Under the pieces are notes generated by a model. The model ran no database searches, was not told the DNA's origin, and saw only the letters and a list, made by a program, of their open reading frames with translations. DNA of 43,851 bases from IMG/VR virus record IMGVR_UViG_3300024259_000005, positions 1-43,851 of that record; one strand, written 5' to 3'. The stretch is from a virus. Positions within the stretch are counted from its first letter, which is position 1; each line of letters begins with the position of its first letter. Positions 1 through 43,851 of this stretch are shown here, piece by piece. The position numbers were made by a program, and so were the translations under genes.

Positions 1-127
1 CATAATTGTTAGGCATTATCCCATCCCTCCGGCAACGCAGCGCTGAAGATCATTGCGTCCGCATAAAACTCCATCGGCTGCGCGGCGTCCAAAACGGCAC
101 CGCTAGACTTGGCACCACGGGTCAGTC
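1..127. repeat. 127-bp terminal overlap with 43725-43851 (contig circularisation)
   Basis: Bases 1-127 are identical to 43725-43851. An exact 127-base end overlap is a common largest k-mer size in short-read assemblers, so it most likely marks a closed circular assembly graph of 43,724 unique bases. It need not be the packaged end of the virion DNA. It lies inside the minus-strand gene at 9-314, directly beside the hexanucleotide repeat. A true direct terminal repeat of this length is possible but less likely. Confidence 0.9.
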
Positions 128-314
128 TACCGAATCCCCCTGAATCCCATTTGCGGACATTGCGGACATTGCCTAGCCGCAAGCCTCCGCTCTTGCTATC
201 TGATAGTTCTCCGACAAATACCCACCCACGATGCAATACAACGATGCTGAGATCGCCAGTTGCCTCGTCGGACACGATGTCCTTGATCTTGCTCAATTTA
301 GATTCACAGTTCAT
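9..314 (-). CDS. Small conserved phage protein of unknown function
   Basis: This gene encodes 101 aa. GGAGAGAGCA precedes the ATG, which overlaps the end of the upstream gene by 11 bp. The sequence reads like a small beta-rich phage family I recall, with a HRGWVFVGEL start, an N-x-R-x-x-RKW centre and an Ala-rich end; such proteins often sit among early genes, and their role is unknown. The stop overlaps the start of the Gly-Tyr repeat gene by 8 bp (ATGCCTAA, read across the circle junction), so the two are probably translationally coupled. The family resemblance is from memory, not a search. Confidence 0.7.
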   Translation of the reverse strand: MNCESKLSKIKDIVSDEATGDLSIVVLHRGWVFVGELSDSKSGGLRLGNVRNVRKWDSGGFGRLTRGAKSSGAVLDAAQPMEFYADAMIFSAALPEGWDNA

Positions 315-1020
315 TGCTCTCTCCTTGTGTTGCCCCTGCGGGCAGTTCGTCAGTCTCTATGATCTTGGCTAGTTCCTCGGCCCGTGTGGGGCTGATGTCA
401 TACCAGCCGGAGCGGCCCTTGCTTTCGTTAAGCCCGTCCTTAAACAAGATCTCTTGCGCGGCCAACTCGTATGCTCCGGACTTAGAGATGGGGATCTCGC
501 ATTGAATGGCGTCAAGGATATATCGACGCAGCTTCTTCCCGCTCTGGATATTCCCCCAATGTGCTAGATCCAGCAGGGCTGCTTGACGGTTGCTAGAAAG
601 CAGGTCGAAGTAGTCTCTGACCTCAAACCCTGCACCCGCTTCTTGCTCGGTCAGCTTCTCGTATCCCAACCACTCCCGCACTTGCTTCTCGTTCTCGGCT
701 AGATCGTGGACGAGTTGTGCGTTGATCGCCGCGTCACACAGCTTTCGGGCGTAGAGGTTCAGGCCGACAGCGATAGTGGGGGAGCCGCCGGGGCATACTA
801 TGCCCATCTTCATTCCTGCTATGATGTCGCGCCCAGTGATTGTTCCCGCCGGGCAAGCCGCTTGTCGCATGATTTCGTCACACAACCACGCTTCGCGCAC
901 ACCGCTACATTCCTTCCACGGCTTCCCACACTTGTCGCAGATCAGTGTCCCGGCTAAGTGTTCGTTGCCGCCTAGCTCATGCTTACGCACAAGAAGGGTG
1001 GCTAGTTTGTTGGCGGTCAT
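304..1020 (-). CDS. Hypothetical protein with N-terminal zinc-ribbon-like Cys cluster
   Basis: This gene encodes 238 aa from the ATG at 1020, chosen because it overlaps the upstream stop as ATGA and follows a GGGGGACACC leader; the longer reading frame to 1119 lies inside the LysM gene. A CDKCGKPWKEC motif near residues 30-40 suggests bound zinc. The C-terminal half is helical and charged, with alternating hydrophobic residues. It belongs to the leftward early operon. I do not recognise the family. A DNA- or protein-binding adaptor would fit the Cys cluster, but that is a guess. Confidence 0.7.
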   Translation of the reverse strand: MTANKLATLLVRKHELGGNEHLAGTLICDKCGKPWKECSGVREAWLCDEIMRQAACPAGTITGRDIIAGMKMGIVCPGGSPTIAVGLNLYARKLCDAAINAQLVHDLAENEKQVREWLGYEKLTEQEAGAGFEVRDYFDLLSSNRQAALLDLAHWGNIQSGKKLRRYILDAIQCEIPISKSGAYELAAQEILFKDGLNESKGRSGWYDISPTRAEELAKIIETDELPAGATQGESNEL

Positions 1021-1427
1021 GGTGTCCCCCAATCGTATTGCTCGAAGTGGGCATCCGTTGCCAGGGAGTCGGCCATTACACCGCTGCCGGGCCCCTCTAC
1101 CTCCTGCCATGCGCCCCACACCGGGATGCGCAGCACCTCGTAAGGGTACACCATATTGATACCCGTGACTACGTCTTCATTAGCGCCGGCAATGATACGC
1201 CACATACCCGCCTCGCCATAGTAGTGGCCCGCAATGCTACTCAGGCTCTCGCCCTGCTTCACACCATGAAGTATGTACTCGTTGTACAGGTAGTGGGGCT
1301 CACATACAATGCGATCCACTACCCTGATCTCAGTGACAGTCTTGGGCTGGCCCACACCGTACCCGATCAGGAACCCTACGCCTACTGCAGCCAATGAGAT
1401 TGCTAGATCACCCAGCCAGTGTCTCAT
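1017..1427 (-). CDS. Membrane-anchored LysM-domain protein
   Basis: This gene encodes 136 aa. An N-terminal hydrophobic Gly-rich segment (about residues 9-27) looks like a membrane anchor or uncleaved signal. Residues about 52-100 form a LysM module, with H-x-V-K-x-G-E-S-L-x-x-I-A at the front, YYG in the middle and a PYEVLRIP end. LysM modules bind N-acetylglucosamine in peptidoglycan or chitin, so the protein probably sits in the inner membrane and contacts the cell wall. AAAGG lies 9 nt before the ATG. It is the first gene after a likely promoter at 1485-1513. Finding it in the early arm rather than with the lysis genes is unusual. It could stabilise the envelope during infection, but no function is proven. 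Confidence 0.75.
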   Translation of the reverse strand: MRHWLGDLAISLAAVGVGFLIGYGVGQPKTVTEIRVVDRIVCEPHYLYNEYILHGVKQGESLSSIAGHYYGEAGMWRIIAGANEDVVTGINMVYPYEVLRIPVWGAWQEVEGPGSGVMADSLATDAHFEQYDWGTP

Positions 1428-1483
1428 GCTCTAATACCTTTCTTTCTTAGTTCTTATCTTCTCTTTCCCTGCCACCACCCGCT

Positions 1484-1513
1484 AGGTTACACAGATTTTC
1501 TGTGAGGTGTCAA
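1484..1513 (-). promoter_or_regulatory. Candidate leftward promoter with operator palindrome in the spacer
   Basis: On the minus strand there is a perfect -35 TTGACA (1513-1508) and a weaker -10 TAACCT (1489-1484) 18 bp away. The spacer contains a perfect inverted repeat CACAGA-AAA-TCTGTG (1490-1504). It lies in the 95-base gap between two minus-strand genes and would drive the LysM gene and those after it. A protein bound to the palindrome would block RNA polymerase. The weak -10 lowers confidence. Confidence 0.5.
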
Positions 1514-1522
1514 GGATTTTCT

Positions 1523-2113
1523 TCACAGGTACTTCCTAAATGTGGCCTCGACCTCCGCCTTGGCCCCCACTATTCCAGGTATTTCTGCCTCAATCCACCC
1601 TGAACACACTCCCTCAGGGTTGGTTAGCTGCCAGCGATACCTCCCTGTCTTCTTCTCAATGATCCCCTGCCAGTCATAGTCCAGCAGTGCGGGACAGTAC
1701 CATCTCTGCCTCCCACCTACCGTGGAGGCCCTCCAGCGTAGCGTTATAGTGCCCTTTAGGGGGGCCGCACGCCTCCCTAACGCAAAGTTCTTGGCCTTCC
1801 CTAGCCACCGTACCCCCTTGTTGGTTATCGTCCACGAGAGCGTCCGTGTGGGCTTACTCGCCAGCCACTTGCGCTTGAGCAGATTCTTGTGTTCGAGCAC
1901 CTTGACGATGTGCTCCAGCCTACGCCTCAGGGTCTCGTTAGTCTGCGGCCCCGGCATCTTGGCACACACTGCCGGCAACCACTCAGGTATGTCTCCTTCC
2001 GGTATGTCGTAAATCTCAGCGGCAGGGCGTGGGCCTACCACTAGGCCCAAGATCCTGCCCTCATGCGCCATCCTCAGCAGTAGGTACTGATACCTGCTTA
2101 GCAGATACTTCAC
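1523..2113 (-). CDS. Hypothetical protein with possible winged-helix segment
   Basis: This gene encodes 196 aa from GTG at 2113. That start overlaps the upstream stop as GTGA and has GAGGG 4-5 nt before it. Residues about 62-105 (a helical stretch with ETLRRRLEHIVKVLEHKNLL, then a basic beta-like hairpin) resemble a winged helix-turn-helix, so a DNA-binding role is possible. The C-terminal part is rich in Trp and Arg and probably beta-structured. Codons near the start contain the 18-base sequence (2083-2100) that also occurs in the control region at 6331-6348. The function is unknown. Confidence 0.65.
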   Translation of the reverse strand: MKYLLSRYQYLLLRMAHEGRILGLVVGPRPAAEIYDIPEGDIPEWLPAVCAKMPGPQTNETLRRRLEHIVKVLEHKNLLKRKWLASKPTRTLSWTITNKGVRWLGKAKNFALGRRAAPLKGTITLRWRASTVGGRQRWYCPALLDYDWQGIIEKKTGRYRWQLTNPEGVCSGWIEAEIPGIVGAKAEVEATFRKYL

Positions 2114-2424
2114 AGAACCCTCACCACCTTGAGCCACTTAGAGATCAACCACTCACCACCCTGGCTCTCGGGCCGGCGGTAACTCTCGTAGTCTCTGATC
2201 CAGACCTCGCACCATACCCTACCTTTCTCCGTCAGGTGCGGGGCTTCAGGCCTACGCCCACTGTGCCACCCTGGCCGGTGAGCGTAGCCCTTAGTAGGTA
2301 TGTCCTCCGCCTCAAGCCACTCCCCTAAAGGTACGCGCTGCCTCGCCCCTATAAACAGCGGGCCTAGTGTGCCATCCTTGCGCTGTCTGAACAGCTTGTA
2401 TGCTCGGCGGATATGGGGCATCAT
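2110..2424 (-). CDS. Conserved phage protein of unknown function
   Basis: This gene encodes 104 aa. The start is fixed by an ATGA overlap with the upstream stop and an AAGGGCGA leader. I recall similar small proteins in many phages: a KLFRxRKDGTLGPLF opening, a GEWLEAEDIPTKGYAHRPGWH centre and a GRVWCEVWIRDYESYxRPESQGG end. They are basic and rich in aromatic residues, with no assigned role. It sits in the tightly overlapping early operon. Confidence 0.7.
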   Translation of the reverse strand: MMPHIRRAYKLFRQRKDGTLGPLFIGARQRVPLGEWLEAEDIPTKGYAHRPGWHSGRRPEAPHLTEKGRVWCEVWIRDYESYRRPESQGGEWLISKWLKVVRVL

Positions 2425-2765
2425 TCGCCCTTCCCGTTAACGTAGGCCCGGATCATCATGTCCACGCTGTCTTCGCTGTACTCCTTGCCCTTCACGGTGA
2501 TCATTTTCTCGGGCTCTTTCGTCTGGACACCCTTGCAGAATTCCTCAAATCCTACAACCCTGCCCCCATCATCATTCCACAGGCTGGGGTCGTCTGACGC
2601 ACCCATTTCCGTGGTGGGGTTCTCATCAAACGCCCCGAGGATAAGGAATTTGTGGTCCTCCGGGGTATTCCCACCGCGAAAATGGTAGCCCCTGCATTCA
2701 AAATACTCCTTCAGAGCCTCGCCCATGCCGTGTGTCTTCAGGAAAATCGGTTTGTACTTGGTCAC
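2421..2765 (-). CDS. Hypothetical acidic protein
   Basis: This gene encodes 114 aa from GTG at 2765, preferred over in-frame upstream ATGs because GGAGG lies 5 nt before it and it overlaps the previous stop as GTGA. The product is acidic, with a Gly/Asp-rich centre (NDDGG) and no recognisable motif or membrane segment. It is part of the leftward operon. Confidence 0.6.
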   Translation of the reverse strand: MTKYKPIFLKTHGMGEALKEYFECRGYHFRGGNTPEDHKFLILGAFDENPTTEMGASDDPSLWNDDGGRVVGFEEFCKGVQTKEPEKMITVKGKEYSEDSVDMMIRAYVNGKGE

Positions 2766-3343
2766 TTGTTCCTCCATGCCACCCATGTGGTGGCCTGCAT
2801 TGTGCTAACCGGCACCCCGACCTCTTTAGCCGCTCGCTGGTAAGCTCTCTCGATCCTAGCATATTCACCCTTCCGTGATAACCTCCCATACATTTTACTA
2901 TTTACCTTCCGCCCCATGTATATGGCTAGGGCATGGGTGTCGATTGTTACCGCGTCACACTGGCCTGCATAAGCTATATTCAGGAAGAATGCGAACTCTT
3001 TAGGCCCCTTGACCACCTCGCCAGGGTCCTCGCCGTCCACGATTCTCTTGACCTTGCGTATTGACATCCCAAGGGCTTTAATGTCCTTACCCTCGGACAC
3101 TGCCATTCCAAGCTCTACATTCCTAGGCCATGGCATTCTAGGACTTAGTGCTGCGAGTATCCCGGCCCCGCACCTAATCTTGTCGATAGCGTCAGGCACT
3201 AGGCCGTTGCAATACGGGTCAACTTCATGGCCGATCTTGTACGCCACCTTGTTAGCTTTCCCATACCACTCGGCACCCTCCCGCTTCTCCTCCTCACTCG
3301 CGGCCTCGTACACCGCTACGATATTCCGCCATGATCCGCGCAT
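2762..3343 (-). CDS. Conserved phage protein, possibly helix-hairpin-helix glycosylase-like
   Basis: This gene encodes 193 aa with GGAGTAGACT before the ATG. It resembles a conserved phage family I recall. Features are an EWYGKANKVAYKIG helix, an AALSPRMPWPRNVELG motif near 64-79, a KGPKEFAFFLNI motif near 112-123, a TIDTHALAIYMGR segment near 133-145 and a C-terminal STMQATTWVAWR. The pattern of helices with a central D-x-H is reminiscent of helix-hairpin-helix DNA-glycosylase folds, but no catalytic activity is established for the family. It may act on DNA. Length and start fit the recalled family. Confidence 0.65.
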   Translation of the reverse strand: MRGSWRNIVAVYEAASEEEKREGAEWYGKANKVAYKIGHEVDPYCNGLVPDAIDKIRCGAGILAALSPRMPWPRNVELGMAVSEGKDIKALGMSIRKVKRIVDGEDPGEVVKGPKEFAFFLNIAYAGQCDAVTIDTHALAIYMGRKVNSKMYGRLSRKGEYARIERAYQRAAKEVGVPVSTMQATTWVAWRNK

Positions 3344-3346
3344 AGT

Positions 3347-3649
3347 CTACTCCGTTCTGAATGTGGCACCGCATGCACGGCACCTGATTTGCACTACACC
3401 CGCTAGCTCACCTAGCAGCATGTTACCGTTAGGATTCTTGCACATAGGGCATACCGCGTCAACGTGTTTGAGTTCCGCACTAGCCTCAGCGTCTTCTCTT
3501 GAAGTAGTGCCAACGTGTTCTTGCTCATAGGCCCCTTGTGCGTCGTTTTCCTCGGCCATTGACTCGGCATCTTCTGCGCTCTCCGCTTCGACTTCCACCA
3601 CCTTAAGCCGCTCCTCGGTCCACGTGAGGGTCACTTCGTAGATTGGCAT
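3347..3649 (-). CDS. Small zinc-ribbon protein
   Basis: This gene encodes 100 aa. The N-terminal 60 residues are very acidic with an EVEAESAEDAESMAEE stretch. The C-terminal 35 residues hold two CxxC knuckles (CPMC and CRAC, 22 residues between them), typical of a zinc ribbon. GGGGGAAGTGAC precedes the ATG, and the start overlaps the previous gene by 19 bp. The acidic half plus zinc ribbon would suit binding to a host nucleic-acid-handling protein, but this is inference. Confidence 0.65.
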   Translation of the reverse strand: MPIYEVTLTWTEERLKVVEVEAESAEDAESMAEENDAQGAYEQEHVGTTSREDAEASAELKHVDAVCPMCKNPNGNMLLGELAGVVQIRCRACGATFRTE

Positions 3650-3945
3650 GTCACTTCCCCCCGTGTCATGACCCTTCCGTCAGGGCCTGTCCAATCTACC
3701 ATGATGGCTTGCTCTCCGGCTGTGCCTGCCGCTTCCATGACTAGCCTGAGTACTTCTCCGGCTATGTCGCGGGTCTTGCAGAAGATGGTCATGATTACCG
3801 CGTCCTCTGTTTCGATAGACTTTCCGTTATTCCATGAGCCTATAGCTAGCACCTCTGTTAATCCTCCGGCCTTATCTATGATGTTCCCGCGAAGTTTGGT
3901 GTCACTTCGCAATACATCGGCCATGTAAATCACTAGCTTGTGCAT
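3631..3945 (-). CDS. Hypothetical protein
   Basis: This gene encodes 104 aa from ATG at 3945, chosen for GAGG 7 nt upstream and because the previous gene stops at 3947. It is a mixed alpha/beta sequence with no Cys pairs or membrane segment: an N-terminal LVIYMADVL strand-helix, then IMTIFCKTRDIAGEVLRLVM. The function is unknown. Confidence 0.6.
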   Translation of the reverse strand: MHKLVIYMADVLRSDTKLRGNIIDKAGGLTEVLAIGSWNNGKSIETEDAVIMTIFCKTRDIAGEVLRLVMEAAGTAGEQAIMVDWTGPDGRVMTRGEVTCQSTK

Positions 3946-3946
3946 G

Positions 3947-4255
3947 TTATGCCTCACTTTCAATGCAGGTTAAGAGTGAGCCGGCATTGCGGCCTAGCTC
4001 CCTGAGCGCGGCGATATGGCCGATGCTAAGGCTGTCCGGACTGCCTCCAAAGTCGGAAACCTTCTGGATCAGTTCCAGCAATTCCGGCGCGGCGGCTATT
4101 AGGCGAGCGTTAGCTTCGCGCTGTTCTGTGGGGGGATGCCCCCCGCCTATAGTTATACTTTCGCCCGTGCAGGCAATTTCCAACTCCCTGTCTTCTGTGT
4201 TCACATTACACGGCCATAGCGGATTTACCGCCCACGGTCCTGGCGTGTGTTTCAT
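3947..4255 (-). CDS. HTPGPW-type conserved phage protein
   Basis: This gene encodes 102 aa from ATG at 4255, with GGGGGTGAC in front. It begins MKHTPGPWAVN and has a central ANARLIAAAPELLELI helix. Proteins with this HTPGPW opening and ANARLIAAAPELLE helix are very common in phages of proteobacteria, usually among early or accessory genes, with unknown role. The motif is a confident match; nothing else can be said about its function. Confidence 0.8.
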   Translation of the reverse strand: MKHTPGPWAVNPLWPCNVNTEDRELEIACTGESITIGGGHPPTEQREANARLIAAAPELLELIQKVSDFGGSPDSLSIGHIAALRELGRNAGSLLTCIESEA

Positions 4256-4308
4256 GTCACCCCCCCCCTTGTTCACTAGTTCTAATACCATCCACCTACG
4301 GAAGAACA

Positions 4309-4518
4309 TCACTTGACCTTCACAATCACGCCATCCTTGGCCGTGCATGTGGCGTACCATTTATGCGCCTCGGGATAATGCGGCCCCTCGCAGCAGAATA
4401 CTCCATTCTCCGGCTCATTGCCTCCGAATGGGCCCGGCTGGTAATAGGTTACGATTTCGCCCGCTGCTACGGCCTCTTTTAAGGCTTTCTTCGTGCGGTA
4501 ATTGGTTACTGTGTACAT
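4309..4518 (-). CDS. Small conserved hypothetical phage protein
   Basis: This gene encodes 69 aa. GGGAGTCACA precedes the ATG. The sequence opens with a basic helix (TKKALKEAVAAGE) followed by a YQPGPFGG loop and an EGPHYPEAHKWYA segment. I recall near-identical openings in other phage small proteins of unknown function. It is the first gene after a likely promoter at 4548-4576. The 53 bases between it and the HTPGPW gene hold no separate gene. Confidence 0.65.
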   Translation of the reverse strand: MYTVTNYRTKKALKEAVAAGEIVTYYQPGPFGGNEPENGVFCCEGPHYPEAHKWYATCTAKDGVIVKVK

Positions 4519-4537
4519 TGTGACTCCCTTTGTTTGC

Positions 4538-4576
4538 GCCTAGCCTGTATATACACTAGGCCCGGTTAAGTTCCAA
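4538..4576 (-). promoter_or_regulatory. Candidate leftward promoter inside an inverted repeat
   Basis: On the minus strand TTGGAA (4576-4571), a 17-bp spacer and TATATA (4553-4548) form a sigma70-like promoter. The -10 lies in a perfect 10-bp palindrome TGTATATACA (4546-4555), which is itself enclosed by GCCTAG and CTAGGC arms (4538-4543 and 4556-4561). This nested symmetry looks like an operator over the -10. A transcription terminator is less likely because no T-run follows. Confidence 0.5.
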
Positions 4577-4577
4577 G

Positions 4578-4817
4578 CTAATCGTCCCAATCTTCCATGA
4601 ATTGGTGCGGCATCCCGCAGCATGGGCAACCCTTTTCGCTGGTATCTTCTCCTGTGATCCTCTCGAAGTCCCTCACCGCGTCTAATTCGCTCGGGAATTC
4701 TTTAGCTAGGCTATGGAATCCGTTATACTTCCATCCGTTTTCTAGCAGGGCAAACACTTGCCTCATGTTTAGCCAGTCAACCCCCCCACTGTTGTTATGC
4801 TGGTAACTAACTTTCAT
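4578..4817 (-). CDS. Small hypothetical protein with C-terminal CPCC knuckle
   Basis: This gene encodes 79 aa. GGGGGTATAGCC precedes the ATG, two bases after the stop of the next small gene. The C-terminus has GCPCCGMPHQF, a single Cys knuckle with nearby His, possibly metal binding. The rest is helical and acidic. I do not recognise the family. Confidence 0.6.
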   Translation of the reverse strand: MKVSYQHNNSGGVDWLNMRQVFALLENGWKYNGFHSLAKEFPSELDAVRDFERITGEDTSEKGCPCCGMPHQFMEDWDD

Positions 4818-4819
4818 GG

Positions 4820-4996
4820 CTATACCCCCTTCACAGTGTAGTAGTTCATCCGGTTAGCTTCGACACCCTGCAACTGGTACGCTTCCAGGGCTTTGCGCCG
4901 TTCTTCTTCGGTGGCGAAGGTTAGGAACCGTGCGCCCTTGTGGGACTTGCGTCCCTCCGCTTCGATGCGTAGGCCGAACTTGTTAGTTTCTTCCAT
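4820..4996 (-). CDS. Short basic hypothetical protein (58 aa)
   Basis: This is a 58-codon reading frame, ATG at 4996 to TAG at 4820. It fills exactly the gap between its two neighbours with 3-base and 2-base spacers, which supports it. The product is highly charged (EEERRKALEAYQLQG helix) with an RxxGRKSHKGARF basic patch near the N-terminus. No ideal ribosome site is visible (GAATAGATC before the ATG), so translation may depend on the upstream gene. The function is unknown. Confidence 0.55.
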   Translation of the reverse strand: MEETNKFGLRIEAEGRKSHKGARFLTFATEEERRKALEAYQLQGVEANRMNYYTVKGV

Positions 4997-4999
4997 GAT

Positions 5000-5179
5000 C
5001 TATTCCTCCGGTTCTAGGGCACATTGCGCGTTATAGATATGCTCACCTATGTAGTGCGCTTGATCCATGACATCCTTGGCTTTGCGGTTTCCCGTCCACT
5101 TGTATTCTAGCTTTGCCTGCTGCTTAACCTTTTCGGCCATTAATTCGAGCCGCTTTAACTCCCTTGCTAGATTATACAT
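5000..5179 (-). CDS. Short helical hypothetical protein
   Basis: This gene encodes 59 aa from ATG at 5179, with GAAGGGATAGCA before it; an in-frame ATG 15 bases upstream is less likely because it lies in the repeated leader. The product is an amphipathic, charged helix (RELKRLELMAEKVKQQAKLE) with no motif. It belongs to the early operon and the function is unknown. Confidence 0.55.
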   Translation of the reverse strand: MYNLARELKRLELMAEKVKQQAKLEYKWTGNRKAKDVMDQAHYIGEHIYNAQCALEPEE

Positions 5180-5182
5180 TGC

Positions 5183-5202
5183 TATCCCTTCCATTGTGGC
5201 AC
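5183..5202. repeat. Duplicated 20-bp translation leader, copy 1
   Basis: Bases 5183-5202 are identical to 5384-5403. Read on the minus strand, both copies contain an ATG followed by GGAAGGGATA and lie directly before the starts of two adjacent small genes (5179 and 5381). The duplication therefore copies a ribosome binding site. In the second copy the internal ATG opens a five-codon frame ending in TGA that overlaps the gene start as ATGA. Confidence 0.7.
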
Positions 5203-5207
5203 GCTTG

Positions 5208-5381
5208 CTAGAGTTCGAACTTTACCCATGCCCGGAGTAGCATATTCGCGGCATTAGGCCTATCGGACTGCTCTAGGGCTTCCACTGCTGGAAGGACTTC
5301 AAATGAAGGCACATATCGCCCGGACTTAAGAGTTTCCAGGATCTTAATTGCCTTGTAAAGAGCTAACCTGTTATTCCTCAT
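5208..5381 (-). CDS. Short hypothetical protein (57 aa)
   Basis: ATG at 5381 is preceded by GAAGGGATAAC within the duplicated leader. The product is helical and basic at the N-terminus (RLALYKAIKILETLKSGRYV), with a second helix (EALEQSDRPNAANMLLRAW). There is no metal site or membrane segment. Its organisation is like that of its neighbour at 5000-5179, which shares the leader, though the proteins are not obviously similar. Confidence 0.55.
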   Translation of the reverse strand: MRNNRLALYKAIKILETLKSGRYVPSFEVLPAVEALEQSDRPNAANMLLRAWVKFEL

Positions 5382-5382
5382 G

Positions 5383-5733
5383 TTATCCCTTCCATTGTGG
5401 CACACTAGCTAGCGCCTTGTTTCGTGCCCTTGTACTACGGGCGGTAACTTCCAGTTCCAGTTTCTTATGAACTTCGACAATCTGAGGTCCGGTCATCCCG
5501 GCTGTGAGGCTCGGAGTATGTCGTCCCCCTTGCTTGTCATGTCCCCTTGTAACCTTGACACTGGGAGTAGTTCCAGACTTTCTTAACTTTCTTTCCGGTA
5601 CTGCCTCACCTAAAATGCGAGCGGTATCGGTACGGGTCCACCGGTTCTGCTTGTCAATGCGGTAGTTTGCTTGCTTGCGGTACACGGGCCCGTCATGATG
5701 CCCGTACATATCGCGGTCTTGTGCTATTGCCAT
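5383..5733 (-). CDS. Basic hypothetical protein, first gene of the leftward arm
   Basis: This gene encodes 116 aa from ATG at 5733, selected for the GGGGGG-rich leader; the frame is open to 5799 but lacks a ribosome site there. The product is strongly basic (many Arg/Lys, TRTDTARILGEAVPERKLRKSG) with a C-terminal amphipathic helix (PQIVEVHKKLELEVTARSTRARNKA). As the first gene after the control region it may be expressed earliest. A nucleic-acid-binding or host-takeover peptide would fit the charge, but this is inference. Confidence 0.6.
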   Translation of the reverse strand: MAIAQDRDMYGHHDGPVYRKQANYRIDKQNRWTRTDTARILGEAVPERKLRKSGTTPSVKVTRGHDKQGGRHTPSLTAGMTGPQIVEVHKKLELEVTARSTRARNKALASVPQWKG

Positions 5734-5838
5734 TGTGATTTCCCCCCTTTCGTATGCTCTGGCCTTGATACTAGCCTGCAGGGATATAGTTCCAAACAAG
5801 TTGAACTTTCTTTTATGAAGTAAGCAGGTACTCTAGTA

Positions 5839-5882
5839 TGACAGGGTGTCAGTGATATGACACTATGACAGATACTGTGACA
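5839..5882. promoter_or_regulatory. Cluster of TGACA boxes (candidate operator)
   Basis: TGACA occurs at 5839-5843, 5858-5862, 5866-5870 and 5878-5882, and its complement TGTCA at 5847-5851. The first pair forms a TGACA-GGG-TGTCA inverted repeat, and the next forms TGTCA-N6-TGACA. The cluster begins just downstream of the leftward -10, in what would be the 5' leader of the early transcript. It could bind a repressor or an initiator protein. Confidence 0.5.
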
Positions 5883-5892
5883 GGATAGCACA
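5882..5892 (-). promoter_or_regulatory. Candidate leftward early promoter (extended -10)
   Basis: The minus strand reads TGTGC-TATCCT (-10 at 5887-5882) with the TGn extension. The same TGTGCTAT core is present in the two rightward promoters at 6250 and 10713. The -35 position (about 5905-5910, CCGTAC) is poor and lies at the edge of a GTACC palindrome, suggesting operator control. It would drive the gene at 5733 and the whole leftward arm, with a leader of about 140 bases. Confidence 0.5.
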
Positions 5893-5894
5893 CT

Positions 5895-5929
5895 GTACCA
5901 TATGGTACGGTAGGTGTACCAAAAGGTAC
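5895..5929. promoter_or_regulatory. Two GTACC-N4-GGTAC palindromes 21 bp apart
   Basis: GTACC-ATAT-GGTAC (5895-5908) is a perfect 14-bp palindrome. GTACC-AAAA-GGTAC (5916-5929) has the same arms. Their centres are 21 bp apart, two helical turns, so dimers would sit on the same DNA face. They lie upstream of and over the -35 area of the leftward promoter, a classic repressor or activator arrangement. No obvious phage-encoded partner was identified; the winged-helix-like protein at 1523-2113 is one candidate. Confidence 0.6.
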
Positions 5930-6197
5930 GCTGAGGGTATCCCACTTCCGGACCCGGTCCCGCTCCACCAACCCACTAGGTGAGTAAACGCCCGTTGACC
6001 CTATTCAAGGTGTTAAATCTTTAACAGCCCTCGTAGGGACTAACGCCACAAGACTAAGAGCCTACGAAGGATAGGGGGTATAGGGGGGACTGGGGCTGTA
6101 CGGGGATGAGGATACCCCCATCCACCTACAGAACTTTTTTTTCAGCCCAAGGTGTTGGTATTGTTTGTGTTACTGTCCTGCGGGTGTGCCTGCGGTA

Positions 6198-6255
6198 GAA
6201 AAAGTAAAAAAAGATCTAAGAAGAGGTGACTTTTCTGGGATCCGTGTGCTATACT
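6198..6255 (+). promoter_or_regulatory. Rightward late promoter with A-tract
   Basis: The -10 is TATACT (6250-6255) with a TGn extension. The 13-bp core TGTGCTATACTTA (6245-6257) recurs exactly at 10708-10720. A -35-like GTGACT (6226-6231) lies 18 bp upstream. Farther up, GAAAAAGTAAAAAAAG (6198-6213) resembles an UP element, as at the second promoter. It would transcribe the lysis and terminase genes from 6368. Confidence 0.6.
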
Positions 6256-6286
6256 TAAGGAGTGGTGGGAGGGGAAGGTTCTTAGT

Positions 6287-6324
6287 AGTTACAGTATAGT
6301 AGTCGTTAGTTACAGTATAGTAGT
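6287..6324. repeat. Two 17-bp direct repeats, 21 bp apart
   Basis: AGTTACAGTATAGTAGT occurs at 6287-6303 and 6308-6324. The 21-bp period equals two helical turns, the same period as the GTACC palindromes. They lie between the rightward promoter and the first late gene, so they would be in the transcript leader. They may be phased protein binding sites or iterons. Confidence 0.65.
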
Positions 6325-6330
6325 AGTACA

Positions 6331-6348
6331 GGTACTGATACCTGCTTA
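6331..6348. repeat. 18-bp repeat shared with 2083-2100
   Basis: The 18 bases GGTACTGATACCTGCTTA at 6331-6348 are identical to 2083-2100, the latter inside the coding sequence of the gene at 1523-2113. Its first twelve bases have dyad symmetry (GGTA-CTGA-TACC). The last ten also occur inverted at 5821-5830 in the early leader. It may be an operator or a transcript motif. Confidence 0.6.
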
Positions 6349-6367
6349 TAGGATGTGGGGGTTGTGT

Positions 6368-6730
6368 ATGGTTCGGTTGTATGCTCCGTCGTCGTACTGG
6401 GTGTCTTCTGAGGAGTGGCGATCTGAGGTAGGTCATGGGTGTGGCTCTGGCAAGTTTGGTGACCGATTGGTTCCTGATTCATTGTTATGGCTTTCCATTT
6501 ATTCGGCCTGCAGCATCCATGATTGGATGTACGCATCGGGTGTTGTTGAGGCTGACAGGGACTGTGCGGACCGGGTATTCAGGAACAACATGGTTCGGTT
6601 AGTAGGTGGTGGCAGTCGTTGGCTTCGGTGGCCGAGGTTGCAGTTGGTAAGGCTGTATTATGGGGCTGTTCATCATTTTGGTGGTCCGGCTTTCTGGAGG
6701 GGTAAGAACAAGCCGTCGGAGATGGGGTAA
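6368..6730 (+). CDS. Phospholipase-A2-like phage protein, probably lysis associated
   Basis: This gene encodes 120 aa from ATG at 6368, with GGGGG 6 nt upstream (the frame opens at 6353). A CGSGKFGD segment near residues 25-32 matches a PLA2 calcium-loop pattern. It is followed about 20 residues later by C-S-I-H-D-W-M-Y, the CxxHDxxY active-site helix of phospholipase A2 folds with the His-Asp pair intact. Then comes an ADRDCADRVFRNNM helix and a C-terminal HHFGGPAFW. Small phage proteins of this type often sit near endolysin genes and could attack the outer or inner membrane at lysis. The fold is inferred from motifs; activity is not shown. It is the first late gene. Confidence 0.6.
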   Translation: MVRLYAPSSYWVSSEEWRSEVGHGCGSGKFGDRLVPDSLLWLSIYSACSIHDWMYASGVVEADRDCADRVFRNNMVRLVGGGSRWLRWPRLQLVRLYYGAVHHFGGPAFWRGKNKPSEMG

Positions 6731-6758
6731 TTGCGAGGTAGCCCAAGGGGAGGGCAAT

Positions 6759-6962
6759 ATGAGTAAGGTTACTGTGGATGTTGTTGAGGACCAGCAGCCG
6801 TTCTGTGTGCTGAACACGGGGGATGGCGGCGTGACACTGACTAAGGAGGAGGCTGTTCAGGCCTGGGAGGCTCTTGGTGAGAAGCTGGGGTATATCACCT
6901 ACACAGACGAGTCGGGTAGTCCTACCCAGTGGCATTGGAACGGCACCTGGAGGTACCTGTAG
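6759..6962 (+). CDS. Small hypothetical protein between PLA2-like and lysozyme genes
   Basis: This gene encodes 67 aa from ATG at 6759, with GGAGG 5 nt upstream. It has an N-terminal beta-like VTVDVVEDQQPFCVLN stretch, a TKEEAVQAWEALGEKLGY helix and an aromatic end (QWHWNGTWRYL). Its stop overlaps the lysozyme GTG start by one base (TAGTG). The position suggests a role in lysis, but nothing in the sequence proves it. Confidence 0.6.
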   Translation: MSKVTVDVVEDQQPFCVLNTGDGGVTLTKEEAVQAWEALGEKLGYITYTDESGSPTQWHWNGTWRYL

Positions 6963-7471
6963 TGGCCACGATACCTCCTACGGGGAGGTCGGCGGTTGTC
7001 GGCGCGATTAAGCGTGCTCAGGAGATCTTGCCGGAGGCGTTTACTAAACCGGAGCATGCTCGGTTCTTAGATGAGATTGCGGCGGTTGAGACTGAGTACG
7101 GCGGTCATCCTAACACCTACCGCGAGGGGTATCATGGTGGGATGTGGCAGATGGATGAGGCGGGGTTCCTTGACACTCAGGATGTTGAGTCGCACAGGAA
7201 GAACCTCGAGGGGTGGCACAAGAAGATTGAGGAGCGCACGGGAATCAAGTGGGGGGATTTGACCTGGGAGGACTTGCGTGACAACCCGACACTGGGTGCG
7301 CTAGCGGCTAGGCTCAAGCTCCTCAATGATCCTGATCCGATCCCTGAAGATGTTGCGGGCCGAGCTGAGTACTGGAAGCGGGTGTGGAACTCGTACCATG
7401 AGAACGCTGCGGGCACGCCGGATCACTACATCAGCCAGCTACTGGCCCAAAGACCCAAGGTGCGTGGTTAA
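6962..7471 (+). CDS. Lysozyme-like endolysin
   Basis: This gene encodes 169 aa from GTG at 6962, chosen for GGAGG 8 nt upstream and the one-base overlap with the previous stop. Residues about 32-60 (ARFLDEIAAVETEYGGHPNTYREGYHGGMWQM) fit the lysozyme or lytic-transglycosylase fold, with Glu43 or Glu45 as the likely catalytic acid. The GGMWQM motif corresponds to the beta-hairpin of that fold, and the C-terminus has YWKRVWNSYHENAAG and DHYI. It should cut the peptidoglycan glycan strand. No signal peptide is present, so it would need the holin encoded far away at 33927. I cannot tell hydrolase from transglycosylase. Confidence 0.7.
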   Translation: MATIPPTGRSAVVGAIKRAQEILPEAFTKPEHARFLDEIAAVETEYGGHPNTYREGYHGGMWQMDEAGFLDTQDVESHRKNLEGWHKKIEERTGIKWGDLTWEDLRDNPTLGALAARLKLLNDPDPIPEDVAGRAEYWKRVWNSYHENAAGTPDHYISQLLAQRPKVRG

Positions 7472-7611
7472 TGCGTAGATGGTTCAGGCAGCTAATACTC
7501 GAGCACAAGATAGCGCGGGAGATCCACACCCAGCATCACCTTTGGGCGCTTGGGATGGACTTCGATAAGACAAGACTCTTGGATCTTGCCAAGAAGTGGA
7601 AGGACGCTTAG
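7471..7611 (+). CDS. Short basic hypothetical protein (46 aa)
   Basis: The ATG shares its A with the TAA of the lysozyme gene. The product is basic and helical (RRWFRQLILEHKIAREIHTQ, then KTRLLDLAKKWK) with two adjacent His residues. There is no membrane segment. A partly overlapping ribosome site (AAGGTGCG) is visible. Tight packing between lysozyme and the membrane peptide suggests a lysis or terminase accessory role, which is only positional. Confidence 0.5.
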   Translation: MRRWFRQLILEHKIAREIHTQHHLWALGMDFDKTRLLDLAKKWKDA

Positions 7612-7701
7612 ATGGACATTATACTAGGACTTATGCTGCTGCTGGGTCCAACCATTGTGTGGTGTATGATCTACAGGGCTGTCCTGAAGTGGGACGACTA
7701 G
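7612..7701 (+). CDS. 29-residue single-membrane-span peptide upstream of terminase
   Basis: The ATG directly follows the previous stop (TAGATG). The product is one hydrophobic helix (about residues 3-21, IILGLMLLLGPTIVWCMIY) with a short basic and acidic tail. Its stop directly abuts the GTG of the terminase gene. In T7-like phages a small class II holin gene lies close to the terminase genes, so this may be a minimal holin, pinholin or holin partner. It is far shorter than T7 gp17.5 (67 aa). It could instead be a translated spacer that couples the neighbours. Confidence 0.45.
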   Translation: MDIILGLMLLLGPTIVWCMIYRAVLKWDD

Positions 7702-9249
7702 GTGGATTTTGTCCCGTATCCTGGCGTTCAGTACCGGCATGACTACCCGGCCATCTTTGGTAGATTGAGTCGGCTGGGAGACAAGCATACCTCGCGGGCC
7801 AAGAAGCTGTCGGTGTACCGCGAGTTGTGTCGCACTGACTTGTTTTTCCTGGCGTATTTTGGGCTTGGCCTGCACTTCATCCACAGCAACTACAATGTCG
7901 CTAAGTGGTATGTCGACAGGTGTAATCAGATCGATGATGACCCGGACACCAACACGCTTGACTTGTGGTTCCGTGAGGGTGGTAAGAGTGTATTGAACAC
8001 TCTGGCGAGGGGGCTCAGGGAGATATTGAAGGCTCCTGAGGCCTCGCTGGGCATTCTGTGCTACAATCGTGACTTGGCGAAGGACTTCCTTAAGAGCTAC
8101 ATGTCGCTCATGGAAGACCCGGACACCTTGGTGCTCAGGTGGTTCCCTGAGATATTCTGGAAGAATCCCAAGAAAGAGGCCCCTAGCTGGTCGCTCGAGA
8201 ACGGGTTGACGCTCAAGACTCATACCGGTCAGAAGGAGGCCAGTATCGAGGGGTGGGGTCTGGTGTCTGGGCAGCCAACGGGCCGGCACTTCAACATCCT
8301 TGTCTTCGATGATCTGATCACCAATGACATGAAGGACTCGCCCACGCAGTTGGCCAAGGCGGCGGATAACTTCAGGATGTCCGGTAACCTGGGTAGTTCT
8401 ATTGCGGGCCCGGTGAAGCAGTGGGTATCAGGTACGCGCTACGACTACTCGGATCTGTACGGAGAGATCATTGAGGGCCAGGAGAAGGGCACGGAGTACA
8501 CGGACTGGCTGGTGAGGGTGTGGCCTGGTGAGCAGGAGGTGGGCGGCGAAACGATCTATCATTGCTTCGACGAGGCGTACTTCGCCAAGAAGCGTGATGA
8601 TATGGGCTCAAGTGTGTATGCCTCGCAGGTGCTGCAGAATCCCATTGATCCCAAGGCTCAGTTCTTTAAGCGGTCATATGCTAGCTACTGGACAGTTCCT
8701 GATCATCATACAGCCTACTGCGTTACTTTCGTAGATCCGGCGGGATGGGAGGAGCACAGCAAGGGCGACAACACGGCCTTGATCACGGTTGAGCGTGACG
8801 AGGAAGGGTTCTACTACGTTAGGACGGCTGAGGCAGACCGTATGCGCCCCTCAGTGACCCTGGACCGCGTGTATGAGGAGGAGGCTAAGTTCTCCCCCAA
8901 TCGTCGTGGGGTGGAGGGCGAGAAGTATGGTAAGTCCCTGCTAGACCGGCACGAGACCGAGATGGCTGACCGAGGTGCGCTTCGTATCGAGGAGATCAAG
9001 CATCGCAACAGCAGCAAGGACTCTAGGATCCAGACCCTGCAGCCGCTATGGGAGCAGCGCAGGATCAAGATGCACCCTTCGATGGAACAGCTTAGGCAGG
9101 AGTTTTTCAGGTATCCTGGGTGGCGGCGCAAGGACTTAATCGATGCCTTGGCTTATGCGATCAGCATGTTCCCACCGCTAAGACCCAAGAACAAGAAGCG
9201 CAAGCGCCGGCCAGTCAAGCTGAGCCGTAGCCGCTTTGGACCGAGGTAG
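7702..9249 (+). CDS. terL: Terminase large subunit (DNA-packaging ATPase/nuclease)
   Basis: This gene encodes 515 aa starting with GTG. The ATPase domain has a deviant Walker A, LWFREGGKS (about residues 88-96), and Walker B ILVFDD (199-204). The C-terminal RNase-H-like nuclease has FVDPAG (Asp345) and a final KDLIDALAYA Asp pair. It cuts concatemeric DNA and drives it into the procapsid through the portal, together with the small subunit encoded at 10795. The tail of the protein is a very basic stretch (KKRKRRPVKLSRSR) that may bind DNA. Length fits podovirus large terminases. It is unusual that a minus-strand cassette separates it from the small terminase gene. Confidence 0.9.
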   Translation: MDFVPYPGVQYRHDYPAIFGRLSRLGDKHTSRAKKLSVYRELCRTDLFFLAYFGLGLHFIHSNYNVAKWYVDRCNQIDDDPDTNTLDLWFREGGKSVLNTLARGLREILKAPEASLGILCYNRDLAKDFLKSYMSLMEDPDTLVLRWFPEIFWKNPKKEAPSWSLENGLTLKTHTGQKEASIEGWGLVSGQPTGRHFNILVFDDLITNDMKDSPTQLAKAADNFRMSGNLGSSIAGPVKQWVSGTRYDYSDLYGEIIEGQEKGTEYTDWLVRVWPGEQEVGGETIYHCFDEAYFAKKRDDMGSSVYASQVLQNPIDPKAQFFKRSYASYWTVPDHHTAYCVTFVDPAGWEEHSKGDNTALITVERDEEGFYYVRTAEADRMRPSVTLDRVYEEEAKFSPNRRGVEGEKYGKSLLDRHETEMADRGALRIEEIKHRNSSKDSRIQTLQPLWEQRRIKMHPSMEQLRQEFFRYPGWRRKDLIDALAYAISMFPPLRPKNKKRKRRPVKLSRSRFGPR

Positions 9250-9251
9250 AC

Positions 9252-9494
9252 ATGGGACAGCGTATATGGGGCGTGATGGAGTTGCACGCGGACAGGCGGC
9301 GGGAGCGGCTTGTCAAGACTTATCCCAACCAGTTCTCTGCAGAGGCTGCTCGAACAGGGTTCACGATGCGAACACTTGGGCATCCTGTTATCTACTACGT
9401 GATGAGGTTTAGCTCTGATCTACTGGAGTCCAATCCTCTCGGACAGACAGGTGAATTGCCCGATCTTCAGGGTCAATCAGGCGAAAATCCCTAA
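9252..9494 (+). CDS. Hypothetical protein after terminase
   Basis: This gene encodes 80 aa. GAGGT overlapping the terminase stop is its ribosome site. The N-terminal half is beta/helix mixed (WGVMELHADRRRERLVKTY) and the C-terminal 25 residues are Gly/Pro/Gln rich and probably disordered. I do not recognise it. It is the last plus-strand gene before the inverted cassette and ends 8 bases from it, without a clear terminator. Confidence 0.5.
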   Translation: MGQRIWGVMELHADRRRERLVKTYPNQFSAEAARTGFTMRTLGHPVIYYVMRFSSDLLESNPLGQTGELPDLQGQSGENP

Positions 9495-9502
9495 GCAGTG
9501 CC

Positions 9503-9859
9503 TTACGAGTCCGAGCTATCTCCCGTTCCAACTCTCTCCCCAGCGGCAAGTGATTGCATGAGGTCTGGGTTCTGGACGATGAGGGTGTGGAGCCACGGGG
9601 TAAGCTGCCGGACAAATGCTTCCTCCTCTTCGGTGTCATCGAATCGATACCCTGAAATACTGAGCAGGGCGTGTAGCAGTTCATGGATGAGGGTGTCGTT
9701 CTCGTAGGCTTGGGATCGATCACCACGGACTAGGATCATGTCCTGCTCCTCGAGCCACTCGCCGGGATCTTCTCCCGTCCATGGGTCAAGGAACCGGACG
9801 ATGATGTCCCTGGCCCCTAGTGTGATCTCCTGGTACTCACCCTCGATAGATTTTGCCAT
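9503..9859 (-). CDS. Zinc metallopeptidase-like protein (HExxH)
   Basis: This gene encodes 118 aa. Residues 56-66 read TLIHELLHALL, an HExxH zincin site with His59, Glu60 and His63, inside a helix. The following acidic stretch (DDTEEEEAF, about 74-82) could supply the third ligand. Small phage proteins with this core occur sporadically and their substrates are unknown. The gene overlaps the end of the metallophosphoesterase by 23 bp and is on the minus strand, against all its neighbours. Activity is predicted from the motif only. Confidence 0.65.
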   Translation of the reverse strand: MAKSIEGEYQEITLGARDIIVRFLDPWTGEDPGEWLEEQDMILVRGDRSQAYENDTLIHELLHALLSISGYRFDDTEEEEAFVRQLTPWLHTLIVQNPDLMQSLAAGERVGTGDSSDS

Positions 9860-10616
9860 TAGTCGGTCCTATAAATTTGTAGTCTTGGAGGCGTACATAG
9901 TGCTCTTGGAAGGCCCCGTCTGGGTAGAAGTCATAAACTCCGAATCCCAACTCCCATCTCGTAGGGCCACCATTGAGGTAGTGTTGGTCGAGGTCACACA
10001 GACAGCCGATGGATGCCGCACGGGGGCCATTGTTGTGGCCGATACGTTTGTCAGTAGCTTGCTGTCTGTCGTGGGCGTGGGCGTAGACGATGTGAGCGCC
10101 TACAAGCCGGGCTGTGGTCAGGGAGTGATTTACGGCGGTACTGTACCCATGAGCAAAGTACAGTTGCCCTACCTGATGGATCTCACCTTTCGCCCACTGA
10201 GCAACCCATTTGATGCCCCGGCTATCCAGGTTCAGCCTATCTCGAATGTCCAGGCTGCCAGTTAACACGGGGTACTTCTTATACAGGCGCTCGATCCTAT
10301 ACTCATGGTTCCCTTGGATATAGACCTGTTTGCACTTGGGGTTTTGTCGAGTGGCCAAGTCTTGAACCTTGTCCCAATAGGCATTACCGGCATCAAAGGT
10401 CTCTTGGATTCTGGCGTTTTCGACTTCTCCAGGTTTCCCGGCAGCCCAATCGCTAATCTCTCCAAGGTCCAGAAGGTCGCCCAGGTCAATGACTTCATCC
10501 CACCATTCCTCGCCCATGTACTTGAACACAGCCTTGAGCGCCCGCTTATCTTGGTAGGGTATGTGCTTGTCGGGAAGGGCGAGAACCCGCTTAAAGCCCC
10601 TATGTGGTTTGTTCAT
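9837..10616 (-). CDS. Calcineurin-like metallophosphoesterase
   Basis: This gene encodes 259 aa from ATG at 10616; an in-frame ATG at 10634 with AAGGG 7 nt upstream is an alternative. All family metal motifs are present: D-K-H (Asp16, His18), GDLLD (Asp47), GNHE (102-105), HG (156) and H-A-H (180-182). Such enzymes hydrolyse phosphodiester or phosphomonoester bonds with two metals; the substrate here may be a nucleotide or nucleic acid end but is not predictable. It is the first gene of a two-gene minus-strand cassette in the late arm. A TGG-TATAAT promoter ends 6 bases before the chosen start, so the mRNA may be nearly leaderless. Confidence 0.8.
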   Translation of the reverse strand: MNKPHRGFKRVLALPDKHIPYQDKRALKAVFKYMGEEWWDEVIDLGDLLDLGEISDWAAGKPGEVENARIQETFDAGNAYWDKVQDLATRQNPKCKQVYIQGNHEYRIERLYKKYPVLTGSLDIRDRLNLDSRGIKWVAQWAKGEIHQVGQLYFAHGYSTAVNHSLTTARLVGAHIVYAHAHDRQQATDKRIGHNNGPRAASIGCLCDLDQHYLNGGPTRWELGFGVYDFYPDGAFQEHYVRLQDYKFIGPTNGKIYRG

Positions 10617-10622
10617 GTCTTT

Positions 10623-10631
10623 ATTATACCA
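10623..10631 (-). promoter_or_regulatory. Candidate cassette promoter with perfect extended -10
   Basis: On the minus strand TGG-TATAAT (-10 at 10628-10623) is a perfect extended -10 box. No good -35 is visible. The predicted start of transcription falls at or next to the ATG at 10616, implying a leaderless message for the metallophosphoesterase. If the start codon is instead the ATG at 10634, this box lies in coding sequence and may be fortuitous. Confidence 0.5.
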
Positions 10632-10651
10632 CATGTTGTGGCCCTTGGAGA

Positions 10652-10679
10652 AAAAAAGTTAAAAAAGTGTAACTTTTTT
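10652..10679. other. AT-only inverted repeat between divergent promoters
   Basis: AAAAAAGTTA (652-661 of this kb) and TAACTTTTTT (670-679) are perfect 10-bp arms around an 8-base loop. The lack of G+C in the stem makes it a poor terminator for the plus strand. It overlaps the A-tract upstream of the rightward promoter at 10713 and may act as an UP element, a bent-DNA site or a bidirectional insulator. Confidence 0.5.
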
Positions 10680-10707
10680 CGCTAAAATGAGGCAAACCGC
10701 AAAAACA

Positions 10708-10720
10708 TGTGCTATACTTA
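10708..10720 (+). promoter_or_regulatory. Second rightward promoter, restarting the late arm
   Basis: The core TGTGCTATACTTA is identical to 6245-6257, with an extended -10 (TATACT, 10713-10718). The -35 region is weak. An A-tract (10650-10667) lies upstream, as at the first promoter. It sits right after the minus-strand cassette and before the small terminase gene, so it would restore late transcription downstream of the insertion. Confidence 0.6.
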
Positions 10721-10794
10721 GATAGTGGCAAGACTTATACGACATACCGAAACTGCGGGGACACCTGGCCGGGCACGCTTCTGCGAGAATCTAA

Positions 10795-11331
10795 ATGATT
10801 GAAAACAGAGAAGATAGGCCCGATGGACTCCCGGTAGATTTTCATGCGGCAGCACTGACTGCTGATGAGCGCGAGGCGGTTAACCAGTATATCATTGCCA
10901 TGACAGAGGAGGGGGGCCTCCCTAAGCAGATCGCGGAAGCGCTCGAGATCCCACTTAGGCGGCTCACTCTCTACATCAAGGACGACTCGGGCCTGGCCGC
11001 AGAGCTCCAGTCTATTCGTGAGGCCGGCACGGACAACGTGGTGGCCACCGCTCATAAGCGGCTTGAGCATTGGCTCAACGAGGGCGCTGAGCGGACACAG
11101 ACAACGCTGCTTCAGTTCGTTCTGAAGAACAAGGGTGGATTTGCGGATAAGGCTGAGATCAAGGTTCAGGAAGAGAACGTGGATCCGGTTGACCTTGGCG
11201 ACTTCGCCAGTCGGCTGGCGAGCTCACACCGGACGCGCAAAGACCCTGGCCAGCTAGACGATGTGGCCGAGGGTTTCGTTGAGGGCAAAGCGGTGGATGT
11301 GTTTGAGATCATCGAAGGATCGGGTAACTAA
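10795..11331 (+). CDS. terS: Probable terminase small subunit
   Basis: This gene encodes 178 aa. Residues about 40-60 (GLPKQIAEALEIPLRRLTLYIKD) form a helix-turn-helix, followed by a long helix (ELQSIREAGTDNVVATAHKRLEHWL) for oligomerisation and a segment with GGFADKAEIKVQ, a pattern common in small terminases. The C-terminal third is acidic and probably flexible. The protein would recognise the phage DNA and recruit the large subunit. It overlaps the portal start (TAATG). The ribosome site is weak (GAGAATCTAA). The assignment rests on fold-like features and position before the portal gene. Confidence 0.65.
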   Translation: MIENREDRPDGLPVDFHAAALTADEREAVNQYIIAMTEEGGLPKQIAEALEIPLRRLTLYIKDDSGLAAELQSIREAGTDNVVATAHKRLEHWLNEGAERTQTTLLQFVLKNKGGFADKAEIKVQEENVDPVDLGDFASRLASSHRTRKDPGQLDDVAEGFVEGKAVDVFEIIEGSGN

Positions 11332-13178
11332 TGGGTATTGAGCTACAGGTCAAGAGGGGTAAGGGTAAGCACCAGGAGGCGCTTGCCGTCTATCTCCACG
11401 GCAAGTATAAGGCCTGGAAGCTAGAGCGGTCCACCTTGGAGACTACTTGGCACCGGCTTGATAAGCAATTCGTCTGCCAACTCCCTGATGACACTGAGCT
11501 TAGTGAGTTCAAGAGCCAGCGGCCCTTCCCTATGGCCTGGGAGGCGGTGTGGAATGTAACGTCCAATGTCAAGAAGGCCATGTTCCCCAACGATTACTGG
11601 TTTGGTGCCGATGGGATGACCCCCGAGGCTCGGGATACCGAAGAAGTTCGGGAATCCCTGATGCGGGATCGGCTCAAGGCGATGAAGTTTGTTCCTCGTT
11701 ATGAGGAGCATCTCGTCCAGTTGATGAAGCTGGGCAACTCATGCCAGGTTCGTGGGTGGCAGCTACAGCCCAGCCGGCGCAAGGACGGTAAGGACGTTTA
11801 CGAGTATACTGCCCGTGGGGAGAGCGGACCTGAGAAGGCCATCTACTCCAAGCCTCTTAGGCGGTATGACGGGCCGCACTTCGAGCACATCAGTATCTAT
11901 GACGCGGTGATTGACACCCGTTCGCGGGACCATGACACGGCCCTGAAGATGTACCGTATCAAGGTGCCACGACAGACCATCATTGATGGCTCCCAGGGCG
12001 ACAACCCGCGCTACCATAACACCAAAGACTTGCTCGATATGAAGGGTGGGGGCGAGGAGTTCTCCAGCGATACTCAGCGGAAGTCTCGTGAAAGTGAGCG
12101 TGGCGTTAGCGAGGGTTCCGCAGGAGAAGACGACACAGACATTGACCTCCTCGTGGGCCATGGTGACTTTACCGTAAATGGTGTGTTTTATCGTAATCAC
12201 ATCTTTGAAATCGGTAATGACAAGCACCTGATCCGTCTTGAGCCGAACGCTTACGATTGTGGTGAGCCGCCTATTCGGTTCAGTCGGCTGTTCGTTAACC
12301 CGGGTGAGACCTATGGCTTTGGACTTCTTGAGGTCAACGAGGGCATCGGTGACTTGATTGAGGTTCGCGAGAACCAGATCGTGGATGCACTCAACCTGGT
12401 GCTCAACCCTGTGTTTATCGGTGGCGGTGACGGCAAGATCGATCTGGATAATCTGGCGATCTATCCTGGCGCTGTGATCGAGTCCGTTGATCCTGATGCA
12501 ATTAAGCCGCTTGAGATGCCCATGCAGGCACTCGCCGGTATGCAGGACACGGGTAGGCTGCAGGCCCACTACATGGATGGCACGTTTAGTCACAAGAGTT
12601 TCGGGGCTAATGTAGAGCGGCGCACGGCTACTGAGGTGGCTACCAGTGCGGCCATGATGAGTGCTGTGATCAACATGCTGGTGCGTAAACTGGAAGAGGA
12701 AGACCTCGAGCCGCTGTTAGCGTTCTTCGATGAACTTGAGCAGCAGTATTACAACCAGACCAGTCCTCAGTCCACGCGCATGGACGTTGGGGACGACACA
12801 AAATTCCAGGAGGTTAGCCCTGAGGTTATCTACCAGGACTATCGCTGGCGTGCGATGGGGTCGGGCTTCACTCACCTGGAAGAGATGAGGCAGCAGAAGA
12901 TGGTGATGTTCCTGCAGCAGGCGGCCCAGATCCCGGCGCTTAGATTTGCCATTGACTGGGAATTTGCGGGCAAGGACTTCCTGCAGGGAATGAATAAGCG
13001 TGACGTTGAGAGGCTCATCCCGGGATTCCCGGAGATGATGAAGAAAGGACAGAGCGGTGAACGATTCAGTGAACTCGCCCCTCCGGGTGGCGGACCTCAG
13101 GCTGGTGCTGGACCTAGTGGCGCACCCGGCGTACCCCCATCTCAAGGCTCTCCTCCGAACAGAGGACCGCAGGGTTAG
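11331..13178 (+). CDS. Portal protein (T7-type head-tail connector)
   Basis: This gene encodes 615 aa, somewhat longer than T7 gp8 (536 aa). The N-terminus has the Trp-rich, polar pattern of podovirus connectors (RSTLETTWHRLDKQFV, PFPMAWEAVWNVTSNVKKAMFP). The middle has NPGETYGFGLLEVNEGIGDLIEVRENQIVDALNLVLNP, a connector-like crown and wing pattern. The C-terminus is rich in Gly, Pro and Gln. It forms the dodecameric vertex ring for DNA entry, tail attachment and terminase docking. It follows the small terminase with a one-base overlap and precedes scaffold and capsid, as expected. Its 3' end overlaps the next gene by 122 bp. Confidence 0.85.
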   Translation: MGIELQVKRGKGKHQEALAVYLHGKYKAWKLERSTLETTWHRLDKQFVCQLPDDTELSEFKSQRPFPMAWEAVWNVTSNVKKAMFPNDYWFGADGMTPEARDTEEVRESLMRDRLKAMKFVPRYEEHLVQLMKLGNSCQVRGWQLQPSRRKDGKDVYEYTARGESGPEKAIYSKPLRRYDGPHFEHISIYDAVIDTRSRDHDTALKMYRIKVPRQTIIDGSQGDNPRYHNTKDLLDMKGGGEEFSSDTQRKSRESERGVSEGSAGEDDTDIDLLVGHGDFTVNGVFYRNHIFEIGNDKHLIRLEPNAYDCGEPPIRFSRLFVNPGETYGFGLLEVNEGIGDLIEVRENQIVDALNLVLNPVFIGGGDGKIDLDNLAIYPGAVIESVDPDAIKPLEMPMQALAGMQDTGRLQAHYMDGTFSHKSFGANVERRTATEVATSAAMMSAVINMLVRKLEEEDLEPLLAFFDELEQQYYNQTSPQSTRMDVGDDTKFQEVSPEVIYQDYRWRAMGSGFTHLEEMRQQKMVMFLQQAAQIPALRFAIDWEFAGKDFLQGMNKRDVERLIPGFPEMMKKGQSGERFSELAPPGGGPQAGAGPSGAPGVPPSQGSPPNRGPQG

Positions 13179-13350
13179 AGGTGAGCCAGATGGTGCGGAT
13201 TGGGGCCTGAAGGCGGCCTACCAGACGGGCAAGCTGGACGGCTACGAGAATATGGAATATGCATTGGATAACATGCCAGAGAAGGTCAAAGGGTTTATCA
13301 ACCAACTGGAGAAGGCCGCTGCAGAGGCTGTTAAACAGGAGACTAAGTAA
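13057..13350 (+). CDS. Small protein overlapping the portal gene's end
   Basis: This gene encodes 97 aa from GTG at 13057, with AAAGGA 7-8 nt upstream. The first 40 codons overlap the portal gene in another frame, where the portal product is low-complexity Pro/Gly/Gln; the last 57 codons are non-overlapping. The product has a helical VLDLVAHPAYPHLKALLRTED stretch, a GLKAAYQTGKLDGYENMEYAL segment and a Lys/Glu/Ala-rich C-terminal helix. It may be a head-morphogenesis accessory protein. The length of the overlap is unusual. Confidence 0.6.
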   Translation: MNDSVNSPLRVADLRLVLDLVAHPAYPHLKALLRTEDRRVRGEPDGADWGLKAAYQTGKLDGYENMEYALDNMPEKVKGFINQLEKAAAEAVKQETK

Positions 13351-13390
13351 AGCATCATTCGCCGGAGGGCGTTAACCTCAGGAGGATACC

Positions 13391-14110
13391 ATGGAAGAGA
13401 CTATTAGCCAGGAAACGGCGGGGTCCAGCGAACAAGCTGTCGTGTCCGGTAACACGGAAAACACCGGAACCCAGGACGCAACTGCCGAATCGTCCACGGC
13501 CAGTGTCGGGGCACAAACTGCCGACACAGGAGCAGGGGGCCAGAGAGTCCCGATTGAGCGCCTCAACCAAGTGATTGAGCAGCGTAAGGAGTGGGAGCGT
13601 AAGTACAATGAAGCAACCCAGGGCGGAGGTGGCTATGCTGCGCGTGAGCAGAAGGCCGGCGCTGAGAGGTTCTTCGATGATGAGACTGACAAGGCTCTAC
13701 GTCAATTTGTTGGCGAGAACGTCAGTCCCCAGGTACAGGCTCTCGAGTCAGAGTTCCAGCGCATGAAGTTAGAGCGCCTGAACGATGACCTTCGCAAACT
13801 CGATGGTTGGGACAAGCACGCTGAGGATGTCATTCGTAAGTCTACGGAGATCATCAACGAGAAGACGGGAGAGATCGATTTCCTCGAACTCGGTAGGGTT
13901 CTCCTCCAGGCAACGCGGGTAGACACCGGCGAGGTTGGTCAAGAGGCGGCCGCTCAAGCGAATCGTCTAAACGAAGATAAGGCGAGGGGTGTTAACACCA
14001 CGGGTGCTAGTGGAGACACAGGCCCAGCCAAGGATAAATCTTGGGTTGAGATGACCCTTTCCGAAAGAGATGCGGCACGTGCCAAGAATCGCCAAAGACA
14101 GCGAGGCTAG
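13391..14110 (+). CDS. Capsid scaffolding protein
   Basis: This gene encodes 239 aa with a strong GGAGGATACC leader. The N-terminal 50 residues are Ser/Thr/Glu/Gly rich and disordered. The rest is charged coiled coil (IERLNQVIEQRKEWERKYNEA; ALESEFQRMKLERLNDDLRKL), ending in a basic tail (SERDAARAKNRQRQRG) like those that contact the inner capsid surface. Position between portal and major capsid genes is typical. The scaffold directs procapsid assembly and leaves before or during packaging. The sequence is low complexity, so the call rests on composition and location. Confidence 0.8.
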   Translation: MEETISQETAGSSEQAVVSGNTENTGTQDATAESSTASVGAQTADTGAGGQRVPIERLNQVIEQRKEWERKYNEATQGGGGYAAREQKAGAERFFDDETDKALRQFVGENVSPQVQALESEFQRMKLERLNDDLRKLDGWDKHAEDVIRKSTEIINEKTGEIDFLELGRVLLQATRVDTGEVGQEAAAQANRLNEDKARGVNTTGASGDTGPAKDKSWVEMTLSERDAARAKNRQRQRG

Positions 14111-14139
14111 TGCCACGGCAGTTAAGTGAGGTGAATTAG

Positions 14140-15117
14140 ATGGCTATTACCAAAACAACTCATGTCGAACCCACAGACCGTGAGTATTACGACATGATGT
14201 TGATTGAAGAGAACCGACACGTTCTCATGCTCGAGCAGTTTGCTAACCAGAAGTCCATTCCCAAGCGGAACGGCAAGACCATCAACTTCCGTAAGAGGAC
14301 TCCGTTCCCGACCGTGACCACTCCGATGGCTGAAGGCGTTACGCCTCCGGCTCGTGGCATGGTTATTACTGAGCAGACCGCGTCGGTCTATCAGTTCGGT
14401 GATGTGGCCGGTATTACGGATTGGGTAGACGGCACTTCGACTGATCCCGTCCTGAACGAGATCACCGATGAGCAGTCCATCCAGATGAAAGAGACCCGTG
14501 AGGAGTATATCCGTGATCAGCTATTCTCGCTGGTTACGACCAACAAGCGGTTCTTGTCGGCTGCCGGTGGAATCCTGGCTGCTAATGTGGCCGCCTGCGA
14601 CCAGATCATCACTACGGCGGCTCTGGACTCGATGATCCTGTTGCTGAAGAATGGCAAGGCCAAGTACTTGACTGAGATTGTCAACCCGGGAACTGGCTAT
14701 AACTCGACTTCCATCGGTGCGTCTTACGTTGCTATCGCGCACACCAATGTTGTGGCCGACCTTGTGAGTCTCGATAATTGGAAGGATGTCGAGGATTACG
14801 CGGAGCCGGGTGCTCGGATGGAAAACGAAGTTGGCAAGTATCGCAACATTCGCTTCCTCGAGAGCACGCACGGTCACTTCCAAGATGACGCGACCGATGA
14901 AACTGTGGATGCGTTCTCTACGTTCTTCTTCGCCAAAGACGGCTGGTCCGTGGTTGGCTTGGATGGGCAGAGTACTGGAACGTATCACACTCCCTTCGGC
15001 GCGGGCGATGACCATCTCGAGCAGCGTGCATACGCTGGCTGGAAGATGGCCCTTGGCCTCGCTGTCACTAACCAGGCGAACATTGCATGTCTCGTGCATA
15101 CCGCCACTAACAACTAG
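14140..15117 (+). CDS. Major capsid protein, N4-gp56 type
   Basis: This gene encodes 325 aa. The N-terminal pattern matches the N4-gp56 family: YYDMMLIEENRHVLMLEQFANQ, KSIPKRNGKTINFRKRTPFP, EGVTPP, then a VYQFGDVAGITDWV strand and a TREEYIRDQLFSLV helix, as in the HK97-like fold used by this family. It forms the icosahedral shell. Length is shorter than N4 gp56 (about 400 aa) but within the family range I know. GAGGTG precedes the ATG, and a small TGCC-ACG-GGCA-like hairpin lies in the gap after the scaffold gene. Confidence 0.85.
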   Translation: MAITKTTHVEPTDREYYDMMLIEENRHVLMLEQFANQKSIPKRNGKTINFRKRTPFPTVTTPMAEGVTPPARGMVITEQTASVYQFGDVAGITDWVDGTSTDPVLNEITDEQSIQMKETREEYIRDQLFSLVTTNKRFLSAAGGILAANVAACDQIITTAALDSMILLLKNGKAKYLTEIVNPGTGYNSTSIGASYVAIAHTNVVADLVSLDNWKDVEDYAEPGARMENEVGKYRNIRFLESTHGHFQDDATDETVDAFSTFFFAKDGWSVVGLDGQSTGTYHTPFGAGDDHLEQRAYAGWKMALGLAVTNQANIACLVHTATNN

Positions 15118-15128
15118 GAGGTGAACTA

Positions 15129-15632
15129 ATGGCTACTCCAACTCTAGATGCGAATGATGTGCGCGGGCATGATGCTAGCAATGGCGGCTTCGCGTTTGTG
15201 AAGGTCACCCAGGATGCTGCGGAAGTTGAGACTTCTCTCTACATTGAGACAGGCTTTGTACCGAAGTATGTGAAAGTGATCAATGCCACCACTATCGAGA
15301 CTCATGAATGGTTTTATGGGTTCGGTGCTGGTGACGGTTTGAAGGTCACGACTGCTGCGGGCACGACTTCATGGATCGCTTCCAACGGCATGACGGTTCA
15401 GTTGGCGACTAACGGCGCTGCTGCGAATTATGTCACGGTGGACAAGTTCATCGTCCGCAGATCTGATGTTGCTGGTACTGATACGGTGACGGCCTCCAAG
15501 GGCACCTCGGTGGCTGATGGTGGGTCGGATACTGGTGGCTCGCAGCCTGAGGATGCTATTAACGGCATCCTGCTCGGCAGTGATGTTTGCGGTACTACGT
15601 CAGACGTTCTGTACATTGCGGCCTGGGGCTAA
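15129..15632 (+). CDS. Probable head decoration protein
   Basis: This gene encodes 167 aa with a strong GGAGGTGAACTA site directly after the capsid gene. The sequence is Gly/Thr/Val rich and probably all beta (FVKVTQDAAEVETSLYIETGFVPKYVKVINA), with a Ser/Asp/Gly-rich linker near 123-140 and a short hydrophobic C-terminus. Proteins in this place usually coat or stabilise the capsid. No family is recognised. Confidence 0.6.
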   Translation: MATPTLDANDVRGHDASNGGFAFVKVTQDAAEVETSLYIETGFVPKYVKVINATTIETHEWFYGFGAGDGLKVTTAAGTTSWIASNGMTVQLATNGAAANYVTVDKFIVRRSDVAGTDTVTASKGTSVADGGSDTGGSQPEDAINGILLGSDVCGTTSDVLYIAAWG

Positions 15633-15637
15633 GCCCC
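15625..15637 (+). other. Stem-loop whose loop is a stop codon
   Basis: GGGGC-TAA-GCCCC is a perfect 5-bp stem with the stop codon of the previous gene as its 3-base loop. No T-run follows, so it is not a standard terminator. It may protect the capsid-gene transcript's 3' side from decay or slow ribosomes at the boundary. A second GC-rich pairing (CGCC with GGGCG) follows at about 15643-15655. Confidence 0.45.
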
Positions 15638-15674
15638 TAAACCTCGCCGGGGGGCGTAAAACCCAGGAGGGATA

Positions 15675-16193
15675 ATGGCTACGAAAAAGGCTAAGGCCGA
15701 TATTGGAGTCGTGGAAACAGCCGCTCAGGTTACTGTGCTTGAAAAATCCGAAGGTGGGGGGGCTGCGGCCCCTCCGCCCAAGGACTCTGAGTATCCTGGC
15801 GGTGTGAGTAAAGAGTATTACGAGAAGTACTTGGGCCACAAGGGCGTGAAACAGCCCGATGCTGACCGGTTGTTTGGCCAGTGCATGTGGGGCGAAGACC
15901 CTGATGAGATGGTTGTCGTGGTCTTCTTCACTGGCCCTGACGGGGACAAGACGGACATTATTGTCCCTCACCCTGATCACCCTGTAGGTGGTAAGTACTT
16001 TATCTGCAAACGTAATGTGAACCAGCCGATTCTGAAGCGGGCGCTGCGGCACATGGACTTTGGGAAGCATATCGCGTGGGAGCAGGACACAGACCAGCGT
16101 GGCAACCCAGTGGGCGACCCCAAGCAGGTTATCACGGCACTGTTCCCTTACAAAATCGTTGGGCCTTACGAGCCTGAAGAAGACGAGAAATAG
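15675..16193 (+). CDS. Hypothetical structural-region protein
   Basis: This gene encodes 172 aa with an AGGAGGGATA site. The N-terminal 40 residues are Lys/Ala/Gly/Pro rich and look flexible. The core (residues about 45-165) has VSKEYYEKYLGHKG, an acidic beta segment (EMVVVVFFTGPDGDKTDIIV) and a GKYFICKRNVNQPILKRALRHMDFGK stretch. I do not know the family. A minor head or connector protein is plausible from position. Confidence 0.55.
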   Translation: MATKKAKADIGVVETAAQVTVLEKSEGGGAAAPPPKDSEYPGGVSKEYYEKYLGHKGVKQPDADRLFGQCMWGEDPDEMVVVVFFTGPDGDKTDIIVPHPDHPVGGKYFICKRNVNQPILKRALRHMDFGKHIAWEQDTDQRGNPVGDPKQVITALFPYKIVGPYEPEEDEK

Positions 16194-16201
16194 GAGGCGC
16201 T

Positions 16202-16531
16202 ATGGGGCGCATGGTAAAGATGTCAGACGGTAGCGTTTCTGGCATCAAGAAGCTGACGATTACTGGTGCAACCAAGACTGAGAACTACACCTGGAACTTG
16301 TCGGGGCCAATGGCCTCTGTGTTGTTCTACGACACGGCCGGCACCTATAACGGTGTGGCCCAGATCTTAGGATCGCACGATGGTACTAACTACGCTGTGA
16401 TCAATGCATCTGTGACTCAGCCGGGTGTGTTCCAAATCACTTCCCCCATCCCGCATATCAAGGTGCAGGGTGACGGAGCCACGGGCAGTGCTGGGACTAT
16501 CATCGTTAGCGTAGTTGAGTGGGTGGACTAG
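16202..16531 (+). CDS. Small all-beta virion protein
   Basis: This gene encodes 109 aa with GGAGGCGCT before the ATG. The sequence is beta-rich with a jelly-roll or Ig-like pattern (SVLFYDTAGTYNGVAQILGSHDGTNYAVI, FQITSPIPHIKVQGDG). It resembles small head or fibre-tip proteins in general composition. Its stop is followed immediately by the ATG of the next gene. Confidence 0.5.
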   Translation: MGRMVKMSDGSVSGIKKLTITGATKTENYTWNLSGPMASVLFYDTAGTYNGVAQILGSHDGTNYAVINASVTQPGVFQITSPIPHIKVQGDGATGSAGTIIVSVVEWVD

Positions 16532-17245
16532 ATGTCAGCCATCACCATGGCCTTTGCGGCTGAAGCCAATGCTGTGAGGAGTTACATCACCAATGGTGGG
16601 TGTGACGGTGGCATGGTGGATTGGATGGACTGCGATGTGAAGGGCACTGCGGCGAAAGAACCGTTCTGGGGGCCGCACATCAAGAAGTGGATGTATATGT
16701 CCGTGGGTGCTGAGGAAGTCGATTGGATCATGTCTGACACTCGGGCTGCGTCTGGCGACAAGTCTTTCACTTGCAACACGGTTAATGGGGTGCAGGACAA
16801 GATCTATCTCGGGCACTATGTCGGGGCAAACGCAAACCCCCACCTACCCGTTGGCCAGTATTGGATCCACTTGAAGTTCGCCATTGATGTGAATGCTCAG
16901 ACCATGACGATAACGATGAAGAATGATAGTGGCGCGAACCCCGCCTATACGATCGTTGACACCGGAACAGACGGGGTGTGGCGGACGTTCTCGGGTAGCT
17001 GGCCATTCGACGGCACAGACAACAACATCATTGAGATTCGTGTTGGCCCCGGCACCGGGACACCCCCTGACGCAGTGTATTTCGATTCGTTCTTCATGCG
17101 CCCTAGCGGATTGTGCGAGGTAATGGGTAACCAAGTGATAGCTTATAGCCATATTGTCCAGCCCGTACTGGCATTCGGTGGCGGTACTGCAGATGCAAAT
17201 GTCGTGGACAAAGGTGGGTATGCCCCGCCAGACACTAGCACTTAG
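16532..17245 (+). CDS. Virion protein with carbohydrate-binding-like jelly roll
   Basis: This gene encodes 237 aa. Residues about 65-190 show the alternating aromatic strand pattern of a family 4/9-type carbohydrate-binding jelly roll: KSFTCNTVNGVQ, GQYWIHLKFAIDV, TMTITMKNDSG, VWRTFSGSWPF, NIIEIRVGPG and the closing AVYFDSFFMRP. It probably binds host surface sugar as part of the head or tail decoration. The start is set by the previous stop (TAGATG). It lies immediately before the tailspike genes, which fits a receptor-binding role. Confidence 0.6.
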   Translation: MSAITMAFAAEANAVRSYITNGGCDGGMVDWMDCDVKGTAAKEPFWGPHIKKWMYMSVGAEEVDWIMSDTRAASGDKSFTCNTVNGVQDKIYLGHYVGANANPHLPVGQYWIHLKFAIDVNAQTMTITMKNDSGANPAYTIVDTGTDGVWRTFSGSWPFDGTDNNIIEIRVGPGTGTPPDAVYFDSFFMRPSGLCEVMGNQVIAYSHIVQPVLAFGGGTADANVVDKGGYAPPDTST

Positions 17246-17254
17246 GAGTGCGTA

Positions 17255-18724
17255 ATGCGTAGGTATACCAACACAGTTCTGGACCGCAAGGGTAACCCGG
17301 TTCCAGGCGTGGACATTTCTGTGTATCCAGCGGGGTCTACGGCCTCGCTGTCTACTATTTACGAGAATACTGACGGCACCAACCAGATCAACCAGACCAA
17401 CTTCACTACAGACAGTCGCGGTGAATTCACTTTCTGCGCGGGCGACGGCACCTACGACATCCACTTCAGTGGGCCTGGTGTGGAGTCCCTGGTCTGGTAT
17501 GATGTCCAGCTTCAGGACGCCAATCCGTCGTGGTTTGATGTGACTGAGCCGCAATTCGGGGCTGTGGGTGATGGGTCTACGGATGACCACGCAGCCATTC
17601 AGTCTGCGATCAATGCTTGTGCGTCGGCTGGTGGCGGCGTTGTGTACCTACCGGCTGGGGACTATGTCAGCACTATGTTTCTGCGCGTGGACAGCCATGG
17701 TGTGAGTATCCGTGGTGACGGGCCCGGGTCGGGCTGGTATACTGGGTCGCACTTGGCGCAGCATGGAACGCGTATTCGGTTCACTATCTCCAATCCGTTG
17801 CATGCGCTTGGCCTGACTTTTGGCGATCCCGCCACGGTTTCGTTGAATCATTGTGGCCTTCGGGATATTTGCTTGACGTCTACGGACGGATCAGTGGATA
17901 CGTTGCTCGAGGTGGACTCCTGCAGGAACTTCCTGGGTGAGAATGTGTCCCTGTATCACAATAAGTGCAAGACTGACGGCGCTGTGGCCTTGTCTGTAGA
18001 TGCTTCTGCCGCCAGTGCGAGCGTGTTCAATACGTTTCGCAGCTTTGAGATTGTAGCAGCCCGTTACAATGCGACTGGCAACGGCTATGGCCATGGGGTG
18101 TGGCTCCAGAACACTGGGACTTCTTACAATAATGATAACGTGTTCGAGAGCTGCAACATTTGGACATCGTCTGAGGTCAACGGCGGGCATCTCATTCACA
18201 CAGACGGGGCTAATTTTAACACATTCAGTAGCTGTTTGCTGCAGGCCTCGGATTGGGATGACGCGGTATTGGTGGACTCGGGCAGCAACAAGTTTGTCGG
18301 CCTTGCTATGGATTCGGACGCGGGCACCGATCTTCTTTTCACGTTGGGCAGTCGCGGTACATATACAACGGTGATAGGTTCCATTGATGGTGTAATCACT
18401 GTGGACAGCACGGCAGCGGGGTATCCGCAGAATATCCAAGTAGTTAGTACTAAGTCCAGGGCAATCGCTAGTGGCGTGTTGTATGCCCCCGGTCAGTACC
18501 ATACTGTTGACGGCGAGAGCGGTGCCGATGACCTGGACACCTTGACCCCTGCGTGGGTTGGGCGTGAAGTCACGCTGGCCTACAAGACTGATGCGATTAC
18601 CCTCAAGGACGGTACTGGGAACTTGGATCTTGGGGGAGACCAAGTGATGAATGTTGCTGGGGAATTTATCAAACTTGTGTTCAATGGGACAGACTGGGTT
18701 ATCCTGGTCGATAATGTAGCTTAG
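17255..18724 (+). CDS. Tailspike 1, pectate-lyase-like beta-helix
   Basis: This gene encodes 489 aa with AGGAG before the ATG. The first 80 residues are an Ig-like or carboxypeptidase-regulatory-like anchor beginning Y-x-N-x-V-L-D-x-K-G-x-P-V-P-G, shared with tailspike 2. Residues about 98-135 (FGAVGDGSTDDHAAIQSAIN, then GGGVVYLPAGDY) are the signature opening of pectate-lyase-3 right-handed beta-helices, followed by helix repeats and a C-terminal beta cap. It probably trimerises at the tail and binds or cuts a surface polysaccharide. Catalytic residues cannot be assigned by eye. Confidence 0.8.
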   Translation: MRRYTNTVLDRKGNPVPGVDISVYPAGSTASLSTIYENTDGTNQINQTNFTTDSRGEFTFCAGDGTYDIHFSGPGVESLVWYDVQLQDANPSWFDVTEPQFGAVGDGSTDDHAAIQSAINACASAGGGVVYLPAGDYVSTMFLRVDSHGVSIRGDGPGSGWYTGSHLAQHGTRIRFTISNPLHALGLTFGDPATVSLNHCGLRDICLTSTDGSVDTLLEVDSCRNFLGENVSLYHNKCKTDGAVALSVDASAASASVFNTFRSFEIVAARYNATGNGYGHGVWLQNTGTSYNNDNVFESCNIWTSSEVNGGHLIHTDGANFNTFSSCLLQASDWDDAVLVDSGSNKFVGLAMDSDAGTDLLFTLGSRGTYTTVIGSIDGVITVDSTAAGYPQNIQVVSTKSRAIASGVLYAPGQYHTVDGESGADDLDTLTPAWVGREVTLAYKTDAITLKDGTGNLDLGGDQVMNVAGEFIKLVFNGTDWVILVDNVA

Positions 18725-18731
18725 GAGCAGT

Positions 18732-20789
18732 ATGCAGGTATATCGCAATCAAGTCCTCGATGCTAAGGGTCGGCCTGTCCCTGGCGCTCAGGTTGAGGTG
18801 TATCGTGCTGGGACCAGTTCTCTTGCAACGGTCTATTCTGACCACGGCGAGAACGCACTGACCCAGCCTTTGCGCACCGGCAAGGATGGCTGGTATGAGT
18901 TCAAAGCCGCTCCGGGCGGTTACAGTATTAGTGCGTCCAAAGACAACTGGTCAAGTCAGCCGATCCCTATTGTCCTCAGCCTCCCCCAGGACGGGGTGTA
19001 TAACGTCAGGGACTACGGCGCGATGGGCGATGGGGTGACAGATGACTCTGATGCGGTTCAGGAGTGCATCACAGACTCTGGGATTAGTGGCACGGTGTTT
19101 TTCCCTAGTGGTGTTTATTACATGGGCCTTGCGGTCCTCAACACATCTCCAGCCTGCAGGGAGATCGCCTTAGTCGGGTCCACTTCTGGCCCAGGGGCAA
19201 CTATCAAGTGGGATATGAGGCCCGAAGGCGACCCCCTCTACTTCGGCGTGGACTTTGACAAGGGGCATACAAAGCATGTTAAGTTCAAAAACTTGAAATT
19301 CCAGAATGGCAACATTTTTGTAGGAAACCCCAACTATTTTCCGCTAGAGCACTTTGAGATGTCTGGGTGTGAGATGTGGACTGATGACCCATCCACGGTC
19401 CATGACGATAGAAAGTTGGTTTGGGTTCCGTACCCATCAGGCACCTACCAGTTCAGGTTCGAGTCTTGCTACTTCCATGATACTATCGGTGAAGGTCTGG
19501 TAATGCAGCTACCTAACGCGGGGTCTGCCAGGGGTGTCTTCCACGACTGCATGTTTGAAAATATGGGGCGAGGACAGGGCGGCAACTATACCAATAGCTC
19601 GATACTTGTCAGTCCTGTTGATTTCACATCCAGGGGGGACTATTCCGTTGAGGTGTCGCATTGTGACTTCCGAGTGAGTGACTATTATACTGACGAGTCC
19701 ACTGAAGCGCCTCCGGTTTATATTGGCTATGGAGAATCTGCCTCGATTGTGTCTTGCAATGCGACCTGGATAGGTAGTGATGAGAACAGAGCCTATGCCC
19801 CTCAGCACGCCTTGAGGTTTAGGGATATGGGGCGGGTCCAGATTGACGGAGGCACTTACACAGACATTGGCTGTGCCTCTGTTGCACAGGACGTAGACGA
19901 AATCTCCATATCCTCCTCTACCAGGATCACGCCTGGGTCTTCTGGCTCCCTGAATTATCTCTTAGGTGCAGATACTATCGTTGGAGGCTCCAGCGGTGTT
20001 GGGTGGACCGGGGCCTCTCGCTTTGATTCAAACATGCCAGATGTGAACATCTTCCCTGACGGAACATTCAATCACTGGCTCCACCTTCCATCCCCTATAT
20101 CTACTAATGTCAGTTTGGCGAGAGACAAAACAAATAACCAAACCGGGTTAAATGCTGTCAAAATAACACCAGCGTCCGAAGGGGCGATTGACACTACGTT
20201 GACTTGCCAAATAGGGGACAGTGTTAGTCTGAGTATGTTGAATAATGGGTCTTCACCAACTGCCTATGCGAGTATTCTTTACTATGCCCACGGGATTACG
20301 GGGCTTGGGACTGTCTTTGGGTTACAGCCAATCTATTCCAGCGGCCCTGGAGTCGTGGAGTGGACCAACCCGTTGGAAATCTATGAAGACACATGGGTGA
20401 TGTTGGCCCTAGAGTCACCTCTCGCTGATGCGATAACGGGCCTAAAGCTCTACTTCCGTCTGTGTTCTGGGGCCGGGAGCCCCGTGGCTTTCGGGGATTA
20501 CATTCTCCTCGATGCAGTGTATGTCGGGAACAAGGCCTTGCGAGTGACTAGTGCCACCCATCCAGGTGCGCTGGATTCGATGGTGCAGGCTCATGGGCTT
20601 GGGGCTCCCCATGGGTCTAAATGGGCTGAGTATGGTTCGGCTGGGCCAGGAGGGTTGAGTTCGTTGAACAGCTACGAGATAGGGGATGTTTTGTATCTCG
20701 CCTCCCCATCCTCTAGCCTGGGGCACGTTTGCCTTTCTGGTGGGGCTGGCGGGACTGCAACCTGGGGCACCTTCGGGGCGATCACATAA
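18732..20789 (+). CDS. Tailspike 2, pectate-lyase-like beta-helix
   Basis: This gene encodes 685 aa with GGAGCAGT before the ATG. The N-terminal anchor is clearly related to that of tailspike 1 (Y-x-N-x-V-L-D-x-K-G-R-P-V-P-G, then VYRAGTSSLATVY). The beta-helix begins with VRDYGAMGDGVTDDSDAVQEC. The C-terminal 200 residues form a beta-sandwich-like domain and a Gly/Ser-rich end. The body differs completely from tailspike 1, so the two likely target different glycans. To my eye its codons are more A+T rich than the capsid genes, as expected of an exchanged receptor module. Confidence 0.8.
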   Translation: MQVYRNQVLDAKGRPVPGAQVEVYRAGTSSLATVYSDHGENALTQPLRTGKDGWYEFKAAPGGYSISASKDNWSSQPIPIVLSLPQDGVYNVRDYGAMGDGVTDDSDAVQECITDSGISGTVFFPSGVYYMGLAVLNTSPACREIALVGSTSGPGATIKWDMRPEGDPLYFGVDFDKGHTKHVKFKNLKFQNGNIFVGNPNYFPLEHFEMSGCEMWTDDPSTVHDDRKLVWVPYPSGTYQFRFESCYFHDTIGEGLVMQLPNAGSARGVFHDCMFENMGRGQGGNYTNSSILVSPVDFTSRGDYSVEVSHCDFRVSDYYTDESTEAPPVYIGYGESASIVSCNATWIGSDENRAYAPQHALRFRDMGRVQIDGGTYTDIGCASVAQDVDEISISSSTRITPGSSGSLNYLLGADTIVGGSSGVGWTGASRFDSNMPDVNIFPDGTFNHWLHLPSPISTNVSLARDKTNNQTGLNAVKITPASEGAIDTTLTCQIGDSVSLSMLNNGSSPTAYASILYYAHGITGLGTVFGLQPIYSSGPGVVEWTNPLEIYEDTWVMLALESPLADAITGLKLYFRLCSGAGSPVAFGDYILLDAVYVGNKALRVTSATHPGALDSMVQAHGLGAPHGSKWAEYGSAGPGGLSSLNSYEIGDVLYLASPSSSLGHVCLSGGAGGTATWGTFGAIT

Positions 20790-22645
20790 TGCCAGAGAGT
20801 CCAACATTTCACTGGGGTATGGTAGAGCCCATCGACCCTCCTCATCAGTCGGACGATACGTTGTCCCTGCAGGCTGCGATTAATGCCGCGACTGTTGGCG
20901 GCACTACCCTGTACCTCCAGCCAGGGATTTATGCAGTTTCCGGTACTCTCTATGTCACTTGCACGGTTCAAGGTTCAACAGAGGGTGTGGAGCGTTCTCA
21001 GATCAACTTCTCCGGGGTGTCTGGGGATTGTTTTCAGTTCCCGGTAGGGTCTTATGGTGGACTTAGTGATGTAGATATTTTGCAACCTGCATCTGCCGAG
21101 TCTTGTATCCGGGTTTTATCCAATGGGTATGACTGGGAGAATTATGCTGGCAGGTCTGTGAATCTGTCTCGGATAAATATCACAGGCGCAGATTCTTCAA
21201 AAATAGGAATTAAGGTTGACGGATCGCGTGTGGCTATTAAGGATTGTTCAGTCACCGGATCTTATCTGATAGCCCTGGTCCGGGGCAAGGGAATTTCTGT
21301 GACCCGTGGGGTGTATACCAATACCTACAGTGGGTCTTCTCCTGGTGTCGGGATTGAGGTGCCGTCAGCTATTGGGCTGAATCCATTCTTTCGTGGGACC
21401 ATACGCGAAGCAAGCATCACAACAGGCACGGGGGTTGGCGTTTGGCTTGGGGCGGAAGGTTCTAGCGTGTGGAGATGCAGTGTCACTGTTGGTGAAATTC
21501 ATGCCGTTGCGATACGGGCAGATGGATGCTCTGTAATTGGCGGGTCGCTAATGAATACTAACCCGACCGCTAATTCGGTCTTGGACATAGGAATTGCCCC
21601 GTGCATATCCTCAGTGTCGGTAGTCGAGCCCGTCTTGCCTACGGCCGGTGTGGATATTTCGGCTAGAAGGATTCACTTCGGATCATACGCCACATCTGTC
21701 GATTTGCGGGTGTGGAGCGATTTTGTAGTGACTTCTCAGAATGGATTAGTTGATCATGGCCCGTCAGTCACTGAGCCCCTGATCGGCCTGAGTGCAAGGC
21801 TTGCCTGCAGCACTGTCGGTGACTCTTGGGTTGACACACCGACTCTCGGGGTTCTCCCACACTATGGGATCGGCTCTGCCAAGTATAGGTCTACAGGGAC
21901 TTATGGGTTAGAATTGCCGATATACTCAAATGCTTGGGACCAGCCTCCACTCGAAAACCGATACGCTTATGTAGATTTTGACAGAGGGGACGATGTGTTT
22001 GACGCTCTGGATGGGTATGTGGCGGAAGTCTCCTCGGTGCTGACTGCTCCACAGTGGAAAAGTGATTACTACCCGCTCAGGTCGGATGTTTATGGAATGA
22101 GGATCAGGACCATGGATGCCTCTGGCAATACACTGGCTTTAGTAGACGGGGCAGGGGACCGCTCTGGTCTTGGATCTCATAGCCCATACCCAGAGCCTCC
22201 GATATATTTTATCAGCCCAGTTGCAACCACCCGGCGATTCTGTGTACTAAGAACACCTATCACAGATCCGTCAATCGACAAAATCCGTGTTGAATTTTGG
22301 ATTACTGGGGAAACCTTTTACCCAGACCCCGCGGGGGGGAGTGTCGACCTGACATGTGGCGTTAGCTCCCTCAGGGTTGCTAGAGGGCCACTGTTGCCAG
22401 TTCTGAACGCGGCCTCCCCTGCGACAGCCCTTGGGGTTCTTGGTATAGCTGGGGCATGGCATCCAATAGGCTCCTCGGCATCCTACAGCACACCCCCTTC
22501 GGGGGCTTTGGGCGGCTTTAATTTTTCGCACCCAGGCACAATGTTCATGCTAGCCCTGAATGCAGAGCCCTCTGTTGGTGAGCCTTGGGGATGGATCGCA
22601 ACGTCCGGGGACAGCGCCTGGAGCAGCTTAGATGTTATCGCGTAG
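20789..22645 (+). CDS. Tailspike 3, beta-helix without anchor domain
   Basis: This gene encodes 618 aa from ATG at 20789, which overlaps the previous stop (TAATG); the frame is open upstream but inside tailspike 2. It lacks the N-terminal anchor of the other two spikes. Early residues carry the beta-helix opening in shortened form (DDTLSLQAAINAA, then TTLYLQPGIYAVSG). A helix body of about 300 residues follows, then beta-rich C-terminal domains. It may attach through another spike, in the branched way known for multi-spike phages. Enzymatic residues are not identifiable. Confidence 0.7.
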   Translation: MPESPTFHWGMVEPIDPPHQSDDTLSLQAAINAATVGGTTLYLQPGIYAVSGTLYVTCTVQGSTEGVERSQINFSGVSGDCFQFPVGSYGGLSDVDILQPASAESCIRVLSNGYDWENYAGRSVNLSRINITGADSSKIGIKVDGSRVAIKDCSVTGSYLIALVRGKGISVTRGVYTNTYSGSSPGVGIEVPSAIGLNPFFRGTIREASITTGTGVGVWLGAEGSSVWRCSVTVGEIHAVAIRADGCSVIGGSLMNTNPTANSVLDIGIAPCISSVSVVEPVLPTAGVDISARRIHFGSYATSVDLRVWSDFVVTSQNGLVDHGPSVTEPLIGLSARLACSTVGDSWVDTPTLGVLPHYGIGSAKYRSTGTYGLELPIYSNAWDQPPLENRYAYVDFDRGDDVFDALDGYVAEVSSVLTAPQWKSDYYPLRSDVYGMRIRTMDASGNTLALVDGAGDRSGLGSHSPYPEPPIYFISPVATTRRFCVLRTPITDPSIDKIRVEFWITGETFYPDPAGGSVDLTCGVSSLRVARGPLLPVLNAASPATALGVLGIAGAWHPIGSSASYSTPPSGALGGFNFSHPGTMFMLALNAEPSVGEPWGWIATSGDSAWSSLDVIA

Positions 22646-22654
22646 GAGAATAGC

Positions 22655-23518
22655 ATGCCAATCGTATTAGGATCTGGGCCTGTTGCTGTCAACCTCTTGG
22701 AGTTGACGAACAACGTACTCGAGGAGTGCGGTGAGCGCCGTATTACAACTACCAATGGCCAGACGGGTATCCCTCACCTCGCGGCTGAGTATCTGAACCT
22801 AGTCCAGCGTGACATCTTTGAGCAGGTGGATATGATCCCTGCCCAGGACACCTATGTCTTTGGGTTTGGCGAGGGGATCACCTCAATACCTCTACCGGAT
22901 GACTTCGATGACTCTAAGAGCCCGCCCATTGATGACCTGACTCCCCGGACACTGACCTACATGGACCCGTCCTCGTGGCACAGCCAGTTCAGCAAGAAGA
23001 CGGAGACCGGCAACCCTCGTTACTGGACGCTGTGGGAAAACCAGATCAAGGTCTACCCGGCGGCTAGTGAAGACTACATCGAGAACAAGGTCATCTACCA
23101 CAACGGTGAATACTTCGTGTGCATCAAGGCGCATACTTCCCCGGCAGACGTTACGGGCTTGTCCCCGGCCAACTACCCTGACTACTGGGAAGTCTTATTG
23201 TGGGATGACGGCGGAGACCAGGTTGCTGACGATTGGGCTGATGCTACGGACTACGAAGACGGTACGGTCAGGATGCTCTACTACCGCCGGCCTGTTGATA
23301 TGGTGAATGACAGTGATGTCCCTGACTTGCCGGACAGGTTCACTGAGACCCTCAAGCTGGGCGCTACTTACAAGCTGAAGAAGCGGTTGATGTTCCCTGA
23401 CGCTGAGCAGGACAAGCGTGACTACGAGCAGAGGCTTAACCTCCACCAGTCTAACTCAGAGCAGGTTCCAATGCCTCGCGGGTTCAGGCTTGGCCGTGGC
23501 CTTAGCTATGGACGGTAA
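22655..23518 (+). CDS. Tail tubular protein A with inserted chitin-binding-like module
   Basis: This gene encodes 287 aa, against 196 aa for T7 gp11. The ends fit tail tubular protein A (gatekeeper ring under the portal): LLELTNNVLEECGERRI and LVQRDIFEQVDMIP at the front, LPDRFTETLKLGATYKLKKRL at the back. Residues about 140-182 (IENKVIYHNGEYFVCIKAHTS, then PDYWEVL) match the short CBM5/12 chitin-binding pattern, with W/Y and 'Y-x-x-G-x-x-Y' residues. This explains part of the extra length. The module is probably on the outside of the ring. GGAGAATAGC precedes the ATG. Confidence 0.75.
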   Translation: MPIVLGSGPVAVNLLELTNNVLEECGERRITTTNGQTGIPHLAAEYLNLVQRDIFEQVDMIPAQDTYVFGFGEGITSIPLPDDFDDSKSPPIDDLTPRTLTYMDPSSWHSQFSKKTETGNPRYWTLWENQIKVYPAASEDYIENKVIYHNGEYFVCIKAHTSPADVTGLSPANYPDYWEVLLWDDGGDQVADDWADATDYEDGTVRMLYYRRPVDMVNDSDVPDLPDRFTETLKLGATYKLKKRLMFPDAEQDKRDYEQRLNLHQSNSEQVPMPRGFRLGRGLSYGR

Positions 23519-23521
23519 GTG

Positions 23522-25429
23522 ATGTACGAGAGCTACGCACAGAAGAGAAGCGTTGACTTCTTTGACAACTCTGGGGGGCTTAACCTCAAGAGTTCGCCGC
23601 TCACCATGCCTCAGGGTGACACCCCTGACAGCATGAACATGGATCACGGTATCACGGGTTCTTTGGCCAAGCGCAAGGGTTGCAGTGTGTACTCTACGGC
23701 CCTGAACGCTAGTGGCTGGCCTGTCCATGGGCTATTCCGCCTGAAGAATCCTGACGGCAACGTCAGCCTGGTAGTCGCCGCATGGCGCAAGCTGTATGCT
23801 GAACTGAACGGTGACGGTGACTTCTCCACGGTGATTGGCTCGGGCTATAACGAGAACTACAACTGGGATGGCAATGTCGCAAGCGGCAAGCTGTTCCTGA
23901 CCAATGGGTACAACACCCCCAAGCAGTGGGATGGTACCACGCTTTCTGACATGCCCACCACAGAGGTTTTCTACAACCGTATGGGGCCTGTGGTAACGGG
24001 TACATGGACGGGTACTACGACCACCACAATCCGTTCTGAGGGAACCTACCAGGGTAGCCGGCTTGAGGTGTTCACCTTCACGATTGAGGCCGACAAGGGT
24101 GCGGCACCCCCGGTGGCTACGATTGCTACTGATGAGATCAGGCTTAATTGGGTTAGTGATCTCGGCCCAGGCGGAACGGTGATTATCTCTGAGGAGTATA
24201 CTGCCGGCGGTCCCGTCCATGTAACGGGTGGGTTCTATGTTACCCTGACGGCCGGTGATGTGACTGATGGCGACACCTTCACGGTCTCTACAGTGGCCTA
24301 TACAGGCGATCTGCTCCCCGTTGAGTGGGAGCTTGGGGCATACCCAACCCACTTCACCACGGTCAACCAGGGCAAGGCTGAGAGCGTAGCGGCATGGGGC
24401 TGTTCTACGGCCACCAGTAGGTTGTGGTTCAGTGAGCTTCAGGTGCCTACCAACTTCGCCTACAAGACAACGGGCGTGTCGGCGGTAGATCCGTGGTACA
24501 TCGATGTCCTCCCTGATGATGGTGAGCCGGTGACCATGGTGGTGGATCTGGCGGGTTACTGGATCGTCTTCAAGAAGACCCGGTCCCGTGTGTATGCTGG
24601 CGACTCTCCTGATAACGTCCAGGGCTTTGGTATCTACCCGGTGGGCTGCTCAGCCCCTCGGTCATTAGTGCGCGTGGGCAATGACATCTACTTCTGGAGT
24701 CAGCACGGGCCTGCTAGGGCCAGTGGCATTCAGGAGTACGGTGACATTGAACCCATGCCTATTTCTACCAAGGTCAAGGCCAGGGTCAATCAGATCCGCG
24801 AGGCCGACAACGTAAACATTGTGGCGATACACGATAATAACAACAATCGCATTGTGTGGTACTACACCCCTAGCGGCCAGACGGCTAGTACCAGCGCCCT
24901 GGTCTACCACTACGACACGGGCGGGTGGGACTACTACGAGGGTCTAGGCATCGAGTCGGCGGTGAGTTATTTCTCGAGCGGCCTGGGCGAAGTTCACCTG
25001 CTCGGCACCAGCGATGGCCGGGTGGTCAAATACAACGATGGCTACACGGATGCCGGCGCGGCGTACAGGGCTTACTACACGACTCCTTGGTACAATCTAG
25101 GGGACACGGCTATACGGAAGAGGACGGCCCAGTTGCTAGTAGCGTTGGGTGCCTCGGGCCTAGATGTGAATGTTGAGTACCGGCTCGACCTCGAGGGTGG
25201 CTGGACAGATGTAGGCAGCCTGATCAATAAGATCTCGGGGGATTTAGCCCTGTGGGACAATGTGTATTGGGACGAGTTCAACTGGGATGAAGGGATCACC
25301 AACATGGTGATGCTACACCTGGAGGGCTCGTTCAGGATGATTCAGCTTAGGTTCTCGAATGATGACCTGGGCGATGCGTTTGAATTGTTAGGTTGGTCAC
25401 TGCTGACTACCCATCACGGGGAGCGGTGA
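23522..25429 (+). CDS. Tail tubular protein B (nozzle)
   Basis: This gene encodes 635 aa from ATG at 23522; a GTG one codon earlier directly follows the previous stop. It is somewhat shorter than T7 gp12 (794 aa). The opening (DFFDNSGGLNLKSSPLTMPQGDTPDSMNM) and beta-propeller-like repeats (AAWRKLYAELNGDGDF, NPDGNVSLVV, VWYYTPSGQ) are typical of tail nozzles. It forms the tube through which internal proteins and DNA leave. It follows tail tube A as in T7. Confidence 0.8.
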   Translation: MYESYAQKRSVDFFDNSGGLNLKSSPLTMPQGDTPDSMNMDHGITGSLAKRKGCSVYSTALNASGWPVHGLFRLKNPDGNVSLVVAAWRKLYAELNGDGDFSTVIGSGYNENYNWDGNVASGKLFLTNGYNTPKQWDGTTLSDMPTTEVFYNRMGPVVTGTWTGTTTTTIRSEGTYQGSRLEVFTFTIEADKGAAPPVATIATDEIRLNWVSDLGPGGTVIISEEYTAGGPVHVTGGFYVTLTAGDVTDGDTFTVSTVAYTGDLLPVEWELGAYPTHFTTVNQGKAESVAAWGCSTATSRLWFSELQVPTNFAYKTTGVSAVDPWYIDVLPDDGEPVTMVVDLAGYWIVFKKTRSRVYAGDSPDNVQGFGIYPVGCSAPRSLVRVGNDIYFWSQHGPARASGIQEYGDIEPMPISTKVKARVNQIREADNVNIVAIHDNNNNRIVWYYTPSGQTASTSALVYHYDTGGWDYYEGLGIESAVSYFSSGLGEVHLLGTSDGRVVKYNDGYTDAGAAYRAYYTTPWYNLGDTAIRKRTAQLLVALGASGLDVNVEYRLDLEGGWTDVGSLINKISGDLALWDNVYWDEFNWDEGITNMVMLHLEGSFRMIQLRFSNDDLGDAFELLGWSLLTTHHGER

Positions 25430-25450
25430 TCGTGGAGAAGAGGAGTTGTT

Positions 25451-25981
25451 ATGCGTTTGGCACGGGCAGAGCTAAGCGGGGAGCAGTTGTCGGGGGTACT
25501 TGATTCTTACGGTCTGCTGCCTGATGAGTTGGCAGGCCATGGGGCTGTGTGGGACATGATAGCCGGTGCGAGTCAGTTCTTCTGGCTACATGCAGGTAGG
25601 CGAAATGTGGGGTTGGTTTGGCTCAGTGACATTGTTCCTGGGGCAACGGCCAGTATCCACATCATGCTGTCTAAGCCGTTCAGGCGGTTTATGAGGCCAG
25701 AAAGTCTTAGTAAGACCCCGGTGAGGGACATCAACACGGCAGGCAAGATGGCTGTGTGGGGGGACTTGGCGGAGTATTGCTTTGAGTCCTTGGGTGTCCG
25801 GCGTATTACCGCCCCGATCCCTAAGAGTAGGAAGGCGGCGGTGAGGTTGGTAAGGCGGCTGGGATTCCAGCGTGAAGGCTGTGTTCGGTCAGGCGCATCC
25901 TTTTGTGGTAGGCCAGAAGATGTCTGGCTGTTTGGTTTGACCAAGGAGGATTACCATGGGATTCGCGGCTCCGGTAGCTAG
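25451..25981 (+). CDS. GNAT acetyltransferase-like virion-region protein
   Basis: This gene encodes 176 aa with GAGGAG before the ATG. The C-terminal half follows the GNAT pattern: a helix with AEYCFESLGVRRITAPIPKSRKAAVRLVRRLGFQREG, where the RKAAVRLVRRLGF helix corresponds to the acetyl-CoA-contacting turn, followed by a terminal strand. GNAT-fold proteins often occur between tail tube B and the internal virion proteins in podoviruses, where they are thought structural or host-modifying. The canonical Q/RxxGxG/A loop is not clear, so it may lack acetyltransferase activity. Confidence 0.6.
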   Translation: MRLARAELSGEQLSGVLDSYGLLPDELAGHGAVWDMIAGASQFFWLHAGRRNVGLVWLSDIVPGATASIHIMLSKPFRRFMRPESLSKTPVRDINTAGKMAVWGDLAEYCFESLGVRRITAPIPKSRKAAVRLVRRLGFQREGCVRSGASFCGRPEDVWLFGLTKEDYHGIRGSGS

Positions 25982-27056
25982 CTGGATTGGATCAAACCCC
26001 GCAGCAGCCGCACAAATTGGTGGCTTGGGGCTGGGGCTGTTTGATGCGTTCAAGCCTCAGCAGGCACCGACTTTTCAGCAGCCTAGCACCTACACCCCTC
26101 AAGGGTCTAGCATCTTCAACCCCCTGTCGAACTCGACAGTGTTTGTTCCTAATACGTCCCAGTCCGATTACTACCGGGACTACTGGAACGAGGCTCAGCT
26201 AGATACCTTGTACGGCCGCGCTCCCACGGGGCGAGGCAATGAAATCCAAGACATCCTTGACACCTTGGGATATGATCCTCTGGCTGAAGTGCAAGGCCCT
26301 GGGTATGCTTCGCCAAAGGCCGAAACCCCTGAAGAACAAGCACGATGGGAGGCGTTACAGGCCTACAATGAAGCTGGTGGGGTGTATTCTGGCCCTGGTG
26401 GCACATACGACCCTTACGGTGGCTCCATCTCTAACCATGAGCAGTTGGATGTCGAGCAGCGCCGTGACCTTGAGGCTCAGCTAGCTGGCCTTCGGGAGCT
26501 TCAGGCTGAGATCGATGCTGGCGGGATCAACTCCCTGTATAACCCAACGGACTACCAGGAGAGTGAGCAGGCCTATCGCAATACGCTTACCCAGGCCGCT
26601 CAGAACCAGTACAACTACGCACAGGCTGATGCGGCACGGCGTGGTGTGGGTACGGGCGGCACGGTCCAGAATGAGATCACTCAGAACTTAGCTGAGTCAT
26701 CGACTGAGGCCGAGAACATGGTCCAGGGGTTTGTATCTAACATCAAGCAGCTTGACAAGTCGTACAAGATGTCGTTGATCCAGATGCTGGAGGGCCACGC
26801 TAACCAGTCGGCCTCTATGGGTCTTGCCCAGATGGGGCAGGTCGCTGGCATGGGCTATCAGAATGCTGTACTGCAGCAGGCCCAGGATCAGCTAAACTAC
26901 CAGAACCAGCAGTATATGAACCAGGGTACGCAGAACCTTCTGGGCCAGTTAGGCCAGACGGCTGGTTACTACCAGCAGCAGAAGCAGTGGGATGACCTGT
27001 TCAACAGGTATTCAGCAGCACCAACCTATGAGACCCATGGCGTTCCCTACAGATAG
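25956..27056 (+). CDS. Internal virion protein (gp14-like)
   Basis: This gene encodes 366 aa, overlapping the GNAT gene by 26 bp, with a strong GGAGGATTACC site. The N-terminus has an Ala/Gly-rich hydrophobic stretch (SWIGSNPAAAAQIGGLGLGLF) resembling a membrane-insertion segment. The rest is Gln/Tyr/Ala rich and helical (QAYRNTLTQAAQNQYNYAQADAARRG, NQQYMNQGTQNLLGQLGQ). Internal core proteins of T7-like phages are ejected into the cell envelope to form a DNA channel. The assignment is by position and composition. Confidence 0.65.
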   Translation: MGFAAPVASWIGSNPAAAAQIGGLGLGLFDAFKPQQAPTFQQPSTYTPQGSSIFNPLSNSTVFVPNTSQSDYYRDYWNEAQLDTLYGRAPTGRGNEIQDILDTLGYDPLAEVQGPGYASPKAETPEEQARWEALQAYNEAGGVYSGPGGTYDPYGGSISNHEQLDVEQRRDLEAQLAGLRELQAEIDAGGINSLYNPTDYQESEQAYRNTLTQAAQNQYNYAQADAARRGVGTGGTVQNEITQNLAESSTEAENMVQGFVSNIKQLDKSYKMSLIQMLEGHANQSASMGLAQMGQVAGMGYQNAVLQQAQDQLNYQNQQYMNQGTQNLLGQLGQTAGYYQQQKQWDDLFNRYSAAPTYETHGVPYR

Positions 27057-27065
27057 GAGTCTGAG

Positions 27066-27887
27066 ATGCCGATAGTAAATAATCTTCTTGCTCTGGGCAC
27101 AGGCTACCTAGGCGGTACGTCTGCGGGCAAGGACCAGGGCTACGCTCTCCAGGCTCAGCAACGGCAGCTTGCTCAGGCTGACCGCAGACTGGGTCAGCAG
27201 GACAGCCTCCTGGGCCTACAGCGCGATCAGTTCGGACTTCAACAAGATCAGTTCGGCCTGGAGAAGGAGCAATACGCTAACCAGCAGGCTGAATTAGAGA
27301 CCCAGAAGCAGGTCATGGCCGCATGGTCTGACGCTCATGGGCGTATTCGCTCTATGATCGACCCGGCAGAGAACCCTGAGTTGTACCTTGCCGAGACCAT
27401 GCAACTGTATCAGAGCGAGCCTTTGTTCTCCCAGTACCTCCCGGCGGATGTGTCTAGCGGGCTAGACGAGTTCGCGGCACAGATCGGCTCAGGCCCTGCG
27501 CCTGGGTACAAGGTGGTCGGCAAGGTACTGATCAGGACCAACGCCGATGGCACGGAAACGGTAGCCTTTGATGCCCGTGGCAAGACCCCTCAAGAGACTC
27601 GCCTCACCCTACTGGATGTCTTCGGCGATTGGGGACCGGAAGCGCAGGCGCAGCATGAGGCTCTTCACCCTGAGTTGTACCAGGTGGATAGAGACGCAGA
27701 AGCTGAGGTGGAGGCATACTTGCAGAGGATGGACCCGGGGAATTCACCCAACCTGTTCCAGGGATTTGAAGGGCCGGGGCTCGCTGAGCCCACTCCAGGG
27801 GCGCGTGGCCAAGCACCAAATAATCCAGTCAGGTTACGACGAGAGCGGATCAAGAGGAATCTCGAAGAGGACTTGTACGGACTCTAG
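27066..27887 (+). CDS. Internal virion protein (gp15-like)
   Basis: This gene encodes 273 aa with AGGAGTCTGAG before the ATG. The N-terminal third is a Gln-rich coiled helix with short repeats (LLGLQRDQFGLQQDQFGLEKEQY). The remainder is helical and acidic with a basic C-terminus (RLRRERIKRNLEED). It is far smaller than T7 gp15 (747 aa). It lies between the gp14-like gene and the giant internal protein and is probably part of the ejected core. Confidence 0.6.
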   Translation: MPIVNNLLALGTGYLGGTSAGKDQGYALQAQQRQLAQADRRLGQQDSLLGLQRDQFGLQQDQFGLEKEQYANQQAELETQKQVMAAWSDAHGRIRSMIDPAENPELYLAETMQLYQSEPLFSQYLPADVSSGLDEFAAQIGSGPAPGYKVVGKVLIRTNADGTETVAFDARGKTPQETRLTLLDVFGDWGPEAQAQHEALHPELYQVDRDAEAEVEAYLQRMDPGNSPNLFQGFEGPGLAEPTPGARGQAPNNPVRLRRERIKRNLEEDLYGL

Positions 27888-27895
27888 GAGTATAG

Positions 27896-30800
27896 ATGCC
27901 ACAGGGTTGGACTGACGAACATTACAGTGCGGCCAAGCAGAGACTCGGCTTGCCGGAGGAGTGGACCTCTGAGCATGTCGATCTATACCTGCAAAAGACT
28001 TCTGGCGTTCCGCAGACGCAGGGGCCACAAGCCACTCATAGTGGCGATGGCGACGATGTCGGCCCCGGCCTGGGGCGTGCGTTCCTCCATGGTATTCAGT
28101 ACGATACCCCTGAGGCGTTGATCTATCGTTACGGTAAGGGTATGGCCCTGGAGCCTGACGAGGATGACTACAACATTGCTGAGCAGGTGGCCCGTGGCTT
28201 AGGCAGCTTCGTGAGCCCAACTAGCATTCTTCTGTTCATTGCCGGTGGTGGGCTTGGCGGCGGTGTGGCCAAGAAGCTGGGTGTCGATGGTGTCAAACGC
28301 CTTGTGGTCAAGAAGGTTATAGAGCATGGCGCAAGACAGGCCGGTGCTGTGGGCCTGGAGCGTATGGGCCGTGACGCTATTGAGCAGAAGATAAAGACAG
28401 GTGAGATCGATGTTAATCAGGTGCTCACTGAGGGCCTTAAAGGTGCTGGGCTTGGCTTGGCAACTGGCCCTGCTGCGGCTCTTGGGCCTGCGGGCAGGAC
28501 GCTCCAGGCGGCAGCGAAAGGCTCAAGAAAAGGCGCGTCGACTGCCCTAACAGAGGCCTCGGCTGCTCTTGAGCCTAAGTTCTCATTGATGGCAAGACCC
28601 GGAGTGGGTGTGGCCTCGAGGCTTTCTGAGACTGCCGGCTCTCGAGTCGCCAATGCGGCCCGGCGCGGGCTACAAGGTGGCACTGAGGGTGCTATCTTCG
28701 GTGTAGGTGGCCCACTAATGGAGGGCCAGAGCCCTACGGGCGAAGACATTGGTACGGGTGTGGGCACCATGCTGGCGTTGACGGGCCTGGGTGCGCTCGG
28801 TGGGCGCATGAAGGGTACGCACGGTAAGGCTCTAAGCCTGCTGCGTGACCACACAGAGGGCAAGAAGGTGTTGCGCGAGCGGGTCAAGAGTGCTGAGCTT
28901 GATGCTTTGCTGGCCCGTGAACCTGCGGGCGAGGCTGCACAGGTACTGGACCCCCAGGCACGGCGTAGGCTACCTCCTAAGACTGAACTAGCAGACCGCG
29001 GCAACCCGGTTCCTCCCCCTCGTGGGTCCAGTCAGTGGCCCATGGACAGGTCGGTGCTCGAGAAGCCGGCGGAGTTCGCGGGTGAGTTGCAGAATATTGT
29101 GACGGAGTTCCAGGTATGGGGTGAGCGTACTGGCAGGCTGCGTCCTGATCAGGTGCGGTTCCTCGATAAGGTGGCCAATGATGCGGCGGGGATGAAGTGG
29201 CTGTCTGAGAGCGATGCCAGCACTGTGAAGTCTCAGCTTGTGGATGTGTTTGGTATCCAGCGGTGGAGGCAGTTCTTGTTGGATAACAGGCTGCGTCCCG
29301 ATGAGCTTCAGAAGGGTGCCGGCCACCTCGAGGGTGAGCTCCCCCTGCCTGACAAGATCCTGCCGAACAGGTATGACCAGCGGTTGGAGCTTACCAAGGG
29401 TGAGACACGGGCAGACAATGACCTGATCCTTGATTCGTTCTATGAGGGTCTCCCTGTAATCGATAAGCCTATAAGGCCCGCGAAGAAATCCATAGGCCAC
29501 CGCAGAGGCGAGTGGCTGGGCGAAGCTACGCCCGTCAACCCCGAGCATGGGCAGGTTGTGCGCGGGGCTGATGGTGCATTGTTGGGATACCATGGTGGCA
29601 GTGCTGATCTAAACCTCAAAGACGGTAAGCCGTTCCACCTTGGCACTGAGCAAGCTGCTATTGACAGAATCACACGGCCTGAGGTAGCGGGTGGTGGCAG
29701 CACTATCCAAGAAATTGGCATTAGGCCGAAGAAGCCCTATAGGGTCCTTGACGAGCGTGACGGAGGCGAGAGAACAGAGCTTTTCCTTCTACAGAATGAT
29801 CCCAAGGCACGCAAGGCCTTGACAGACCAAGGCTATGATGTGGTTCCATACATCAACGCGATTGAAGGGCCTGGGTCGCTGTCTTATCTGGTGCTTGACC
29901 CGAAGATTGTTGAGTTCACAGGACAGAGCGTATCTGGTCGAGTTGCCCCCTCAGGCAAGTGGCAGCCCATCTCCACTGGCGGGTTCGAGCCGGGAACACC
30001 CAAGCGCACGCGCACTGCTGAGCAAATGAACGAGTTGATGGATCGAGCGGCCCGGCGTGGAGAATCAGATGCGTGGCGCAAATGGGCCGACAAGCACCGT
30101 ACCGACCCTGACCTCATCGATGAAGCCATCAGGCTCATGGATGAGAGCTTTGAGGGTACGATTGGTAACACTACCCGTGGTGCGCTGAGCGTGGTGGAGC
30201 GGCTCAGTAGTATGACCACTAAGACCGGTGAGAAAGATACGGGCTTGCTGGCCCGCCAGGGTGGTAAGATCCGTGCCAAGGCCGAGAAGGCTTATGTCCG
30301 GTTCATGGACGACATCCACGCTCTTCGCAGGTTTGAGGAGGCTGTTCAAAAAGAAACAGGTTATGCCCTGCCGGCAGAGATGAGGCCCTACCTGATGGGC
30401 AGACTGGCCAGATCCTACACGGGCCGTGCGGCTGAGCGCATTCGCCTCAACCTAGACCCCATCCTCAAGGGTATGGATGACGGGATGCGGGAGGAGTTCA
30501 AGTCACTGCTCCGCGCGGAGCGGTTCCTTGATCGTTGGGGGGAGTTCAAGAACAATGAGAGCCTCAGGAGCAAGGGGCTTACCCATGGTGTGCTATTGCG
30601 CCACCGTGAGACTCTTGGGCCCAAGTACGCTACGCAGCTTGAAGCCTACAAGAAGATGATGACGGACATGCTCTATGACTCGGTGGGCAAAGAGCGTGCC
30701 GATGTGATCCTTGAGAAGAACGGGTTCTACACACCGCTGTTCGCTGAGATGGAAGCGGCGATGTATGGCAAGAACACGGGTGATCCCAAGGCATACAGTA

Positions 30801-32611
30801 GCCCCGACATCATCAAGCCTATCGAGGGCAAGGGCGATCTGTACATGGACCCGCTCGAGGCTACGATCAAGAACATCTATATGTCTGAGCGTTACCGTGC
30901 CCACCGCCATACTGTTGAGGCCGTGATCGAACTTGATCGCCTGGCCGGCGGTACGGGTATGATCAAGCCGACCAAGGCCGCGCCGAGTCAGCACAACCGT
31001 GTGCTCGAGCATTGGGAAGGCCTGGAGAAGAAGTATTACGAGGTGGACCCGGACATCTATGAGGCGTTCATCAACCTGGATCGTGCCCAGATGAGTATCC
31101 TTTCCAAGGTCCTGGGTGCTCCTGCTCGAACGCTGCGTATTGGTGCTACGAGCACGCTGTCCTTTGGCATACGCAATGCGCTGCGTGACTGGTGGGTGAA
31201 TTCTATCCAGTCTACTTATGGCTTCACGCCTTTCGACCTGATCAAGGGCGTGACTAGCGTGATGCGTAAGGACAAGTGGTACACTGAGTTCATGGAGTCT
31301 GGTGGCGCTATGAGTTCGGCGGTCGCTATGGACCATGCAGGGCTACACAAGGCCGTGAACAAGAGCATCGCCAACACGGGCAAGGGTGGTGCCGGCAAGG
31401 CGCTGTACTACCTGAAACACCCCATTGAGTTTGGCCGCATGTTCACGGAGTTCAGTGAGGCTTTCAACAGGGTGGGCACCTACCGTAAGGCGAGGAAGTA
31501 CACAGGGCGCTATGAGGCGGCCCTGGAGGCCCGTGAGGTGACGCTAGACTTCTCGAGGGCTGGCACCTGGGGCAAGCATATAAACAGTGTGGTGGCCTTC
31601 TGGAACGCTCAGGTGCAGGGTGCTGACAAGATGCGCCGTGTGGCCCAGGAGCGTCCCGAGTCTTTCATGGCCAGGACGGCACCCATTGCTATTAGTTCGA
31701 TGGCGCTGGTGCTGTGGAACCGGCAAGACCCTCGGTGGAAGGACATCCCTGACTACGAGAAGCGGGCCAACTGGATCTTTATGATGCCCGGTGTGGATAA
31801 GATCTGGAAGATGACCAAGCCGTTCGACTACGGCATGCTGTACGGCAGCGTTCCTGAACTGTTTGTTGAGTCTACGCTGGACAGGAACCCTGACGCGGCA
31901 AGCGACCTGTGGGATATGATCTCGTCTGTGACCCCATCCCTTAACCCGATGGACCTCACTATCGTGACCCCGATCGCTGAGATTTTAGCGAACAAGTCCT
32001 TCTTCAAGGACAGGCCTATCGTCCCTCGTAGCCAGGAAGATCTGTGGCCTCACCTGCAATTCGGACGGTATACCGGACGGACTAGCAAGGAGTTCACCAA
32101 GGGCATGGCTCGTATATGGGGCGAAGAGCATGGCTACAGCCCTCGGTACATGGAGCACTTGTGGAAGGGCTACACGGGTGGCCTGGGCAAGCTGGCCATG
32201 CAGGCAATTGACGTTGCCTGGGACATGGCAAGCCCCCCGGACATCCAGCTAGGGGCCAAGGTATGGCACAAGGACCTGCCGGTGATGCGGGACTTTGATG
32301 TGCGCCATCCCTCACAGGGCGGGCAGTTCGTGAGTGACTTCTACGACCTTGGCTATGAGGCCAGATCGGCACTGGCCAGTGCGGAAGAGTCGGGCCAGAG
32401 GCCTGAACGGTGGGCGCGTAGGGTGGATGCTATCTACTCAGCTACCCGTAACCGCATGAACAAGTTCCAGAAGAAGATACAGCGCATCGATGAGAACAAC
32501 CTCATGGGTGGCAAGGCCAAGAACGAGGCCTACGATGAAGTCTACGAGAAGATAAACCGCACGGCTGAGCGGGCATACTTGAGAATGCTCGAAGCCCGCT
32601 GGGAGGAATAG
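27896..32611 (+). CDS. Giant internal virion protein with ADP-ribosyltransferase-like domain
   Basis: This gene encodes 1571 aa, the largest product. Residues about 107-125 are a hydrophobic Gly-rich segment. Residues about 560-680 look like an ADP-ribosyltransferase fold of the polyvalent-protein class: LGYHGGS, a PFHLGTEQAAIDRI helix, IRPKKPYRVLD, then GYDVVPYIN and a YLVLDPKIVEF end. The C-terminal third carries LPP-type helical regions, including PARTLRIGATSTLSFGIRNALRDWW near 1075. No transglycosylase motif was seen, unlike T7 gp16. It is probably injected with the DNA, and the transferase-like domain may modify a host protein on entry. Confidence 0.7.
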   Translation: MPQGWTDEHYSAAKQRLGLPEEWTSEHVDLYLQKTSGVPQTQGPQATHSGDGDDVGPGLGRAFLHGIQYDTPEALIYRYGKGMALEPDEDDYNIAEQVARGLGSFVSPTSILLFIAGGGLGGGVAKKLGVDGVKRLVVKKVIEHGARQAGAVGLERMGRDAIEQKIKTGEIDVNQVLTEGLKGAGLGLATGPAAALGPAGRTLQAAAKGSRKGASTALTEASAALEPKFSLMARPGVGVASRLSETAGSRVANAARRGLQGGTEGAIFGVGGPLMEGQSPTGEDIGTGVGTMLALTGLGALGGRMKGTHGKALSLLRDHTEGKKVLRERVKSAELDALLAREPAGEAAQVLDPQARRRLPPKTELADRGNPVPPPRGSSQWPMDRSVLEKPAEFAGELQNIVTEFQVWGERTGRLRPDQVRFLDKVANDAAGMKWLSESDASTVKSQLVDVFGIQRWRQFLLDNRLRPDELQKGAGHLEGELPLPDKILPNRYDQRLELTKGETRADNDLILDSFYEGLPVIDKPIRPAKKSIGHRRGEWLGEATPVNPEHGQVVRGADGALLGYHGGSADLNLKDGKPFHLGTEQAAIDRITRPEVAGGGSTIQEIGIRPKKPYRVLDERDGGERTELFLLQNDPKARKALTDQGYDVVPYINAIEGPGSLSYLVLDPKIVEFTGQSVSGRVAPSGKWQPISTGGFEPGTPKRTRTAEQMNELMDRAARRGESDAWRKWADKHRTDPDLIDEAIRLMDESFEGTIGNTTRGALSVVERLSSMTTKTGEKDTGLLARQGGKIRAKAEKAYVRFMDDIHALRRFEEAVQKETGYALPAEMRPYLMGRLARSYTGRAAERIRLNLDPILKGMDDGMREEFKSLLRAERFLDRWGEFKNNESLRSKGLTHGVLLRHRETLGPKYATQLEAYKKMMTDMLYDSVGKERADVILEKNGFYTPLFAEMEAAMYGKNTGDPKAYSSPDIIKPIEGKGDLYMDPLEATIKNIYMSERYRAHRHTVEAVIELDRLAGGTGMIKPTKAAPSQHNRVLEHWEGLEKKYYEVDPDIYEAFINLDRAQMSILSKVLGAPARTLRIGATSTLSFGIRNALRDWWVNSIQSTYGFTPFDLIKGVTSVMRKDKWYTEFMESGGAMSSAVAMDHAGLHKAVNKSIANTGKGGAGKALYYLKHPIEFGRMFTEFSEAFNRVGTYRKARKYTGRYEAALEAREVTLDFSRAGTWGKHINSVVAFWNAQVQGADKMRRVAQERPESFMARTAPIAISSMALVLWNRQDPRWKDIPDYEKRANWIFMMPGVDKIWKMTKPFDYGMLYGSVPELFVESTLDRNPDAASDLWDMISSVTPSLNPMDLTIVTPIAEILANKSFFKDRPIVPRSQEDLWPHLQFGRYTGRTSKEFTKGMARIWGEEHGYSPRYMEHLWKGYTGGLGKLAMQAIDVAWDMASPPDIQLGAKVWHKDLPVMRDFDVRHPSQGGQFVSDFYDLGYEARSALASAEESGQRPERWARRVDAIYSATRNRMNKFQKKIQRIDENNLMGGKAKNEAYDEVYEKINRTAERAYLRMLEARWEE

Positions 32612-32612
32612 C

Positions 32613-33608
32613 ATGGCAGCGCCTATTAGCCGTAACCAGATTGTATCCAACACTCCGGCCAGAAGTGCCGACATGAACAACGAGTTCGACACTATCGTTG
32701 ATGCGTACAACACTCTTGCGGATGAACATAACACACAGCAGACGAGTATCAATACGCTCGAGGCTTCGCTCGGTAGCGCCCGCCTAGCCACAATGACTAA
32801 GAATGTGTTGACCTGGGTGGACGCCGACACCCTGGGGTTCGCTGTTGAGTTCTTGAGCCTGCAGAATGTGAACGATGCAGATGATGGTATCCTGATCAGC
32901 AGCCCGACATTTGCCGACATCGACATCACAGATGCTACGGACGGCACACTGGACAACTTGTTGCCTGTGAACACGATAGCGGCGGAGGCGGCGAGCACTT
33001 GGTACTATGTCTGGGCAACGTGCGATTCAGCGGGGGCATCACCCACGCTCTACTACTCCCTAAACCATGACTATGCCACGGTTTCAGGAGAAGTTCCGCC
33101 TGATGTTTCTTATATCCGGCGCGTTGGTGCAGTTTATAATAATACAGGCAGCGATTTCCTTAGGTTCTTCCAGCCCAAAGGTACTCATGATATTGAGTAT
33201 GACACGGCCATTGAGGTGCTTACGCACGCCGACGGCGCATGGACTACGGCCTATACCGCTGGTGATTTTTCGGACATGGTCCCGCCGACTAGCGCCTCAG
33301 GGGCGTGCCAGTTTTACGGGACACTGATCATGGGCACTGCAGTGGACGGCACTTACAAGATCGAGCTTCGTGTTTCGCATGATGCCGTGGCGACGTCATA
33401 CTGGACTGCTCTTAGATTGTCAGGGTATGCCCACACCGGAGGCACTCCGGCCCCAAATGAATGTGTGGTTGTAAACGACTTTAGCTTTGCTTTTGAGGAT
33501 ATCACGGCCCGAGAGGTGTACGTGTCAACTCAAGAGCCGACTACTACAGGCACCTTGACATCAGGTGCGTGGACATTGTTCTGCCGTGGCTACACGGACG
33601 GTCTGTAA
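32613..33608 (+). CDS. Tail fibre or tip-like protein
   Basis: This gene encodes 331 aa with GGGAGGAATAGC before the ATG. A helical N-terminus (MNNEFDTIVDAYNTLADEHNTQQTSINTLEASLG) resembles the trimeric coiled-coil collar of phage fibres. It is followed by a beta-rich body (WYYVWATCDSAG, YSLNHDY, RVGAVYNNTGSDFLRF) and a C-terminal beta domain. There is no beta-helix signature. It could be a short fibre or a head fibre. The assignment is from pattern only. Confidence 0.6.
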   Translation: MAAPISRNQIVSNTPARSADMNNEFDTIVDAYNTLADEHNTQQTSINTLEASLGSARLATMTKNVLTWVDADTLGFAVEFLSLQNVNDADDGILISSPTFADIDITDATDGTLDNLLPVNTIAAEAASTWYYVWATCDSAGASPTLYYSLNHDYATVSGEVPPDVSYIRRVGAVYNNTGSDFLRFFQPKGTHDIEYDTAIEVLTHADGAWTTAYTAGDFSDMVPPTSASGACQFYGTLIMGTAVDGTYKIELRVSHDAVATSYWTALRLSGYAHTGGTPAPNECVVVNDFSFAFEDITAREVYVSTQEPTTTGTLTSGAWTLFCRGYTDGL

Positions 33609-33664
33609 ATCTAACCGCATAACCTTTGGGGGGCAGTATGGCTGCCGAAGACTGTAGGAGTGCT

Positions 33665-33937
33665 ATGCATCGAAGTGAATTAAGACAATGGCTTGTGACT
33701 GGGTTTGCGGTTGCCACGTTGCTGGTGAGCATGGGCATGACCAAGAAGCAGGTGGACACTAACACTCAACAGATCACAGTGCTCACCCAACAGAACGCCC
33801 TGCTAAACCAGTCGCTCAACAACCATATGATTGAGGCCGCTGAGCAGTCTGGCGCGGTACGGGCAGAGTTAACGGCTATTCACGTGACCCTCAATGAGGT
33901 CAAACTCGATGTGAAGGAAGTGCTCCATGCTAGGTAA
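33665..33937 (+). CDS. Small membrane protein with coiled coil, spanin-like
   Basis: This gene encodes 90 aa from ATG at 33665, with TAGGAG 4 nt upstream; an ATG at 33638 with GGGGGG is an alternative. A single N-terminal membrane segment (WLVTGFAVATLLVSMGM) is followed by a polar coiled-coil (DTNTQQITVLTQQNALLNQSLNN, RAELTAIHVTLNEVKLDVKEVL). This inner-membrane anchor plus periplasmic coil resembles i-spanins. It lies just before the holin and overlaps its start by 11 bp. No separate lipoprotein spanin partner is evident nearby. Confidence 0.55.
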   Translation: MHRSELRQWLVTGFAVATLLVSMGMTKKQVDTNTQQITVLTQQNALLNQSLNNHMIEAAEQSGAVRAELTAIHVTLNEVKLDVKEVLHAR

Positions 33938-34328
33938 GGTAGTCAAGTGGCTGGGCGGTGAGACCGTAGAGAAGATCGGTGGAGTGATCGACAGCCTTCA
34001 TACCTCTGATGAGGAGAAGGCGGCGGCCCGGCTCGAGATCGAGAAACTGATAGCCCAGCGTGAGGTTGTAATGACCCAGGCCACGGCTGAGATCATCAAG
34101 GCAGAGGCTCAGGGGCATAGCTGGCTTCAGCGCAACTGGCGGCCCATGACCATGATGATCTTTGTGTTCCTGATCACGGCAAGGTGGTTCGGCTACAGCT
34201 ATGAGGGCATGACGGAGGCCGAACTCATTGAGGCCTGGAAGCTGGTCAAGCTGGGACTTACTGGCTATGTGGGCGGGCGTACCCTCGAGAAGATTGTTCC
34301 TCAAGTCATGGAGAAGCGTAATGCCTAA
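33927..34328 (+). CDS. Holin (3TM-type family)
   Basis: This gene encodes 133 aa. The N-terminal half is an amphipathic helix (SLHTSDEEKAAARLEIEKLIAQ). Then comes the family signature HSWLQRNWRPMTMMIFVFLIT (64-84), where the first membrane segment begins, and a second hydrophobic Gly-rich stretch (LVKLGLTGYVGGRTLEKI, 106-123). These match the 'holin of 3TMs' proteins of phages and gene-transfer agents. It would form the inner-membrane hole at lysis and let the lysozyme from 6962 reach the wall. It is about 27 kb from the endolysin, an unusual split of the lysis genes. Confidence 0.75.
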   Translation: MLGKVVKWLGGETVEKIGGVIDSLHTSDEEKAAARLEIEKLIAQREVVMTQATAEIIKAEAQGHSWLQRNWRPMTMMIFVFLITARWFGYSYEGMTEAELIEAWKLVKLGLTGYVGGRTLEKIVPQVMEKRNA

Positions 34329-34659
34329 CCTCCCCCCGAACCCCCTAGCCCAGGTTGCTCGACCAGGGCCGTCCCCTATGCAAAGGGGGCCACTGGTACA
34401 AGGTGGTCAGCCTCCAATGCAGCCCCCGGGTGGGCCGCCCCAAGACCCGGCTGAGGCCAGGGTGGCGGAGTTAATGGGTGCTGTTCAGGCCCATGGCTAC
34501 GCTGCGGTACGGCAGGCGCTCATCTCGGGGCCTCCGTCACCTATGGCGGAGCTTGACCAAGCCTTTATTCAGTACATGGATCAGAAAACCCAGGGGCCTC
34601 CTAGTGCAGGCCTTCCCCAGGGACCACAGAGTGGTGGCCCAGGAGCTTTTAGGCTTTAG
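34321..34659 (+). CDS. Pro/Gly/Gln-rich low-complexity protein
   Basis: This gene encodes 112 aa. Its ATG overlaps the holin stop by 8 bp (ATGCCTAA). The N- and C-terminal thirds are Pro/Gly/Gln rich and disordered, flanking one helix (EARVAELMGAVQAHGYAAVRQALI). It ends just before the last beta-helix protein. The function is unknown. The Pro-rich arms could bind a partner in the virion or the membrane. Confidence 0.55.
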   Translation: MPNLPPNPLAQVARPGPSPMQRGPLVQGGQPPMQPPGGPPQDPAEARVAELMGAVQAHGYAAVRQALISGPPSPMAELDQAFIQYMDQKTQGPPSAGLPQGPQSGGPGAFRL

Positions 34660-34668
34660 GAGGCCATC

Positions 34669-36237
34669 ATGGCTAGCGTATTTACCCCGGTATTTAATGC
34701 CGACACAGGCAGGCATGACCCAGGCCCCGCAGACATTGTGTATGTAGATATAGATGCGGCTGGAGCGGCGGATGGCACTAGTTGGACTGATGCCTTTACC
34801 ACTATGCAGGCTGCCGTAAATGCTGCGGGCGACGGTGAAAGGATAGCGGTTGCTGCGGGCACTTATGATGATGTTGACATCCTCAACTTCGACTTCTTTG
34901 GCGGGGCTGACGACGGGTCGTTTGAGATCGTGGCCCATGAGCCCGGTGTCATCTTCCGCACGGGAAGTAACCGAATCATTTACGCCGGCAAGGAGAACAG
35001 GGTCGGCATCCATGGTGTTACTTTCGACTGTGAGAGCCAGGCCCTCACCTATGCTGTAGAGTTCAAGGGGGGATCTTTGACCCTGGCTGGTTGTAAGTTC
35101 AAGGACGCGGCCACGACCGCGCCATGCCTGTACATGCGTGAGGCTGATGGTAATTCAGCTTACGACTTCCGGGCCTATGGCTGTGACTTTGCAGGGGCTT
35201 CTGTCAGAGTGAAGGACGCGGATGAGGTTAAGATCGACGGGTGTACCTTCACTGACCCGTGCAAGCTGAATGTTGTAGACTGCACCACCGTGTCCCTGAC
35301 AGGCAGCTCATGGGGGGATTCTGAAACACCCTTTGATGTTGGCACCTCGGGGGCTGCCGGTGCCTCAGACCTGTGCTGGGTCAGCGACTGTGTGAATGTG
35401 ACCATCGACAACTGCCATGCTGTTGCTGAGGATGCTGACACGGTCTTTTGGATTGACCCGGCCACGGTAAACCTAGTGTCTCCGACAATTAAGAATTGTT
35501 CAGTGCTGTGGGTTGGGGAGATTGCTGACGCTCTTTCGATTGGCATCACCAACGGCGCGGAGGATGCTAGTACACTTTCCACCGATGCGCTGATCGAAAA
35601 CTGCCGTGTGGATGTCCCGAACGAGTCTGGCGATAGCTCCCACCATGGTGTCTTTATCTGTGGAGCGATTGGGGCCACCATAAGGAACAACGTGAGCACT
35701 GGCGGCGGGTATAACGGCAGTGTCAAGCTAACGTCTGATCCGCTGGTGTACGGTAACACCTTCAGCGAGCCTGCCAGGCAGTGCTTTGTTGACAAAGCAT
35801 GTACAAGGGCCAGGGTGTACAACAACACAATGTTCGCCACGGGCACGGGGAATGCTGCCATGCGCGTGGTTGAGGGAGATGCGGACGAGGATGTGGTGGA
35901 CTCCTACTGGTACAATAACACAGTGTACGTTGAGGACAGCGCGGTAGCGGTCCAGGTTGATGCGGGAGACCTCATTGACCAGGACTACATCATCACGAAC
36001 CCAGCCCCCATGACACCGCTGTTCGACACCTACAAGTCTGGTCACTACAAAGACAAGACGGTGCTGAACATCTGGTTCTACAACAATACCTACTATGTAG
36101 CCGGCGCGGCCAGCAACTTAGCCTTCACGGTAGAAGGTGTGTCCTGCTCACTAGCGGAGGTTCAGGCCCACCCTGACACTGCCAAGGGCTACTTCTGGGA
36201 GGCTGATGGCGACACTAGCGTTACCGTGGTGACCTAG
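34669..36237 (+). CDS. Parallel beta-helix protein at the end of the late arm
   Basis: This gene encodes 522 aa with GGAGGCCATC before the ATG. The front (VYVDIDAAGAADGTSWTDAFTTMQAAVNAAGDGERIAVAAGTY) is a standard opening of parallel-beta-helix polysaccharide-acting or adhesin proteins. It is followed by many PbH1-type rungs (IENCRV, IRNNVSTGGG, VYNNTMFATG). It lacks the spike anchor. It may be a soluble or fibre-bound depolymerase, or an adhesin. The gene ends in the CTAG shared with the DnaB stop. Confidence 0.7.
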   Translation: MASVFTPVFNADTGRHDPGPADIVYVDIDAAGAADGTSWTDAFTTMQAAVNAAGDGERIAVAAGTYDDVDILNFDFFGGADDGSFEIVAHEPGVIFRTGSNRIIYAGKENRVGIHGVTFDCESQALTYAVEFKGGSLTLAGCKFKDAATTAPCLYMREADGNSAYDFRAYGCDFAGASVRVKDADEVKIDGCTFTDPCKLNVVDCTTVSLTGSSWGDSETPFDVGTSGAAGASDLCWVSDCVNVTIDNCHAVAEDADTVFWIDPATVNLVSPTIKNCSVLWVGEIADALSIGITNGAEDASTLSTDALIENCRVDVPNESGDSSHHGVFICGAIGATIRNNVSTGGGYNGSVKLTSDPLVYGNTFSEPARQCFVDKACTRARVYNNTMFATGTGNAAMRVVEGDADEDVVDSYWYNNTVYVEDSAVAVQVDAGDLIDQDYIITNPAPMTPLFDTYKSGHYKDKTVLNIWFYNNTYYVAGAASNLAFTVEGVSCSLAEVQAHPDTAKGYFWEADGDTSVTVVT

Positions 36238-37550
36238 AATGATGGTGGGTCAACGAACTTGGTGTACTGGTGCATGAACCTGAGGTCGATAGTATCTAGC
36301 GCACCATTACGATGCTTGGCTATGATCAGTTCGGCCATACCTTCACGGTCCTGAGCGCCCATCATCTCGGGCCTGTGCATGAACATGACTATATCTGCGT
36401 CCTGCTCTAAGCTGCCTGAGTCTCTCAGGTGGTGGAGGGCAGGACGCGCTGTTGTATCGGTGGATGCGGCGGCCCTGGATAGCTGGCTGAGTGCCAGGAT
36501 GGGGCACTTGAGTTCCTTGGCCAGCCCTTTGAGAGCGGCACTGATCACACCCACCTCGATGTTCCTGTTCTGGTGACCTGACGGCATACGCATTAGCTGG
36601 ATGTAGTCCACGATAACGAGGTCCAGTGGCTTGTCAATAGTAAGACCGTGACACCGTGAGCGCAGTTCCCCATGGCTGAGGCCCCCTGTCTCGTCAATGA
36701 AGAGATCGGCTCCGGCCAGGGACGATGTGGCCTCGCCAAGAAGTTCCCAATCGGTGGTATTCAGGAGCCCCGACCTCAGCTTGGAGCTATCAACCAGGGC
36801 CTCGGAAGACAAGATACGGTGGGTGACTTCATCTCTACTCATCTCCAGGCTGAAGAAAGCTATTCGCGCATCTGAGTTTAGGCACGCATTGCTTGCTATA
36901 TTCAGAGCCAGTGCGGTCTTGCCCATGGATGGGCGGGCCGCTAGCAGGATCAGGTTGCCGGGCTGGAACCCACCCGTTATATGGTCCAGCAATCCGTACC
37001 CTGTCTGCAGTCCGGTGAAGGATGTGCCGGCCTCCATCCTCTTCTGGATGACATCGAAGCTGGCGGTGATGGTCCGACCCAGTATCTCAGGCTTGCTGGT
37101 AGCCTCTCCCGTCCTCCCTACGGCCATAATAGCCTCTTCGGCATCCCCCAGTACCTTGGATATCTTTTCGGGCCCTGAGCAGGCGGTGAGGATGCCCTCG
37201 CATGCCTTCCTGAGGCGCCTGCGCTGAGCGGCATTGACCACAATGTCAGCATATTCTGACGCATTCTTGGTGAGCACCGGTCTGTCGTACAGGCTGCCAA
37301 TGCGTGAGGCACCGCCGGCCTTGACCAGTAGGCCTGCTAGCTGCAGCTCATTGGTGAGCGTGACCACATCCACGGGTGTACCCCGCCGGACCATGTCCTC
37401 AATGGCACCCCAGATAATGACGTGCTCATGGACAAACAGATCCCTACGAGACAGTTGCCGGGTGAGGTCAGCCGCCTGGGCAGCATCACTCATGGCTGAG
37501 TAGATCACCGCCTCTTCGGCTTCCTGGCTGTAGTGGGTGTTGTCAGTCAC
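36234..37550 (-). CDS. dnaB: Replicative DnaB-type helicase
   Basis: This gene encodes 438 aa from GTG at 37550, with GGAGG 7 nt upstream (an upstream in-frame TTG is less likely). An N-terminal helical domain (about 1-110) precedes the RecA-like motor. Walker A is ARPSMGKTALA (about 207-214), Walker B is LDLVIVDYIQL (311-320) and the H3/H4 region is SQLSRAAASTD with LRDSGSLEQDADIVMF. It unwinds the fork as a hexamer, probably loaded by a protein of this operon or the host. Length is typical for DnaB (about 440-470 aa). It ends the leftward arm and meets the late arm at CTAG. Confidence 0.92.
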   Translation of the reverse strand: MTDNTHYSQEAEEAVIYSAMSDAAQAADLTRQLSRRDLFVHEHVIIWGAIEDMVRRGTPVDVVTLTNELQLAGLLVKAGGASRIGSLYDRPVLTKNASEYADIVVNAAQRRRLRKACEGILTACSGPEKISKVLGDAEEAIMAVGRTGEATSKPEILGRTITASFDVIQKRMEAGTSFTGLQTGYGLLDHITGGFQPGNLILLAARPSMGKTALALNIASNACLNSDARIAFFSLEMSRDEVTHRILSSEALVDSSKLRSGLLNTTDWELLGEATSSLAGADLFIDETGGLSHGELRSRCHGLTIDKPLDLVIVDYIQLMRMPSGHQNRNIEVGVISAALKGLAKELKCPILALSQLSRAAASTDTTARPALHHLRDSGSLEQDADIVMFMHRPEMMGAQDREGMAELIIAKHRNGALDTIDLRFMHQYTKFVDPPSF

Positions 37551-37773
37551 TGCCAAACCTCCCCAGCACAGACTCTGCCATTACACGCAGTGCCTCCAGG
37601 AGTGCCGGGTCGCTTATGGATGTGACAAGATCTGTAATGGTCACACTTTCAAGCTCTATTTTAGTTTCGGCCCCAGCAATGTCTACCCGCGCATATAACG
37701 TGCAGACCGACCTCTGGCTTAGGGGGTCGGCAAGCCCTGGTATCACCTTATATGCTAAAGGGTCCATACTCAT
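37543..37773 (-). CDS. Hypothetical protein upstream of helicase
   Basis: This gene encodes 76 aa from ATG at 37773, with GGAGGTAAAGGT upstream and an ATGA overlap with the previous stop. The sequence has a beta-like DPLAYKVIPGL and SVCTLYARVDIAGAETKIELESVTITDLV region and a C-terminal helix (PALLEALRVMAESVL). It overlaps the helicase by 8 bp. It could be a helicase partner, but no motif shows this. Confidence 0.6.
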   Translation of the reverse strand: MSMDPLAYKVIPGLADPLSQRSVCTLYARVDIAGAETKIELESVTITDLVTSISDPALLEALRVMAESVLGRFGSD

Positions 37774-37973
37774 ACCTTTACCTCCGCACCCATGCGATAA
37801 CGCCACAAAGCACACCCTTTTGAGGGGCATGTTTTGACCCCAGGCAGGTCTCCACCCATGCAGTGTACACAAAAGGCCCTTATAGCGAGTCTACGTGTGC
37901 GTTTTGCACGGTAGCGCACCATCGCACGTTCCATGTTACGCTCCTGCCCCTCAACTATCTTGTCCAGGCTCAT
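37770..37973 (-). CDS. Cys-rich small phage protein (CxxC ... CPxxxCALWxYRMG type)
   Basis: This gene encodes 67 aa from ATG at 37973, with GGAGG 6 nt upstream. The motif AIRAFCVHCMGG ... VKTCPSKGCALWRYRMG matches a widespread phage and prophage small-protein pattern (RxxCLxCxGG, EVxxCxxxxCPLxPYRxG). The four Cys residues probably bind one metal ion. These proteins lie among replication genes, and their role is unknown. The motif match is confident. Confidence 0.75.
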   Translation of the reverse strand: MSLDKIVEGQERNMERAMVRYRAKRTRRLAIRAFCVHCMGGDLPGVKTCPSKGCALWRYRMGAEVKV

Positions 37974-38202
37974 CCCGTGCCTCCTCACGTGCAAACTCCA
38001 GTATCTCCGGCACAGTGCCTATCTTAAACCTTGGATGGTTGGCGAACAAGCAGCTTCTCAGCAGTCCGTTGTCGCTGCCATTCGCAATGAACAGCCCGCC
38101 TTCATCCACTGGTCCCGCTATCCCCAGGTTGATCCCAACATACATATCACCAGCAAGCCACCCGATTAGCCTTAGGCGTGTTTTGCGGAGTCGGTTAGCC
38201 AT
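37951..38202 (-). CDS. Hypothetical protein
   Basis: This gene encodes 83 aa. The ATG overlaps the previous stop by 8 bp (ATGGCTAA). The N-terminus is basic (RLRKTRLRLIGWLAGD), followed by GINLGIAGPVDEGGLFIANG, which is beta/Gly rich, and an acidic helical C-terminus. It overlaps the next gene by 23 bp. No family is recognised. Confidence 0.55.
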   Translation of the reverse strand: MANRLRKTRLRLIGWLAGDMYVGINLGIAGPVDEGGLFIANGSDNGLLRSCLFANHPRFKIGTVPEILEFAREEARDEPGQDS

Positions 38203-38443
38203 CCCGTACCTCCTGGTCGCATCGCGCCGTCTGGTCGAAGATCTCGCCCTGTCTCTGCTGCAGGTCGATGTCCTTTCCCATGTTGTGCAGGTGCTCCTTG
38301 ATTTTCTCCGCCTCCTTGGTGAGATAAGTTCGGAGATCCTCCTGGCGTAGTGGGTACAGTGGCATCACCTTCTTCTTGGTCACCATAGGCGGCCCGTGCC
38401 TGGGCACCATCTTGATCTCAAACTCTTTGATGTCAAAATCCAT
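38195..38443 (-). CDS. Hypothetical charged protein
   Basis: This gene encodes 82 aa with GGAGGGCGT before the ATG. It begins with an acidic/hydrophobic strand (MDFDIKEFEIKMV), then a basic loop, then a long charged helix (RTYLTKEAEKIKEHLHNMGKDIDLQQRQGE) that could form a coiled coil. It is the first gene after the non-coding island and its terminator-like hairpin. The function is unknown. Confidence 0.55.
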   Translation of the reverse strand: MDFDIKEFEIKMVPRHGPPMVTKKKVMPLYPLRQEDLRTYLTKEAEKIKEHLHNMGKDIDLQQRQGEIFDQTARCDQEVRDG

Positions 38444-38464
38444 ACGCCCTCCTGTGGAAGAAAG

Positions 38465-38504
38465 ATCCGGGGCAGGTTGCCAGGGTTACCCCCCTACCCC
38501 GGAT
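38465..38504 (-). terminator. GC-rich hairpin, possible intrinsic terminator
   Basis: On the minus strand ATCCGGGG (38504-38497) pairs with CCCCGGAT (38472-38465), with further partial pairing inside. CTTTCTT follows, a weak pyrimidine tail. It could end or pause leftward transcription after the tRNA-like gene, or shape its 3' processing. The tail is too mixed for a strong terminator. Confidence 0.5.
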
Positions 38505-38583
38505 GACTTCTATAACTGGCCTACTATCCCTTGCCTACTCCGGGTGACTAAGCCCTCAACGTAGGCTATGAAGGGTGTACAAT

Positions 38584-38633
38584 CTGCATGGACCGCAGGG
38601 AATACACCCCTGTTTCATGCAGCACTATGCTGC
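38584..38633 (-). ncRNA. Nested stem-loops 3' of the tRNA-like gene
   Basis: CTGCATG (38584-38590) pairs with CATGCAG (38616-38622), enclosing a second stem CAGGG (38596-38600) with CCCTG (38608-38612). The adjacent GCAGC-ACTAT-GCTGC (38619-38633) shares bases with the outer stem, so the two are alternatives. This may be a switchable RNA element or a processing signal. I do not recognise a family. Confidence 0.4.
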
Positions 38634-38636
38634 GGA

Positions 38637-38724
38637 GCGCGGGGACGGACTCGAACCGCCAACCTCCCGATATAACCAGTGACCAGTCCCTGGCTCAGGA
38701 CTCTGCCAATTGAGATACCCGCGC
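38637..38724 (-). tRNA. tRNA-like gene with abnormal anticodon arm (isotype unresolved)
   Basis: On the minus strand the acceptor stem GCGCGGG/CCCGCGC is a perfect 7 bp. The D-arm is CTC-AATTGGCA-GAG, and the T-arm is GGCGG-TTCGAGT-CCGTC, with correct spacing to the acceptor. The discriminator is T and no CCA is encoded. The 40 bases between the D and T arms do not give a normal 5-bp stem with a 7-base loop. The best pairing is TCCTG with CGGGA, enclosing AGCCAG with CTGGTT. So the anticodon and amino acid cannot be named. It may be degenerate, carry an insertion, or be a tRNA mimic. Confidence 0.65.
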
Positions 38725-38728
38725 ATGC

Positions 38729-38756
38729 GCCCGATTATGCAGGACCGGTATCGGGC
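38729..38756 (-). other. Stem-loop 5' of the tRNA-like gene
   Basis: GCCCGAT (38729-38735) and ATCGGGC (38750-38756) are perfect 7-bp arms around a 14-base loop, four bases upstream of the tRNA-like 5' end. A GCGCATGCGC palindrome (38721-38730) bridges the two. It may mark RNase processing of the transcript. Confidence 0.45.
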
Positions 38757-38800
38757 AACCGGCTCCAAAGGTGTTGCAGTACCCCCTGCACCCCACACCA

Positions 38801-39121
38801 CTAGCTTACCGGGTACACCCGGACTGCATTATGCACCTTACCAAAGGCTGCAACCTTCTCGGCACGCAAGGTGACCTGGATACCCGTCCAGTTGTCGGTG
38901 TCTTGCTCCCCTGTGATGGAGGCCAACATCTGGAAGTTGGTCTTGTTGAGAATCAGTGCCTTGGCGGTCTCTTCAAACCGGGCCACGGCCTTGGTCTCCA
39001 TTTCGCCGCCATCCCCCTCGAACTGCTCCGGGGATACCGACTTCAGGGTGGCCACCACGGGCTCAGCAAAGTCGTCCCCCTTCATCCAGGGTGAGGGGAA
39101 GAAGTCATTTAGTGTAGCCAT
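38801..39121 (-). CDS. Conserved phage replication-region protein
   Basis: This gene encodes 106 aa from ATG at 39121, with GGAGATAGCA upstream (an in-frame ATG 12 bases earlier is less likely). It matches a small phage protein I recall near single-strand annealing and helicase genes: MATLNDFFPSPWMKGDD, a KALILNKTNFQMLASITGEQDTDNWTGIQVTL core and a VRVYPVS end. Its function has not been established; a single-stranded-DNA-binding or accessory role has been suspected from neighbours. It overlaps the previous gene by 17 bp. Confidence 0.7.
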   Translation of the reverse strand: MATLNDFFPSPWMKGDDFAEPVVATLKSVSPEQFEGDGGEMETKAVARFEETAKALILNKTNFQMLASITGEQDTDNWTGIQVTLRAEKVAAFGKVHNAVRVYPVS

Positions 39122-39551
39122 TGCTATCTCCAATCGATTGTTTGAGTGCCTGGAGTCTATCCAAGTTCTCTTCGTCGGTCAAGGGCTTTTTGTGTGCGTC
39201 TGCACTGGCCGGCACCCTGACCCTTGCACGGCCTTTACATTCTTCATCGTACTGCTCGGCCTCTGCCAGGTACTCACCGAAGTGAGAAGCCCTGAAGAGG
39301 GTAGAGGGGCGGATATACTTCTGCATAGTAGGGTCTCCGCTCCACTTCTGTCTCATGTACTCGATCACGGTGAGGAAATCCTTGAGGTAATAACCCTCTT
39401 GGAACCTGGCATTGATACTGCGGGCATTGGCCCCGCCTACCCGGTACTTCCGGCCACTCGCCTTGCTCACAGCCTCGATGATCGTGCTCTGGTCACCGAC
39501 CTTAGGATCAGTGGGCATTACTTGATGACAGTGAGGGCATAGGCTAGCCAT
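39105..39551 (-). CDS. Phg_2220_C domain protein (replication initiation-associated)
   Basis: This gene encodes 148 aa from ATG at 39551 (GGAG about 7 nt upstream; an ATG two codons earlier is possible). Residues about 22-105 match the Phg_2220_C domain found at the C-terminus of phage replication-initiation proteins: IIEAVSKASGRKYRVGG, INARFQEGYYLKDFLTVIEYMRQKWSGDPTMQKYIRPSTLF and FGEYL. The usual N-terminal winged-helix DNA-binding domain is absent, replaced by a short CPHCHQ knuckle. It probably helps load the DnaB helicase. It sits in the replication operon. Confidence 0.75.
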   Translation of the reverse strand: MASLCPHCHQVMPTDPKVGDQSTIIEAVSKASGRKYRVGGANARSINARFQEGYYLKDFLTVIEYMRQKWSGDPTMQKYIRPSTLFRASHFGEYLAEAEQYDEECKGRARVRVPASADAHKKPLTDEENLDRLQALKQSIGDSNGYTK

Positions 39552-39714
39552 TGTCATACTCCATGTAGTGAATAACCTCTGCTTCGAGGTTATCTATTTG
39601 GTCGCACAGCTTGAGGATCAAGCCAGCCATGAGGAATACTGTGTCTTCGTCTATGGAGATCATACTTCCCGGCTGGAATTTGGCACGCACCGCATCTATA
39701 TCCAGACTATCCAT
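39544..39714 (-). CDS. Short acidic hypothetical protein (56 aa)
   Basis: The ATG overlaps the resolvase stop by 8 bp (ATGGATAG), and the gene's end overlaps the next gene's start. The product is acidic and helical (DEDTVFLMAGLILKLCDQIDNLEAEVIHYM), probably a short dimeric coil. No family is recognised. The tight overlaps on both sides support it as real. Confidence 0.55.
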   Translation of the reverse strand: MDSLDIDAVRAKFQPGSMISIDEDTVFLMAGLILKLCDQIDNLEAEVIHYMEYDNG

Positions 39715-40240
39715 TCTTCATCATCCAATCTACCATGCACACAGCGTCAGCCATGTCCTGGTCGTTGAGGTCTACGCCTACCAGCTTACGGGCATATCCC
39801 ATAGCCATAGCCTTGCGGTCATCACGCTCGGTCTGACCGCCGGCACGCATCCAACTCTGCCATGTGGAGGCAGCAACCTCACCATCTTCGGCGGGGAGGC
39901 CCTTCTTGCTCACTCGCCCATTGTTAAACAGCGTGTAGCCAGCGTCTAGGGCCTGACACTGGACGAGGGTGGCTACTTTGGACAGCCTGATGGTAGTGGC
40001 TTGGTTCGGCCCACCGTACTGGCCCTCCACCACAAACACACCGTGGGCACCGGCCTTGAGGCGGTCCTCGAGTGATGCCCTGACGGCTCCCGCCCGTGCC
40101 CCAAAGTTCTCGGGCATATCGATCTTCCACATACTCCACTTGTTCTTACCCCGCTTCCCGCTGTCGTGACAGGCGAACGCACAGACATTCTTGCCTGGGT
40201 CGCACGCCACGTAGATGGTTCTGCTTATGGGCACATTCAT
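39707..40240 (-). CDS. RuvC-like Holliday-junction resolvase
   Basis: This gene encodes 177 aa from ATG at 40240, overlapping the previous stop as ATGA. It has the RNase-H-fold pattern of RuvC and phage resolvases: TIYVACDPGKN (first Asp), FVVEGQY (Glu) and a C-terminal DLNDQDMADAVCMVDWM (paired Asp). It should cut branched recombination or replication intermediates before packaging. It has the expected RuvC-like length (about 170 aa). Neighbours are recombination genes. Confidence 0.75.
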   Translation of the reverse strand: MNVPISRTIYVACDPGKNVCAFACHDSGKRGKNKWSMWKIDMPENFGARAGAVRASLEDRLKAGAHGVFVVEGQYGGPNQATTIRLSKVATLVQCQALDAGYTLFNNGRVSKKGLPAEDGEVAASTWQSWMRAGGQTERDDRKAMAMGYARKLVGVDLNDQDMADAVCMVDWMMKNG

Positions 40241-40776
40241 AGGCACATCATCCTCGCTCTCCTCTCTACCTCATGGCGTGGTACTCGGGTAGGCGGCCAT
40301 GTCTTGCCCAGATTGCCGGACATCGTCACGGTCTTAGACTCCCTGGCGTTAACGGCCCGCTGTTTCCCGACTGCACCATACAACCCGTGCTCTCTGGCAT
40401 AGATGGTATCTACCATGTCCGTGATGGGCTTGATCCTCTCCTCGCAAAACCCTAGCCCACTGCAGATCATGTACAGCCCCCCACCCTGCCATATGAGTTC
40501 CACCACACGTTCAATAACTGTGGCCGGCAGAGGTATCCCAGGGTTACAGCATGCCTCGGCTTCCTCATCATTCCAGTGGCGCATATTGCAAATAGGGCAC
40601 GGGGACGGGCGGTACTCCACCCCCACCCCGAACACCTTACCGGCATCCTCAAGAGGGCCCCGAGGCAGTGGTGTTGGGCGCACCTCCACCTTGACCTTGC
40701 CTAGCTGCAGCATCCTAGTCATCTCCCACAGGTCCGCATCAAGGAGTTGCTCGTCCAGTTCATCGTGTTCATGCAT
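40237..40776 (-). CDS. Cys-rich hypothetical protein in recombination operon
   Basis: This gene encodes 179 aa from ATG at 40776, overlapping the Rad52-like stop by 8 bp (ATGCATGA). The centre has CPICNMRHWNDEEAEACC (a metal-binding Cys/His group), followed by a GGGLYMICSGLGFCEERIKPI segment and a basic C-terminus (TRVPRHEVERRARMMCL). I do not recognise it. The position between the annealing protein and the resolvase suggests a role in DNA recombination, which is an inference. Confidence 0.6.
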   Translation of the reverse strand: MHEHDELDEQLLDADLWEMTRMLQLGKVKVEVRPTPLPRGPLEDAGKVFGVGVEYRPSPCPICNMRHWNDEEAEACCNPGIPLPATVIERVVELIWQGGGLYMICSGLGFCEERIKPITDMVDTIYAREHGLYGAVGKQRAVNARESKTVTMSGNLGKTWPPTRVPRHEVERRARMMCL

Positions 40777-41155
40777 CGGTCTTTCTACACCGAGCAGCAT
40801 CCTGGCTATTGATCCCAAGCTGCATTGCTGCACGCGCCAAAGATTTGTCGAACGCTTCCTCGATACCATACGCATATTTCTCACCTGTCATCGCGGCCCC
40901 ATCCCTTTTGGTGACCTTGTGCAGGCCGTGCTTGCCCCAGTCGGGCCCCTCGGGAAGGAACACATAGCACTCAAGCTCACAGATAATGGACTGGCCTGGG
41001 CCGTCCTTCTCATCGAGCCAAGCGCTATACTTGCTACTCCACCCATCCGCGCCGAACACCTCATCGAGCCGCCGAACCACACACTTAATATCTCCGCACT
41101 CGAGTGGTGCGCGTAGCGTGCGCTCGAGGTCTCCTACTGTCTTGTACTTCTTCAC
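40769..41155 (-). CDS. Rad52-like single-strand annealing protein
   Basis: This gene encodes 128 aa from GTG at 41155, with GGAGG 5 nt upstream. It has the Rad52/Rad22-type pattern: LERTLRAPL, IKCVVRRLDEVFGADGWSSKY, a beta stretch IICELECYVFL and an EKYAYGIEEAFDKSLARAAMQLGI helix. Annealing proteins of this class pair complementary single strands and form rings. It would work with the Cas4-like nuclease two genes upstream. Length is short for Rad52 (usually about 160-200 aa in phage). It overlaps the small zinc-ribbon gene by 71 bp. Confidence 0.7.
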   Translation of the reverse strand: MKKYKTVGDLERTLRAPLECGDIKCVVRRLDEVFGADGWSSKYSAWLDEKDGPGQSIICELECYVFLPEGPDWGKHGLHKVTKRDGAAMTGEKYAYGIEEAFDKSLARAAMQLGINSQDAARCRKTDA

Positions 41156-41291
41156 TGATCCTCCTAGTGTTAACCGTCCCACATGTCGTGCAGACTACCT
41201 TTATGATAGGCCCCGTCTGCCCCAGTCTGCCTAGTGGCACCGTCATTGCGCTGCACTTATCGCATGTGCCCCAGGTCTTGACTCGTCCCAT
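41085..41291 (-). CDS. Small zinc-ribbon protein
   Basis: This gene encodes 68 aa. Two CxxC knuckles (CDKC and CTTC, 20 residues between them) form a zinc ribbon. The C-terminal 25 residues are very basic (RRPRAHATRTTRVRRY) and are encoded over the start of the Rad52-like gene. The basic tail may bind nucleic acid, or it may be a by-product of the overlap if translation ends differently. It is followed closely by the annealing gene. Confidence 0.5.
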   Translation of the reverse strand: MGRVKTWGTCDKCSAMTVPLGRLGQTGPIIKVVCTTCGTVNTRRISEEVQDSRRPRAHATRTTRVRRY

Positions 41292-41294
41292 GAG

Positions 41295-41975
41295 TTAGTC
41301 CTTCCCGCTGCACTGATGTCTAAACCCGCAGCTTTTACATTCCCAACTCTGTGGTGTGCACGGTACCGCATTCACATCACCCGTGTCAAGGGCTTTGTTG
41401 ATCACGCCGGCACGCCTCTCATTCTCCGCGCGGTACGGCTCGAGGAACTGCCGGTGGGCAATGATCGTTGAGGTCTTGCCCCACCCCCGCTCCAGGTAGA
41501 CGAACTTGGTGCCCGGAGCGCCACTGCCGAAGACGTAGTCAGCCGTCTGGTGCAGGTGGTAGTCCGGCGGCCCCGTAGCCCTGACGTACTTGAGGCTCCC
41601 CGTTGTTTTCACCTCGAGGATGAACCCCTCGCACCCATCATCAGGGTCTTCAATGATCAGGCCATCGGGGTGGCCCTCAGTCCCCCAATCAGTGGTGACA
41701 ACGTTCTGCCCCTCGCCTGTGAAGGCTAGCTTGTAGCCAGAGGCCTCGAGCATCTTGACGATCAACCCCTCAAGGGCGTTGCCGGCACCCATCTTGTACA
41801 CGGACTCGAGGTCAGGGCCCTCGGGATCCATGACCCCATCATACCCCCTGGCCCACGCCACGTTGTACCAGGCCTTGCGCATGCACAGGCCTATGCCACT
41901 CGAGCCAAGGTAGTCACGCTTCTCTAAAAAGTGTGACCCGTCAAAGCCCTTCAGAAAATTTATGTCTTTTTTCAT
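41295..41975 (-). CDS. Cas4/RecB-like PD-(D/E)XK nuclease with Fe-S site
   Basis: This gene encodes 226 aa. The nuclease core is GHPDG (101-105, Asp104), ILEVKTT (119-125, Glu121 and Lys123) and YHLHQTADY (Gln143). One Cys at position 31 (LCMRKAWY) and three near the C-terminus (Cys213, Cys216 and Cys222, CKSCGFRHQC) are arranged like the [4Fe-4S] ligands of Cas4 and AddB. It should be a 5'-3' exonuclease giving single strands for the annealing protein. There is no CRISPR array in the window, so a recombination role is preferred over spacer acquisition. Confidence 0.8.
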   Translation of the reverse strand: MKKDINFLKGFDGSHFLEKRDYLGSSGIGLCMRKAWYNVAWARGYDGVMDPEGPDLESVYKMGAGNALEGLIVKMLEASGYKLAFTGEGQNVVTTDWGTEGHPDGLIIEDPDDGCEGFILEVKTTGSLKYVRATGPPDYHLHQTADYVFGSGAPGTKFVYLERGWGKTSTIIAHRQFLEPYRAENERRAGVINKALDTGDVNAVPCTPQSWECKSCGFRHQCSGKD

Positions 41976-41979
41976 ACCC

Positions 41980-42189
41980 TTAGGGTTCCTTTCTCATCTG
42001 ACATTCCTCACCGTTCTTGTCCGTGACATTGAAGCCCATCAGCAGCATCACGGCTCTCAGCACCTCTTCGGCATCATGGTCATGGAGATCCGGGGCTAGT
42101 TCGATTTCAACTGAGCGGATCAGGTCGCACTCAGGGACTTCGGCGTATCCGCTATCCCACCTAAACTTGTGATTCTTCGGACCGTACAT
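41980..42189 (-). CDS. Hypothetical protein upstream of the nuclease
   Basis: This gene encodes 69 aa. The sequence is acidic with a helical EEVLRAVMLLMGFNVTDKNGEE region and no motif. It is the first gene after the 86-base gap at 42190-42275, which looks regulatory. AGAGAGG lies 8-9 nt before the ATG. The function is unknown. Confidence 0.6.
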   Translation of the reverse strand: MYGPKNHKFRWDSGYAEVPECDLIRSVEIELAPDLHDHDAEEVLRAVMLLMGFNVTDKNGEECQMRKEP

Positions 42190-42275
42190 ACTGTATACCT
42201 CTCTTTAAGGCTGAAGTGTTTCCTCGGTATTTGTGCACAATCACAGAGCAAATGTTACTGTGCGAATGAAGTGTT
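42190..42275 (-). promoter_or_regulatory. Candidate regulatory gap upstream of the recombination module
   Basis: It contains a perfect 10-bp palindrome TTGTGCACAA (42231-42240), a CACAG ... CTGTG inverted pair (42242-42262) and two copies of TGAAGTGTTTC (42212-42222 and 42267-42277) 55 bp apart. A weak TATACAGT lies just before the ATG at 42189. It may be the promoter-operator of the replication and recombination genes; no clear -35 was found. Confidence 0.45.
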
Positions 42276-42458
42276 TCATTCCACACCCCACGCAAAGCCA
42301 AAGGACTGCCCCTGCTCTAAGTATCCCTCACCGCAGTAGATGTAAGGCTCGATCAATTCAGGGAGTATCGAGTCCCCCCTATCGCTTGCGGTAGGTTCTT
42401 CCGGCGCTTCACATGGCATTAGCAGGGCTAGGGCCATTGTGATAAGGATTAGTTTCAT
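42276..42458 (-). CDS. Small secreted or membrane-anchored protein
   Basis: This gene encodes 60 aa with AAGGG before the ATG. The first 16 residues (MKLILITMALALLMPC) are a signal-like hydrophobic core ending in Cys. The site LMPC is a poor lipobox, so secretion or simple anchoring is more likely than lipidation. The mature part is acidic with two further Cys. It could be an exclusion or envelope protein made early in infection, which is inferred from the signal only. Confidence 0.55.
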   Translation of the reverse strand: MKLILITMALALLMPCEAPEEPTASDRGDSILPELIEPYIYCGEGYLEQGQSFGFAWGVE

Positions 42459-42497
42459 GTTTCGTCCCTTCTGGCGATTAGTCGCCGGGGTTAGGGT

Positions 42498-42671
42498 TTA
42501 GTCGCTGTCTTTGGCGAGTAGTGGGCACACTCGCGGGAATGTTTTAACTCCCGCATGGATCTCAGGTGGTGTCTCATAAGCATGGCAGTAGTTCACGCCC
42601 TGTGCTGTTTCGTGCGGGAAGCAGTGTGGGCAATGGTCTATTCCACACCTCTCGACTTCGATTACTCGCAT
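42498..42671 (-). CDS. 57-residue Cys/His-rich protein
   Basis: ATG at 42671 overlaps the previous stop by one base (TGATG), with GAGGGGGAG just upstream. The N-terminal RCGIDHCPHCFPH (Cys9, Cys14, Cys17 and nearby His) and two later Cys could bind a metal ion. The overlap and ribosome site support it. The function is unknown. Confidence 0.55.
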   Translation of the reverse strand: MRVIEVERCGIDHCPHCFPHETAQGVNYCHAYETPPEIHAGVKTFPRVCPLLAKDSD

Positions 42672-43090
42672 CACTCCCCCTCAACTTTGGGTTCAACTAC
42701 TAGGCTATTGCTAACCTTGCCTAGATTAGCAGTAGGCTCACAGTCCCCTTCTAGTGCGGCGGCAAGGCCTTTTTCCGTGTCCGTGACTAGATTCACATTC
42801 GGAGAATCGCGGTGTTCTTTTTCGCCCCAGGCGACAGGCCGCTTAGACAGCCACCATGCGCGCATCGCTCCCTCTAGCTTGGTGATGCGGTCAGCTAGGC
42901 GGTCTAGTTCGGCGGTTGCGGCCTCACCGTCACGCATCAGCCGAATGATTGCTAGCACGTGGCGATGGCTGTATGGCGGCATCCCAACATTCGGCCCAGA
43001 TTGATCCAGCCACTCAAAGGCATCTTCCCGAGTGAGCTTTTCTGCTTCTCTTGTTTCGGTCTCTAGGGCCTTCAGTTCTTCACTTAGCAT
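42671..43090 (-). CDS. Hypothetical helical protein
   Basis: This gene encodes 139 aa with GGGGGAGCCG before the ATG. It is helical with coiled-coil stretches at both ends (EELKALETETREAEKLTRED and EAATAELDRLADRITKLEGAM). The C-terminal part is loose and acidic. It may be an oligomerising structural or regulatory protein. No family is recognised. Confidence 0.6.
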   Translation of the reverse strand: MLSEELKALETETREAEKLTREDAFEWLDQSGPNVGMPPYSHRHVLAIIRLMRDGEAATAELDRLADRITKLEGAMRAWWLSKRPVAWGEKEHRDSPNVNLVTDTEKGLAAALEGDCEPTANLGKVSNSLVVEPKVEGE

Positions 43091-43307
43091 CGGCTCCCCC
43101 TTCTAGTTGCTTCGGGTCATGGCAGGAGATGTGTTCGCTCCGCTCACCTTGAAGCAAGTCTAGGGTGGCTTGGATAATCGGCATGACTTTGCCGTCCCAG
43201 TTTGCACCCTTGAGCCACGCAATCACTTCTTCCCTACTTACGGCTTGCTGGCTAACGCCATCAGCTTGCGCTTCGCGCTTCGGGTAATCACCTGCGGTGT
43301 CAGTCAT
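43080..43307 (-). CDS. Short hypothetical protein
   Basis: This gene encodes 75 aa from ATG at 43307, overlapping the previous stop by 8 bp (ATGACTGA) with GGAGACCCAAG upstream. The sequence is mixed, with a VSREEVIAWLKGANWDGKVMPIIQATLDLLQG helical middle. It is probably cytoplasmic. The function is unknown. Confidence 0.55.
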   Translation of the reverse strand: MTDTAGDYPKREAQADGVSQQAVSREEVIAWLKGANWDGKVMPIIQATLDLLQGERSEHISCHDPKQLEGGADAK

Positions 43308-43482
43308 CTTGGGTCTCCTCGCTCCAGCCACAGAACACACATACCCCTAATGCCACAGATGGGCCGTAATTCTCCCGCCCACGCTTTGGTTCGCAAGCAA
43401 AGCACCGCACGAGATATAATTTCCCGCGCTGGCCCCTGAAGTTCGGGTCGCGGTCTTGGCAAACATCATTTGGCTCACTCAT
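43300..43482 (-). CDS. Small zinc-ribbon protein
   Basis: This gene encodes 60 aa. CFAC and CVFC knuckles separated by 19 residues (KRGRENYGPSVALGV between) form a zinc ribbon. GGAGGTG lies next to the ATG. It follows the Gly-Tyr repeat gene in transcription order with a gap of about 27 bases. It is one of several small zinc-ribbon proteins in the early arm. Confidence 0.6.
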   Translation of the reverse strand: MSEPNDVCQDRDPNFRGQRGKLYLVRCFACEPKRGRENYGPSVALGVCVFCGWSEETQDD

Positions 43483-43509
43483 CACCTCCCCCTTTGCCCA
43501 TGAGGGCGG

Positions 43510-43740
43510 TTAATCGTTCCTGGCAAGTGTCGGTTCACCAGAGCCATAGCCATCGCTATAGCCAGAGCCAAAGCCAAAGCCATAGCCAGAGCCAGAGCCA
43601 GAGCCATCGCTATAGCCATAGCCATAGCCAGAGCCAGAGCCAAAGCCAGAGCCATAGCCAAAGCCATCGCCAGAGCCATAGCCATAGCCATAGCCAAAGC
43701 CATAGCCATAGCCATCGCCAGAGCCATAATTGTTAGGCAT
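43510..43740 (-). CDS. Gly-Tyr/Ser/Phe/Asp repeat protein (low complexity)
   Basis: This gene encodes 76 aa. GGAGG lies 9 nt before the ATG, and the start overlaps the upstream gene by 8 bp (ATGCCTAA, equal to positions 9-16), so expression is well supported. After MPNN, about 60 residues alternate Gly with Tyr, Ser, Phe or Asp (for example YGYGFGYGYGYG and SGSGSGYGFGFGSG), then SGEPTLARND closes it. Gly-aromatic and Ser repeats of this kind are typical of proteins that self-associate or phase-separate, and of adhesive or silk-like proteins. I know of no phage family with this sequence. Its function is unknown. Confidence 0.65.
   Translation of the reverse strand: MPNNYGSGDGYGYGFGYGYGYGSGDGFGYGSGFGSGSGYGYGYSDGSGSGSGYGFGFGSGYSDGYGSGEPTLARND
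43538..43727. repeat. Hexanucleotide tandem repeat (GCCANA units)
   Basis: About 190 bases are built from six-base units, mainly AGCCAT, AGCCAG and AGCCAA, with some CGCCAG and CGCTAT. It runs in the coding frame of the Gly-Tyr repeat protein, so gain or loss of units changes length without a frameshift. The contig junction lies at its edge, so copy number may be collapsed or wrong in the assembly. Confidence 0.9.
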
Positions 43741-43851
43741 TATCCCATCCCTCCGGCAACGCAGCGCTGAAGATCATTGCGTCCGCATAAAACTCCATCG
43801 GCTGCGCGGCGTCCAAAACGGCACCGCTAGACTTGGCACCACGGGTCAGTC
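43725..43851. repeat. 127-bp terminal overlap, right copy
   Basis: This is identical to positions 1-127. It holds the 5' end of the Gly-Tyr repeat gene and the 3' end of the gene at 9-314. Removing one copy gives a closed circle of 43,724 bases. Confidence 0.9.

Follow-up and report, generated by a model that had tools for sequence, protein, structure and literature searches.

A hypervariable glycine-alternating repeat gene paired with a DUF6948 gene of predicted Sm/LSm-like fold in phages

The stretch of viral DNA analysed here, referred to as the window, comprises the 43,851 nucleotides of IMG/VR record IMGVR_UViG_3300024259_000005. Close to its right-hand end, at 43510–43740 on the minus strand, lies a gene of 76 amino acids reading MPNNYGSGDGYGYGFGYG...GEPTLARND, in which glycine alternates with Tyr, Ser, Phe or Asp (hereafter Gly-X), as established from the open reading frame (ORF) and its translation, a coding-frame test on relatives and homologues in cultured phages. 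The repetitive part is encoded by a 6-bp tandem array (43538–43728, minus strand) of about 31 units of the form GGC-[TAT/TCT/TTT/GAT], evident from both TRF and the codon table. TRF scored these positions as 31.8 copies of 6 bp with an 83% match (score 235), the strongest repeat of the whole window by a wide margin. Position X is filled by 12 Tyr (TAT), 10 Ser (TCT), 5 Phe (TTT) and 4 Asp (GAT), and the Gly codon is GGC throughout save for two AGC (Ser) units and a final GGT. An earlier sequence-only reading of this DNA had described the alternation, with most variation in the middle base of the X codon and Gly kept. The roughly 31 dipeptides counted in the ORF bear this out, as do the codon table and the entropies of the six unit positions (0.34, 0, 0.20, 0.63, 1.43 and 0.20 bits), which place the variation mostly in the middle base of the X codon and to a lesser extent in its first base. 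The same reading had pointed to a ribosome site and a short overlap with the upstream gene, and both are found: GGAGGG (43749–43754, minus strand), a strong site, lies 8 nt 5' of the ATG, and the Gly-X start (ATGCCTAA) shares 8 nt with the stop end of the upstream gene. The window protein has no match among PHROGs. Further reading frames across the array are likewise open, so an open frame is by itself no proof of coding and comparative evidence is needed.

The record is a circular genome that has been cut within the Gly-X region. Its first 127 bp (1–127) are an exact terminal repeat of 43725–43851, and two contigs from other samples (L193 and L194), 100% identical to the window, run across the junction and give a circle of 43,724 bp, whose closure probably reflects an assembly k-mer of 127. 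Both contigs hold the array internally, and the array is therefore not an end artefact; an assembly artefact was likewise rejected, given the agreement of three assemblies and the presence of the module in cultured isolates. Because of the cut, the partner gene upstream of Gly-X is found at the opposite end of the window, where it is intact at 9–314 (minus strand), with its 3' part duplicated at 43733–43851. The window is a tailed-phage genome with terminase, major head protein and head-tail adaptor genes. Within it, the Gly-X gene occupies an upstream position in a leftward block (minus strand) that contains a Cas4-domain exonuclease (41295–41975, by PHROG), a Rad52/Erf-type annealing protein (40769–41182, by Pfam and PHROG), a RuvC-like protein and a DnaB-like helicase (36234–37556, by PHROG). 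Judged by its genes, this block is probably transcribed early, and the earlier suggestion of an early phage gene is matched as to context, that of a low-complexity gene in an early-type replication and recombination operon. The first 40,000 bases of the window, searched as two halves against 50,697 phage records, returned no near DNA relative. Elsewhere in the window, 27896–32611 (plus strand) encodes a 1571-aa giant polyvalent protein with an LPD38 domain, and 34669–36237 (plus strand), immediately ahead of the convergent gene block with DnaB, encodes a 522-aa protein without a PHROG match, whose composition suggests a beta-helix.

The partner gene belongs to a family that recurs beside such arrays. 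In IMG/VR, runs of eight Gly-[K H Y] units were found in at least 120 stretches, and a stricter Tyr/Ser/Asp pattern, applied to 84,980 prokaryote genomes, matched 71 stretches belonging to records of many phyla; Gly-Val, Gly-Ala and Gly-Asp-only array families also returned by the pattern search are unrelated and were filtered out. Clustering of the neighbouring ORFs placed a single family in 108 of 130 array loci, with the Pfam identity DUF6948 (PF22253), a domain of unknown function. This family is present in 103 of the 105 array loci that extend at least 300 bp upstream, and in 100 of these 105 it ends no more than 400 bp before the array. The window partner, of 101 aa, falls in the same cluster and lies directly before the Gly-X ORF, as the gene order in L194 confirms. 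An HMM built from 102 relatives, with the window protein left out, matched it at E=2e-8, but Pfam's own DUF6948 model gave no match at E 0.01; on the strength of these two profiles it is classed as a divergent DUF6948 member. Sampling was also carried out in reverse, with a DNA motif for DUF6948 alone, which favours canonical DUF6948 and gave at least 109 new loci. A Gly-X array lies downstream in 70 of the 78 loci with at least 500 bp on that side and a degenerate Gly-X ORF, judged by eye, in 5 of the remaining 8, so that about 75 of 78 DUF6948 genes (~96%) are followed by a Gly-X ORF. As a sample drawn on DUF6948 alone also yields Gly-X ORFs downstream, the pairing is nearly obligate there. 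The two genes form a very widespread unit across phages of very different hosts, with related genes in the sequenced cultured phages phiPLPE, Ymer and Amona. They are separate ORFs save in one of the 252 array ORFs examined (L040), a natural fusion in which DUF6948 (HMM E=1e-26) and Gly-X share one ORF. Neither DUF6948 nor its pairing with Gly-X is described in the literature searched, and a word search of the Ymer-genus paper found no mention of the array. The link of DUF6948 with Gly-X arrays, together with its Sm-like fold as predicted below, comes from the present analysis.

AlphaFold2 models were obtained for the window DUF6948 (pLDDT 85.7) and for a canonical member (pLDDT 91.8) and were compared with the PDB. 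For either model, each of the best 50 rows is an Sm, LSm or SmAP protein, or else a chain that matches as an Sm protein within an snRNP or spliceosome entry. The best Z scores are 9.0 and 9.2 for the two models, and for the canonical protein the score is still 8.0 at rank 50, against the 4–5 described by the tool as typical there. DUF6948 is thus predicted, from models that display the Sm barrel, to have an Sm/LSm-like fold. Matches in BFVD are phage proteins named DUF6948, plus one named Sm-like from Synechococcus phage S-CAM3. A further predicted fold match (Z 8.4) is the Sm-like protein 3by7, presumably of cyanophage origin; it and the S-CAM3 protein share 11–16% identity with DUF6948 in structural alignments, and we know of no Gly-X partner for either. 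In sequence searches, DUF6948 had no match to solved structures in the PDB, Sm proteins included, and the partner family matched DUF6948 only in Pfam, with no Sm/LSm/Hfq family model. DUF6948 is only weakly positive in charge. Its conserved ARRxWYW segment and a short helix, which the models place as an insertion within the barrel, could serve another role than Sm-type RNA handling. Sm-like folds can bind protein rather than RNA, as Rof does on Rho (PMC11018626).

The array search patterns favour certain codons, and statements on composition therefore rest on the unbiased sample, the loci picked by the DUF6948 motif. Across 86 such loci, the Gly-X frame opens with ATG in 93% and has both start and ribosome site in 70%, against 22% and 5%, and 7% and 2%, for the other two frames. 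An overlap of its start with the DUF6948 stop, usually of 13 or 17 nt, is present in 69 of 80. The X residues of 2891 units are mostly Ser (33%), Tyr (24%) and Asp (22%), followed by Asn (6%) and Phe (4%), with Ala seen 37 times against the 236 expected under independent variation of the first and second bases, a 6-fold depletion. Gly replacements (64/2891, two positions) are rarer per site than third-base synonymous changes (216/2827, one position), counts that describe a pattern rather than a formal dN/dS, since units within arrays share ancestry. Between phages it is mainly synonymous choices that vary (Gly as GGC, GGT, GGG or GGA; X third base as C or T), whereas within one array nearly only the X residues do. 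Frame, start codon and synonymous-site patterns together support the view that the Gly-X ORF codes for protein, and the window ORF is confirmed as a real gene. The sequence-only reading had argued for a real product, and had held that the lack of a start, ribosome site or intact frame in related phages would speak against it; all three are retained there. The chains have a median net charge of −8 and a median of 11 aromatics, with aromatic residues in 95 of 96 arrays and acidic residues likewise in 95 of 96. In the unbiased set acidic residues become more frequent toward the C-terminus (p=0.005), a rise that does not reach significance among the pattern-selected arrays (p=0.12); the trend is weak, given that eight such tests were run. 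The relatives' Gly-X proteins gave nothing meaningful against NCBIfam, and their weak matches to Pfam TrAA12 and to PHROGs were rejected as low-complexity artefacts.

These patterns bear on two explanations in which the encoded chain would have no role of its own. In phiPLPE, a GC-rich repeat, (KMGCCG)35, was suggested as a possible attachment site rather than a gene (PMC3391216, Table 3 and text); it is the same type of array and lies directly after the phiPLPE DUF6948 gene (L195). A DNA-level element of this kind, whether attachment site or recombination hot spot, draws on that published speculation and on the highly repetitive, fast-changing DNA, which in the window belongs to an operon with recombination genes. 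An attachment site should be conserved as DNA without coding constraint, yet coding constraint was found: the Gly codon and the X third base change between phages while the amino acids are kept, the start, ribosome site, frame and ORF ends are conserved, and arrays are fused to protein domains, which leaves this the least probable explanation of all. Very improbable too is a neutral microsatellite, a slippage product without function in a dispensable ORF. It would account for the freedom of array length and order and for long perfect hexamer tracts, prone to slippage as these are, but not for a position behind nearly all sampled DUF6948 genes in loci of many phyla, a rate of Gly replacement per site below that of synonymous change, the depletion of Ala or the near-universal acidic residues.

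The array turns over much faster than the flanking DNA. Eight related Pectobacterium/Dickeya phages have the N-terminus MSKLIKPE[KR]YG, followed by arrays with between 22 and 40 units; all except one end in GEG. Two cultured Pectobacterium phages, Ymer and Amona, match at every base along the 1921 bp that precede the array and the 1268 bp that follow it, whereas the arrays themselves are 12 unit edits apart, and in L066 (1719–2929) the Gly-X gene stands in five tandem copies with identical flanks and five different arrays. Repeated blocks longer than in shuffles (p<0.05) occur in 41 of 107 arrays, and units therefore multiply in blocks; the window array has none such. A diversity-generating retroelement, acting by template-directed A-to-N mutagenesis, was considered and rejected: Asp needs a T-to-G change, and Ala, a double change, is depleted. 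Diversity could itself be selected if the chain were a hypervariable binder or decoy that engages or evades a changing host factor. The differing arrays between identical flanks, the five L066 copies among them, would fit such a role, as would non-synonymous variation far above synonymous inside arrays. However, slippage or recombination shuffling a few unit types would produce the same pattern without selection for diversity, in keeping with the duplicated blocks, and we regard the binder or decoy as improbable. Fast turnover, the pairing with DUF6948 and the predicted fold of the partner had all been overlooked in the sequence-only reading, whose account of coding, composition and context stood.

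Arrays also occur within longer proteins. In L020, L073, L075, L117, L180 and about 17 other loci the ORF continues past the array into an unnamed domain bearing the motifs HG[ED]T...EA and WHHxLTGSCxxGRxxF, which has no meaningful Pfam, NCBIfam or PHROG match. Another domain is fused to the Gly-X array in L035 (3798–4452), L072 (1–739) and L152; in L035 and L072 it shows a GTLHAT...W motif, has no Pfam match and is taken by us to resemble DUF7666. A short cysteine-containing domain of 'AGAC' type is fused ahead of the array or behind it in L018, L034, L054 and L106. Separately, L113 (576–1785) encodes two paralogous proteins of ~190–210 aa in which the motif CAHYCARYC recurs and GYGYGFG forms a short stretch; they are unrelated to the Gly-X family.

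A possible function is suggested by Hfq of Acinetobacter baumannii, which consists of an Sm core and a C-terminal tail of GGFGGQ repeats with an acidic tip, the number of repeats affecting RNA regulation (PMC11617691). The phage pair resembles it in combining an Sm-type core, predicted here, with a Gly- and aromatic-rich, repetitive, presumably disordered chain bearing acidic residues. It differs in that the phage chain is not on the same polypeptide as the core but is a separate, overlapping gene (fused once, in L040), in that the chain is strictly Gly-X alternating and hypervariable, and in that RNA binding is here a presumption. From the near-obligate pairing, the L040 fusion, the coding, composition and turnover patterns, the modelled fold and this analogy we tentatively propose, at a little under an even chance, that Gly-X is a disordered tail given in trans to a phage Sm-like protein, much as the glycine-rich tail serves Acinetobacter Hfq.

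Under this proposal, the Gly-X ORF would yield an acidic, presumably intrinsically disordered Gly-[Tyr/Ser/Phe/Asp] tail protein, encoded second in a conserved phage module of two cistrons, the first being that of Sm/LSm-like DUF6948. The overlap of the cistrons would probably couple their translation, and both products would presumably be made early in infection. DUF6948 would most likely form a ring and bind RNA, and the Gly-X chain would work with it in trans, presumably through physical contact, as the Hfq C-terminal tail does in cis, adjusting either how RNA is bound and released or the local concentration, with phage or host transcripts as the targets. Selection would act on composition and on the alternation of Gly and not on unit order, which would leave the hexamer array free to be reshuffled, perhaps, at a guess, by the annealing recombinase encoded nearby. 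Gly-X may also be a general linker, since a subset of loci encode it as a fusion with other, unknown domains.

Low-complexity domains of the FUS type, rich in Tyr, Gly and Ser, have a sticker-spacer composition. Gly-X shares this and is, by composition alone, compatible with the condensate class, but it has no homology to these domains, comes from a bacterial virus and has a two-residue period fixed by the 6-bp DNA repeat. The chain could then be a self-assembling scaffold, its Tyr/Phe stickers and Ser/Asp/Gly spacers phase-separating alone to organise replication or sequester host proteins, with DUF6948 just a co-regulated neighbour or client. This was the idea of the sequence-only reading, which had suggested a self-assembling protein that might organise a replication compartment or block a host complex. 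Retention of sticker and spacer composition under scrambled order, an operon shared with replication genes and the median of 11 aromatics per chain are in line with such a scaffold; the near-obligate pairing and the L040 fusion indicate instead a role linked to DUF6948, and the aromatic share falls as low as 14% in some arrays. We consider the free-standing scaffold unlikely.

The gene and the broad biological pattern are real, and the function of Gly-X as a tail acting in trans is plausible. A wider claim, possible but on the doubtful side, is that of a phage-wide mode of RNA handling, in which an Sm-fold protein would act with a continuously reshuffled, order-independent disordered partner in trans, possibly forming ribonucleoprotein condensates. 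If true, the pair would be a split, hypervariable Hfq-like machine, and to our knowledge none like it has been described. It would offer a testable function for DUF6948, a family found in many phages whose hosts differ widely, and a function for a repeat earlier set aside as a DNA site. The gene also provides a natural experiment on disordered proteins: among phages that are identical around it, the order of the units is scrambled but their composition and the alternation with Gly stay the same, allowing one to ask directly what a disordered tail requires.
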